From positions 1 to 39,839 of the forward strand of contig DAIDMU010000117.1 of NCBI GenBank assembly GCA_027448805.1: a stretch of 39,839 nucleotides of DNA, in the 5' to 3' direction. Numbering within the stretch: position 1 is the stretch's first letter; each line of letters begins with the position of its first letter. The notes under the pieces were generated by a model that was not told the DNA's origin, made no database searches, and worked only from the letters and a program-made list of their open reading frames with translations. The stretch comes from Sulfurimonas sp. GTDB lineage: Bacteria; Campylobacterota; Campylobacteria; Campylobacterales; Sulfurimonadaceae. Shown piece after piece: positions 1 to 39,839 of the stretch. A program made the translations under genes and the position numbers.

Positions 1-1
1 T

Positions 2-103
2 GAAGTGCTTAGAGAGGTTGTTAAAAACAAACCTGAAAAAAATCGCTGGGGCGGTGAAGATGGCGAAGTTTCATCTCGCGCTTTTTATGAGACGGGCGGT
101 TGA
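2..103 (+). CDS. moaA: GTP 3',8-cyclase MoaA, C-terminal fragment
   Basis: Only the last 33 codons are in the window. They read in frame from base 2 to a TGA at 101-103. The tail carries a KPEK stretch and ends in Gly-Gly. MoaA proteins end in a conserved Gly-Gly that lies in the active site, and a KPE-type segment usually precedes it, so I read this as the MoaA C-terminus. MoaA is a radical-SAM enzyme that starts molybdenum cofactor synthesis from GTP. The stop overlaps the queE start (TGATG), so the two are translationally coupled. In C. jejuni I recall moaA directly upstream of a QueE-like radical-SAM gene, which supports the call. The radical-SAM domain lies outside the window, so the identification depends on the tail and the context. 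Confidence 0.65.
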
Positions 104-861
104 TGATATATCTTGTAGAACATTTTTACAGCATTCAGGGCGAGGGGCGCTACACCGGCACGCCGTCACTCTTTTTCCGCTTTGGCGGATGCAATATGAA
201 GTGCGAGGGGTTTGGCTGCACAGAAGTTGCGCCAAATGGAGTTAAAGTTTTGGGATGCGATACCGTCTATGCAGTAAACAGAGAGCACTTTTTGCAAAAC
301 TGGATACCCATAAAGAGTTCAAGCGAACTTCTGAATATTTTAAATCTTTACGATTTGCCTCTTGGAGTGGACATAGTATTGACCGGCGGAGAGCCTCTTA
401 TATATGCTTCTGAGCCTGTTTTTGTAGAGTTTTTAGAGGCTCTTCACGCGGATGGGCACAGGATTACATTTGAGACAAACGGCTCTTTAAATGTAGATTT
501 TGAGCAGTACCCTATCTACAAAGAGTCTGTTTTTGCACTCTCCGTTAAGCTCTCAAACTCAAATGAGCCCTTTGGCAAGAGAGTAAAGGGCGAGATAATA
601 AGCTCAATTGCCTTAAATGCAAAAGAGGCTTTTTTTAAGTTCTCAATAGATGCCGATTCGATAACGGCAGGGCTTGAGGATGAGATTTTAGAGATAATCT
701 CATACGCGCCAAAAACTGGGGTTTATTGCATGCCTCTAGGCGGGACAAAAGAGGAAGTAGAGGCGAATACCCAGCCGCTTATAGAGTTTTGCAAATCAAA
801 AGGGTACAATTTTAGTGATAGACTTCATATACGAATATGGGATCAAAACAGAGGTGTCTGA
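103..861 (+). CDS. queE: 7-carboxy-7-deazaguanine synthase QueE
   Basis: Radical-SAM enzyme that converts 6-carboxytetrahydropterin to 7-carboxy-7-deazaguanine on the way to preQ0 and queuosine in tRNA. The N-terminus has the QueE signature (FYSIQGEG, then GGCNMKC) and the SAM-binding segment LTGGEPL near residue 103. The cluster cysteines are atypical: C30-x3-C34, then 17 residues with an extra Cys39, before the C52-D-T motif. In the common form the third cysteine follows after two residues. The ATG at 103 overlaps the moaA stop; a TTG one codon earlier (100) is also possible. The stop overlaps the queD ATG (TGATG at 859-863). About 252 aa, slightly long for the family because of the insertion. 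Confidence 0.9.
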   Translation: MIYLVEHFYSIQGEGRYTGTPSLFFRFGGCNMKCEGFGCTEVAPNGVKVLGCDTVYAVNREHFLQNWIPIKSSSELLNILNLYDLPLGVDIVLTGGEPLIYASEPVFVEFLEALHADGHRITFETNGSLNVDFEQYPIYKESVFALSVKLSNSNEPFGKRVKGEIISSIALNAKEAFFKFSIDADSITAGLEDEILEIISYAPKTGVYCMPLGGTKEEVEANTQPLIEFCKSKGYNFSDRLHIRIWDQNRGV

Positions 862-1442
862 TGATAATAAGAAAACTTTTTAAATTTGAAAATGCACATG
901 TTGTCAGAGGATGCTCAACAGTAAAATGCAGAAGTTCTATTCACGGGCACTCATACAAGGTAGAGCTGCTTTTTGAATCCAATTTTTTAGATAATGGCCA
1001 GATGGTTTATGATTTTGGGCTTATGAAGCAGAATATGAAAGACATAATTGACAGTTTTGATCATGCAATTGCTATTTGGGACGGTGATGATAGAGACTAT
1101 ATAGATGATATGAAAAAGCACTCCTCAAGATGGGTTATTCTTCCCGTCTCTCCCTCGGCAGAGCAGTTTTCACGTATATTTTTTGTGCTCATCGATAAAC
1201 TTTTATCGCTTACTACTACTATAAACGGAGAGAAAGAGGTAAAGCTTCACAGCGTAATCGTTCATGAGACGGACAGCGGCTATGCACAGGCTTTTAGGGA
1301 TGATGCCTTTTCCAAAAATATGGGCATTATAAATCTGGATGAGATAATTTTTAGCGATGAAATTCAAAAAGGCTGGCAAGACAGCAAACTGTTTGATAAG
1401 ATAAAAAATAGCAAAAACTTTGTAAATCCAAAGAGTGTTTAA
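861..1442 (+). CDS. queD: 6-carboxy-5,6,7,8-tetrahydropterin synthase QueD
   Basis: Member of the 6-pyruvoyl-tetrahydropterin synthase family. It converts dihydroneopterin triphosphate to 6-carboxytetrahydropterin, the QueE substrate, so queE and queD work in sequence. Visible family residues are the zinc ligands His13 (FENAH), His28 and His30 (IHGHSYKV), and a candidate catalytic Cys23 just upstream of HGH. At 193 aa it is longer than E. coli QueD (about 120 aa); the extra length lies in the middle and C-terminal parts. I chose the ATG at 861 because it overlaps the queE stop and gives a family-like N-terminus. An in-frame ATG at 837 would add eight residues and lie within queE. The downstream moeA is convergent, with only 4 bp between the stops. 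Confidence 0.88.
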   Translation: MIIRKLFKFENAHVVRGCSTVKCRSSIHGHSYKVELLFESNFLDNGQMVYDFGLMKQNMKDIIDSFDHAIAIWDGDDRDYIDDMKKHSSRWVILPVSPSAEQFSRIFFVLIDKLLSLTTTINGEKEVKLHSVIVHETDSGYAQAFRDDAFSKNMGIINLDEIIFSDEIQKGWQDSKLFDKIKNSKNFVNPKSV

Positions 1443-1446
1443 ATTT

Positions 1447-2664
1447 TTATCTGGTAATTAAGTCACTCTTCTCTTTTGAGTTAAAACCAAATCTTGTCGG
1501 TATTATCTTAACGCTGTTTCCTTTTTTTAGCAGCTCACAGCTCTCATCAACTATTATGTATGCGTTTGATACCGCCAAAGGAGATATCATCCCGGGAGAG
1601 AATTTCTCATATGGTGTAAACGAAGCCCCGTCAAAAAAACCGGGAATAAGCGTTCTTCTGCCACCTTTTATAACATAATCGTTTGCCATTTTTGTCTCTA
1701 TCGGCGCTATATATTTCGCCTCATCCCCGCTGATGGAGAGAATAATACTCTGGGCAAAAAGTTCAAAGTTTAGCGCCGCTGCAAGCGGATTTCCAGGCAG
1801 ATTTAAAACCAAAGTATCTTTTATGCGTCCGAATGTAGTAGGTTTTCCGGGCTTAATCTCCACATGGTCAAAAAACACCTCGCATCCAAAAGCTCCAAAC
1901 GCCTCTTTTGTAAAGTCTGCATCGCCGACACTTACTCCGCCGGATGTTATTATCAAGTCGCTCTCAAGTGCGCTTTTTATATGCTCGTGTATATCTTCAA
2001 GCAAATCGCCTGCCGTTCCGATAAAATCAACATCGCAGCCAAGCTCCTGTGCTCTTGCAAAAAAAGTAGGACTATTTGTGTTATAGAGCTGATACGCACT
2101 GACGCTCTCAAAGTGCATCTTAAGCTCATTTCCCGAGGCAAAAATCGCAACACGAGGTTTTTTATAAACTTTGATGTGGCTTCTTCCTTGCGAGGCAAGA
2201 AGAGTAATCTTGTGAGCGTCGAGCCTTTGCCCCTTTTTTAGAAGTGTCGCTCCGCTTCTAATATCCTCTCCACACAGGCGGATATGTCTGGAGAGTTTTA
2301 AATCAGGAGGAAGTTTTGCCCACTCATGGCGTGCCGTTACATCTTCTATGGGAACTATGCATTCACACCCCTTTGGCACCCTTGCCCCCGTCATTATTTT
2401 TATGGCAAATCCGTCTTTTAACTCTTCGTTTGAGTTGTCTCCTGCAAAAACAGTATGTTCAACTCTCACCTCCTTGCCCATATCTTTCATCTTTACGGCA
2501 TATCCGTCCATTGCGGAGTTGTCATATGGCGGTAGATTGTGCGTTGCTATAATCTCTTCTGCTATGACATACCCCAAAGCTTGTTCCAGCGGTAATATCT
2601 TGAGCGATTTTGGAGCACTGTTTTGGTAGATATATTCAAGTGCCTCTTCTATTGTAACAGCCAT
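1447..2664 (-). CDS. moeA: Molybdopterin molybdenumtransferase MoeA
   Basis: Inserts molybdate into adenylated molybdopterin, the last step of basic Moco synthesis. The 405-aa length matches the family. Recognisable segments in order are PPYDNSAMDGYA near residue 44, MTGARVPKG near 91, the MoCF-fold SGGVSVGDADFTKEAF near 240, KPGKPTTFGR, and LPGNPLAA near 288. An AAAGGG ribosome site lies 7-12 bases before the ATG at 2664. It is transcribed toward queD and away from a small membrane protein gene. The window also holds a Moco enzyme (10614-12677) that would need this product, though the two are far apart. Confidence 0.93.
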   Translation of the reverse strand: MAVTIEEALEYIYQNSAPKSLKILPLEQALGYVIAEEIIATHNLPPYDNSAMDGYAVKMKDMGKEVRVEHTVFAGDNSNEELKDGFAIKIMTGARVPKGCECIVPIEDVTARHEWAKLPPDLKLSRHIRLCGEDIRSGATLLKKGQRLDAHKITLLASQGRSHIKVYKKPRVAIFASGNELKMHFESVSAYQLYNTNSPTFFARAQELGCDVDFIGTAGDLLEDIHEHIKSALESDLIITSGGVSVGDADFTKEAFGAFGCEVFFDHVEIKPGKPTTFGRIKDTLVLNLPGNPLAAALNFELFAQSIILSISGDEAKYIAPIETKMANDYVIKGGRRTLIPGFFDGASFTPYEKFSPGMISPLAVSNAYIIVDESCELLKKGNSVKIIPTRFGFNSKEKSDLITR

Positions 2665-2693
2665 ATAATGCCCTTTGTTAAAAAATTATGATA

Positions 2694-2699
2694 ATTATA
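2694..2699 (-). promoter_or_regulatory. Putative -10 box for moeA
   Basis: TATAAT on the minus strand, about 30 bases before the moeA ATG, in an AT-rich divergent intergenic gap. No recognisable -35 box, which is normal for Campylobacterota sigma-70 promoters. Confidence 0.45.
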
Positions 2700-2712
2700 G
2701 TAATATTTCATC

Positions 2713-3120
2713 ATGAATGAAATGTATGATATGAGTATTGTAACACACAACTGGGGTGTTATGTCGGTTTTAGGAGTGATTTTTATAAATATTTTTATGC
2801 TTTTTGGCATAAAAAATTTAGCTAAATATACAAGAGCGGTCTCTTTATTTACACCAATTGTTGGAACGACTATCGGCATAGTTATTTTTACCGGCGTGGT
2901 AATGATGGCGGCAAAACACCTCGAGTTTACTTTAGAAAATATCGTTATGATAGCTTTTGCAATAATCCTGATTTATTTGGAAGTTAAACGCTCTTTGAGA
3001 CTAAAAAATCTCAACAAAAAAGAGCAAGACGCATTTGGGAGTTATAAATCATACGCGTTTAAAATCTTTTTTTTAGAGATTTTAGTAATTCTTGGTATCT
3101 CTTTATGGATGTGGCTTTGA
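2713..3120 (+). CDS. Small conserved four-helix membrane protein
   Basis: 135 aa, strongly hydrophobic, with four predicted transmembrane segments at about residues 14-32, 44-66, 73-91 and 115-134. Between helices 3 and 4 is a basic cytoplasmic-looking loop (KRSLRLKNLNKKEQ). I recognise no catalytic motif and cannot name a family. Similar small integral membrane proteins are common beside housekeeping genes in Campylobacterota. Start choice is uncertain: ATGs at 2713, 2722 and 2731 are all in frame and none has a clear ribosome site; 2731 (MSIVTHNWG) would still keep the first helix. The 3' end overlaps the rsmE start by up to 16 bp, so the two are probably co-transcribed. Confidence 0.6.
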   Translation: MNEMYDMSIVTHNWGVMSVLGVIFINIFMLFGIKNLAKYTRAVSLFTPIVGTTIGIVIFTGVVMMAAKHLEFTLENIVMIAFAIILIYLEVKRSLRLKNLNKKEQDAFGSYKSYAFKIFFLEILVILGISLWMWL

Positions 3121-3788
3121 TATACATACTTGATGATGAGGCAGGAGCAGAGACTCTGCATATAAGAGGAGATTTGCATAAATATCTCATAAAAGTGCGC
3201 CGCCATAAAGAGGGCGATGAGCTGAGTTTTAGAGCAAGAAAAAGTATAGAAGTTCTGCACAGATACAAGATTGAGAGCGTTGAGCCAAGAAGCGCAGAGT
3301 TTTCCCTTATATCTTCAAAAGTTGAAGAGGTTAAGAGCAAAAAAAATCTACATGTAGGCTGGTGCGTTGTAGATGCAAACTCCATAGAGAAGGTGCTTCC
3401 ATCACTTTGCGAAGTGGGTGTAGAGAAGATATCTTTTATTTCGTGTGAACGAAGCCAGAAAAATTTTAAACTAGATTTTAAAAGGTTTGAGAGAATATTG
3501 GAAGCTTCAATGCAGCAGTGTGGTAGAAGCACATACATAGAATTTGATACATGTAAAAATGTAAAAGAGTTTGTGGAGAGATATCCGGAGACAAAAGTGT
3601 TTGATTTTTGCGATGAAACTTTGAGCGATTATAGTGATATAAAAACAATTTTAGTCGGGTGCGAGGGCGGCTTCTCACCGAAAGAGAAGGAGTTGCTCTC
3701 GCAATTTGAGAGATTTAGACTAGATACGCCGATGGTTTTACGTTCGGAGAGCGCAGTCCTTGCCATATCAAGTAAAATACTGCTTTAA
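3105..3788 (+). CDS. rsmE: 16S rRNA (uracil1498-N3)-methyltransferase RsmE
   Basis: SPOUT-class methyltransferase that methylates N3 of U1498 in 16S rRNA of the 30S subunit. Family marks are the N-terminal PUA-like part with HKYLIKVRRHKEGD near residue 26, then the SPOUT knot with LVGCEGGFSPKEKELL near 184 and the final VLRSESAVLAISSKIL that closes the SAM pocket. At 227 aa it is close to family length. The ATG at 3105 lies inside the upstream gene; the TTG at 3117 (giving MIYILDDEAG) overlaps the upstream stop and fits typical RsmE N-termini as well or better. I cannot decide between them. rpmE follows after a 101-bp gap with its own probable promoter. Confidence 0.88.
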   Translation: MDVALIYILDDEAGAETLHIRGDLHKYLIKVRRHKEGDELSFRARKSIEVLHRYKIESVEPRSAEFSLISSKVEEVKSKKNLHVGWCVVDANSIEKVLPSLCEVGVEKISFISCERSQKNFKLDFKRFERILEASMQQCGRSTYIEFDTCKNVKEFVERYPETKVFDFCDETLSDYSDIKTILVGCEGGFSPKEKELLSQFERFRLDTPMVLRSESAVLAISSKILL

Positions 3789-3800
3789 GATAATTTTAGA

Positions 3801-3806
3801 TAAAAT
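3801..3806 (+). promoter_or_regulatory. Putative -10 box for rpmE
   Basis: GATAAAATCC with TAAAAT as the -10 hexamer, shortly after the rsmE stop. It would give an rpmE leader of roughly 75 nt that contains the hairpin at 3819-3840. The same GATAAAATnCC style of box occurs upstream of the RlmB-like gene. Confidence 0.4.
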
Positions 3807-3818
3807 CCGTTTCGTAAA

Positions 3819-3840
3819 AAATCCGCCCCCATACGGATTT
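3819..3840 (+). promoter_or_regulatory. Hairpin in the rpmE leader
   Basis: Inverted repeat AAATCCG - 8-nt loop - CGGATTT, about 50 bases before the rpmE ATG. The left arm is part of a near-direct repeat (AAATCCG also at 3803-3809). It is followed by A-rich rather than T-rich sequence, so it does not look like a terminator for the plus strand. It could be a leader structure; whether it regulates L31 is unknown. Confidence 0.3.
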
Positions 3841-3889
3841 AAAAAATATATAGATATTCGCACACTACCGAGTATCAAAAGGCAAAAAA

Positions 3890-4090
3890 ATGAAAAAAGA
3901 TATTCACCCTAAATTAGTAGCTTGTACAGTAACTTGTGCATGCGGAAACACTTTTGTGACAGAGAGCCAAAAAGATGAGATGAGAATAGATATTTGTAAT
4001 GAGTGTCACCCATTTTTCACAGGTTCTGAGAGAATGGTAGATACGGCTGGAAGAATTGATAAATTCAACAAACGTTACGCTAAAAACTAG
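3890..4090 (+). CDS. rpmE: 50S ribosomal protein L31
   Basis: 66 aa, full length for bL31 of the zinc-binding type. It begins [10 protein letters not shown] and has the cysteine pairs CTVTCACG (residues 12-19) and CNECHPF (near 38), which hold zinc, then [17 protein letters not shown] typical of the family. A good ribosome site (AAAAGGC) lies 7 bases before the ATG. The Cys motifs mark it as the zinc-replete C+ form rather than the zinc-independent paralogue. It sits between rRNA methyltransferases rsmE and rsmI. Confidence 0.97.
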
Positions 4091-4102
4091 GCAAGATTTT
4101 TC

Positions 4103-4918
4103 TTGCTGACTTTAGTTCCAACTCCCATTGGAAACATAGGCGATATCTCACTTAGAGCGATTGAAGCTCTAAGTAGTGCCGACACACTTCTATGCGAAGA
4201 CACTCGCGTTACCAAAAAACTAATCCACATTCTAAAAGAACGATATAGCGCCGTAGTTAAATCCGAACAAAATTTTATTTCGCTTCATTCTCACAATGAA
4301 AAAGAGTTTATAGAAAAATTAGAACCCTCTTTTTTTGAGCAAAACGTCATCTATGTAAGCGACGCCGGTATGCCTGGTATCAGCGACCCTGGAGCGGCCT
4401 TAGTTAAATATTGCCAAGATAACGGAGTGAAATATGATGTCATGCCGGGAGCAAATGCTCTTTTGACAGCCTTTGTGGCAAGCGGGTTTGCTGAGGGCAA
4501 AATGCTTTTTTGGGGATTTTTGCCGCATAAGGGCAAGGATAGAGCAGCCTCACTGCTTGGAGCCCTAAACAGCGGGTTTACAACGATTGTTTATGAGTCT
4601 CCGCACAGGTTAGATAAGCTTTTGACAGAGTTATCCCATGCAGAGCCATCTAGAAAATTATTTTTAGCAAAAGAGCTTACCAAAAGGTATCAGAACTACT
4701 ATTTTGGAACCGCTGATGAGATTAAGCAAAAATTGGATGTAAATCTTAGAGGCGAATGGGTTGTGGTTATTGAAGCCAAAGAGGCTCAAAACAGCAGTGC
4801 AATAAGCCAAAATGATATTTTAGAGCTTGATTTGCCAAAAAAAGTTCAAGCAAAACTCATTAGTAAAATAACAGGCGAAAACACAAAAGCATGTTATGAG
4901 AGATTATTAAAGCTATAA
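4103..4918 (+). CDS. rsmI: 16S rRNA (cytidine1402-2'-O)-methyltransferase RsmI
   Basis: Tetrapyrrole-methylase-fold enzyme that 2'-O-methylates C1402 in the decoding centre of 16S rRNA. The N-terminal LVPTPIGNIGDISLRAIE, CEDTRVTKKL near residue 31, SDAGMPGISDPG near 87, VMPGANALLTAFVASG near 112 and YESPHRLDKLL near 154 are all family hallmarks. 271 aa, normal length. Start is the TTG at 4103; no ATG fits before the conserved N-terminus. Only 12 bp separates it from rpmE, so the two are probably co-transcribed. Confidence 0.95.
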   Translation: MLTLVPTPIGNIGDISLRAIEALSSADTLLCEDTRVTKKLIHILKERYSAVVKSEQNFISLHSHNEKEFIEKLEPSFFEQNVIYVSDAGMPGISDPGAALVKYCQDNGVKYDVMPGANALLTAFVASGFAEGKMLFWGFLPHKGKDRAASLLGALNSGFTTIVYESPHRLDKLLTELSHAEPSRKLFLAKELTKRYQNYYFGTADEIKQKLDVNLRGEWVVVIEAKEAQNSSAISQNDILELDLPKKVQAKLISKITGENTKACYERLLKL

Positions 4919-4944
4919 ATGTACTATATTTTAATTTTTTTGGA

Positions 4945-4950
4945 TAAAAT
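4945..4950 (+). promoter_or_regulatory. Putative -10 box for the RlmB-like gene
   Basis: TTTTTTTGGATAAAATGCC: a T-run, then TAAAAT. The downstream ATG at 4957 is only 7 bases past the hexamer, so a standard transcription start would fall on the ATG itself, giving a leaderless mRNA. Confidence 0.45.
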
Positions 4951-4956
4951 GCCCAC

Positions 4957-5637
4957 ATGTTAATTTATGCAAAACAACCAATCAATTATATTATTAAAAA
5001 CCATCCGAATAAAATCAAGATTTTGTATCTTGCAAAAGAGATGGATAAAAAAGAGTACTCAAAACTTATGAAGATGGGTTTTGAGATAAAAAGAATTCCC
5101 TCAGACGCAGCGGGGATAATGTGCAAAAATGCTTCTCATCAAGGTATTTTGGCAGAAGTTGACGAGTATCAGCTGCAAGATTATAAAACATTTTTAAATT
5201 ATGAGTTTGTACTTGTTTTATCAGGCTTGACTGATGTCGGAAATATCGGCGCAATCATTAGAAGTGCTTATGCGCTCGGGGTTGATGGGGTAATTGCATG
5301 CGGAGTGAAGTCACTGCCGCTTGAAGCGATTACTAGAACAAGTACTGGTGCGCTCTTTGATATGCCTTTTAGCATTGAGACAAATGTTCACGACGTTATG
5401 AACGACCTTAAAATGTCTGGGTTTACAACTTATGGCGCGGATATGGGCGGTAAAGATATAAGAGATGTAAAAGTTGCCAAGAAGAGAGCGCTGTTTTTAG
5501 GGAGCGAAGGAGAGGGGCTGAGTGCTAGAGTTAGTTCTAAGCTCGATGAAGTTGTAAGTATAAAAATGTCACATGAGTTTGACTCTTTAAATGTCGGTGT
5601 GGCAGGAGCTATTTTAATGGATAGGATGAGAATATGA
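4957..5637 (+). CDS. RlmB/TrmH-family (SpoU) RNA 2'-O-ribose methyltransferase
   Basis: SPOUT methyltransferase of the SpoU class, most like RlmB (Gm2251 of 23S rRNA). The target is inferred from family only. It has a short N-terminal substrate-binding region (residues 1-75) and the three SpoU motifs: NIGAIIRSAYALGVDGV near 97, LGSEGEGLS near 179 and SLNVGVAGAILMDRMRI at the C-terminus. 226 aa. The ATG at 4957 gives MLIYAKQPINYII, a normal N-terminus for this family, but has no ribosome site and sits right after a -10 box. The stop overlaps the next gene by 4 bp (ATGA). In C. jejuni the orthologue (Cj0153c, from memory) has the same neighbours. Confidence 0.88.
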   Translation: MLIYAKQPINYIIKNHPNKIKILYLAKEMDKKEYSKLMKMGFEIKRIPSDAAGIMCKNASHQGILAEVDEYQLQDYKTFLNYEFVLVLSGLTDVGNIGAIIRSAYALGVDGVIACGVKSLPLEAITRTSTGALFDMPFSIETNVHDVMNDLKMSGFTTYGADMGGKDIRDVKVAKKRALFLGSEGEGLSARVSSKLDEVVSIKMSHEFDSLNVGVAGAILMDRMRI

Positions 5638-6467
5638 GTAATGGTTTTGAAAAATTAAAAAGTATCGGTGTTCAAAAGATTCATGAGGCTACGCATATTG
5701 CGAGATCTCATATTCAAGCAATGCTGCAAGAAAATTTTGAAGATATGAACAGTGTTCAGCTGGCAGGTTTTATATCTATTCTTGAGAGAGAGTACTCTGT
5801 TGATTTAAGTGAGTTGAAAAATAAAGCCAAAGAATATTTTAAAAACAATTCACACTCTATTAAGAAGATAAAAGCGACACATGTTTTTCTTGCGCATAAG
5901 AGAAAGAAGAAGTTGACGCTGACTTATATAATTGGCGGGGTGGCACTGCTTGCATTATTTGCAATTTTTATCATTACTCCATCGGATGATGAAATTCCTG
6001 CTGTTGACAATACGGTTATAGAGAGTGCGCAGAGTAACATATCGGCAGTTGAAATAGAGCAAAATAGTACAGCCGCTGATGAAAACAGCACCTCTGCCGA
6101 TGAAAATGCTACTTTTGCTGATAAAAACAGCACTGTAAACAAAGAAGAGAAAATAGAGGTGCCAAGCCCTAAAGCGGTTATTGCAACACCATCTTTTAAA
6201 ATTATGCCAAATTCCAAGGTGTGGCTGGGTTATATTGATTTAGCTACCGGCAAGAGAGATCAAAAGACATTTTCGGATGAACTTTTGTTGGACCCTGCAA
6301 AAGAGTGGCTCCTCTTTATTGGACATGGGCAGATGAGAGTAGAGATAAACGGTGTGATTACAAGCTTTGACAATAAAAACAGTATGAGATTTTTATATAA
6401 AAATTCAGAGCTAAAAGAGATAGATTCTAAAGAGTTTAAAAATTTAAATAGTGGTAAATCATGGTAA
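5634..6467 (+). CDS. Single-pass inner-membrane protein with glycosylation-sequon linker (Cj0152c-like)
   Basis: 277 aa. The layout is a cytoplasmic N-terminal domain (residues 1-92) that looks helical and resembles the small helical domain often found in RodZ-like proteins, a basic stop-transfer (HKRKKK), one transmembrane helix at about 95-115, then a periplasmic part. The periplasmic part starts with a low-complexity linker (about 116-175) carrying NST/NAT units every seven residues. It ends in a compact domain (about 185-265) rich in hydrophobic strands (WLGYIDLATGKRDQKTF). By order it matches C. jejuni Cj0152c. No catalytic motif is visible. It overlaps the upstream methyltransferase by 4 bp and the next secreted-protein gene by 7 bp, so it is co-translated and probably works with that protein at the envelope. 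Confidence 0.75.
   Translation: MSNGFEKLKSIGVQKIHEATHIARSHIQAMLQENFEDMNSVQLAGFISILEREYSVDLSELKNKAKEYFKNNSHSIKKIKATHVFLAHKRKKKLTLTYIIGGVALLALFAIFIITPSDDEIPAVDNTVIESAQSNISAVEIEQNSTAADENSTSADENATFADKNSTVNKEEKIEVPSPKAVIATPSFKIMPNSKVWLGYIDLATGKRDQKTFSDELLLDPAKEWLLFIGHGQMRVEINGVITSFDNKNSMRFLYKNSELKEIDSKEFKNLNSGKSW
6063..6134 (+). repeat. Tandem 21-bp (7-residue) repeat encoding four N-glycosylation sequons
   Basis: 3.4 copies of a unit encoding N-[S/A]-T-x-A-D-[E/K]. Residues N144, N151, N158 and N165 lie in EQNST, DENST, DENAT and DKNST, each of which meets the bacterial PglB rule D/E-x-N-x-S/T with no proline at either x. The codons differ between copies, so it is not a recent slippage product. 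Confidence 0.9.
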
Positions 6468-7291
6468 AAATATTTTTACTCTTTACTCTTCTTGTCTCTT
6501 TTTCTTGTGCAGAAGATTTACTGATTAAAAAAATTCAAAACCTTATCAACCCAGCAACATTTGTAAAAGACAGAGCATACATAGATACTATTTTTTCTCA
6601 AAAAAAAGATTTTTATTTAGATGACGGGAGGGTTGATACCATTAAGGTTATTAAAACCCTTAAAGATAACGGCATTTTAAATCTCTTTTTTAAAAAACCG
6701 CGTGACATAAACATAAGTTTTAAAACTCAGGGCGCACCTCTATTTTTTATAAAAATTATGGGCGACTCTTTGCAAAATATCGGTTATTACAAATATGTAA
6801 CAAAAGAGTCCAAATTTAACGATATAGAGTTTGTATGGAAAATAAATTTAACTTCAGAGTACGCTGCAGACCCGATAATACTCAGCCAAGAACTTAAAAA
6901 AAATAACTGCAGAGTTGTTGATGTTATAAGAGATGGCGAAACTGACTGGACCTATGTTGTTGATATGAAAAATGCCAAACTAGATGTTAGTGAGCTTGAA
7001 GACGGGGTTGAATTTAAACTAAAGAGATCACTCTACGCACACTGGCTTGATGTTTCAAATATAGACAAGATAGAAATATCAAGCTCAGCCAGAAATGATT
7101 GGTATCCACATATCGCATATTATGACAAATCTCTAAAATTACTAAAAGTTATGAAGATAGATGCAAAAAAGACAAACATAACTCTTGATATAAGAGAAGA
7201 TACGCGTTATATAAAAATTTCAGACATATATACTTTAAAAAATATTAAAGACGATTTGGTTTTAAAGCCAACAGCCAAAAAAATAAACTAA
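6461..7291 (+). CDS. Conserved secreted (periplasmic) protein, Cj0151c-like
   Basis: 276 aa with a clear signal peptide: basic MVK, hydrophobic stretch IFLLFTLLVSFSC, then AED. The cysteine at residue 16 is followed by A-E, but the preceding residues (V-S-F-S) are a poor lipobox, so cleavage by signal peptidase I is more likely than lipidation. The rest is soluble and strand-rich, with no motif I recognise. Its start overlaps the preceding membrane-protein gene by 7 bp; I recall the same pair in C. jejuni (Cj0152c/Cj0151c), which suggests the two products act together in the periplasm. Function unknown. Confidence 0.72.
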   Translation: MVKIFLLFTLLVSFSCAEDLLIKKIQNLINPATFVKDRAYIDTIFSQKKDFYLDDGRVDTIKVIKTLKDNGILNLFFKKPRDINISFKTQGAPLFFIKIMGDSLQNIGYYKYVTKESKFNDIEFVWKINLTSEYAADPIILSQELKKNNCRVVDVIRDGETDWTYVVDMKNAKLDVSELEDGVEFKLKRSLYAHWLDVSNIDKIEISSSARNDWYPHIAYYDKSLKLLKVMKIDAKKTNITLDIREDTRYIKISDIYTLKNIKDDLVLKPTAKKIN

Positions 7292-7308
7292 TTATAATTT
7301 TTTTTTGA

Positions 7309-7314
7309 TAGAAT
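7309..7314 (+). promoter_or_regulatory. Putative -10 box for the aminotransferase-hom operon
   Basis: TAGAAT after TTTTTTTTTGA, in the 51-bp gap before the aminotransferase gene. The T-run preceding the -10 is the usual Campylobacterota promoter style. The ribosome site GTAGG lies downstream. Confidence 0.45.
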
Positions 7315-7342
7315 GTCGTTAATTATTTGAGTAGGAAAATTC

Positions 7343-8560
7343 ATGTTTGATGAGATACAGTTTGAGAGAATGAAGCGTTTGCCAAAGTACGTTTTTGCGG
7401 AGGTAAATGAGCTTAAAATGGCTGAGCGCAGAGCCGGTGTTGATGTTATTGATTTTTCTATGGGAAATCCGGACGGAGACACCCCTGAACATATTAGACA
7501 AAAGCTTATCGAATCTGCACAAAAGACAAAAACACATGGATATTCAGTCTCAAAAGGCATCCCGAAGCTTCTCGTCGCAATTGCAGACTGGTATAAAAGA
7601 AGATATGGCTGTGATTTGGACCCATCAACTGAGTGTGTTGCTACTATGGGCTCAAAAGAGGGTTATGCACACTTGGCTTACGCTATAACAAATCCTGGTG
7701 ATGTTGCTATTGTTCCTGATCCTACTTACCCAATTCACGAGTACTCTTTCATTTTGGCGGGCGGAAACGTTGCAAAATTCGGAATCGAGTTTGATGAAGA
7801 TTACAAACTAAACGAAGACAAGTTTTTTGAAGATTTGGAGAGAGTTTTTAAAGAGAGCTCTCCAAAGCCTAAATATGTTCTGGTTAACTTCCCTCACAAC
7901 CCGACAACTGCAACCGTAACGCAGGATTTTTATGTCCGTCTGGTTGCTATGGCAAAAGAGAAGAGATTTTACGTTATCAGCGATATAGCATACGGAGATA
8001 TAACTTTTGACGGGTACGTAACGCCTTCTATTATGAGTGTTCCAGGTGCAAAAGATGTTGCGGTTGAGAGTTTTACGCTCTCTAAAAGCTACAATATGGC
8101 TGGCTGGCGTGTTGGTTTCTTTGTTGGAAACAAAAAGCTAATAGGAGCTCTTCAGAAGATAAAATCTTGGCTGGATTACGGTATGTTTACACCCATCCAA
8201 GTTGCGGCTACTATCGCTCTTAACGGTGATCAGCAGTGTGTAAAAGATATAACCGATAAGTACAACCACCGTCAAGAGGTTCTGCTTGATGCGTTTGACA
8301 GAGCGGGCTGGCATATCAGAAAAAATCAGGCAAGTATGTTCGTTTGGGCAAAAATTCCTGATAGTTGTGTACATTTAGGCTCTTTAGAGTTCTCTAAAAA
8401 ACTTCTTAAAGAGGCAGGTGTCGCAGTTGCTCCTGGAATCGGTTTTGGTGTATATGGCGATGAGTATGTTCGTATAGCGCTTATTGAAAACGATAACCGT
8501 ATCCGTCAGGCAGCACGTAATATCAAAGAGTTTTTAAAACAGTTTCAAGACGAAAAATAA
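7343..8560 (+). CDS. Class I/II PLP-dependent aminotransferase (AlaC-like)
   Basis: 405 aa, fold-type I aminotransferase. Visible are DFSMGNPDGDTPEHI (substrate loop), TMGSKEGYAHLAYA, PDPTYPIHEYSF, VNFPHNPTTATV (conserved Asn/Pro of the PLP site), SDIAYGDITFDG (Asp/Tyr to the cofactor) and SKSYNMAGWRVGF with the Schiff-base lysine at about K248. The sequence is most like AlaC (glutamate-pyruvate aminotransferase), a family often auto-annotated as LL-diaminopimelate aminotransferase. It lies 1 bp upstream of hom, so a role in aspartate-family amino acid synthesis, such as the diaminopimelate-branch transamination, is a reasonable alternative. The substrate cannot be fixed from sequence alone. 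Ribosome site GTAGGAAAA lies before the ATG. Confidence 0.88.
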   Translation: MFDEIQFERMKRLPKYVFAEVNELKMAERRAGVDVIDFSMGNPDGDTPEHIRQKLIESAQKTKTHGYSVSKGIPKLLVAIADWYKRRYGCDLDPSTECVATMGSKEGYAHLAYAITNPGDVAIVPDPTYPIHEYSFILAGGNVAKFGIEFDEDYKLNEDKFFEDLERVFKESSPKPKYVLVNFPHNPTTATVTQDFYVRLVAMAKEKRFYVISDIAYGDITFDGYVTPSIMSVPGAKDVAVESFTLSKSYNMAGWRVGFFVGNKKLIGALQKIKSWLDYGMFTPIQVAATIALNGDQQCVKDITDKYNHRQEVLLDAFDRAGWHIRKNQASMFVWAKIPDSCVHLGSLEFSKKLLKEAGVAVAPGIGFGVYGDEYVRIALIENDNRIRQAARNIKEFLKQFQDEK

Positions 8561-8561
8561 G

Positions 8562-9824
8562 ATGATAAAAGTTGGAATAATCGGCGTAGGCACTGTTGGA
8601 ACAAGTGTTGTAAATATCTTAAAAGAGAACGCTGATGTTATTTCTGCTCGCGCCGGCGTCGACATTGTAGCCAAGAGCGGCGTGGTTAAAAATCTAAAAA
8701 AAGATAGAAGCTCTTTAGGCATTAAAATTACGGATAATGTCGATGATATTTTAAATGACGGTGAGATCGACATAGTCGTAGAACTTATGGGCGGCGTTGA
8801 AGAGGCGTTTGAAGTTGTTAAACGCGCACTTAAAAGCGGCAAGGCTGTTGTTACGGCAAACAAAGCTCTATTGGCGTACCATCGTTATGAGCTTCAAGAG
8901 ATAGCAAAAGATATAGCTTTTGAGTATGAGGCCAGCGTTGCCGGCGGGATACCTATTATCAACGCACTTCGCGACGGCTTGTCCGCGAATCATATTGAGT
9001 CTATCAGAGGCATTATGAACGGCACTTGTAACTATATGCTCACAAAGATGACAAATGACAGTGTTGCGTATGGCGAGATTTTAAAAGAGGCTCAAAAGCT
9101 GGGTTATGCGGAGGCTGACCCAACATTTGATGTCGGCGGATTTGACACGGCACATAAACTTCTAATACTTGCAAGTATAGCCTATGGGATTGACGCAAAG
9201 CCCGAAGATATTCTTATAGAAGGAATACAAAATATTTCACAGGAAGATATCTCCTTTGCAAAAGAGTTCGGTTACGCCATAAAACTTCTCGGAATTGCTA
9301 AAAAAGACGGCAACAAGGTTGAACTTAGGGTTCACGCCTGCTTGATAAAAAAAGAGGAGATGATAGCAAAAATAGACGGCGTTATGAATGGCATCAGCGT
9401 AGTCGGCGACAAAGTCGGAGAGACACTCTACTATGGAGCCGGTGCCGGCGGAAATGCTACTGCAAGCGCTGTTGTAGCAAATATAATCGATATAGCAAGA
9501 AGCGGAAAAAGCAGACCTATGCTTGGTTTTGACAAACCGATGGAGGGCAAGCTTACCCTAAAAGCTCCTGCTGATATAGAGTCAAAATATTACCTTCGCA
9601 TAAATGTCTCCGATAAGATAGGCGTCTTGGCTAAAATTACTAAAATATTTGAAGAAAACAGCATATCAATCGAGTCAATTCTTCAAAGACAATCCTCTCT
9701 CGAGAGCGCAAATCTTCTAATCTCTACCCATAAAGCCTACGAATATGACATACAAAATCTTGTATCATCGCTTGAAAAGCTGGAGTTTGTAAACTTTAAA
9801 CCTGTAATGATCAGGATAGTGTAA
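8562..9824 (+). CDS. hom: Homoserine dehydrogenase
   Basis: Reduces aspartate semialdehyde to homoserine for threonine and methionine. The N-terminal NAD(P)-binding loop is GVGTVGTSV (residues 7-15). The catalytic domain has VTANKALLA near 103, EYEASVAGGIPIINALRDGL near 126 and NGTCNYMLTKM near 159, with AEADPTFDVGGFDTAHKL near 185 holding the substrate Asp/Lys. Residues 343-420 form a C-terminal ACT domain (INVSDKIGVLAKITKIFEENSISI), the site of threonine feedback in related enzymes. 420 aa, normal for the monofunctional type. The ATG is 1 bp after the aminotransferase stop. Confidence 0.95.
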   Translation: MIKVGIIGVGTVGTSVVNILKENADVISARAGVDIVAKSGVVKNLKKDRSSLGIKITDNVDDILNDGEIDIVVELMGGVEEAFEVVKRALKSGKAVVTANKALLAYHRYELQEIAKDIAFEYEASVAGGIPIINALRDGLSANHIESIRGIMNGTCNYMLTKMTNDSVAYGEILKEAQKLGYAEADPTFDVGGFDTAHKLLILASIAYGIDAKPEDILIEGIQNISQEDISFAKEFGYAIKLLGIAKKDGNKVELRVHACLIKKEEMIAKIDGVMNGISVVGDKVGETLYYGAGAGGNATASAVVANIIDIARSGKSRPMLGFDKPMEGKLTLKAPADIESKYYLRINVSDKIGVLAKITKIFEENSISIESILQRQSSLESANLLISTHKAYEYDIQNLVSSLEKLEFVNFKPVMIRIV

Positions 9825-9830
9825 AAAGCG

Positions 9831-10565
9831 TTGAAAATTTTAATTACCGGTGCAAGCAGCGGAATAGGGCAGGAGCTCTCAAAGCTGTACGCCACAGATG
9901 ATAATGAGCTTATTTTACTGGCTCGCAGAGAAGATAGACTGCAAAAACTCCAAAGCGAACTCTCTGCCCTTGCAAAAAATATAGAGATTATAGTTTGCGA
10001 TGTGAGCGATTTTGATAATCTGCAACGTAAGATGAGAGAGCTTCAAGACGTTGATATGGTTATCTTAAATGCCGGAATTTCGCTCGGGCACTCACTTGAA
10101 ATCACTCCCTTTGCAGAGTTTAAAAGACTCTACGATGTCAATGTCCTCTCAAACCATGCGATACTTGAGGTGCTTCTTCCTAAGTTTTTAGAAAAAAAGA
10201 GCGGCAAAATCGTCTTTATATCCTCTTTGGCATCTCTTTTTTCTATGCCAAGCTCAAAAGTATACAGCTCATCAAAAAGAGCTCTCAATGCCTACGCCGA
10301 AGGGCTAAGATATAAGTACGAGCCGCACGGCATAAAAGTTATAAATATACTCCCCGGTTTTATAAAAAGCGAACTGACGGATAAAAATAAGTTTAATATG
10401 CCGTTTCTGCTAGACACAATAAGCGGCGCCAAGATAATAAAAAAAGCGATAGACAGAAACAAAAAATTCTACCCGTTTCCTACAAGGTTCTACTTTTTAA
10501 TTGCCCTCTTTAAATCACTTCCTCCATTTTTAAAACAAAAAATTATAAAAACCCTCTTTCATTAA
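9831..10565 (+). CDS. Short-chain dehydrogenase/reductase (SDR)
   Basis: 244 aa classical SDR. The cofactor motif TGASSGIG lies at residues 6-13, NAGISLG near 76, catalytic Ser in VFISSLAS near 128, and YSSSKRALNAYAEG (the YxxxK pair) near 145. An Arg after the second strand (LARREDRL) suggests NADP(H) preference. The start is the TTG at 9831, 6 bp after hom; no ATG lies before the glycine motif. The C-terminus is basic and hydrophobic (FYFLIALFKSLPPFLKQK), which may let it associate with the membrane, as in some SDRs acting on lipid-like substrates. Substrate unknown. Confidence 0.88.
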   Translation: MKILITGASSGIGQELSKLYATDDNELILLARREDRLQKLQSELSALAKNIEIIVCDVSDFDNLQRKMRELQDVDMVILNAGISLGHSLEITPFAEFKRLYDVNVLSNHAILEVLLPKFLEKKSGKIVFISSLASLFSMPSSKVYSSSKRALNAYAEGLRYKYEPHGIKVINILPGFIKSELTDKNKFNMPFLLDTISGAKIIKKAIDRNKKFYPFPTRFYFLIALFKSLPPFLKQKIIKTLFH

Positions 10566-10576
10566 TGTTAAATAGA

Positions 10577-10582
10577 TAAAAT
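10577..10582 (+). promoter_or_regulatory. Putative -10 box for the formate-dehydrogenase-like gene
   Basis: GATAAAATTTTGC with TAAAAT as the hexamer, 31 bases before the ATG at 10614, in the 48-bp gap after the SDR gene. Confidence 0.35.
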
Positions 10583-10613
10583 TTTGCATAGAAATAAAAT
10601 CTGAAAGTTATAT

Positions 10614-12677
10614 ATGGAAAATACTCAAACAATAGACAGTGTCTGTACTTATTGCGGCGTGGGGTGCGATATAGCGGCACATGTAAAAGACAACAAGATT
10701 CAGAAGATTTTTGCACATAAAGACGGGGTTGTTTCGCAGGGGAAACTATGCATTAAGGGGAAGTACGGGTTTGATTTTGTCGATTCAAAAGAGCGGCTTA
10801 GAACTCCAAGAATCAAGAAGAGTTTTTTGGAGAAAAATCCTGCAATCAAAGATGCAATCGCATCATCTTTAAGAGAGTTTGACGACGTCTGGTATGAGAG
10901 CGATTTGGATGCTGCCACAACTGCTGCTGCTATGAAACTTAAAGAGATTCAGGCAAAATACGGACGCAAAAGCATAGCTTCTATCGGAGGGGCAAGAACT
11001 TCGTGCGAGAGTGTTTACCTTTTTCAAAAATTCACACGCCACACGCTAAACTCTCCGCATGTCGATAACTGTGCAAGGGTGTGCCACTCTCCGAGCCTAA
11101 AAGGGATGAGAACGACCATTGGAGAGGGAGCCGCAACTAATCCATACAACGACATTTACAACTGCGAGTTTATGATAGTTATAGGTTCAAATACGACCGA
11201 AGCGCACCCTATCATTGCCAACCGTATAGTGGATATGGCGAGCAAGCACGATAATATGGCGGTTTTTGACGTCAGAGATATAAAACTAAACAAGTTTGCA
11301 AAATATAAGGCAATTATTCCGCATGAAGCGAATCTGCTTGTTTTAAATATGCTCGCACATGTAATTATCAGCGAAGAGCTCTATGATGAGAGCTTTATTG
11401 CCGAGCGCACAAAGGGTTTTGCTGAGTTTAGAGATAAAATTTTAAATGACCCGTATGCAAATCCTAAATATTTCGAACAAATTGATGGTTATGAGTACCT
11501 AAGCAAGATGATTCCAAAGGTTGCAAGGGAGTATGCGCTTAAGAAGTCTATGATTTTTTGGGGTCTTGGCATTACCGAGCATACAGATGGCTCTTATGCG
11601 GTTATGGCGATAACTCACCTCGCCCTTATGACCGGCAATGTCGGAAAGAGCGGTGCGGGACTTATGCCTCTACGCGGGCAGAATAATGTTCAAGGCGCAT
11701 GTGATATGGGGATGCTTCCGTACTTTGCTCCTGATTATCAAGAGCCAAAAGAGATTGGCTTGATGACACCGCAACTTGTCGATGAGATGCTAGAAGGCCG
11801 AGTAAAGGCTGTTTTAAACATTGGCGAGGATTTAACGCACATCCATCCAAATCTAAACAAGATAGACAGAGCTTTAGAAAATCTGGAACTGATTATGGTG
11901 CAGGAGCTTTTTGTAACGGATATTACGGCAAAAGCAGACATAATAGTAGGCGTAAAATCGGCTTACGAGAAGACGGGTGTTTATGTAAATGCCATGAGAA
12001 GATTGCACCTCTCACAACCGCTGGTAAAATCAGACCTGCCTGATGACTGGGAAGTTCTACAGCTTCTTGACAATAAGATGGGCGGAGAGAGCGCCTATAA
12101 AAATTCAAACGAGATTTGGGACGAGGTGCGAGAAGTGGCATATCGCCGTTTTAGCGGAGCCAGTTATGTTCGCCTCGAGCGTCACAGAAAAAGAGGTCTT
12201 CAGTGGCCTGTTCATACGGAAGATACGCCGATTTTACACCAGCTGGATTTTAGAACAGAGGATGGTTTAGGCGAGTTCCATTACCATCAATATAAACTCC
12301 GCAATATGATAGAGGAGATTGTCGGTAAAAATTTAACGGGCTACTATCTAACGACGGGCAGAACTATTGCCATGTATAACAATGCGGCTCAGACAAAACA
12401 GACGCCAAGTTTGATGGAGAGATACAGCGAAGATTTGCTTTTGGTTCATGAGGGCGATGCGCATGACTTCACAGGCGAGAGAGTGATTCTTAAAACAGAG
12501 TTTGGTCAGACTACACCGCTTAAGATTAAACTGACCGACAAAGTGCAGCCAAAAACTCTTTTTGTAACATTTCATCATGCAGATTCCAAGATAAATGCGC
12601 TTTTTGGAGATAAAAGTGATGAGCTTATTTTAACGGCAGCTTTTAAATCTATAAAAGTTGAAGTTATAAACTGCTAA
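10614..12677 (+). CDS. Molybdopterin oxidoreductase, formate dehydrogenase alpha-like (cysteine form)
   Basis: 687 aa DMSO-reductase-superfamily enzyme. The [4Fe-4S] site is C11-x2-C14-x3-C18-x27-C46, followed by I-K48-G, the lysine used as an electron relay in formate dehydrogenases. The metal-ligand motif is NCARVCHSPS with Cys157-His158, the position held by selenocysteine or cysteine in FDHs. The bis-MGD domains include VIGSNTTEAHP, ITEHTDGSYAVMA and GLMPLRGQNNVQGACDMG. The C-terminal cofactor-binding domain begins around YYLTTGRTIAMYNN. There is no twin-arginine signal, so it is cytoplasmic. No electron-transfer subunit, cytochrome b or FdhD lies beside it; the partner is unknown. It may be a genuine soluble FDH or one of the related enzymes of unproven substrate. 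Confidence 0.82.
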   Translation: MENTQTIDSVCTYCGVGCDIAAHVKDNKIQKIFAHKDGVVSQGKLCIKGKYGFDFVDSKERLRTPRIKKSFLEKNPAIKDAIASSLREFDDVWYESDLDAATTAAAMKLKEIQAKYGRKSIASIGGARTSCESVYLFQKFTRHTLNSPHVDNCARVCHSPSLKGMRTTIGEGAATNPYNDIYNCEFMIVIGSNTTEAHPIIANRIVDMASKHDNMAVFDVRDIKLNKFAKYKAIIPHEANLLVLNMLAHVIISEELYDESFIAERTKGFAEFRDKILNDPYANPKYFEQIDGYEYLSKMIPKVAREYALKKSMIFWGLGITEHTDGSYAVMAITHLALMTGNVGKSGAGLMPLRGQNNVQGACDMGMLPYFAPDYQEPKEIGLMTPQLVDEMLEGRVKAVLNIGEDLTHIHPNLNKIDRALENLELIMVQELFVTDITAKADIIVGVKSAYEKTGVYVNAMRRLHLSQPLVKSDLPDDWEVLQLLDNKMGGESAYKNSNEIWDEVREVAYRRFSGASYVRLERHRKRGLQWPVHTEDTPILHQLDFRTEDGLGEFHYHQYKLRNMIEEIVGKNLTGYYLTTGRTIAMYNNAAQTKQTPSLMERYSEDLLLVHEGDAHDFTGERVILKTEFGQTTPLKIKLTDKVQPKTLFVTFHHADSKINALFGDKSDELILTAAFKSIKVEVINC

Positions 12678-12687
12678 TCGGCGTAAA

Positions 12688-13017
12688 TTGAGCAGAGCTA
12701 AAGGAAATGCGGCAGAAGAGAAAGCATCGGAATTTCTCTTGGATATGGGTTTTCTCATCATAGAGCGAAACTTCTACTCCCGTTTTGGGGAGATAGATAT
12801 CATTGCTGTAAAAGACGAAGTTTTGCACCTTGTTGAGGTAAAAAGCGCAGATGACTACGAGAGCGCCGTACAAAATATAACCCAAAAAAAATTATCCAAA
12901 ATTATAAAAACAGGATATGTCTATATGAAAAAAAGCAAGCTGGATATTTTGTTTGTCTACGACGCAATCATAGTAACCCCAAACAAAATCTCTTATATAG
13001 AAAATATAACTCTATAA
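12688..13017 (+). CDS. YraN/UPF0102 family nuclease-fold protein
   Basis: 109 aa, with the PD-(D/E)XK-type core typical of UPF0102: KGNAAEEKASEFLLDMGF at the start, then ERNFYSRFGEIDIIA and LHLVEVKSADDYESA, where GEID and EVK are the putative metal-binding triad. The role of the family is not firmly established; Holliday-junction-resolvase resemblance is structural. The start is the TTG at 12688, 10 bp after the molybdoenzyme stop. In C. jejuni I recall a UPF0102 gene near hom, so only the oxidoreductase insertion seems to differ from that order. Confidence 0.88.
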   Translation: MSRAKGNAAEEKASEFLLDMGFLIIERNFYSRFGEIDIIAVKDEVLHLVEVKSADDYESAVQNITQKKLSKIIKTGYVYMKKSKLDILFVYDAIIVTPNKISYIENITL

Positions 13018-13020
13018 TGT

Positions 13021-13026
13021 TATAAT
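13021..13026 (+). promoter_or_regulatory. Putative -10 box for the aldehyde dehydrogenase gene
   Basis: TATAAT at 13021-13026, with another TATAAT at 13013-13018 overlapping the yraN stop. The ribosome site CGGAGGG at 13041-13047 and ATG at 13053 follow at good spacing. Confidence 0.45.
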
Positions 13027-13052
13027 TTTTCATTAAGAAGCGGAGGGTTTTC

Positions 13053-14468
13053 ATGGAGGCAAAGATATTTTTCGGCTCAAGCGAGGCGGCAAAAGAGAGC
13101 TTGACAAAGAGGATAAATCCATACAGCGGCGCTGTTGTTTCCCTTGCTCCTTTGTGTGATGCTGATGACGCAAAAAAAGCGCTTCTCATTGCAAAAGAGG
13201 CGGCAAAAGAGGCACGAAAAACTACCATTTCCCAAAGATGCAGCTGGCTTTTAGATGTTGCTAAAAAGCTAAAAGAAAACAGAGAAGATTTGGCCAAAAC
13301 CATAACAGACGAGGTGGGCAAACCTATTGCTTTTGCAAGAGTTGAAGTTGACAGATGTATAGAAACAGTTACGCTATCAGCCGAGACTATGCGAACTATG
13401 CACGGAGAAACCATAAACAGTGATGCTTTTGCTTCCGGAAAGAAAACCATGGCCTTTTTTAGCAGAGTTCCCTCAGGAGTTATTGTCGCAATTACTCCAT
13501 TTAATTTTCCTTTGAATTTAATCGCACATAAGCTAGCGCCTGCTCTTGTTGCAGGAAATGCAGTTGTGTTAAAACCGACACCAGAAGCCCCGCTCACCGC
13601 CTATAAGTTTGCAAAGTTGTTTATAGAGAGTGAATTTGCCATAAAAGATGCGCTTAGTGTTGTTTACGGTGATGCAGAGGTTGGAAGCGCTCTTATAACA
13701 AGCGAGATCCCACGTGTTATTAGTTTTACCGGAAGCGTCACTGTCGGTAACATCATCACAAAAAATGCAGGAATAAAAAAAGTCTCGTTAGAGCTTGGCG
13801 GCAATGCAGCGACATATATAGACAAGAGCGCTGATTTGGACCTTGCCGCTGCTAGATGTTCATTAGGCGCTTTTGTAAACTCCGGTCAGGTTTGTATCTC
13901 TCTTCAGCGAATCTACGTAAATGCGGAGATATATGATGAGTTTGCCTCCAAGATGGCTTATGAGAGCAAAAAACTTGTAGTAGGCTCACCTTATTGTGAT
14001 GAGACTTTTATGGGGCCTCTTATAAATGATGAGGCGTGCGAGAGAGCTATGAATTGGGTAGAGAGTGCCATAAACGAGGGCGCTACTCCTATGCTTGCTC
14101 CACGTGTCGATGGGAGAATGTTTTACCCGTGTGTAATGGCCGATGTGAGAGAAGATATGAAAATTGTCTGCGAGGAGGTTTTTGCTCCCATTGTCTCTTT
14201 GATTAAGGTAGGCAGTTTTGAAGAGGCTCTTCCTTTGATGAACAACTCACCATACGGATTGCAGTTTTCAATCTTTACAAATGACCTTAAGCTCGCTCAA
14301 TATGCCATATCCGAGCTTGATGCGGGCGGAATTATTATAAACGACATGCCGACTCTGCGTTTTGATATTCAGCCATACGGCGGCGTAAAACTCAGCGGAG
14401 TCGGGCGTGAGGGACCACGTTTTGCCATTGAAGAGATGACGGAGATTAAGAGCGTGGTAATATGTTGA
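13053..14468 (+). CDS. NAD(P)-dependent aldehyde dehydrogenase
   Basis: 471 aa, complete ALDH superfamily member. Catalytic Asn151 (TPFNFPLN), nucleotide-site K174 (VVLKPTPEAP), FTGSVTVG near 225, general-base Glu247 (LELGGNAA) and nucleophile Cys281 (SGQVCISLQR) are all present. The C-terminus YGGVKLSGVGREGPRFAIEE closes the active site. The sequence is closest in style to the lactaldehyde/phosphonoacetaldehyde/GapN-like branch; I cannot fix the substrate. Strong Shine-Dalgarno CGGAGGG 5 bases before the ATG. The stop is directly followed by the DUF523 gene. Confidence 0.9.
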   Translation: MEAKIFFGSSEAAKESLTKRINPYSGAVVSLAPLCDADDAKKALLIAKEAAKEARKTTISQRCSWLLDVAKKLKENREDLAKTITDEVGKPIAFARVEVDRCIETVTLSAETMRTMHGETINSDAFASGKKTMAFFSRVPSGVIVAITPFNFPLNLIAHKLAPALVAGNAVVLKPTPEAPLTAYKFAKLFIESEFAIKDALSVVYGDAEVGSALITSEIPRVISFTGSVTVGNIITKNAGIKKVSLELGGNAATYIDKSADLDLAAARCSLGAFVNSGQVCISLQRIYVNAEIYDEFASKMAYESKKLVVGSPYCDETFMGPLINDEACERAMNWVESAINEGATPMLAPRVDGRMFYPCVMADVREDMKIVCEEVFAPIVSLIKVGSFEEALPLMNNSPYGLQFSIFTNDLKLAQYAISELDAGGIIINDMPTLRFDIQPYGGVKLSGVGREGPRFAIEEMTEIKSVVIC

Positions 14469-14909
14469 ATGTCTAAGAAAAAAGTGGTAGTAAGTGCCTG
14501 TTTACTGGGTGAAAATTGCCGTTATGACGGCAGTGCAAAAATCTCAAACGAGGTCATAGAGAGATATAAAGATTGTGAAATTATTCCCTTTTGTCCGGAA
14601 GCTCCTATTTTTGGCACTCCAAGAGAGAGAATAAGCGTGATTGAAGCTGATGGCGGCCACAGAATCATAACTGATAATACAAATAGGGATGTTACAAAAC
14701 TACTAGAAGATGAAATAAATTTTTTTATAAATTCAAATCCAGAAGTTGACGAAATAGTTCTAAAATCAAAATCTCCAAGCTGCGGATCAGGAACAACTCC
14801 TATCCTAAATCAGCACAGAGAAGTGCTCTTTTATGGGGATGGTATAGCTGTGGGAATTTTTAAAAAAAAGTATAAAAATATGAAAATAAAAGATGAAAAA
14901 TCCGTATAA
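14469..14909 (+). CDS. DUF523 family protein
   Basis: 146 aa. Conserved cysteine motifs of DUF523: SACLLGENCRYDG near residue 9, FCPEAPIFGTPRERI near 41 and LKSKSPSCGSG near 98. The family is widespread in bacteria; the Cys pattern suggests metal or Fe-S binding, but the function is not established. The ATG immediately follows the aldehyde dehydrogenase TGA with no gap, so the two are co-transcribed and translationally coupled. The C-terminus is very basic (IFKKKYKNMKIKDEK). Confidence 0.85.
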   Translation: MSKKKVVVSACLLGENCRYDGSAKISNEVIERYKDCEIIPFCPEAPIFGTPRERISVIEADGGHRIITDNTNRDVTKLLEDEINFFINSNPEVDEIVLKSKSPSCGSGTTPILNQHREVLFYGDGIAVGIFKKKYKNMKIKDEKSV

Positions 14910-14928
14910 AAATTAGAAAAAGTTATGA

Positions 14929-14934
14929 TATAAT
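14929..14934 (+). promoter_or_regulatory. Putative -10 box of the cytochrome c operon
   Basis: GATATAATCGG with TATAAT at 14929-14934, 31 bases before the first cytochrome ATG. No clear -35. The box closely resembles that of alaS (GGTATAATCGC). Confidence 0.5.
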
Positions 14935-14964
14935 CGGCAATTGTTAAAAATAAGGGGTTCCAAG

Positions 14965-15315
14965 ATGAAAAAATTAATGTCAGGTTTAGCTCTCTCAGCG
15001 CTGTTCGTCTCTACTGTTTTTGCGCAGGATATCAGCGCCGAAAAGGGCAAGGGAATTTTTGAAGCAAAAGGCTGTGCAGTTTGTCACAAAAAAGATATGG
15101 ACACAATCGGGCCCTCACTTGCTACCATTGCCAGAGCTTATCTTGGCAGAGAGATAGAGCTCGTATCATATTTGAGAGGTCAAGGCCCTGCTATTGTTGA
15201 TCCCGCTCGTGCATCTGTTATGAATCCTCAGCTTGTTAAAATCAGAATGCTTTTTGATCCAGAGATGCAAGCTATGGCTACATACATTGTTTCATCAAAT
15301 GATAGACCGTTTTAA
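14965..15315 (+). CDS. Small periplasmic monohaem cytochrome c
   Basis: 116 aa. Signal peptide MKKLMSGLALSALFVSTVFA with an Ala-x-Ala-type cleavage site before QDIS, then a class I cytochrome with one haem site KGCAVCHKKD and a likely axial methionine in ASVMNPQL near residue 90. Start at ATG 14965 because it follows AGGGG at good distance and gives a textbook signal peptide; an in-frame TTG at 14941 would add eight residues. It is the first gene of the operon, 31 bp before the first multihaem gene, and probably shuttles electrons in the periplasm to or from the larger cytochromes. Confidence 0.85.
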   Translation: MKKLMSGLALSALFVSTVFAQDISAEKGKGIFEAKGCAVCHKKDMDTIGPSLATIARAYLGREIELVSYLRGQGPAIVDPARASVMNPQLVKIRMLFDPEMQAMATYIVSSNDRPF

Positions 15316-15346
15316 TTACTAAGTAGGTAAAAAAAGGAGAAAAAAA

Positions 15347-16600
15347 GTGAGTAATAATCATTTTTTTATATTAAAAATCGCAGCAGCTTTAGTATTGACT
15401 GGGAGTGCTGTTTTCGCTGCAAAGGCTACCACAGAGAGTGCTAAAGCGGCCGCGCCTGTTGCTGCTGTTGCTAAAAGTACAAAAGATGCGCCTCTGAGCG
15501 ATGCTCAAAAGTTTTATGGAACTGAGCTTAAATCATCAAAAAAAGTTGTGCATCCGCCGTATGAATGGGGTGACTGTACAGTTTGTCATAAAGATGCAAA
15601 GGGAGAGAAAGGTCTGATTATGGACCCTCCTGAGTTGTGCGCTATGTGCCATGAAGCTAAAGATACCAAGAAGTTTATCCACGGACCGGTTGCTGCGGGA
15701 GCATGTACAACATGCCACAATCCACACGAATCTGACAATGCGAAGCTTTTGGTGGCATCAAGCATAAACGAGCTTTGTGTATCTTGTCATCAGGACAAGG
15801 ATGCGTTTTTACGTAAAACTACACATATTCACCCTCCTGTAAAAGATCAGTGTACAAACTGTCATGATCCGCATACAGAAAACCACCTGTTTCAGTTAAA
15901 AGCTGACGGTAAAAAAGATTTGTGTGTTATGTGTCACGTTGAGAAAGAGGTTTGGACAAAAACAGTGACAGATAAGCACGGTGCGCTAAACAGACCAAGA
16001 AAGTGTCTTGAGTGCCATGACCCGCACGGTTCTGAAAATCCTAAGTTTTTGATTAAAGATACTTCAAAAGAGTTGTGTTTGACATGTCACAGCCAGCCTG
16101 TAACAACGGATGAGACAGGTGAGAAACTTGCAGACATAGGAAAACATCTTGAAAATAATCCGGATTGGCACGGTCCGATTCTCTGGGGTGACTGTGCGGC
16201 ATGCCACAATCCGCATGGTTCAAACAACCTAAGAATGTTAAACAAACCGTTCCCGAGAACTTTCTATGAAGCGTTTGATGAAAATAACTATATCTGTTTC
16301 CAGTGCCATGAGAAAGAGAAAATTATGGATCAAAATACGACAACCGCGACTAACTTTAGAAACGGAAGTGTAAATATGCACTTTATACATGTTAATAAAG
16401 AGAAAGGGCGTTCATGCCGTGCATGTCATGATTTCCACGGTACGAAAGAGTATCCGCACCACTTAAGGGCAAAAACGCAGTTCGGCAAGATTAACTTCCC
16501 GATTCGTTTTATAGAAGCTGAAAACGGCGGTTCATGCGCTCCGGCGTGTCACGCTCGTCGTCACTATGACAAAGTAACACCAAAAGTCAACCTTAAGTAG
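15347..16600 (+). CDS. Multihaem cytochrome c, doubled-CXXCH type (11 CXXCH + 1 CX3CH)
   Basis: 417 aa exported cytochrome. Signal peptide about residues 1-24 (ending AVFAA), then an Ala-rich linker to about 48. Eleven CXXCH haem sites begin at about C77, C98, C120, C144, C169, C193, C220, C244, C283, C317 and C357. Many are followed by NPH or DPH, the paired-CXXCH pattern where one His serves a neighbouring haem. The C-terminus adds CAPACH (C397-H402), a CX3CH spacing. A D-Q-N-T-T glycosylation-type sequon lies at N330. Start is GTG at 15347 with AAGGAG eight bases before it. The last 100 residues are clearly homologous to the end of the next protein. Terminal electron partner unknown; periplasmic or surface electron transfer is likely. 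Confidence 0.88.
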   Translation: MSNNHFFILKIAAALVLTGSAVFAAKATTESAKAAAPVAAVAKSTKDAPLSDAQKFYGTELKSSKKVVHPPYEWGDCTVCHKDAKGEKGLIMDPPELCAMCHEAKDTKKFIHGPVAAGACTTCHNPHESDNAKLLVASSINELCVSCHQDKDAFLRKTTHIHPPVKDQCTNCHDPHTENHLFQLKADGKKDLCVMCHVEKEVWTKTVTDKHGALNRPRKCLECHDPHGSENPKFLIKDTSKELCLTCHSQPVTTDETGEKLADIGKHLENNPDWHGPILWGDCAACHNPHGSNNLRMLNKPFPRTFYEAFDENNYICFQCHEKEKIMDQNTTTATNFRNGSVNMHFIHVNKEKGRSCRACHDFHGTKEYPHHLRAKTQFGKINFPIRFIEAENGGSCAPACHARRHYDKVTPKVNLK

Positions 16601-18271
16601 GTGGATTTGAAACTCACATATATTTTGCTTTTGCTTGTCGCCGCTGTTTGCGGCGGCGCAAAAGAGGTCTCCCCGTCAGTTGCAATTGTTCAGCCTGAAG
16701 ATAAAAGCCGTTATGTCGGTGAAGGCAGCACTTTTGTGATTGATGCTACATTTAAAGAAGCCGACACAATTGTTATAAAACAGGATAACAACATAACTAC
16801 CACGCTTAAAGTAAAACCTGAAAAAAACACATACTGCAAAACCATCAAACTCAAAGCCGGAGTAAATATGGTATCTGTTAGTTTATACAAAGACGCAAAG
16901 CTGGTAAACAAAAGTGACAGAGAGCTCTATTTTCTCTCAGAGCTATTTGAGGGCGTTAATGAAGAGGATGCGGAGAATTATAAACTAAGATTTTTTCATA
17001 AAGACGAAAAAGAGAAAAAGTGCACCTCCTGTCATAATATGAAGTCAAATATCCCGACAAACAATGAAGCGCTTGAAGATGTGACTAAAACAACATGCTA
17101 TGCGTGCCATGGCGGTATGATAAATACCAAAAATACACATGCTCCTGCTGCAAACTGGCTCTGCACCGACTGTCACAACGGCAATTTTGGCGAGTACAAT
17201 ATGCAGGACAAAGGCGCTTCAAAGTATCTTGTTGCCGATCCGGTTGCAAAAACATGCGGAAGCTGTCACGACACAGTTGATGGGTGGCAAAACAGCAAGT
17301 TTGGACACGGGCCTGTAAATGACGGAAGATGTGAGAGATGTCATGACCCCCATCAGTCAAACGTCAAGATGCTGCTAAAAACTGACTCTATAAATGAGCT
17401 CTGTATGAAATGCCACGATAGAAAAAGTACATTTGGCTCAAAAGCAAAAAAACTTTTTGTAGATATGAGTTTAGAGGTAAAACATAAGGCAATTGTAGAG
17501 AAGAGCTGTCTGGAGTGCCATGAGGCACACACGGCAAACCATAAATCACTTCTTAAGCTTGATGCAAAAATGGATCTCTGTTTAAATTGTCATGATGATG
17601 AGAAGGAGAAAATAACGCACTCCAAGTTTAAGCACGGCGGTGTAAATACCAGTCAAAAACGCTGTCTGGAGTGTCATGACCCGCATGCGACGAAAAATAA
17701 AAAACTGTTAAAAAAAGAGCCGGTCGCAACATGCCTGAACTGCCATGACAAAGAGGTTAGGTCTGATGAGGACGGCGGAATGCTTATGAATATGAAAAAA
17801 CATTTTGATGAGAATCCAAATTGGCATAAACCGATAAAAGACCCTAAAAAAGGGTGTTCGGCTTGTCATGATCCGCACGGTTCAGATAATTTCAGTATCT
17901 TGAGAAAGTCATTTACCAAGAATTTTTATGCAAATTTAGAAAATAAAGATTTCTTCTGTTTTGAGTGCCACAGCGAGAAAAAAATAACTAAGCAGTTTAT
18001 AAAATCAAATGAGCATAATATTACCTCTTTCCGTGACGGAGAGGTAAACCTGCATCACTTGCATGTAAACGACAGAAAAGGGCGTTCTTGCAGAGCTTGT
18101 CATGATGAGCATGCTTCTAAGTATTCGCACCTGATTCGTGACTATACAGATTTTAACGGGGTGAAATTTCCTCTTAGATTTGTTGAAACTCCGGAGGGAG
18201 GCTCTTGTGCTCCGGCTTGTCATAAAGAGTTTGCTTACGACCGTGTAAATCCAAAAGGAATCGGTAAGTGA
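16601..18271 (+). CDS. Multihaem cytochrome c with Ig-like N-terminal region (13 CXXCH + 1 CX3CH)
   Basis: 556 aa. Signal sequence at about residues 4-20, a strand-rich region at about 25-115 that looks like an Ig/cadherin-type fold (AIVQPEDKSRYVGEG ... YCKTIKLKAGVNMVSVSLYK), then thirteen CXXCH motifs from C141 to C497 and a final CAPACH at C536-H541. The first third of the haem region matches the two following proteins (HAPAANWLCTDCHN), and the last third matches the preceding one (FRDGEVNLHHLHV, KGRSCRACH, EGGSCAPACH). GTG at 16601 directly follows the upstream stop; a TTG at 16607 is also possible. Cys17 in the signal is preceded by A-A-V, a poor lipobox. Sequons at N64 and N473. Confidence 0.88.
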   Translation: MDLKLTYILLLLVAAVCGGAKEVSPSVAIVQPEDKSRYVGEGSTFVIDATFKEADTIVIKQDNNITTTLKVKPEKNTYCKTIKLKAGVNMVSVSLYKDAKLVNKSDRELYFLSELFEGVNEEDAENYKLRFFHKDEKEKKCTSCHNMKSNIPTNNEALEDVTKTTCYACHGGMINTKNTHAPAANWLCTDCHNGNFGEYNMQDKGASKYLVADPVAKTCGSCHDTVDGWQNSKFGHGPVNDGRCERCHDPHQSNVKMLLKTDSINELCMKCHDRKSTFGSKAKKLFVDMSLEVKHKAIVEKSCLECHEAHTANHKSLLKLDAKMDLCLNCHDDEKEKITHSKFKHGGVNTSQKRCLECHDPHATKNKKLLKKEPVATCLNCHDKEVRSDEDGGMLMNMKKHFDENPNWHKPIKDPKKGCSACHDPHGSDNFSILRKSFTKNFYANLENKDFFCFECHSEKKITKQFIKSNEHNITSFRDGEVNLHHLHVNDRKGRSCRACHDEHASKYSHLIRDYTDFNGVKFPLRFVETPEGGSCAPACHKEFAYDRVNPKGIGK

Positions 18272-19197
18272 AACTCTTAAGATTATGCCTAAGAGTTGCT
18301 CTGCTTTTATGTGTGAGTACTCTTGGCATATCTGCAGATGAGAAGTCCATAGAGGTAATTGCACCGATGGAGAACCATCTTCAAAGCGAATTGACTCTAA
18401 ATGTTGTAGCAAAGATAGATAAAAAGAGCGTTGATGCGCTTAAGATAACTACTGCTTTGGAACAAATAAACATAGATATAAAGAGCCAAAGAGAGACTGA
18501 ATGCAAAAATATCTCACTTAGGCTTGGCGAAAACAGGGTAGTCATCCGAGCCTATAAAAACGGTGTTTTGGTTGATGAAAAAACAAGAGATGTTTATGTC
18601 TCCTCACAGCTCTACCATCAGTTTAAATATCCGCCGCAAAAGTACGGTAAAAATTATTTTCACACTGACACAAATGAAAAAAGTTGTGCAGAGTGTCACG
18701 ATATGAGAGTTAATGAAATAGAGGGAGTGGCATTTGTCGATGTTACAAAATCGAACTGCTATGGTTGCCATAAAAATATTACCAAAGAGAAGTATGCTCA
18801 TGCTCCGGCCGCCAACTGGCTCTGCACAGGCTGTCACAACAAAAAAAATCAATCCAAATATATCGCACCCGAGCCTGTAAACCAATCATGTCTCGAGTGT
18901 CATGAAGAGAACAAAGAGCTCTGGAGCAGCGCAAAATATACTCACGAGCCTCTGGATTCAGGAGATTGCAACAGATGCCATAATCCGCACTCAAGCCCGC
19001 ACAAAATGTTTATACGAAAACCTGTCAATGAAATATGTATGGGATGTCATAAAGATAAAGATATTCAAACGCAGCAGATTAAAAATTCTGCATGTTCTGG
19101 AAACAGCAACGGAGAATTATGTACAAATTGTCATACGCCTCATGCTTCAAATCAGCCATTTTTTCTTAAAAAAACAGCCAAAAAGGCGGTAAAATGA
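18268..19197 (+). CDS. Heptahaem cytochrome c with Ig-like N-terminal region
   Basis: 309 aa. Signal peptide about residues 1-23 (ending GISADE), strand-rich Ig-like region about 25-115 (SIEVIAPMENHL ... SLRLGENRVVIRAYK), then seven CXXCH motifs: CAECH, CYGCH, CTGCH, CLECH, CNRCH, CMGCH and CTNCH. It is a shorter paralogue of the next gene; both share YPPQKY(A/G)KNYFH before the first haem and HAP--NWLCT-CHN at the third. No CX3CH terminal domain. The GTG start overlaps the upstream TGA (GTGA) and its own stop overlaps the next ATG by 4 bp, so all four multihaem proteins are translationally linked. Confidence 0.87.
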   Translation: MKLLRLCLRVALLLCVSTLGISADEKSIEVIAPMENHLQSELTLNVVAKIDKKSVDALKITTALEQINIDIKSQRETECKNISLRLGENRVVIRAYKNGVLVDEKTRDVYVSSQLYHQFKYPPQKYGKNYFHTDTNEKSCAECHDMRVNEIEGVAFVDVTKSNCYGCHKNITKEKYAHAPAANWLCTGCHNKKNQSKYIAPEPVNQSCLECHEENKELWSSAKYTHEPLDSGDCNRCHNPHSSPHKMFIRKPVNEICMGCHKDKDIQTQQIKNSACSGNSNGELCTNCHTPHASNQPFFLKKTAKKAVK

Positions 19198-20204
19198 AAA
19201 GTTGCATGTACATAAAAATTGCTCTCTTTAGTGTACTTTTTTCCATTGCGCTTTTTGCTCAGGAGAGAGCGGCGTTTATGGTTGTAAATCCGCCGCTTGC
19301 GCAGATTGGCCAAGAGAGCATCGCCTCATTTGTGGTTGAGGCGGACAGTGCTTCTGTTGACTCCGTCGTAATACTCAGCGATGCAAATGAGACATTCACA
19401 ATTGAGGTCAATCCAAAACGCTCTCACTACTGCAAAAGCATAAATCTTCATTTTGGCCAAAACAGCATCAAGGTAGTCGGATATAAAAAAGGCGCGGTTG
19501 TAAAAGAGGAGATGAGAGATATTTTTTTGGTATCAAAGGTTGATAAAGAGCATAGATATCCGCCGCAGAAATATGCCAAAAACTATTTTCACGATGAGAA
19601 AAATGAGAAAATTTGCTCAAAGTGTCATGACATGAGTGTTAATGAAGTAAAGGGTGTAGCGTTTGTAGATATTAAAAAATCCAACTGTTACGAGTGCCAT
19701 AAAAATATCAACAATGAGAAGCACTCTCACGCCCCTTCAATTAACTGGCTCTGCACATCCTGCCACAACGGCAAAGTCGGCATCTATAATCAAGCAGATG
19801 AAAACAGAACTAAATACAGCGTTCCTGACCCCATTGGAGATGTTTGCTTCTCGTGCCATAAAAAAAATCAAGAGCAGTGGAGCGCAAAACGTTTTCACCA
19901 TGAACCGGCAGAGTCGGGACGCTGTAACAAGTGCCATAATTCGCACTCATCACAAAGCGAATTTTATCTAAGAAAAGCGGCATGGGAACTCTGCACAACC
20001 TGCCATAAAGACAAGATTGAGGGAGCGCACGTCGTTAAAACTTTCGGAAGAGCGGCACATCCTACTCATAATGTAAAAGACCCATCTAGGCATGGAAAGG
20101 ATCTTAGCTGTATAAGCTGCCACAATCCGCATGTCTCAAATGCCCCTTCTCTTTTGCAGAGCGAAACCGTAATGGGGCTCTGTTCTCGCTGTCATAAAAA
20201 GTAG
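19194..20204 (+). CDS. Octahaem cytochrome c with Ig-like N-terminal region
   Basis: 336 aa. Signal peptide about residues 1-22 (ending IALFAQ), strand-rich N-terminal region about 25-115 (FMVVNPPLAQIGQ ... NLHFGQNSIKVVGYKKG), then eight CXXCH motifs: CSKCH, CYECH, CTSCH, CFSCH, CNKCH, CTTCH, CISCH and CSRCH. It is a close paralogue of the preceding heptahaem protein with one extra haem pair region. Glycosylation-type sequons lie at N65 (DANET) and N204 (DENRT). Last gene of the operon; a 75-bp gap follows with an alaS promoter. No quinol dehydrogenase (NapC/NrfH-like) or porin-type partner is encoded next to it. Confidence 0.87.
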   Translation: MKSCMYIKIALFSVLFSIALFAQERAAFMVVNPPLAQIGQESIASFVVEADSASVDSVVILSDANETFTIEVNPKRSHYCKSINLHFGQNSIKVVGYKKGAVVKEEMRDIFLVSKVDKEHRYPPQKYAKNYFHDEKNEKICSKCHDMSVNEVKGVAFVDIKKSNCYECHKNINNEKHSHAPSINWLCTSCHNGKVGIYNQADENRTKYSVPDPIGDVCFSCHKKNQEQWSAKRFHHEPAESGRCNKCHNSHSSQSEFYLRKAAWELCTTCHKDKIEGAHVVKTFGRAAHPTHNVKDPSRHGKDLSCISCHNPHVSNAPSLLQSETVMGLCSRCHKK

Positions 20205-20209
20205 GCGTA

Positions 20210-20232
20210 TGTCAAGTTAAAGAGTATTGACA
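20210..20232. repeat. Inverted repeat TGTCAA-N11-TTGACA upstream of alaS
   Basis: Six-base perfect arms separated by 11 bases, just after the cytochrome operon and just before the alaS -10. It could be an operator. It is short and AT-rich, so it may be chance. Confidence 0.25.
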
Positions 20233-20244
20233 CTATATTTTGGG

Positions 20245-20250
20245 TATAAT
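20245..20250 (+). promoter_or_regulatory. Putative -10 box for alaS
   Basis: TTTTGGGTATAATCGC with TATAAT as hexamer, about 30 bases before the alaS ATG. An upstream TTGACA is only 12 bases away, too close to act as its -35. Confidence 0.5.
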
Positions 20251-20279
20251 CGCACAATTTTATAGCAAGAGACAGATGT

Positions 20280-22829
20280 ATGGATATTAGAGAAGAATTT
20301 TTAAGATTTTTTGAATCAAAAAACCACGATAGAGTTGCCAGTGCGCCGCTTGTTCCAGACGATGCAACGCTGCTGTTTAACAATGCCGGCATGGTGCCTT
20401 TTAAGTCTATTTTTACTGGCGAGATTCCTGTTCCTCAAAACCCGCGCGCTACTTCGTGTCAGACTTGTATCCGTGCTGGCGGAAAGCATAACGACTTGGA
20501 AAATGTCGGCTACACTGCAAGACACCACACTTTTTTTGAGATGCTGGGCAACTTTAGCTTCGGCAACTACTTCAAAGAGGATGCTATTGATTATGCTTGG
20601 GAGTTTATAACCGAGGTTTTAAAATTTCCAAAAGATAAACTTTGGGTTACTGTTCATGAGAGCGATGATGAGGCTGAAGCGCTATGGCAAAAACATGTAA
20701 GCATTGAGCGCATTATGCGTCTGGGTGACAAAGACAACTTCTGGCAGATGGGCGACACAGGACCGTGCGGACCGTGCAGCGAGATATTTTTCGATCAAGG
20801 CGAAGAGAGTTTTAGCGGACCTGAAGACTATATGGGCGGAGACGGCGACAGATTTTTAGAGATTTGGAATCTTGTATTTATGCAGTATGAGAGAAGCAGT
20901 GACGGCAAACTTACACCGCTTCCAAAACCGTCAATCGACACGGGAATGGGGCTTGAGCGTGTTGTTGCAATCAGCGAGGGTGTTACAAGCAACTACTCAT
21001 CATCTCTTTTTATGCCAATTATCAAAAAAGTAGAAACGCTTATAGGGAAGGAGTATGTTTATGCTAGCGGTGCATCTTACCGTGTTATAGCAGACCACAT
21101 AAGAACAGTTCTTTTTCTGCTTGCTCAGGGCGTAAACTTCTCAAATGAGGGGCGCGGCTATGTTCTTCGTCGTATCTTAAGAAGAGCTGTTAGACACGGA
21201 TATCTGCTTGGATTTAGCGAGCCTTTTATGTACAAACTTGTTGATACTGTAATCGAGATAATGGGCAAAGAGTATGACTACTTGGCAGCTAAAGCCAATG
21301 CGGTTAAAGAGCAGATAGAGTTAGAAGAGGCGAGATTTTTCAAAACTATCGCATCCGGAATTGAGCTTTTTAACGAAGAACTCAAAAATACAAAAAGTAT
21401 TTTCAGCGGAGAGGTTGCTTTTAAACTATACGACACTTTCGGCTTCCCGCTTGATTTGACGGAAGATATGTTAAGAGAGAAAGACTTAAAACTTGACTCT
21501 GCTAAATTTGAAGAGCTGATGAGCGAGCAGCGCACTCGTGCAAAAGCTGCTTGGAAGGGTAGCGGAGATGACGCGGTTCACGGAGATTTTAAAGAGCTTT
21601 TAGAGAAGTTCGGCGAGAACGATTTTGTAGGCTATGAGAGCACAAAACATAAAAGCAAGGTTTTGGCACTCTTGGATGAGAGCTATCATCATGCAGATAA
21701 GCTCTCCTCAGGCTCAAAAGGGTGGGTATTTTTGGATGCCACTCCTTTTTATGCCCAAAGCGGTGGGCAGTGCGGTGATAGCGGAGAGCTTGCAGGCTTT
21801 GCAAAAGTAGAAGATACAAAGAAGTTTTTTGGACTAAATCTATCCCAAATTTCAGTTTCTAAAGAGTTAAAAGTCGGCGATGAGGTTGAGGCTGTTGTTG
21901 ATATCTCAAGAAATGAGATAACAAAACATCACTCTGCTACACACTTGCTTCACGGGGTGCTTTTTGATGTTTTGGGAGACCATATCTCTCAAGCGGGCTC
22001 ACTTGTAGAAGCAGACAGACTTAGATTTGACTTCTCTCATCCAAAAGCACTTTCTCATGCGGAACTGGTTGAGATTGAGACTAGAGTAAACAACAAGATA
22101 ATGCTTGGAATAAGCGGTAAAACAGAGGTTATGAGCATAGAAGCGGCTAAAAAGTCAGGTGCAAAAGCTCAGTTTGGCGAGAAGTACGGCGATGAGGTTC
22201 GCGTTGTGAGTTTTGGCGATGCAAGTGTCGAGTTTTGCGGCGGCGTGCATGTAAACAACACGGCAGTTATCGGTTCGTTTATCATCACAAAAGAGAGTGG
22301 TGTAAGTGCAGGTGTTAGGCGTATAGAGGCGGTTTGCGGACATGCGGCTTATGAACATTTTACCCAGCAGAGAGTGCTGATAAAAGAGATTGAGTCAGAG
22401 GTTAAAAATCTTGATGTAATGGCTGGCATTGCAAGACTTAAATCAAACGTTGCCGAGCTTAAAAAAGAGCGTCATGATGCTCAAAACAGCATAAAAGCAG
22501 AGATGAAAGTAGAGCAGATAAACGGCATTAGTGTTGTTGTGGATGAGCTTGCAAACGGCGATATCAAAGAGAAGATAGATGAGCTTAAAAACCAAAACGA
22601 GAGACTCTGCGCAATTCTATTTCAGGTAAAAGATGACAAAGTGTTGATGGCTGCGGGTGTAAAAAATGCCGACGCAAAAGCGGGTGATTGGATAAAACAC
22701 ATTGCTCCTCTTCTTGGCGGAGGCGGCGGCGGACGCCCTGACTTTGCGCAAGCAGGCGGAAAAGATATAACCAAGCTGCAAGAAGCAAAAACCGAAGCGA
22801 TGAAATATATAAGAGAGGTTCTCTCTTAA
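20280..22829 (+). CDS. alaS: Alanine--tRNA ligase
   Basis: 849 aa, full-length AlaRS. The class II catalytic core is at residues 1-230 ([54 protein letters not shown]). The tRNA-recognition helical domain spans about 240-450. The editing domain has the zinc motif HHSATHLLH near 545 and CGGVHV near 655, which clears mischarged Ser/Gly. The C-Ala region contains [15 protein letters not shown] near residue 815. ATG at 20280 fits the usual [14 protein letters not shown] start. It overlaps the following membrane-protein gene by one base (TAATG). From memory alaS-maf-PBP order is also found in C. jejuni. Confidence 0.98.
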
Positions 22830-23311
22830 TGCAGGAGATTTTCTTAGAGTATAAAACGTTCATAGTTTTTCTGCATGTAATAAGTGCGGTTGTCTGGGTT
22901 GGCGGTATGATTGCTATGCGTTACGCGGCACACTACTCGTTTTTAGAGATTGAATCACCTCAAAAGAGACTAGAGCGCATCGCGCAAGCGCTTAAGCGAT
23001 TGTTTGCAATAGTTCTTCCGTTTGTAATTATTTTAATTGTTACAGCGGTTTTTATGATAAAAGGGTATGGGCTGAGCCAGAGCGATTTTAGTCCTTTTTC
23101 TCACGCAAAAGAAGGCATCTGGACTATCATGTTTATCAATTTGATGGTTATGATTTTTAGAAGAAACAGAGGCGAGAGATTTTTAAACGAGGGCAATATG
23201 GTCGGTGCAAAGAATCAGCTTGAGCTTATCGGAAAATATATGGTTCCTTTAAATATTATTCTTGGCATTACAGCTATATTAATAGGAACTTATCTCTCAA
23301 GCACTCTCTGA
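22829..23311 (+). CDS. Four-helix membrane protein, CopD-like
   Basis: 160 aa with four predicted helices at about residues 10-32, 54-77, 91-109 and 136-155. The first has HVISAVVWVGGMIAMRYAAH, the pattern of CopD-like/DUF2269-type membrane proteins, in which a His in helix 1 may bind haem or metal. I cannot assign a specific function. It starts on the last base of the alaS stop and its own stop overlaps the maf ATG (TGATG), so it is translated as part of the alaS-maf run. Confidence 0.7.
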   Translation: MQEIFLEYKTFIVFLHVISAVVWVGGMIAMRYAAHYSFLEIESPQKRLERIAQALKRLFAIVLPFVIILIVTAVFMIKGYGLSQSDFSPFSHAKEGIWTIMFINLMVMIFRRNRGERFLNEGNMVGAKNQLELIGKYMVPLNIILGITAILIGTYLSSTL

Positions 23312-23877
23312 TGATAAGGCTTGCTTCCTCTTCTGTGACACGTGCCGCACTTCTTAGGGAGGCGGGAATTGCGTTTATCCAAGAGAGTGTTGATTTTGAC
23401 GAGGAGAGTGTAGTCGCAACATCCCCAAAAAACTTTGTATATCTTGCCACTGTTGGAAAGTTTGAGGCAAATATAAAGGCTTTTGGATATGAAGATTATC
23501 CGCTTTTGGTTGCAGATACGGTAGTTGCTGCGCATGGAAAAATACTCAGAAAAGCAAAGAGTGTGGAGGACGCAAGAGATATTCTTCTTTTGCAAAGCGG
23601 CAGTGTTGTTAGCATAATAACAAGTATGATTTTTCAATCAAGGAAAATGAAGATAATTGATATCTCAAAAACCGACTACATCTTTAAAAAGTTTGATTTG
23701 TCTGATATGCAGAGCTATCTTGCAAGTGATGAGTGGCGTGGAAAAGCAGGAGCTTGCATGGTTGAGGGATTTTGCAAAAAGTATATAAAAGAGGTAAAAG
23801 GCTTTGAGAGCACGGCTATGGGGCTTAATACAGATTTATTAAAAACATATCTTTTAAACAAAGAAAATAATTGGTAG
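23311..23877 (+). CDS. maf: Maf-family nucleoside triphosphate pyrophosphatase
   Basis: 188 aa. N-terminal motif RLASSSVTRAALLREAGI corresponds to the Maf substrate loop (usually ASxSPRR; here V-T-R), then DFDEESV, LLVADTVVAAHGKIL near residue 66 with the catalytic Asp, and the C-terminal YLASDEWRGKAGACMVEGF near 130. Maf proteins hydrolyse non-canonical or ordinary nucleoside triphosphates and affect septum formation in some bacteria. The missing SPRR proline/arginine makes the substrate class hard to predict. It overlaps the upstream gene by one base; a GGDEF gene follows. Confidence 0.85.
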   Translation: MIRLASSSVTRAALLREAGIAFIQESVDFDEESVVATSPKNFVYLATVGKFEANIKAFGYEDYPLLVADTVVAAHGKILRKAKSVEDARDILLLQSGSVVSIITSMIFQSRKMKIIDISKTDYIFKKFDLSDMQSYLASDEWRGKAGACMVEGFCKKYIKEVKGFESTAMGLNTDLLKTYLLNKENNW

Positions 23878-23932
23878 AATATATCAAAGCAGAGGGGTTA
23901 ATATTTTAAAAATAGACAGATTATATTTAGTC

Positions 23933-24934
23933 GTGATTATTGTTATTGCAATAGTGCTCTTGGTTGCTTGGTACAGTGTAGATTTTTCAATTCATAAGTG
24001 GTTTAGCATTGCTTTAATAGTTATTATAGTTTCAGCGGTAGTCTTTGGCGATTTAATTCACAATAGAAGCCAAAAACAAAAAATGTACTACAAAAATATA
24101 ATTGATTCATCATCAAACATTGTTGTCGTGGTTGACAAAAACAGCATAGTCGAGGTAAATAAAACATTTTTTAAATATTTTAACAAATATAATACACTTG
24201 AAGAGTTTAAAAAAGAGAATAGATCAATATCGGACTTTTTTGTAGAAAAGGATGAGTATATTTACAGAGATATGGATGGTATTAATTGGCTTGAGTACCT
24301 GATAAAAAATCCAAAAAAAAATCAGGTAAAAATTATATACGATGAAAAAGTATACTACTTCACAGTCGGAGTATCTCTGATTTCAGCAGAGTATGGGCAT
24401 TACAGCGCTATTTTTTCGGATATAACAAAAGAGAAGCTCTACCAAAAAGAGCTAGAGTACACGACTATAACCGACCCGCTGACGAAAATCAGAAACAGAT
24501 ACTACTACAATGAGCAGATTAAAAAAGAGAGTGCCAACGCTAACCGCTATTTTTACCCGCTCTCTTTGGTTGTTTTTGATATTGACCATTTTAAAAAAAT
24601 AAACGACGAGCACGGACATGACGTCGGCGACAATGTTTTGGTAGAGTACACTAAACTTATAAACTCGCATTTGAGAAACGGCGATATTTTTTGCAGAATC
24701 GGCGGGGAGGAGTTTACTATCATCCTTCCGCATACTGAAAAATCAGGCGCTTACAAAATAGCCGATAAATTAAGAGTGATAGTTGAAGAGCACAAAAAAG
24801 TAGTTCCAATTACCGTAAGCTTTGGTGTTGTTGAGTACATCAAGGGAGAAGATTTGGAGCAGACGTTTAAAAGAGCAGACAAAGCGCTTTATGAAGCAAA
24901 AAATGGCGGCAGAAACAGGGTTGTGGTTAGATAG
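23933..24934 (+). CDS. Membrane-anchored PAS-GGDEF diguanylate cyclase
   Basis: About 333 aa from the GTG at 23933. Two N-terminal transmembrane segments (about 1-16 and 22-40), a PAS-like sensor at about 51-165 (YYKNIIDSSSNIVVVVDKNS ... SAIFSDIT), then a GGDEF domain at 175-333. The active-site motif is GGEEF (257-261), and RNGD sits exactly five residues before it, so the product-inhibition I-site is retained. DIDHFKKINDEHGHDVGD is the metal/GTP-binding segment. It should make cyclic di-GMP. The start is doubtful: the ribosome site AGAGGGG at 23891-23897 lies too far upstream for the GTG, and an in-frame ATT at 23903 fits it better. Own -10 candidate TAGAAT at 23875-23880. Confidence 0.88.
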   Translation: MIIVIAIVLLVAWYSVDFSIHKWFSIALIVIIVSAVVFGDLIHNRSQKQKMYYKNIIDSSSNIVVVVDKNSIVEVNKTFFKYFNKYNTLEEFKKENRSISDFFVEKDEYIYRDMDGINWLEYLIKNPKKNQVKIIYDEKVYYFTVGVSLISAEYGHYSAIFSDITKEKLYQKELEYTTITDPLTKIRNRYYYNEQIKKESANANRYFYPLSLVVFDIDHFKKINDEHGHDVGDNVLVEYTKLINSHLRNGDIFCRIGGEEFTIILPHTEKSGAYKIADKLRVIVEEHKKVVPITVSFGVVEYIKGEDLEQTFKRADKALYEAKNGGRNRVVVR

Positions 24935-26029
24935 ATGTACTACGAGAGGGAGTTGGAGAGTCTAAAAAAATCTAAAAGATACAGAAGCAGAGAGGTTGTT
25001 GATTATACTATTTTAGATTTTGCATCAAATGATTATCTGGGACTCTCTCACAACAAAGAGCTTCATAACGCCACATGCAAAACACTCTCAAATATGCCTC
25101 TTCACAGCTCAAAAGCTTCGCTTCTGGTAAACGGATATCATCAGATACACAGAGATTTTGAGTTGGCTTTATGTGAGGCAAACGGCTTTCTTGGGTGTGT
25201 AATTTTAGGTAGCGGCTTTAATGCAAATATCGCTCTGATAGAAGCGCTTGTAAGACGAGGCGATGTGCTCTTCATGGATGAGAAGTACCATGCTTCCGGA
25301 GTTTTGGCATCAAATATAAAAAGTGTAAATGTTAAGTTTTTTGCCCATAACGATATGGATGAGCTCAGAAAGCTTCTGAGAGAAACAAGCGCGAAGAGAA
25401 AGATTATTGCCGTTGAGGGAATCTACTCGATGGACGGCGACTTGGTTCATAAAGATATATTTGAGATTGCAGATGAGCATGACGCAATTTTGATAGTTGA
25501 TGAGGCGCACAGCAGCGGAGTTGTAGGGAGCAGGCTTATGGGTGTTTTTGACCACTATAACATCTCCATAAAACCAAACTACATAAAGATGGGAACGCTC
25601 GGCAAAGCTTATGGGAGTTTCGGTGCTTTTATATTGGCCTCGGAACATATAATAGAGTATCTGATAAACCGCGCAAAGCCTATTATCTACGCCACTTCTC
25701 TTTCTCTTTATGATACTCTTTTGGCGCATAATGCACTGAAATATATTTTGAATAATCGTGAGCTTCTAAAGAGCGAGATAAAAAAGCGCCAAGAGATAGT
25801 TTACGAGGAACTTGGGATAAAAATAGAGGGTCTTATTGCTCCTATTCTTATAGGCGACAATAAAAAAGTTGTAGAGATTCGCGATGAGCTTAAAAATCTC
25901 GGTTTTGCGGTCGGTGCCATCAGACAGCCTACCGTAGAGCGCGCAATCATAAGACTTATAGCAAGAGTAGGCGAGAGTTGCGACTCTTTAAGAGAGTTGT
26001 GTATAAATTTGGCTAAAATAAAAAAATGA
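24935..26029 (+). CDS. bioF: 8-amino-7-oxononanoate synthase (BioF-like)
   Basis: PLP enzyme of the alpha-oxoamine synthase family. BioF condenses pimeloyl-ACP/CoA with alanine in biotin synthesis. FASNDYLGLS near residue 29, SSKASLLVNGYHQIHRDFE near 58, DEKYHASG, VEGIYSMDGD, VDEAHSSGVVG near 188 and GTLGKAYGSFGAF with the Schiff-base lysine at about K224 are all family hallmarks. 364 aa, a little short of E. coli BioF (384). No other biotin gene is nearby, so KBL-type activity is possible but the length and motifs favour BioF. ATG directly follows the GGDEF stop; its stop overlaps the ABC gene. Confidence 0.87.
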   Translation: MYYERELESLKKSKRYRSREVVDYTILDFASNDYLGLSHNKELHNATCKTLSNMPLHSSKASLLVNGYHQIHRDFELALCEANGFLGCVILGSGFNANIALIEALVRRGDVLFMDEKYHASGVLASNIKSVNVKFFAHNDMDELRKLLRETSAKRKIIAVEGIYSMDGDLVHKDIFEIADEHDAILIVDEAHSSGVVGSRLMGVFDHYNISIKPNYIKMGTLGKAYGSFGAFILASEHIIEYLINRAKPIIYATSLSLYDTLLAHNALKYILNNRELLKSEIKKRQEIVYEELGIKIEGLIAPILIGDNKKVVEIRDELKNLGFAVGAIRQPTVERAIIRLIARVGESCDSLRELCINLAKIKK

Positions 26030-26715
26030 ATATAAGAAAACTGCGAATAACGATTGATGAGGAGTGTCTGGTTGATATCGGGTTTGGCATCCCATCTTCG
26101 CTCGCACTTGTCGGACAGAGCGGAAGCGGTAAAAGTTTGACTATTAAAGCTCTTCTTGGAATGTTGCCAAGCAGCATGAGGCTGGAGCTTGAGTATGAAA
26201 ACAATTTTGAGCTGATAGCGGGAAAAAGTTTGGCTTTTGTTCCACAAAACCCGTTTACTGCGCTCTCTCCATTGACAAAGATTAAGAGGCAGTTTTTTAT
26301 CCCGCTCTCCAAGGTTGAGAAGCTCTTTTCTCAAGTAGGGTTGGATAAGGAGCTCTTAGAGAGATTTCCGCCCGAACTCTCTGGCGGTCAGCTTCAGCGC
26401 GTAGTAATTGCGATGGCTTTGAGTTGTAATCCGGAGCTTATTTTGCTTGACGAGCCGACAACGGCGCTCGATTCGCAGACAAGAGTTATGATTTTAAATC
26501 TTTTGAAAACTCTTCAAGGCGAGTTTGGTTTTAAAATACTTTTTGTGACGCATGATATGAGCTCTGCTGAAATTTTATGTGAAGATATCTGTGTTATAAA
26601 AGACGGCAAAGTAGTAGAGAGTGGAAAAATGAAAGAGGTACTCCAAAATCCAATTGCGGAGTACACAAAGATTTTAATGGACGCAAATTTTGCAAATAGG
26701 AAATTTAGAATATGA
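26026..26715 (+). CDS. Orphan ABC transporter ATPase (Opp/Nik-type)
   Basis: 229 aa nucleotide-binding subunit. Walker A GQSGSGKS near residue 36, Q-loop VPQNPFTALSP near 74, signature LSGGQLQRVVIAMAL near 119, Walker B LILLDEPTTALD near 140 and the switch His in LFVTHDMSSAE. The style matches NikD/OppD-type peptide or nickel importer ATPases, but it lacks their long C-terminal extension and no permease or binding protein is encoded beside it. It overlaps bioF and the PBP gene by 4 bp each. It may serve a permease encoded elsewhere. Confidence 0.85.
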   Translation: MNIRKLRITIDEECLVDIGFGIPSSLALVGQSGSGKSLTIKALLGMLPSSMRLELEYENNFELIAGKSLAFVPQNPFTALSPLTKIKRQFFIPLSKVEKLFSQVGLDKELLERFPPELSGGQLQRVVIAMALSCNPELILLDEPTTALDSQTRVMILNLLKTLQGEFGFKILFVTHDMSSAEILCEDICVIKDGKVVESGKMKEVLQNPIAEYTKILMDANFANRKFRI

Positions 26716-28679
26716 AAAAATTTAGAAATTTATTTTTTATTTTTCTCTTGATTGGAGCCATAGCCCCTTTTGCGCTGGTTGGTTATTTCCTAGTCGGAGA
26801 AATTTACGATATAGAAGAGCTTGTTGATTATAAGCCGCCTGTTACGACGAGAGTTTATGATAAAAATGGTGAAAAAATTGCAAATATTTTTGAAAATGAG
26901 CATAGATACTATGCCTCGTTCGAGGAGATCCCCACAAGGGTTGTAGAGGCGCTTTTAGCAATAGAAGATACAACTTTTTTTGAGCATCAGGGTATAAATA
27001 TAGATGCTATTTTTAGGGCAATCGTAAAAGATATACAAGCAGGAAAGTTTGTTGAGGGCGCCAGTACGATTACACAGCAGCTGGTAAAAAACAGACTCCT
27101 AAGCAGAGAAAAAAAGATTTCAAGAAAAGTAAAAGAAGTTATCTACGCGATGAAGGTAGAGAGCAGCTTAAGCAAAGAGCAGATACTTGAGTGTTATCTT
27201 AATGAGATATATTTCGGTCATGGATATTACGGAATAAAAACAGCGGCAGATGGCTATTTTCATAAAAAACTTGGCGAGTTAACCCTAAAAGAGATGGCTT
27301 TGCTTGTAGGTCTGCCAAAAGCGCCGAGCACTTATGCCCCCACGAAAAATTATGAGATATCTATGGGCAGAGCAAACCGTGTTATATCAAGAATGCACGC
27401 TCTGGGCTGGATAGACGATGAGACGCATAACGCCTCTTTGCTTGAAGAACCAAAGGTATACGACGATACACTGACACAAAACAGTGCTCCGTTTATAGTG
27501 GATGAAATTACAAGAAAAGCGGCTGAGTTAGGCATAGAAGATATAAAAACAGGCGGATATGAGATATATACGACGATAGATATGAGACTGCAAGAGGCGG
27601 CGGAAAAATCACTAAAACATGCATATGAGATGTCGCTCTCAAGGATGAAGGCTCGCAAGCCCGAAGATGAGACGGCAGGGCTTAATGCAAAACTTTTAAA
27701 CGGCGCTCTTATTTCAGTGGATTCAAAAACAGGAGATATTTTAGCTCTTGTCGGAAGCGTTGACTATAAAAAGAGTTCATACAACAGGGTTACGCAAGGC
27801 CGCAGACAGCCAGGTTCGGCGTTTAAGCCTTTTATATATCAGGTCGCTATTGATTTAGGCTACTCCGGAGCGACGGAGCTTGTCGATATCTCCAGAACAT
27901 ATACCTATGAAAAAGATGGTGAAGAGCAGAAGTGGCAGCCAAAAAATTATGAAGAGAATTATAAAGGCATTTTAAGCCTCAGAGAAGCGCTTATTCACTC
28001 AAGAAATCTTGCTACGATTAACCTTGTAAATGATATTGGGCTATCACAGCTCCATAAAGAGCTTGATAAATTCGGCATAGCCAACCTTCCGCCGGACTTG
28101 TCCCTCGCACTGGGAAGCATTACTTTATCGCCTATGCAGATGGCAAAATATTTTACCTCTTTTGCAAACTCCGGTATTCAAGTTGAGCCGCAGCTTATAC
28201 GCAACATCGACAAGGGTTTGAATACGATTTATGAGAAAAAAGAGAAAAGCAAATTTATTACTAAGCCGACGCAAGCATACATAATGACTACGATATTAAA
28301 AGATGTTGTGGAGAAGGGAACAGGAAAATCGGCTAAAGTTCAGGGTATAGATCTTGCAGGAAAAACAGGAACAACAAACAACAATATGGATGGATGGTTT
28401 GTAGGATACTCACCAACTATTGAGACGGTTGTTTGGTTTGGAAACGATGACAACTCTCCTATGGACAGGGTAGAGACAGGCGGTAGAATTGCCGGACCTG
28501 CTTTTGCGATGTATTATGAAAATGTTCTAAAGATATACCCTCAGATTCAAAGAAAATTTGAAAAACCAGAGGGGATAATTGAGGTAAATATTAACGGCGA
28601 AAAAGAGTACTTCAGTGATGTTTCAAAACCGCCACGCGGTGGTTCAGAGGTTAAAACAGAGGAGATGTTACTTTTTTAA
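26712..28679 (+). CDS. Class A penicillin-binding protein (PBP1A type)
   Basis: 655 aa bifunctional peptidoglycan synthase. One N-terminal membrane anchor (about residues 6-28). The GT51 glycosyltransferase at about 55-235 has the catalytic Glu in AIEDTTFFEHQGIN and GASTITQQLVKN. The transpeptidase has SxxK in PGSAFKPF (Ser at about 369), a likely SxN motif in SRN near 430 and KTGT at about 551. It polymerises and cross-links murein in the periplasm. In C. jejuni the orthologue is pbpA (Cj0508, from memory), also close to maf and alaS. It converges with the outer-membrane-protein gene, and the two stops overlap by 4 bp. Confidence 0.95.
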   Translation: MKKFRNLFFIFLLIGAIAPFALVGYFLVGEIYDIEELVDYKPPVTTRVYDKNGEKIANIFENEHRYYASFEEIPTRVVEALLAIEDTTFFEHQGINIDAIFRAIVKDIQAGKFVEGASTITQQLVKNRLLSREKKISRKVKEVIYAMKVESSLSKEQILECYLNEIYFGHGYYGIKTAADGYFHKKLGELTLKEMALLVGLPKAPSTYAPTKNYEISMGRANRVISRMHALGWIDDETHNASLLEEPKVYDDTLTQNSAPFIVDEITRKAAELGIEDIKTGGYEIYTTIDMRLQEAAEKSLKHAYEMSLSRMKARKPEDETAGLNAKLLNGALISVDSKTGDILALVGSVDYKKSSYNRVTQGRRQPGSAFKPFIYQVAIDLGYSGATELVDISRTYTYEKDGEEQKWQPKNYEENYKGILSLREALIHSRNLATINLVNDIGLSQLHKELDKFGIANLPPDLSLALGSITLSPMQMAKYFTSFANSGIQVEPQLIRNIDKGLNTIYEKKEKSKFITKPTQAYIMTTILKDVVEKGTGKSAKVQGIDLAGKTGTTNNNMDGWFVGYSPTIETVVWFGNDDNSPMDRVETGGRIAGPAFAMYYENVLKIYPQIQRKFEKPEGIIEVNINGEKEYFSDVSKPPRGGSEVKTEEMLLF

Positions 28680-29476
28680 AAGTAATATCCCAGACGAACT
28701 GCAATTGCATTGTCACTCGCGTTATCGCTTAGCCCATACGAGTAGTTAAGGCTTGTAAACCAGTTTGCATTAATGCTGTAAAAAGTATAAAGAGAAAGTG
28801 TCTCAATATCTTCGCTTTCTTTATAGATGCTCTCGCTGTTATTGTAAGAGCCGCTAATATATAGATTTTTTAGCGGATAAAATCCAACACCGCCGCTGTA
28901 TGAGCTTGTATTTTGGTATGAAACTATTCCCAAAACATCATCGTCATTGATAACTGTATAGCTATAACCGCCAAACAGATTTATACTCTTTAGCATATAG
29001 CTAAAATTTACAGATCCAATAAAATCCATGTTGTTGTTGTCTAATTCTGTATCATAGGTTGGAATTATTGCTCCAGCTCCAAACCGTAGAGTCAGTTCAT
29101 TTTCAGGGGAGAACTTATAGTATGCGCCGACAAATGAGTCATTCATTCCGCTGTCGCTATCTGAGTCATAGTAAGAGCTGCTTGCTTGAAGAGAGAAGTT
29201 TTTGTAGTAGTAATCTATCTGCAGGCTTTGCGAAAGAGTGTCTGATTTTGGTGTTGATGTATAATCAGTCTCTGAAAAGCTAAGACCATATATTACATCA
29301 AAATGGTGCTCGCTCGCCAGTGTTTTTACAGTACACCCTTTTATGTCGACTAGCTCATTAAACGGTGTGTTTGGGCATCGGTCGTTACTGTCATCAACCC
29401 CATCCATATCATAATCGCTGTAAGCCGATAAACTAAGTGATGCCGCCGTTATAAGTATTAGCGCTTTTTTAAACAT
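28676..29476 (-). CDS. Outer-membrane beta-barrel with TSP3 calcium-binding segment
   Basis: 266 aa from the ATG at 29476, which follows a good AAGGAC ribosome site and gives the signal peptide MFKKALILITAASLSLSAYS. The mature N-terminus carries one thrombospondin type 3-like unit (DYDMDGVDDSNDRCPNTP), whose acidic residues bind calcium. The remainder (about 70-266) alternates aromatic and polar residues typical of beta-strands and ends in Tyr-Tyr-Phe, a classic outer-membrane C-terminus recognised by BamA. Function unknown; size suggests an 8-10 strand barrel. It lies 60 bp downstream of the small secreted protein gene and is probably its co-transcribed partner. Confidence 0.75.
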   Translation of the reverse strand: MFKKALILITAASLSLSAYSDYDMDGVDDSNDRCPNTPFNELVDIKGCTVKTLASEHHFDVIYGLSFSETDYTSTPKSDTLSQSLQIDYYYKNFSLQASSSYYDSDSDSGMNDSFVGAYYKFSPENELTLRFGAGAIIPTYDTELDNNNMDFIGSVNFSYMLKSINLFGGYSYTVINDDDVLGIVSYQNTSSYSGGVGFYPLKNLYISGSYNNSESIYKESEDIETLSLYTFYSINANWFTSLNYSYGLSDNASDNAIAVRLGYYF

Positions 29477-29536
29477 TTTTGTCCTTTTGCAGCACCAGCT
29501 CCGGCGCCGCATTATCTTTAATTTTGTATTTAAATA

Positions 29537-29941
29537 TTACTTGTTCATAAATCTATTTGGTGTACCGCTAGGATCTGGAGTAATGCCAGGGTTTTGTTGC
29601 ATAAACTGAGACCCGACCTGATTTTGATTCATTCTTTGGTTCTCTTGTCTCTCTCTAGTCTCATCCATCTGATTTATGCGGGCTCTCTCTCTTACTCTTT
29701 CTCTGACTTTTGGCTGTTCGCCATCAGTTGCCATACTAGAGCGGAGCTTTTCAATTGCTGTTTCTCTCTCTTCTTGGCTTAGAGTAGAGAGAGTTGTTTT
29801 AAACTCATTCATGAGTCTTACTCTATCTTGAGCGCTAGCCCCTTTCATAGCCCCTATCTGCGCATCTACGCTGACTTCTGCCATACCTAGTGTTAAACTG
29901 CCAAGCAACATTAAAGTTGCACTTAATCTTAGAGTTTTCAT
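29537..29941 (-). CDS. Small secreted protein with charged coiled segment
   Basis: 134 aa. Clear signal peptide (MKTLRLSATLMLLGSLTLGMA), then a mature region of about 113 aa. Residues about 40-70 (LSTLSQEERETAIEKLRSSM) look like a helical, LTxxE-type segment reminiscent of Spy/CpxP-class periplasmic stress proteins. Residues 75-105 are very rich in Arg/Glu, and the tail is Gln/Asn/Pro-rich (NQNQVGSQFMQQNPG). The resemblance to Spy/CpxP is weak and I do not assert it. RBS AAGGA precedes the ATG. It lies between a histidine kinase gene and an outer-membrane barrel gene, with tandem 11-bp repeats in its promoter region, so it is likely a target of that two-component system. Confidence 0.7.
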   Translation of the reverse strand: MKTLRLSATLMLLGSLTLGMAEVSVDAQIGAMKGASAQDRVRLMNEFKTTLSTLSQEERETAIEKLRSSMATDGEQPKVRERVRERARINQMDETRERQENQRMNQNQVGSQFMQQNPGITPDPSGTPNRFMNK

Positions 29942-29970
29942 TTTTAAATCCTTATCTTTTGATGGTAAAA

Positions 29971-29976
29971 GTATCG
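29971..29976 (-). promoter_or_regulatory. Candidate -10 box for the small secreted protein gene
   Basis: GATACT on the minus strand, 8 bases downstream of the TGTTAGC repeat block. An alternative is TATAAT at 29992-29997, which would lie inside the repeats. I cannot choose between them. Confidence 0.3.
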
Positions 29977-29984
29977 CATAAAAG

Positions 29985-30028
29985 TGTTAGCATTATATTA
30001 GCCAAATGTTAGCGAAGTGTAAGCTTTG
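29985..30028. promoter_or_regulatory. Four tandem 11-bp TGTTAGC repeats (putative response-regulator site)
   Basis: Reading the plus strand at exact 11-base steps: TGTTAGC (29985), TATTAGC (29996), TGTTAGC (30007) and TGTAAGC (30018), each followed by four variable bases. The block overlaps the 3' end of the histidine kinase gene and lies upstream of the small secreted protein gene. Helical-turn-phased direct repeats are typical for OmpR-family response regulators, and one is encoded 1 kb away. A matching pair occurs at 31710-31731. Confidence 0.6.
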
Positions 30029-31064
30029 AAAGGTTTAGGGATAAGTCGCTTCCTATTCCAAGCTCACTTTTAACGCTTATTTTTATGCCAAGTTCTTCGC
30101 ATAGCTTTTTAACTATATGAAGACCTACTCCCAGACCTCTATCCTGCTCTTTGTAAAATCTGTCAAAAATTAGTTTCGGGTTTTTAATACCTTTGCCAGT
30201 GTCTATTATATGCAGAGTATCCGTTTTGTCATCGTAACTTACTTCAACTCTGCCGTCTGGTTTATTGTATTTGGCGGCATTTGTTAAAAGGTTGTCGATT
30301 ATGCGTAAAAAAGCATCTCTGTTTGTAGAGATATATCTGCTTTGCATATTCACTATAAAGTTGATATCTGGGTAGTTTTTTTCTAACATGTAGATATTCG
30401 TCTGTATGATATCCTTTAGATTAATTTTCTCTTTTTCTTGTAGATGGTTTTGCAGGTATGAGCGAAGATGTTTTTGAAGGTTTAGTATATTTTCAACGCT
30501 CTGCTCAATTCTATTTAATTTCTCACTCTCCCCAATCTCAATTTTAAGCATTGCGCTGTTTAGTCTGAGTGATGACAGCGGAGTGTTAAAATCATGGAGT
30601 ATGTCTTTTATGAACTCTTGTGTGAGAAGCAGAGCATTTCTAAGAGGATATAGCGCATAGACTGAGAAGAGTATAGAGAGAATAAAAACTATGCCAAGAA
30701 TCGCCAAAAAGTTATAAAATGCACTTTTTTTTAGTTTTTGAAGTTCAATATTATAGTCGTAAGAGCTGAAAGTTAGGTGCATTATATATTTTTGGGAGCT
30801 TGGAATCGGGTAATAACTGCTTAAACCATTTTCATTTTTGTAGAGCGTATAGAGCTTTTCATTATGAGGCTCTATAAAGTCTATCCCAAATTGTTCGCAT
30901 TTTATGTCAAAACTGCAGAGCCTCATCTTTGAAAACAGCTGCTCATCAAGGGTTTGAATCTCTTTTGTGTAGTTGATGTAAAAGAGCGTTGCAATTAAGA
31001 TGCCAAGGGAGCCAAAAAAAAGCAGAAAACTCTTTAAGAATGATTCTATCTCGGCTCTACTCAA
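30009..31064 (-). CDS. Sensor histidine kinase
   Basis: 351 aa membrane kinase. TM1 about residues 12-30, a periplasmic sensor of about 85 residues (31-116) with Cys50 and Cys56 that could form a disulfide, TM2 about 117-138. The dimerisation helix carries the phosphorylated His157 (LHDFNTPLSSLRL). The ATPase domain shows N-box DNLLTNAAKYN (Asn258), DTGKG (288-292) and GLGVGL (310-315). No HAMP domain is obvious between TM2 and the phospho-His helix; the link is short. It overlaps the response regulator gene by 8 bp, so the pair is one operon. Signal unknown. Confidence 0.9.
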   Translation of the reverse strand: MSRAEIESFLKSFLLFFGSLGILIATLFYINYTKEIQTLDEQLFSKMRLCSFDIKCEQFGIDFIEPHNEKLYTLYKNENGLSSYYPIPSSQKYIMHLTFSSYDYNIELQKLKKSAFYNFLAILGIVFILSILFSVYALYPLRNALLLTQEFIKDILHDFNTPLSSLRLNSAMLKIEIGESEKLNRIEQSVENILNLQKHLRSYLQNHLQEKEKINLKDIIQTNIYMLEKNYPDINFIVNMQSRYISTNRDAFLRIIDNLLTNAAKYNKPDGRVEVSYDDKTDTLHIIDTGKGIKNPKLIFDRFYKEQDRGLGVGLHIVKKLCEELGIKISVKSELGIGSDLSLNLSKLTLR

Positions 31065-31689
31065 CTACATACCCTATTGAGCGGAGATTTTTTATATTCA
31101 GCCCAGTTGTCTGTTTTAGTTTTGTAAGAGCTACTCTAAGAGCAGAAGAGGAGGGCTTTTCTAGGCAATCTAAGAGCATATCTTGAGTGATAACCTGCCC
31201 CGTATTTCTTATAAATAGGCTAAATAGCCGCTCTTGAACCTCTCCAAGGGCTATCGTCTTTCCATCTTTTTTGAGCGTTTTTGTTTTTGGATTGTACTCT
31301 AAATCGTTGTATTTAATTGTGGAGTTTTTATCTTCTAGTTTTGCGTTTACCCTGATGAGGAGCTCCTCGGGGAAGAACGGTTTTTTTATGTAATCCTCTG
31401 CACCGACTGCAAAAGCCTTTGAGATAGAGCCCAAATCAACAAGAGCGCTTATAAATATGGCAGGGGTTCTGTCATCGGCCTCTCTAAGTGATTTTAGAAG
31501 CTCAATACCATTAATATCAGGGACGTTTATATCAAAAATGTAGAGATCAAATCTGCTCTCATAGCTTGTATCAGCCGCCTCATCGCCGCCCCTTGCAAGC
31601 GTGACAGAGTAGCCGTCTGATTCAAGCAGTTCAACAAGTGTTTGACCCAAAAGAAGGTCGTCTTCCAAAAGCAGTATTCTTTTTTTCAT
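31057..31689 (-). CDS. OmpR-family response regulator
   Basis: 210 aa from the ATG at 31689 (MKKRILLLEDD); a TTG two codons upstream is less likely. Receiver domain about 1-118 with acidic pocket LLEDD, phospho-acceptor Asp53 (YIFDINVPDING) and the conserved Lys in DYIKKPFF near 102. Winged-helix DNA-binding domain about 125-210 (LEYNPKTKTLKKDGKTIAL ... NIKNLRSIGYVVE). No ribosome site is visible, and TATAAT lies only about 11 bases upstream. Adjacent kinase is its partner. Direct-repeat sites near its own promoter suggest autoregulation and control of the divergent transport operon. Confidence 0.92.
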   Translation of the reverse strand: MKKRILLLEDDLLLGQTLVELLESDGYSVTLARGGDEAADTSYESRFDLYIFDINVPDINGIELLKSLREADDRTPAIFISALVDLGSISKAFAVGAEDYIKKPFFPEELLIRVNAKLEDKNSTIKYNDLEYNPKTKTLKKDGKTIALGEVQERLFSLFIRNTGQVITQDMLLDCLEKPSSSALRVALTKLKQTTGLNIKNLRSIGYVVE

Positions 31690-31699
31690 ACACAATTAT

Positions 31700-31705
31700 A
31701 TTATA
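31700..31705 (-). promoter_or_regulatory. Putative -10 box for the response regulator gene
   Basis: TATAATATAAT on the minus strand offers TATAAT at 31700-31705 and 31695-31700. Either places the transcription start at or within a few bases of the ATG at 31689, so the message could be leaderless. Confidence 0.35.
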
Positions 31706-31709
31706 AAAG

Positions 31710-31731
31710 TGTTAGCGATGTGTTGCTTCAG
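31710..31731. promoter_or_regulatory. Two 11-bp-phased repeats in the divergent promoter (putative response-regulator site)
   Basis: TGTTAGCGATG at 31710 and TGTTGCTTCAG at 31721, 11 bases apart, between the response regulator gene and the LolA-like gene. The first shares TGTTAGCGA-G with the unit at 30007 upstream of the small secreted protein gene. Confidence 0.55.
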
Positions 31732-31744
31732 GGTTGAAATAATT

Positions 31745-31750
31745 TATACC
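31745..31750 (+). promoter_or_regulatory. Candidate -10 box for the LolA-like transport operon
   Basis: TTTATACC, with TATACC as hexamer. Its -35 position falls on the repeat at 31721-31731, the usual place for an OmpR-type activator. It puts transcription start near 31757, which favours the ATG at 31777 over the TTG at 31759. Confidence 0.3.
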
Positions 31751-31776
31751 AAAGAAAATTGATAGTAAAATCAATT

Positions 31777-32505
31777 ATGAGCAAGATTATTCTAGTGATT
31801 TTTATATTTGCAACATCTCTAATGGCTGGCGAAGCGCATGATATTATCAGAAAGCTTGATGAAAATTTCAGGGGCAAAAATATCTACATGCAGTTGAGCA
31901 TGAAAGTGGTCTCTATGGGTCACGAGCGTGTTATGAAGATGCAGAGCTACTCGCAGGGGACAAAAAAGAGCTTTGTAAAAATTATCTACCCTCCAAAAGA
32001 TGCGGGGATTACCTTTTTAAGCCTCAATAGGGAGATGTGGCAGTATGTCCCGAAAATAGAGCGAATCATAAAAATACCGCCCTCTATGATGCTTCAAAAA
32101 TGGATGGGAAGCGACATAACCAACGATGATATGGTAAAACAGAGTTCAATCGTAGAGGATTATGAGCCAGAAATCATCAAAAGAGAGGGCAGCGTAGTAA
32201 CTATCTCTCTTACGCCAAAAGAGAATGCTCCGGTCGTATGGGGGAAAATAATTCTAAACATAGACACCGCTACCTACACCTCCAATAAAGATATTTTTTA
32301 CGATGAAGAGGGCAAAGAGGTAAGGTATTTTATATATAAGAATGTAAAAAAAGTGGGCAACTATTTTATACCGACATATTGGAGAGTCGAGTCAAGCGAC
32401 GTCGCAGAGAGATATACCGAAATGGTTATAGAAGAGGTTGAGTATGACACAAAAATCTCCGAGGAGTATTTCACCAAGAGTGCGTTGAAGAGATTTTCAA
32501 AGTAG
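31777..32505 (+). CDS. LolA-like periplasmic (outer-membrane lipoprotein-sorting) protein
   Basis: 242 aa from ATG 31777, with signal peptide MSKIILVIFIFATSLMAGEA. The mature protein looks like the LolA-like 'outer membrane lipoprotein-sorting protein' group: an 11-strand half-barrel with long amphipathic strands, e.g. MKVVSMGHERVMKMQSYS, FVKIIYPPKDAGITFL, REMWQYVPKIERIIKIPP and a C-terminal TYWRVESSDVAERYTEMVIEEV. In this group the hydrophobic cavity binds lipid or lipoprotein acyl chains. It is the first gene of an operon with two FtsX-type permeases, an ATPase and an outer-membrane barrel, so it probably carries the cargo across the periplasm. It is not the housekeeping LolA, which is usually encoded alone. 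Confidence 0.78.
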   Translation: MSKIILVIFIFATSLMAGEAHDIIRKLDENFRGKNIYMQLSMKVVSMGHERVMKMQSYSQGTKKSFVKIIYPPKDAGITFLSLNREMWQYVPKIERIIKIPPSMMLQKWMGSDITNDDMVKQSSIVEDYEPEIIKREGSVVTISLTPKENAPVVWGKIILNIDTATYTSNKDIFYDEEGKEVRYFIYKNVKKVGNYFIPTYWRVESSDVAERYTEMVIEEVEYDTKISEEYFTKSALKRFSK

Positions 32506-32516
32506 GATGCCAAGAG

Positions 32517-33737
32517 ATGTTTAAACTCGCACTTAAAAATACTCTTTTTTACAAAGGCCGCTCTATAACGACGGCTATTTTAACATTTGTATCGACCATG
32601 CTTTTTATACTTTTTATATCAATGCAAGACGGTTCACACAACTCTATGCTTGAAAATTCACTTAAAATTTACACGGGTGCCATAGAGATTTACGCTAAAG
32701 GCTACCGCGATATCGGCGGTAACGACTATCTTATAGAAGATGCAAAAGCCATCACCGATAAACTCTCAAAAATAGACGCTATTGAGGCTTATAGCGCAAG
32801 GTATGAGACATACGGTCTGCTCTCAAACAAAGAGTACTCTGCGGCCTCTATGGTAGCAGGAGTAGAACCGAGCAAGGAGAGAGTTTTAAGTTCGCTCGAA
32901 TCGGCGCTTAGAGAGGGCAAGTTTTTGGATGAAGATTCAAAAAACTGTATCTATATGGGTGCGGAACTTGCCAGCAAACTAAAACTTCGCATAGGCGGCG
33001 AGGTTGCTTTTGTCGGAGGTGCTAGCGAGGGCTCCTTTGCGGCGGACATCTTTAGAGTTTGCGGAACGTTTAAAACAGGCTCTTTTGAGTTTGATTCAAG
33101 CGCTTCGTTTCTTGCAAGAAGCTATTTTGATGAGTTGATGTACGCAAAAAACAAGGCCTCATACATAACGATAAAGCTTAAAAATCTCTCAGATGCTGAT
33201 GCCGTAAATAGCCAAATAGTTAAAATTCTTGATGATGAAAAGCTAGAGTCTCTTACTTGGAAAACGCTTATGAAGAGCATGGTTGAGGCAATGGAGGTTG
33301 ATAACATTTTCGGATATATCTCTTTGTCTCTGTTTCTCGTGGTAATCTTTTTTGTTATTATGATTTACGGCTTCATAAACATAAGCTCGCGCATAAAAGA
33401 GTTCGGAGTTTTACGCTCTATCGGACTCTCAAAGAGAAATATCTTTTTGCTTCTTTTTTATGAGATTTTTATACTCTCAACTTTGGCGCTTATAGTTGTA
33501 ACACCGCTCTCCGCCTATATCTGCTACTATTACAGTATAAATCCCATTGTCATAGAGGGAATTGCCGACATGTACAAAGATTACGGAATCGTCTCAGATG
33601 AGATACCGTTTGATTTTAATCCATTTACCATCGTCTGGAATATTGTGGTTATATATATTTTGAATTTTATCAGCATCTTATATCCATACATCTATATAAA
33701 CTCATTTAAACCCATTGAGGCGATAAGACATGTATAG
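32517..33737 (+). CDS. FtsX/MacB/LolC-type ABC permease (first)
   Basis: 406 aa. One N-terminal transmembrane helix (about 17-36), a long periplasmic MacB-PCD-like domain (about 40-255), then three C-terminal helices (about 265-290, 315-340, 370-392). The conserved FtsX cytoplasmic stretch INISSRIKEFGVLRSIGLSKRNIF lies near residue 290 and couples to the ATPase. The ending FKPIEAIRHV matches the 'P-(I/L)-EAIR' end of this family. Such permeases do not move substrate through a channel but extract it from the inner membrane or transmit force. It overlaps the second permease by 8 bp. Confidence 0.87.
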   Translation: MFKLALKNTLFYKGRSITTAILTFVSTMLFILFISMQDGSHNSMLENSLKIYTGAIEIYAKGYRDIGGNDYLIEDAKAITDKLSKIDAIEAYSARYETYGLLSNKEYSAASMVAGVEPSKERVLSSLESALREGKFLDEDSKNCIYMGAELASKLKLRIGGEVAFVGGASEGSFAADIFRVCGTFKTGSFEFDSSASFLARSYFDELMYAKNKASYITIKLKNLSDADAVNSQIVKILDDEKLESLTWKTLMKSMVEAMEVDNIFGYISLSLFLVVIFFVIMIYGFINISSRIKEFGVLRSIGLSKRNIFLLLFYEIFILSTLALIVVTPLSAYICYYYSINPIVIEGIADMYKDYGIVSDEIPFDFNPFTIVWNIVVIYILNFISILYPYIYINSFKPIEAIRHV

Positions 33738-34941
33738 GCTGATACTCAAGATGGCTTACAAAAACATGTTTTTAAGAGTTCACCGTACACTTCTGGTTAT
33801 AACAATGATAGCGGTCAGTATGAGTATGATGCTCGGGATTCAGGGGCTCTATGACGGAATGGCCGAGAATATGATAGAGAAAAACAAAAGAAGCGGAAGC
33901 GGAGATATAGCTCTTTTTGCAAAAGAGTATAGAGTCCAAAAAGAGCTGAAATACAGAGTAAAAAACGCTTCGTCCATAAAAGAGGAGATAGAAAATATAA
34001 AGGGTGTGGAGGCGGCAGTTTTGAGGCTTAAGGCGGAGGGGCTGCTCTCAACCGCCAGAAAATCGTCGTTTGCTTTTATGCAGGGGATGGATTTGGAGGG
34101 GGAGAATCGTTTTGGAAGATTTGAGGAGTTCTTAAAAGAGGGGGAGATGAGGTTAGAAAAAGGAGATGCGATAATAGGGCTTGAGCTTGCAAAAACACTA
34201 AAGCTTCAAATAGGCTCAAAAGTAGTCTTCTCAACTCAGGATATAAGAGGCGAGATAAACTCCATTGCACTTAAAATCAGAGGTATAGTTCAAACTACAA
34301 ATATAGAACTAGATAACAGCGCCATATTTGTAGATATCGGGGAGATGCACCGTTTTTTGGGTACCAATGAAGAAGAAGCCACACAAATTGCTATTATATG
34401 CAAGGATGAGAAGCTTATAGAAAAACTTGTGATAAAATATCCGGAGCTTGAAATTAAGAGCTTTTTAGAACTTAAACCAACGATGAAGATGATGCAGGAC
34501 GTTATGCTGATATTTAACTCCATCACCTTTTTTATTGTTATGAGCGTTGTTTTTGTGGGAATATTTGGCGTTATGTATGTTTCGGTGCTCGACAGAATAC
34601 GCGAATTCGGTATTATGATAAGTGTCGGAATGCGCTACAAGTATATAAGAGTGCAGATATTTTTTGAAGCTCTGTTTGTGGGTATTATCGGATATCTGAG
34701 CGGGGCGGTTTTGGGAGCGATTATACTGCTCTATATTAAAAATCATGGAGTTGATTTGAGCTCATTTTCTGATGCGCTTGAGATGTGGGGCTATGAGGCG
34801 GTAATACACGGCACTATAAAAATCTCATACTTTACGACCACTTTTGCCGCAATTATAGCCGCATCGTTTTTTAGCATACTTATTCCGCTTAGAAAAATAA
34901 AAAAACTAAACCCAATCGAAGTAATCAAGGCTGACAAATGA
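33730..34941 (+). CDS. FtsX/MacB/LolC-type ABC permease (second)
   Basis: 403 aa, same architecture as the preceding permease: TM1 about 16-38 (VITMIAVSMSMMLGIQGLYDG), a periplasmic domain about 40-260 (DIALFAKEYRVQ ... KSFLELKPTMKMMQ), then three helices (about 265-290, 310-335, 365-390). The coupling segment is DRIREFGIMISVGMRYKYIRVQ, and it ends KKLNPIEVIKADK. The two permeases are diverged paralogues and likely form a heterodimer like LolC/LolE. The start lies within the first permease gene and the stop overlaps the ATPase ATG by 4 bp, so equal translation is likely. Confidence 0.87.
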   Translation: MYRLILKMAYKNMFLRVHRTLLVITMIAVSMSMMLGIQGLYDGMAENMIEKNKRSGSGDIALFAKEYRVQKELKYRVKNASSIKEEIENIKGVEAAVLRLKAEGLLSTARKSSFAFMQGMDLEGENRFGRFEEFLKEGEMRLEKGDAIIGLELAKTLKLQIGSKVVFSTQDIRGEINSIALKIRGIVQTTNIELDNSAIFVDIGEMHRFLGTNEEEATQIAIICKDEKLIEKLVIKYPELEIKSFLELKPTMKMMQDVMLIFNSITFFIVMSVVFVGIFGVMYVSVLDRIREFGIMISVGMRYKYIRVQIFFEALFVGIIGYLSGAVLGAIILLYIKNHGVDLSSFSDALEMWGYEAVIHGTIKISYFTTTFAAIIAASFFSILIPLRKIKKLNPIEVIKADK

Positions 34942-35618
34942 TAAAACTCCAAGGTGTAAATAAGTACTTTTTCAGAGGCGAGCCAAGAGAGGTTTATGCG
35001 CTTCGCGACATAAATTTAACCATAGAAGAGGGAGAATTCACACTCTTTGGCGGGGCATCCGGCTGCGGAAAGACAACGCTTTTAAATGTAATAGGCGCGC
35101 TTGATGGCTGTGAGAGCGGTAAAATATATTTTGATGAAAAAGAGATAAGTTCATTGGATGAAGATGCGCGCACCACGCTAAGACTTAATGAGTTGGGATT
35201 TGTTTTTCAGGCATATAACCTAGTTCCGGTTTTGAGCGTTGAAGAGAATATCGGTTTTATTATGAGGCTTCGCGGATTTAGCGATGAGGAGATAAGAAGA
35301 AGAGTTTTGGAGGTTGCAACGCTTTTAAAGATAGAAGACAAGTTAAAATCACTTCCAAATGCTCTAAGCGGAGGGCAGCAGCAAAGAGTGGCGGTTGCAC
35401 GTGCCGTTGCCGCAAAACCAAAAATCATCTTAGCCGATGAGCCGACTGCAAACCTTGACTCCAACAATTCGCAAATACTTATGAATATGATGAAAGAACT
35501 GAATGAAAAAGAGGGTGTAAGCATTCTGTTTGCTTCGCACGATGAGCTTATTATGAAGAGCGTTAAAAGAGTTATAACACTCAATGACGGTGCAATTGTA
35601 GATGACTGCAAGCAGTAA
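34938..35618 (+). CDS. LolD/MacB-type ABC transporter ATPase
   Basis: 226 aa. Walker A GGASGCGKTTLLN near residue 36, Q-loop FVFQAYNLVPVLS near 85, signature LSGGQQQRVAVARAVA near 137, Walker B KIILADEPTANLDS near 157, and the switch His in FASHDELIM. The phrase 'ADEPTANLDS' and the Ala-Tyr-Asn-Leu Q-loop are those of the LolD/MacB/FtsE group, which energise FtsX-fold permeases. The ATPase is placed after both permease genes. It overlaps the outer-membrane protein gene by 17 bp. Confidence 0.92.
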   Translation: MIKLQGVNKYFFRGEPREVYALRDINLTIEEGEFTLFGGASGCGKTTLLNVIGALDGCESGKIYFDEKEISSLDEDARTTLRLNELGFVFQAYNLVPVLSVEENIGFIMRLRGFSDEEIRRRVLEVATLLKIEDKLKSLPNALSGGQQQRVAVARAVAAKPKIILADEPTANLDSNNSQILMNMMKELNEKEGVSILFASHDELIMKSVKRVITLNDGAIVDDCKQ

Positions 35619-36759
35619 AAAACTATTTTTTCTTTTGCTTTTTTTTGCGGAGTTTCTATTTGCTGATGAAGGTTACAGGGTTACAAATACAAACATTACA
35701 CTCTTGGAGGGCTCAGTCACTCAAGCCGAAGATAAAAGATACATGTACAATTATAACAGGTTGAGATTTTATGCCGATTATGAGCAAGATAGATATTTTG
35801 GCAGTGTAATTAGCGACATAGTTAATTATTACGGTGATAGCTACACAAGCTCAAACAGTTTTGAGTATCTCAAAAATTCACGCTCGGATACGCCGTTTGA
35901 GACACAGACAAATTTCAAAGATTACGGCAAGGGAGCAGTTTATGCAAAGCTTTACAGAGCCTATGTGGGATATGAGGATGCGAAAAACAGAGTTGTAGCA
36001 GGTCTGCAAAATATATCCATGGGAGTGGGGCGGATATGGACGCCCACAAATATATTTAACCCAAGAAACAGCTATGCGATAGAGCCGGATGAGATTTACG
36101 GAGTTAGCGCACTCTCATATCTAAGGCACCTAAACGACACCTCGCATGTTACCATTGTGGCAAGCCAAAATAGAGAAAAAAAGTTTAAATATGCGGGGCA
36201 ATACAAAGGTTATCTAAGTTTTGCAGATATTGGGCTAAACGCAGTAAATTCTGATAAAACCAAGATGATTGGTTACGAGATAGAGGGCAATCTGGCGGAG
36301 AGTGGAGTTGAGCTCAGGAGTGAAGCAGGATATATAAGAAGCAGCCTTGAGGATGAGTTTAGCCAAGAGTATGCCGTGGAGTTTTTTCAGGGAATACTAG
36401 GGGCGGAGTACGGTTTTAAAAACGGGGTTACTCTGGTATTTGAAACGCTATACAGCTCAAAAGATTTCTCTTATGAAGAGGTGTTATTTAATCTTGATTC
36501 GGATATTTTATCAAATTTAGTTCACTCAAACTTCTACAGCGGAGTTACTCTCTCATACAGTTTTAATCTATTTTTGGATGCCTCACTGCTTTATATAGAG
36601 AGTTTTGGGGATAAAAATTCTCGCTTTATTTCGCCGAGCTTGAGTTATACGCTAAATGATTACAACACTCTCACGCTTGGCGCACAGATACTTGGCGGCA
36701 AGAGTGAAAGTGAATTTAGAGAAAATAGCTACTTTTTTAAATGGAGTTTATCATTTTGA
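35602..36759 (+). CDS. Putative outer-membrane beta-barrel protein of the transport operon
   Basis: 385 aa. Signal peptide (KKLFFLLLFFAEFLFADE), then alternating aromatic/polar strands throughout and a terminal Phe (FFKWSLSF), typical of BamA-inserted barrels. A central segment, GLQNISMGVGRIWTPTNIFNPRN near residue 133, resembles the 'glycine-rich then WTP-x-NIFNP' turn of DUF1302/porin-like outer-membrane proteins that I associate with LolA-like/FtsX operons. I do not recognise a specific substrate. ATG at 35602 lies inside the ATPase gene. It converges with leuA with no gap between stops. Confidence 0.75.
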   Translation: MTASSKKLFFLLLFFAEFLFADEGYRVTNTNITLLEGSVTQAEDKRYMYNYNRLRFYADYEQDRYFGSVISDIVNYYGDSYTSSNSFEYLKNSRSDTPFETQTNFKDYGKGAVYAKLYRAYVGYEDAKNRVVAGLQNISMGVGRIWTPTNIFNPRNSYAIEPDEIYGVSALSYLRHLNDTSHVTIVASQNREKKFKYAGQYKGYLSFADIGLNAVNSDKTKMIGYEIEGNLAESGVELRSEAGYIRSSLEDEFSQEYAVEFFQGILGAEYGFKNGVTLVFETLYSSKDFSYEEVLFNLDSDILSNLVHSNFYSGVTLSYSFNLFLDASLLYIESFGDKNSRFISPSLSYTLNDYNTLTLGAQILGGKSESEFRENSYFFKWSLSF

Positions 36760-38418
36760 TTAATGAAAAGCTCTGTTTAATGCGCAAAACAGAGCTTTTA
36801 CGGAAGCCGTGGCTATATCGTTATCTGCTCCTACGCCAAAACATGAGAGAGTCGTATCTGTTTGAATCTCAATGTATGCAATCGCCTTCGCAGAGCTTAG
36901 ATGCCCGTACGAGTGCTCATAGTATGAGTTGATGGTAAAACTGTTTTTATAATTTTTCATCAAAGCATTTTTACAAGCATCGACAGGTCCGTTGCCCTCT
37001 CCGCTTGCTACAATCTCAATGCCGTCGTAAAAGTATGTCAAAGTACATTTCGACACTCCTTTTACGGAAGTAAGAGTGAAATCTACCAAAGAGATATGCT
37101 CTTTTACTCTAAAATAGTTCTCGTTAAAGATCTCGAACAGCTCCTCTGCACTGAGCTCTTGCCCTTTTTTGTCGCTAACGTCTTGAACAAGCTTGCCGAC
37201 TTCAGGGTGCATAGCTTTTGGAAGCTGATAGCCGAAGTTTTTCTCCAGTATATACGCAACCCCGCCTTTGCCTGACTGAGAGTTGATGCGAATAATGCTC
37301 TCGTAGCTTCTTCCGACATCTTCAGGGTCAATCGGAAGATAAGGAACTTCCCAAAAGACCTCATTTTGAGATTTTCTGTAAGCCAAACCTTTGTTTATTG
37401 CATCTTGGTGAGAGCCTGAGAATGCTGTATAAACAAGCTCTCCGACGTAGGGGTGACGAACATGCGTCTCTATCTCCGTACATCTCTCGACTACATTTAA
37501 AACTTCATTAACATTGCTAAAGTCGAGATGAGAGTCAACACCTTGGGTAGTCATGTTAAGTGCAAGCGTGATAATATCTACATTTCCCGTTCTCTCTCCG
37601 TTGCACAAAAGCGTTCCCTCAACTCTGTCAGCACCGGCCAAAAGCGCAAGCTCGGTTGCAGCCACGCTTGTCCCTCTGTCGTTGTGAGTGTGTGTCGAGA
37701 TGATTACATTTTCTCTATTGTTTAAATGTTCGCTCATCCACTCAATCTGGTCGGCGTAAATATTTGGCGTAGCCATTTCTACCGTTGCCGGCAGATTGAT
37801 GATCACTTTTCGCTTCTCGCTAACTCCCCATCTTGCCGTCACGGCATTAGAGATTTCAGCCGCAAATTCAAGTTCGGTTCCTGTAAAGCTCTCAGGCGAA
37901 TACTCTAAAAATATATCTCCGTTGAAATTTTTCTCATATTTTTTTACCAGATCGACACCATCTAGGGCAAGTGCAATAATCTCTTCTTTTGATTTTTTAA
38001 ACACCATTTTGCGTTGAGCTGTTGAAGTTGAGTTGTAAAGATGAACGGTTGCTTTTTTGACACCCTCAAGAGCTTCAAAAGTTTTAGCGATTAAGTGCTC
38101 TCTCGCCTGGACTAAAACCTGAACTCTGACATCATCAGGGATAAGATTGTCGTCAACAAGACGGCGCAAAAAGTCAAATTCTACTTTTGATGCAGATGGA
38201 AAACCGACCTCAATCTCTTTAAATCCGATTTTGAGTAAGAGTGCAAATAGTTCAAGTTTTTTGTTCATGTCCATAGGGTTGATAAGTGCTTGATTGCCGT
38301 CGCGCAAATCAACGCTGCACCACACAGGAGCTTTTGTTATAGTTTTAGTCGGCCATTTTCTATTGGGCAAATCTATCTTAGGGTACGGACGATACTTTCC
38401 GCTTGGAATGTTTTTCAT
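36760..38418 (-). CDS. leuA: 2-isopropylmalate synthase (type 2, long LeuA)
   Basis: 552 aa, first committed enzyme of leucine synthesis, condensing acetyl-CoA with 2-oxoisovalerate. The TIM-barrel N-terminal part has VWCSVDLRDGNQALINPM near residue 32 (catalytic RDGNQ), GFKEIEVGFPSAS, HLYNSTSTAQRKMVF near 126, STHTHNDRG near 240 with metal-binding His pair, LLCNGERTGNVD near 269 and HPYVGELVYTAFSGSHQDAI near 323. The regulatory leucine-binding domain spans about 425-552. The length and sequence fit the actinobacterial-type LeuA. The ATG at 38418 has a weak AAAGA ribosome site. Its 3' end overlaps the terminator hairpin of the convergent operon. Confidence 0.94.
   Translation of the reverse strand: MKNIPSGKYRPYPKIDLPNRKWPTKTITKAPVWCSVDLRDGNQALINPMDMNKKLELFALLLKIGFKEIEVGFPSASKVEFDFLRRLVDDNLIPDDVRVQVLVQAREHLIAKTFEALEGVKKATVHLYNSTSTAQRKMVFKKSKEEIIALALDGVDLVKKYEKNFNGDIFLEYSPESFTGTELEFAAEISNAVTARWGVSEKRKVIINLPATVEMATPNIYADQIEWMSEHLNNRENVIISTHTHNDRGTSVAATELALLAGADRVEGTLLCNGERTGNVDIITLALNMTTQGVDSHLDFSNVNEVLNVVERCTEIETHVRHPYVGELVYTAFSGSHQDAINKGLAYRKSQNEVFWEVPYLPIDPEDVGRSYESIIRINSQSGKGGVAYILEKNFGYQLPKAMHPEVGKLVQDVSDKKGQELSAEELFEIFNENYFRVKEHISLVDFTLTSVKGVSKCTLTYFYDGIEIVASGEGNGPVDACKNALMKNYKNSFTINSYYEHSYGHLSSAKAIAYIEIQTDTTLSCFGVGADNDIATASVKALFCALNRAFH
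36766..36799 (+). terminator. Terminator hairpin overlapping the leuA 3' end
   Basis: Perfect 13-bp stem AAAAGCTCTGTTT / AAACAGAGCTTTT with an 8-base loop, starting 7 bases after the plus-strand operon stop (36759). The A-run/T-run arms give a U-tract in either direction. It lies entirely inside the last codons of leuA. Confidence 0.7.
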
Positions 38419-38464
38419 AATAAATCTTTAACTTGAATTTAATAGCGCACTCTTACATACTGCT

Positions 38465-38470
38465 ATTATA
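38465..38470 (-). promoter_or_regulatory. Putative -10 box for leuA
   Basis: TATAAT on the minus strand, 46 bases before the leuA ATG, within the AT-rich 188-bp gap between glnA and leuA. No clear -35. Confidence 0.4.
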
Positions 38471-38521
38471 TTTGAAATTATAACAAAGTTGTTGTTAGTT
38501 GAGTGTTTTTATAAGAGAAAT

Positions 38522-38543
38522 AATCCCGCTTAGAAGCGGGATT
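38522..38543 (-). terminator. Terminator hairpin downstream of glnA
   Basis: AATCCCGC - TTAGAA - GCGGGATT, an 8-bp GC-rich stem with a six-base loop, 64 bases past the glnA stop. On the minus strand it is followed by TTTCTCTTAT, a moderate U-tract. It separates glnA from the leuA promoter. Confidence 0.65.
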
Positions 38544-38606
38544 TAATAAATTGTTTGTGGTTTTTCTACTTTAAAAGGGGCAAGCTTTTTTTGAAGAAAT
38601 TGCGTT

Positions 38607-39839
38607 TTAACAACTGTAAGTTGTTTTAAACTCGTAAGCTGTCGGGCGTCTCTCATCCGGCCATATTTGTCTCTCAAACATGTAGTGCTGGTAATCGTCA
38701 ATAAATACATCAGTAAATACAGGTTTTAAGAAAGCATTATCGGCAATAAGGGCCTCAGTTGCTTCGCGTAGAGTGTGAGGCATTTGAGGGATACCTTTTT
38801 CGCGAATCTCATCTAGGCTCAGTTCAAACAGATCCTCATCCATCGGACCAACAGGAACAGTTTTGTTTTTGATACCGTCAAGTCCAGCCATCATCATTAC
38901 GGCAAATGCAAGATATGGGCAAGATGTAGAGTCTGGAAATCTCATCTCAATACGAGTTGCTTTTTCACCTGCACCGTATGGGATACGGCAAGACGCTGAA
39001 CGATTTTGCATAGAGTAAGTCAAAATCGAAGGAGCTTCAAATCCAGGAATAAGTCTCTTGTATGAGTTAGTAGACGGATTTGTAATTGCTGCAACAGCCT
39101 TGGCATGTTTAAAAATACCGCCGATGTAGTGAAGAGCCATTTCGCTTATGTTCGCGTAGTTGCCTTTTTCATAGAAAAGATTTTTGCCGTTTTTCCAGAG
39201 TGATTGGTGAACGTGCATACCGTTTCCGTTATCACCAAAAAGCGGTTTTGGCATAAATGTTGCAGTTTTACCGTTTAAGTGAGCAACCATTTTTATTACA
39301 TATTTTAGTTTTTGAACGTTGTCAGCCGCACCGATGATGTCAGAGAAAACGATACCGATTTCGCCTTGACCTTGAGCAACTTCGTGGTGACCCAAAATAA
39401 CTTCAAGTCCAACTTGCTCTAAAACTTGCATCATTTCAGCTCTTAAATCTACCTGTGTATCAATTGGAGCTACAGGAAAATAACCACCCTTGATGCCGCC
39501 ACGGTGGGCTGTGTTGTAACCATCTTTATACTTAGTATTTGAGTTCCACTCGCCCTCTTCAGTATCGATTTTGTAACCTGATTCGTTCATATTGTCTATA
39601 AATCTTACATCGTCGAAAACAAAGAACTCATTTTCCGGCCCAAAATATGCAGCATCCGCAATACCTAAAGATTCAGCATGCTTTAGTGTTGCTTTTGCGA
39701 TTGAACGAGGACATTTTTCATACATCTGACCTTTGTAAATGTCGTAAACATCACAAAAAATAATTATGGTCGGGTCAGCTGTAAAAGGGTCTAGAAATGC
39801 TGTTGGAACATCTGCTTTTAAAAGCATGTCAGATCTGTT
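38607..39839 (-). CDS. glnA: Glutamine synthetase type I, 5' end cut by window
   Basis: About 411 residues of the C-terminal part; the start lies beyond the right edge (frame is open to base 39839). It makes glutamine from glutamate, ammonia and ATP. Visible GS-I motifs include [11 protein letters not shown], the metal/nucleotide site [60 protein letters not shown] and the catalytic [18 protein letters not shown]. At the position of the adenylylated tyrosine of enteric GS (NLYDLPPEE) this protein has DLFELSLDE, i.e. Phe, so covalent regulation by adenylylation cannot occur there. A hairpin terminator follows. Confidence 0.97.

Follow-up and report, generated by a model that had tools for sequence, protein, structure and literature searches.

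A RodZ-like membrane protein of Campylobacterota with a predicted array of PglB sites in its periplasmic linker

The purpose of bacterial N-glycosylation is largely unexplained. A stretch of 39,839 nucleotides from Sulfurimonas sp. (contig DAIDMU010000117.1; the whole stretch is called the window here) contains a gene for a membrane protein with four sequons in a single linker. This locus raises two questions: whether the sequons are a genuine substrate array for the oligosaccharyltransferase PglB, and what kind of protein carries them.

Layout of the protein and origin of its sequon array

The four sequons of the original prediction are all present in the translated ORF (Table 1). Each of them conforms to D/E-x-N-x-S/T without proline, and their asparagine codons span positions 6063-6128. 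Pfam and NCBIfam searches with the protein gave no domain above the cut-off. The AlphaFold model, computed with 48 orthologues, places a helical domain at residues 3-81, the membrane helix at 94-114 and, from residue 188 onwards, a beta domain to which DSSP assigns eight strands, with pLDDT above 90 for most of it. The single transmembrane helix and the low-complexity linker, as originally proposed, were thereby recovered, the linker being disordered in the model. The helix is preceded by KRKKK and followed by SDDE, which predicts an N-in/C-out orientation; with basic residues before the helix and acidic ones after it, the linker is predicted to be periplasmic, in line with the topology that had been claimed. 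The array sites are predicted to lie on this side of the membrane in a flexible segment.

Table 1. Features of the RodZ-like gene and its partner in the window
Feature	Position	Strand	Basis
RodZ-like single-pass membrane protein, 277 aa	5634..6467	+	ORF (ATG at 5634, stop at 6465-6467), conserved gene order; Cj0152c is the syntenic counterpart
Cytoplasmic helical domain, residues 1-80, HTH_25/RodZ-like	5634..5873	+	Structural match, HTH_25 matches, profile-profile comparison
Transmembrane helix, residues 94-114, positive side in	5913..5975	+	AlphaFold/DSSP and charge
Disordered periplasmic linker (predicted), residues 115-184	5976..6185	+	Low pLDDT across most of the linker
Four 21-bp units with sequons EQNST/DENST/DENAT/DKNST (N144, N151, N158, N165)	6057..6140	+	
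C-terminal beta domain, residues 185-277	6186..6464	+	Resembles RodZ_C in profile comparison only
Partner gene, 276-aa protein with N-terminal signal-peptide-like stretch, Cj0151c position	6461..7291	+	

When the 70-residue linker was shuffled 20,000 times, four sequons were never obtained and three were obtained 30 times; a chance origin of the four-sequon array is thus excluded. Among the 39 ORFs of at least 150 residues in the window the protein also has the most sequons, the runners-up having two each.

Underneath the array TRF found a tandem repeat of 21 bp (72% matches), the four units of which have 11 to 14 of their 21 bases in common. The number of units is four in the window protein, three in its nearest relative (L002, 86% identical) and two in the next (L006, 77%). 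Unit 1 of L002 matches unit 1 of the window in 18 of 21 bases and its unit 3 matches window unit 4 in 19, whereas unit 2 of L006 matches window unit 4 in 18. The outer units therefore correspond one-to-one, and inner units have been gained or lost in frame. The repeat and the copy numbers among the nearest relatives indicate that the array was built by unit duplication. From the spacing and the differing codons the original prediction had argued against slippage; this argument is not supported, since gain and loss of the 21-bp unit are visible among close relatives. Selection held the sequon while the codons drifted, so that the codon differences reflect age and constraint and not independent origin.

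The exact spacing of seven residues, which had been taken as a selected feature, is real in the window protein. Across the family, seven is the most frequent spacing and yet far from universal (35 of 256 neighbour spacings), and hence the selected-feature part of the claim is not supported. In the relatives the sequons are kept while their number and spacing vary, as the comparison of orthologues proposed originally was meant to reveal. What is kept appears to be the presence of several glycans rather than their exact positions.

The heptad spacing could also be read as a coiled coil or another structured stalk in which the asparagines are incidental. Apart from the spacing in the window protein this is hardly credible: pLDDT is below 50 over residues 137-164, so that a coiled coil is not predicted despite the spacing, the sequence has no hydrophobic a/d positions, and orthologues do not keep the period. 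An array denser than that of the window was seen in the linker of L051:276-1202 (genome G045), where overlapping sequons follow every three residues (EFNESNETNETNETN, DTNDSNESNNT), giving nine full sequons in about 93 residues.

PglB and the sequon content of orthologous linkers

The original prediction stood or fell with a PglB homologue in the same genome. One STT3/PglB gene with the WWDYG motif was found there (G000:C26; STT3 E 1.4e-30), cut at the contig end and followed downstream by galU, pgi and a gene for a PglF-like UDP-sugar 4,6-dehydratase. We take this arrangement (L035) to be unlike that of the C. jejuni pgl locus. Within 397 Campylobacterota genomes, PF02516 is present in 277 and an orthologue of the window protein in 359. 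The absence of PglB was rechecked with a family profile of ten sequences, which matched none of 14 PglB-less genomes and all ten controls (E 1e-90 or better); the truncated PglB of the genome itself, used as a query without a positive control, had no match in the PglB-less set either. Two genomes (G263 and G304) have PglB, and no orthologue of the window protein was found in them. In family f9 (e.g. G044, G081, G253) most members are without a detectable orthologue and many also without PglB.

For the comparison of linkers their limits were set with models of the N- and C-terminal domains and the most hydrophobic segment, since an earlier delimitation by a W-x-G motif had dropped many PglB-less sequences. 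In 86 orthologues from genomes with confirmed PglB, 290 sequons were counted in the linkers, where shuffling gives an expectation of 27.9. The corresponding numbers for 70 orthologues without detectable PglB are 31 and 14.3, or 20 and 13.2 when genomes G337 and G144 are left out. An acidic residue at position -2 is found in 74% of all N-x-S/T in the PglB-bearing set and in 33% in the PglB-less set. The mirror motif [ST]xNx[DE] occurs only 30 times in the PglB-bearing linkers, and the cytoplasmic parts of the same proteins have two sequons in 8,227 residues. Fewer than two sequons are present in 14 of the 86 PglB-bearing orthologues.

These numbers bear on a simpler interpretation, namely that duplication of the 21-bp unit produced a neutral, polar, low-complexity linker rich in D, E, N, S and T, with the sequons as by-products. 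The period found by TRF and the turnover of units between close relatives agree with it. It is nevertheless largely refuted by the composition-preserving control, and we consider it very improbable: shuffles of the same composition reach one tenth of the observed sequon number, the mirror motif is rarer by a factor of ten, sequon positions are kept despite differing codons, and PglB-less lineages retain the linker yet are near background.

The relation to PglB was also seen within families. In f11 there are 80 sequons in 19 PglB-bearing orthologues and none in four PglB-less ones (three from a genus of their own and one from a genus most of whose members have PglB). In f9 there are six sequons in two PglB-bearing orthologues and none in one PglB-less orthologue, and in f14 21 in nine PglB-bearing against 13 in 62 PglB-less orthologues (11.7 expected); the Helicobacter-type PglB-less lineages are thus at background. 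Mean linker length is similar with and without PglB (about 92 and 86 residues, respectively). In the single-contig genome G290 the linker is without a sequon, yet the gene order around the gene is intact. Exceptions to the relation with PglB are three draft genomes without PglB by the family profile, G337, G144 and G421 (L055, L143 and L137), the linkers of which have three, eight and seven sequons. They could be explained by an assembly gap, a very recent loss of PglB or another enzyme. A further genome without detected PglB (G336) has two sequons.

Orthologous sequences are not independent, and few independent events underlie the co-loss. A tree built from the two domains implies about ten changes in PglB; among eight supported independent pairs, sequon richness followed PglB in about 3.2, ran opposite to it in 0.5 and showed no difference in 4.3, and a sign test was not significant. 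Hence the evidence for sequon enrichment in PglB-bearing genomes is strong, and that for a loss of the sequons together with PglB is suggestive. Where the linker is retained and its sequons are lost, the lineage is PglB-less in all but a few cases, which supports the idea of a PglB substrate. On the three points where the original prediction could have failed it therefore held: pglB is present, the linker is predicted to be periplasmic, and the sequon-losing lineages mostly have no PglB. In several PglB-less genomes of genus g33 (L077, L078, L079, L082, L083) the profile match to the protein crosses one TGA, perhaps reflecting a shortened C-terminal end.

Similarity to RodZ

The predicted order of parts in the protein, a putative HTH domain, one transmembrane helix, a low-complexity linker and a C-terminal beta domain, is that of RodZ (E. 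coli RodZ/YfgA, S. aureus YmfM, T. maritima RodZ). This likeness appears to extend to the structure of the cytoplasmic domain and to the profiles of both ends, and MreB is present in the genome (E 5.8e-142). HTH_25 matches 57 of 148 orthologues with E of 0.1 or less (lowest 8.6e-9), the match of the window protein itself being below the cut-off (E 0.039). With Foldseek alone no match reached E 0.001, and PDB sequence searches with the family gave nothing with the first query and only matches of the low-complexity linker with the second. When the Foldseek candidates for the cytoplasmic domain were aligned with VIA-align, rank 1 was 2wus_S, Thermotoga RodZ in complex with MreB (Z 7.7, 73 residues, 2.8 A; a Z below 8 is by itself insufficient for a RodZ assignment), and rank 3 was S. 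aureus YmfM/RodZ (3fym).

In hhalign with E. coli RodZ alone the two proteins were in register through the HTH domain and the transmembrane helix, with P 0.065. For this reason a RodZ profile was built from eight gammaproteobacterial sequences. In profile-profile comparison the N-terminal domain matched it with P 3.4e-4, and none of 100 column shuffles scored as high. Independently, the C-terminal domain matched over 61 columns with P 5.4e-4 (hhalign score 22.6; best of 100 shuffles 21.1).

In contrast to RodZ, the C-terminal domain is too divergent for the RodZ_C model, and the linker has PglB sites. PF13464 (RodZ_C) did not match the protein, was not among the families listed for its 148 orthologues, and was found in none of 121 Campylobacterota genomes, whereas E. 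coli and others match. Plain HMM searches separated RodZ poorly from decoys. Because of these weak searches and the missing PF13464 match we speak of a RodZ-like protein and refrain from classing it as RodZ. Taken together, sequence profiles and the structural match make it look like a divergent RodZ that was previously unrecognised, an identity that is new here and was no part of the original prediction. A 2012 paper states that RodZ is absent from helical epsilon-proteobacteria (PMC3310789).

Alternatively, the array could be real and its carrier no relative of RodZ but another membrane protein with an XRE-type HTH, e.g. a membrane-bound regulator. HTH folds are common, unrelated matches can also reach a Z of 7.7, and RodZ_C escapes Pfam, all of which speaks for this view. 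We still hold it to be unlikely, as two of the three top structural ranks are RodZ proteins and the two end domains match RodZ in separate alignments and in the same order, with scores that no column shuffle reached. In addition, the C. jejuni counterpart and its neighbour, Cj0152c and Cj0151c, are both on a list of essential genes (PMC10077673).

Proposed role and gene neighbourhood

Our preferred interpretation, with a probability of roughly 70%, is that the product of the gene is a RodZ-like scaffold of the elongasome in Campylobacterota and that PglB uses its disordered periplasmic linker as a substrate array. It builds on the computed sequons and their enrichment, PglB in the genome, the predicted topology and disorder, and the RodZ similarity of both ends. 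MreB would be bound by the HTH-type domain in the cytoplasm, one helix would span the membrane, and the linker would lead to the C-terminal beta domain, located close to the synthases of the cell wall. After membrane insertion the linker would be glycosylated at several asparagines, and the glycans could have a mechanical or protective role, helping the linker to stay extended and soluble and shielding it from proteases. Extended in this way, it may tether the MreB side to the C-terminal domain at the wall synthases. In C. jejuni PglB mutants are viable (PMC6478998), and with Cj0152c reported essential in this species this suggests that the glycans tune the function of the protein and do not enable it.

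Glycopeptides with the acidic-type sequon have been proven in other proteins of Campylobacter and Helicobacter pullorum (PMC9816155, PMC6025236). The protein resembles these PglB-dependent N-glycoproteins in its acidic-type sequon, its flexible periplasmic segment and the presence of PglB in the genome. It differs from them in that several sites lie in one linker, the array is conserved across the phylum with a drifting number of sites, and the carrier is RodZ-like; in the papers searched no modification of this protein is described.

For the phylum as a whole, we find it rather probable that Campylobacterota possess an unrecognised RodZ, the linker of which is a selected multi-site N-glycan array in PglB-bearing lineages and is lost as such with PglB, and that N-glycosylation and the elongation machinery are thereby directly linked. 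The retention of sequons with PglB suggests a sugar coat on the machinery that builds the cell wall in these bacteria. If so, the conserved glycan array on RodZ would be a concrete and ancient client for bacterial N-glycosylation, and a cryptic RodZ with an essential neighbour would supply a missing piece in the account of how the curved and helical bacteria of this phylum acquire their shape.

The neighbourhood of the gene, with RNA methyltransferases and an aminotransferase, differs from that of RodZ (rlmN/pilW/ispG). Its order, rsmE, rsmI, SpoU methylase, the RodZ-like gene, partner, aminotransferase and hom, is conserved and includes a Campylobacter-family genome, the counterpart of which is about 23% identical. 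We take this order to be that of C. jejuni Cj0149c-Cj0154c, where the RodZ-like gene has the position of Cj0152c, as in the original prediction. Cj0152c is presumably among the reported N-glycoproteins of C. jejuni; the literature searched that names Cj0152c does not state its N-glycosylation. Besides gene order, the likeness to the Cj0152c-Cj0151c pair consists in a membrane protein beside a periplasmic one and in the reported essentiality of the pair (PMC10077673).

The partner adjoins the RodZ-like gene in 74 of 88 loci tested. Its protein gave weak partial matches only to PdxJ models and contains one sequon, DINIS. In the window the two genes overlap by seven bases.
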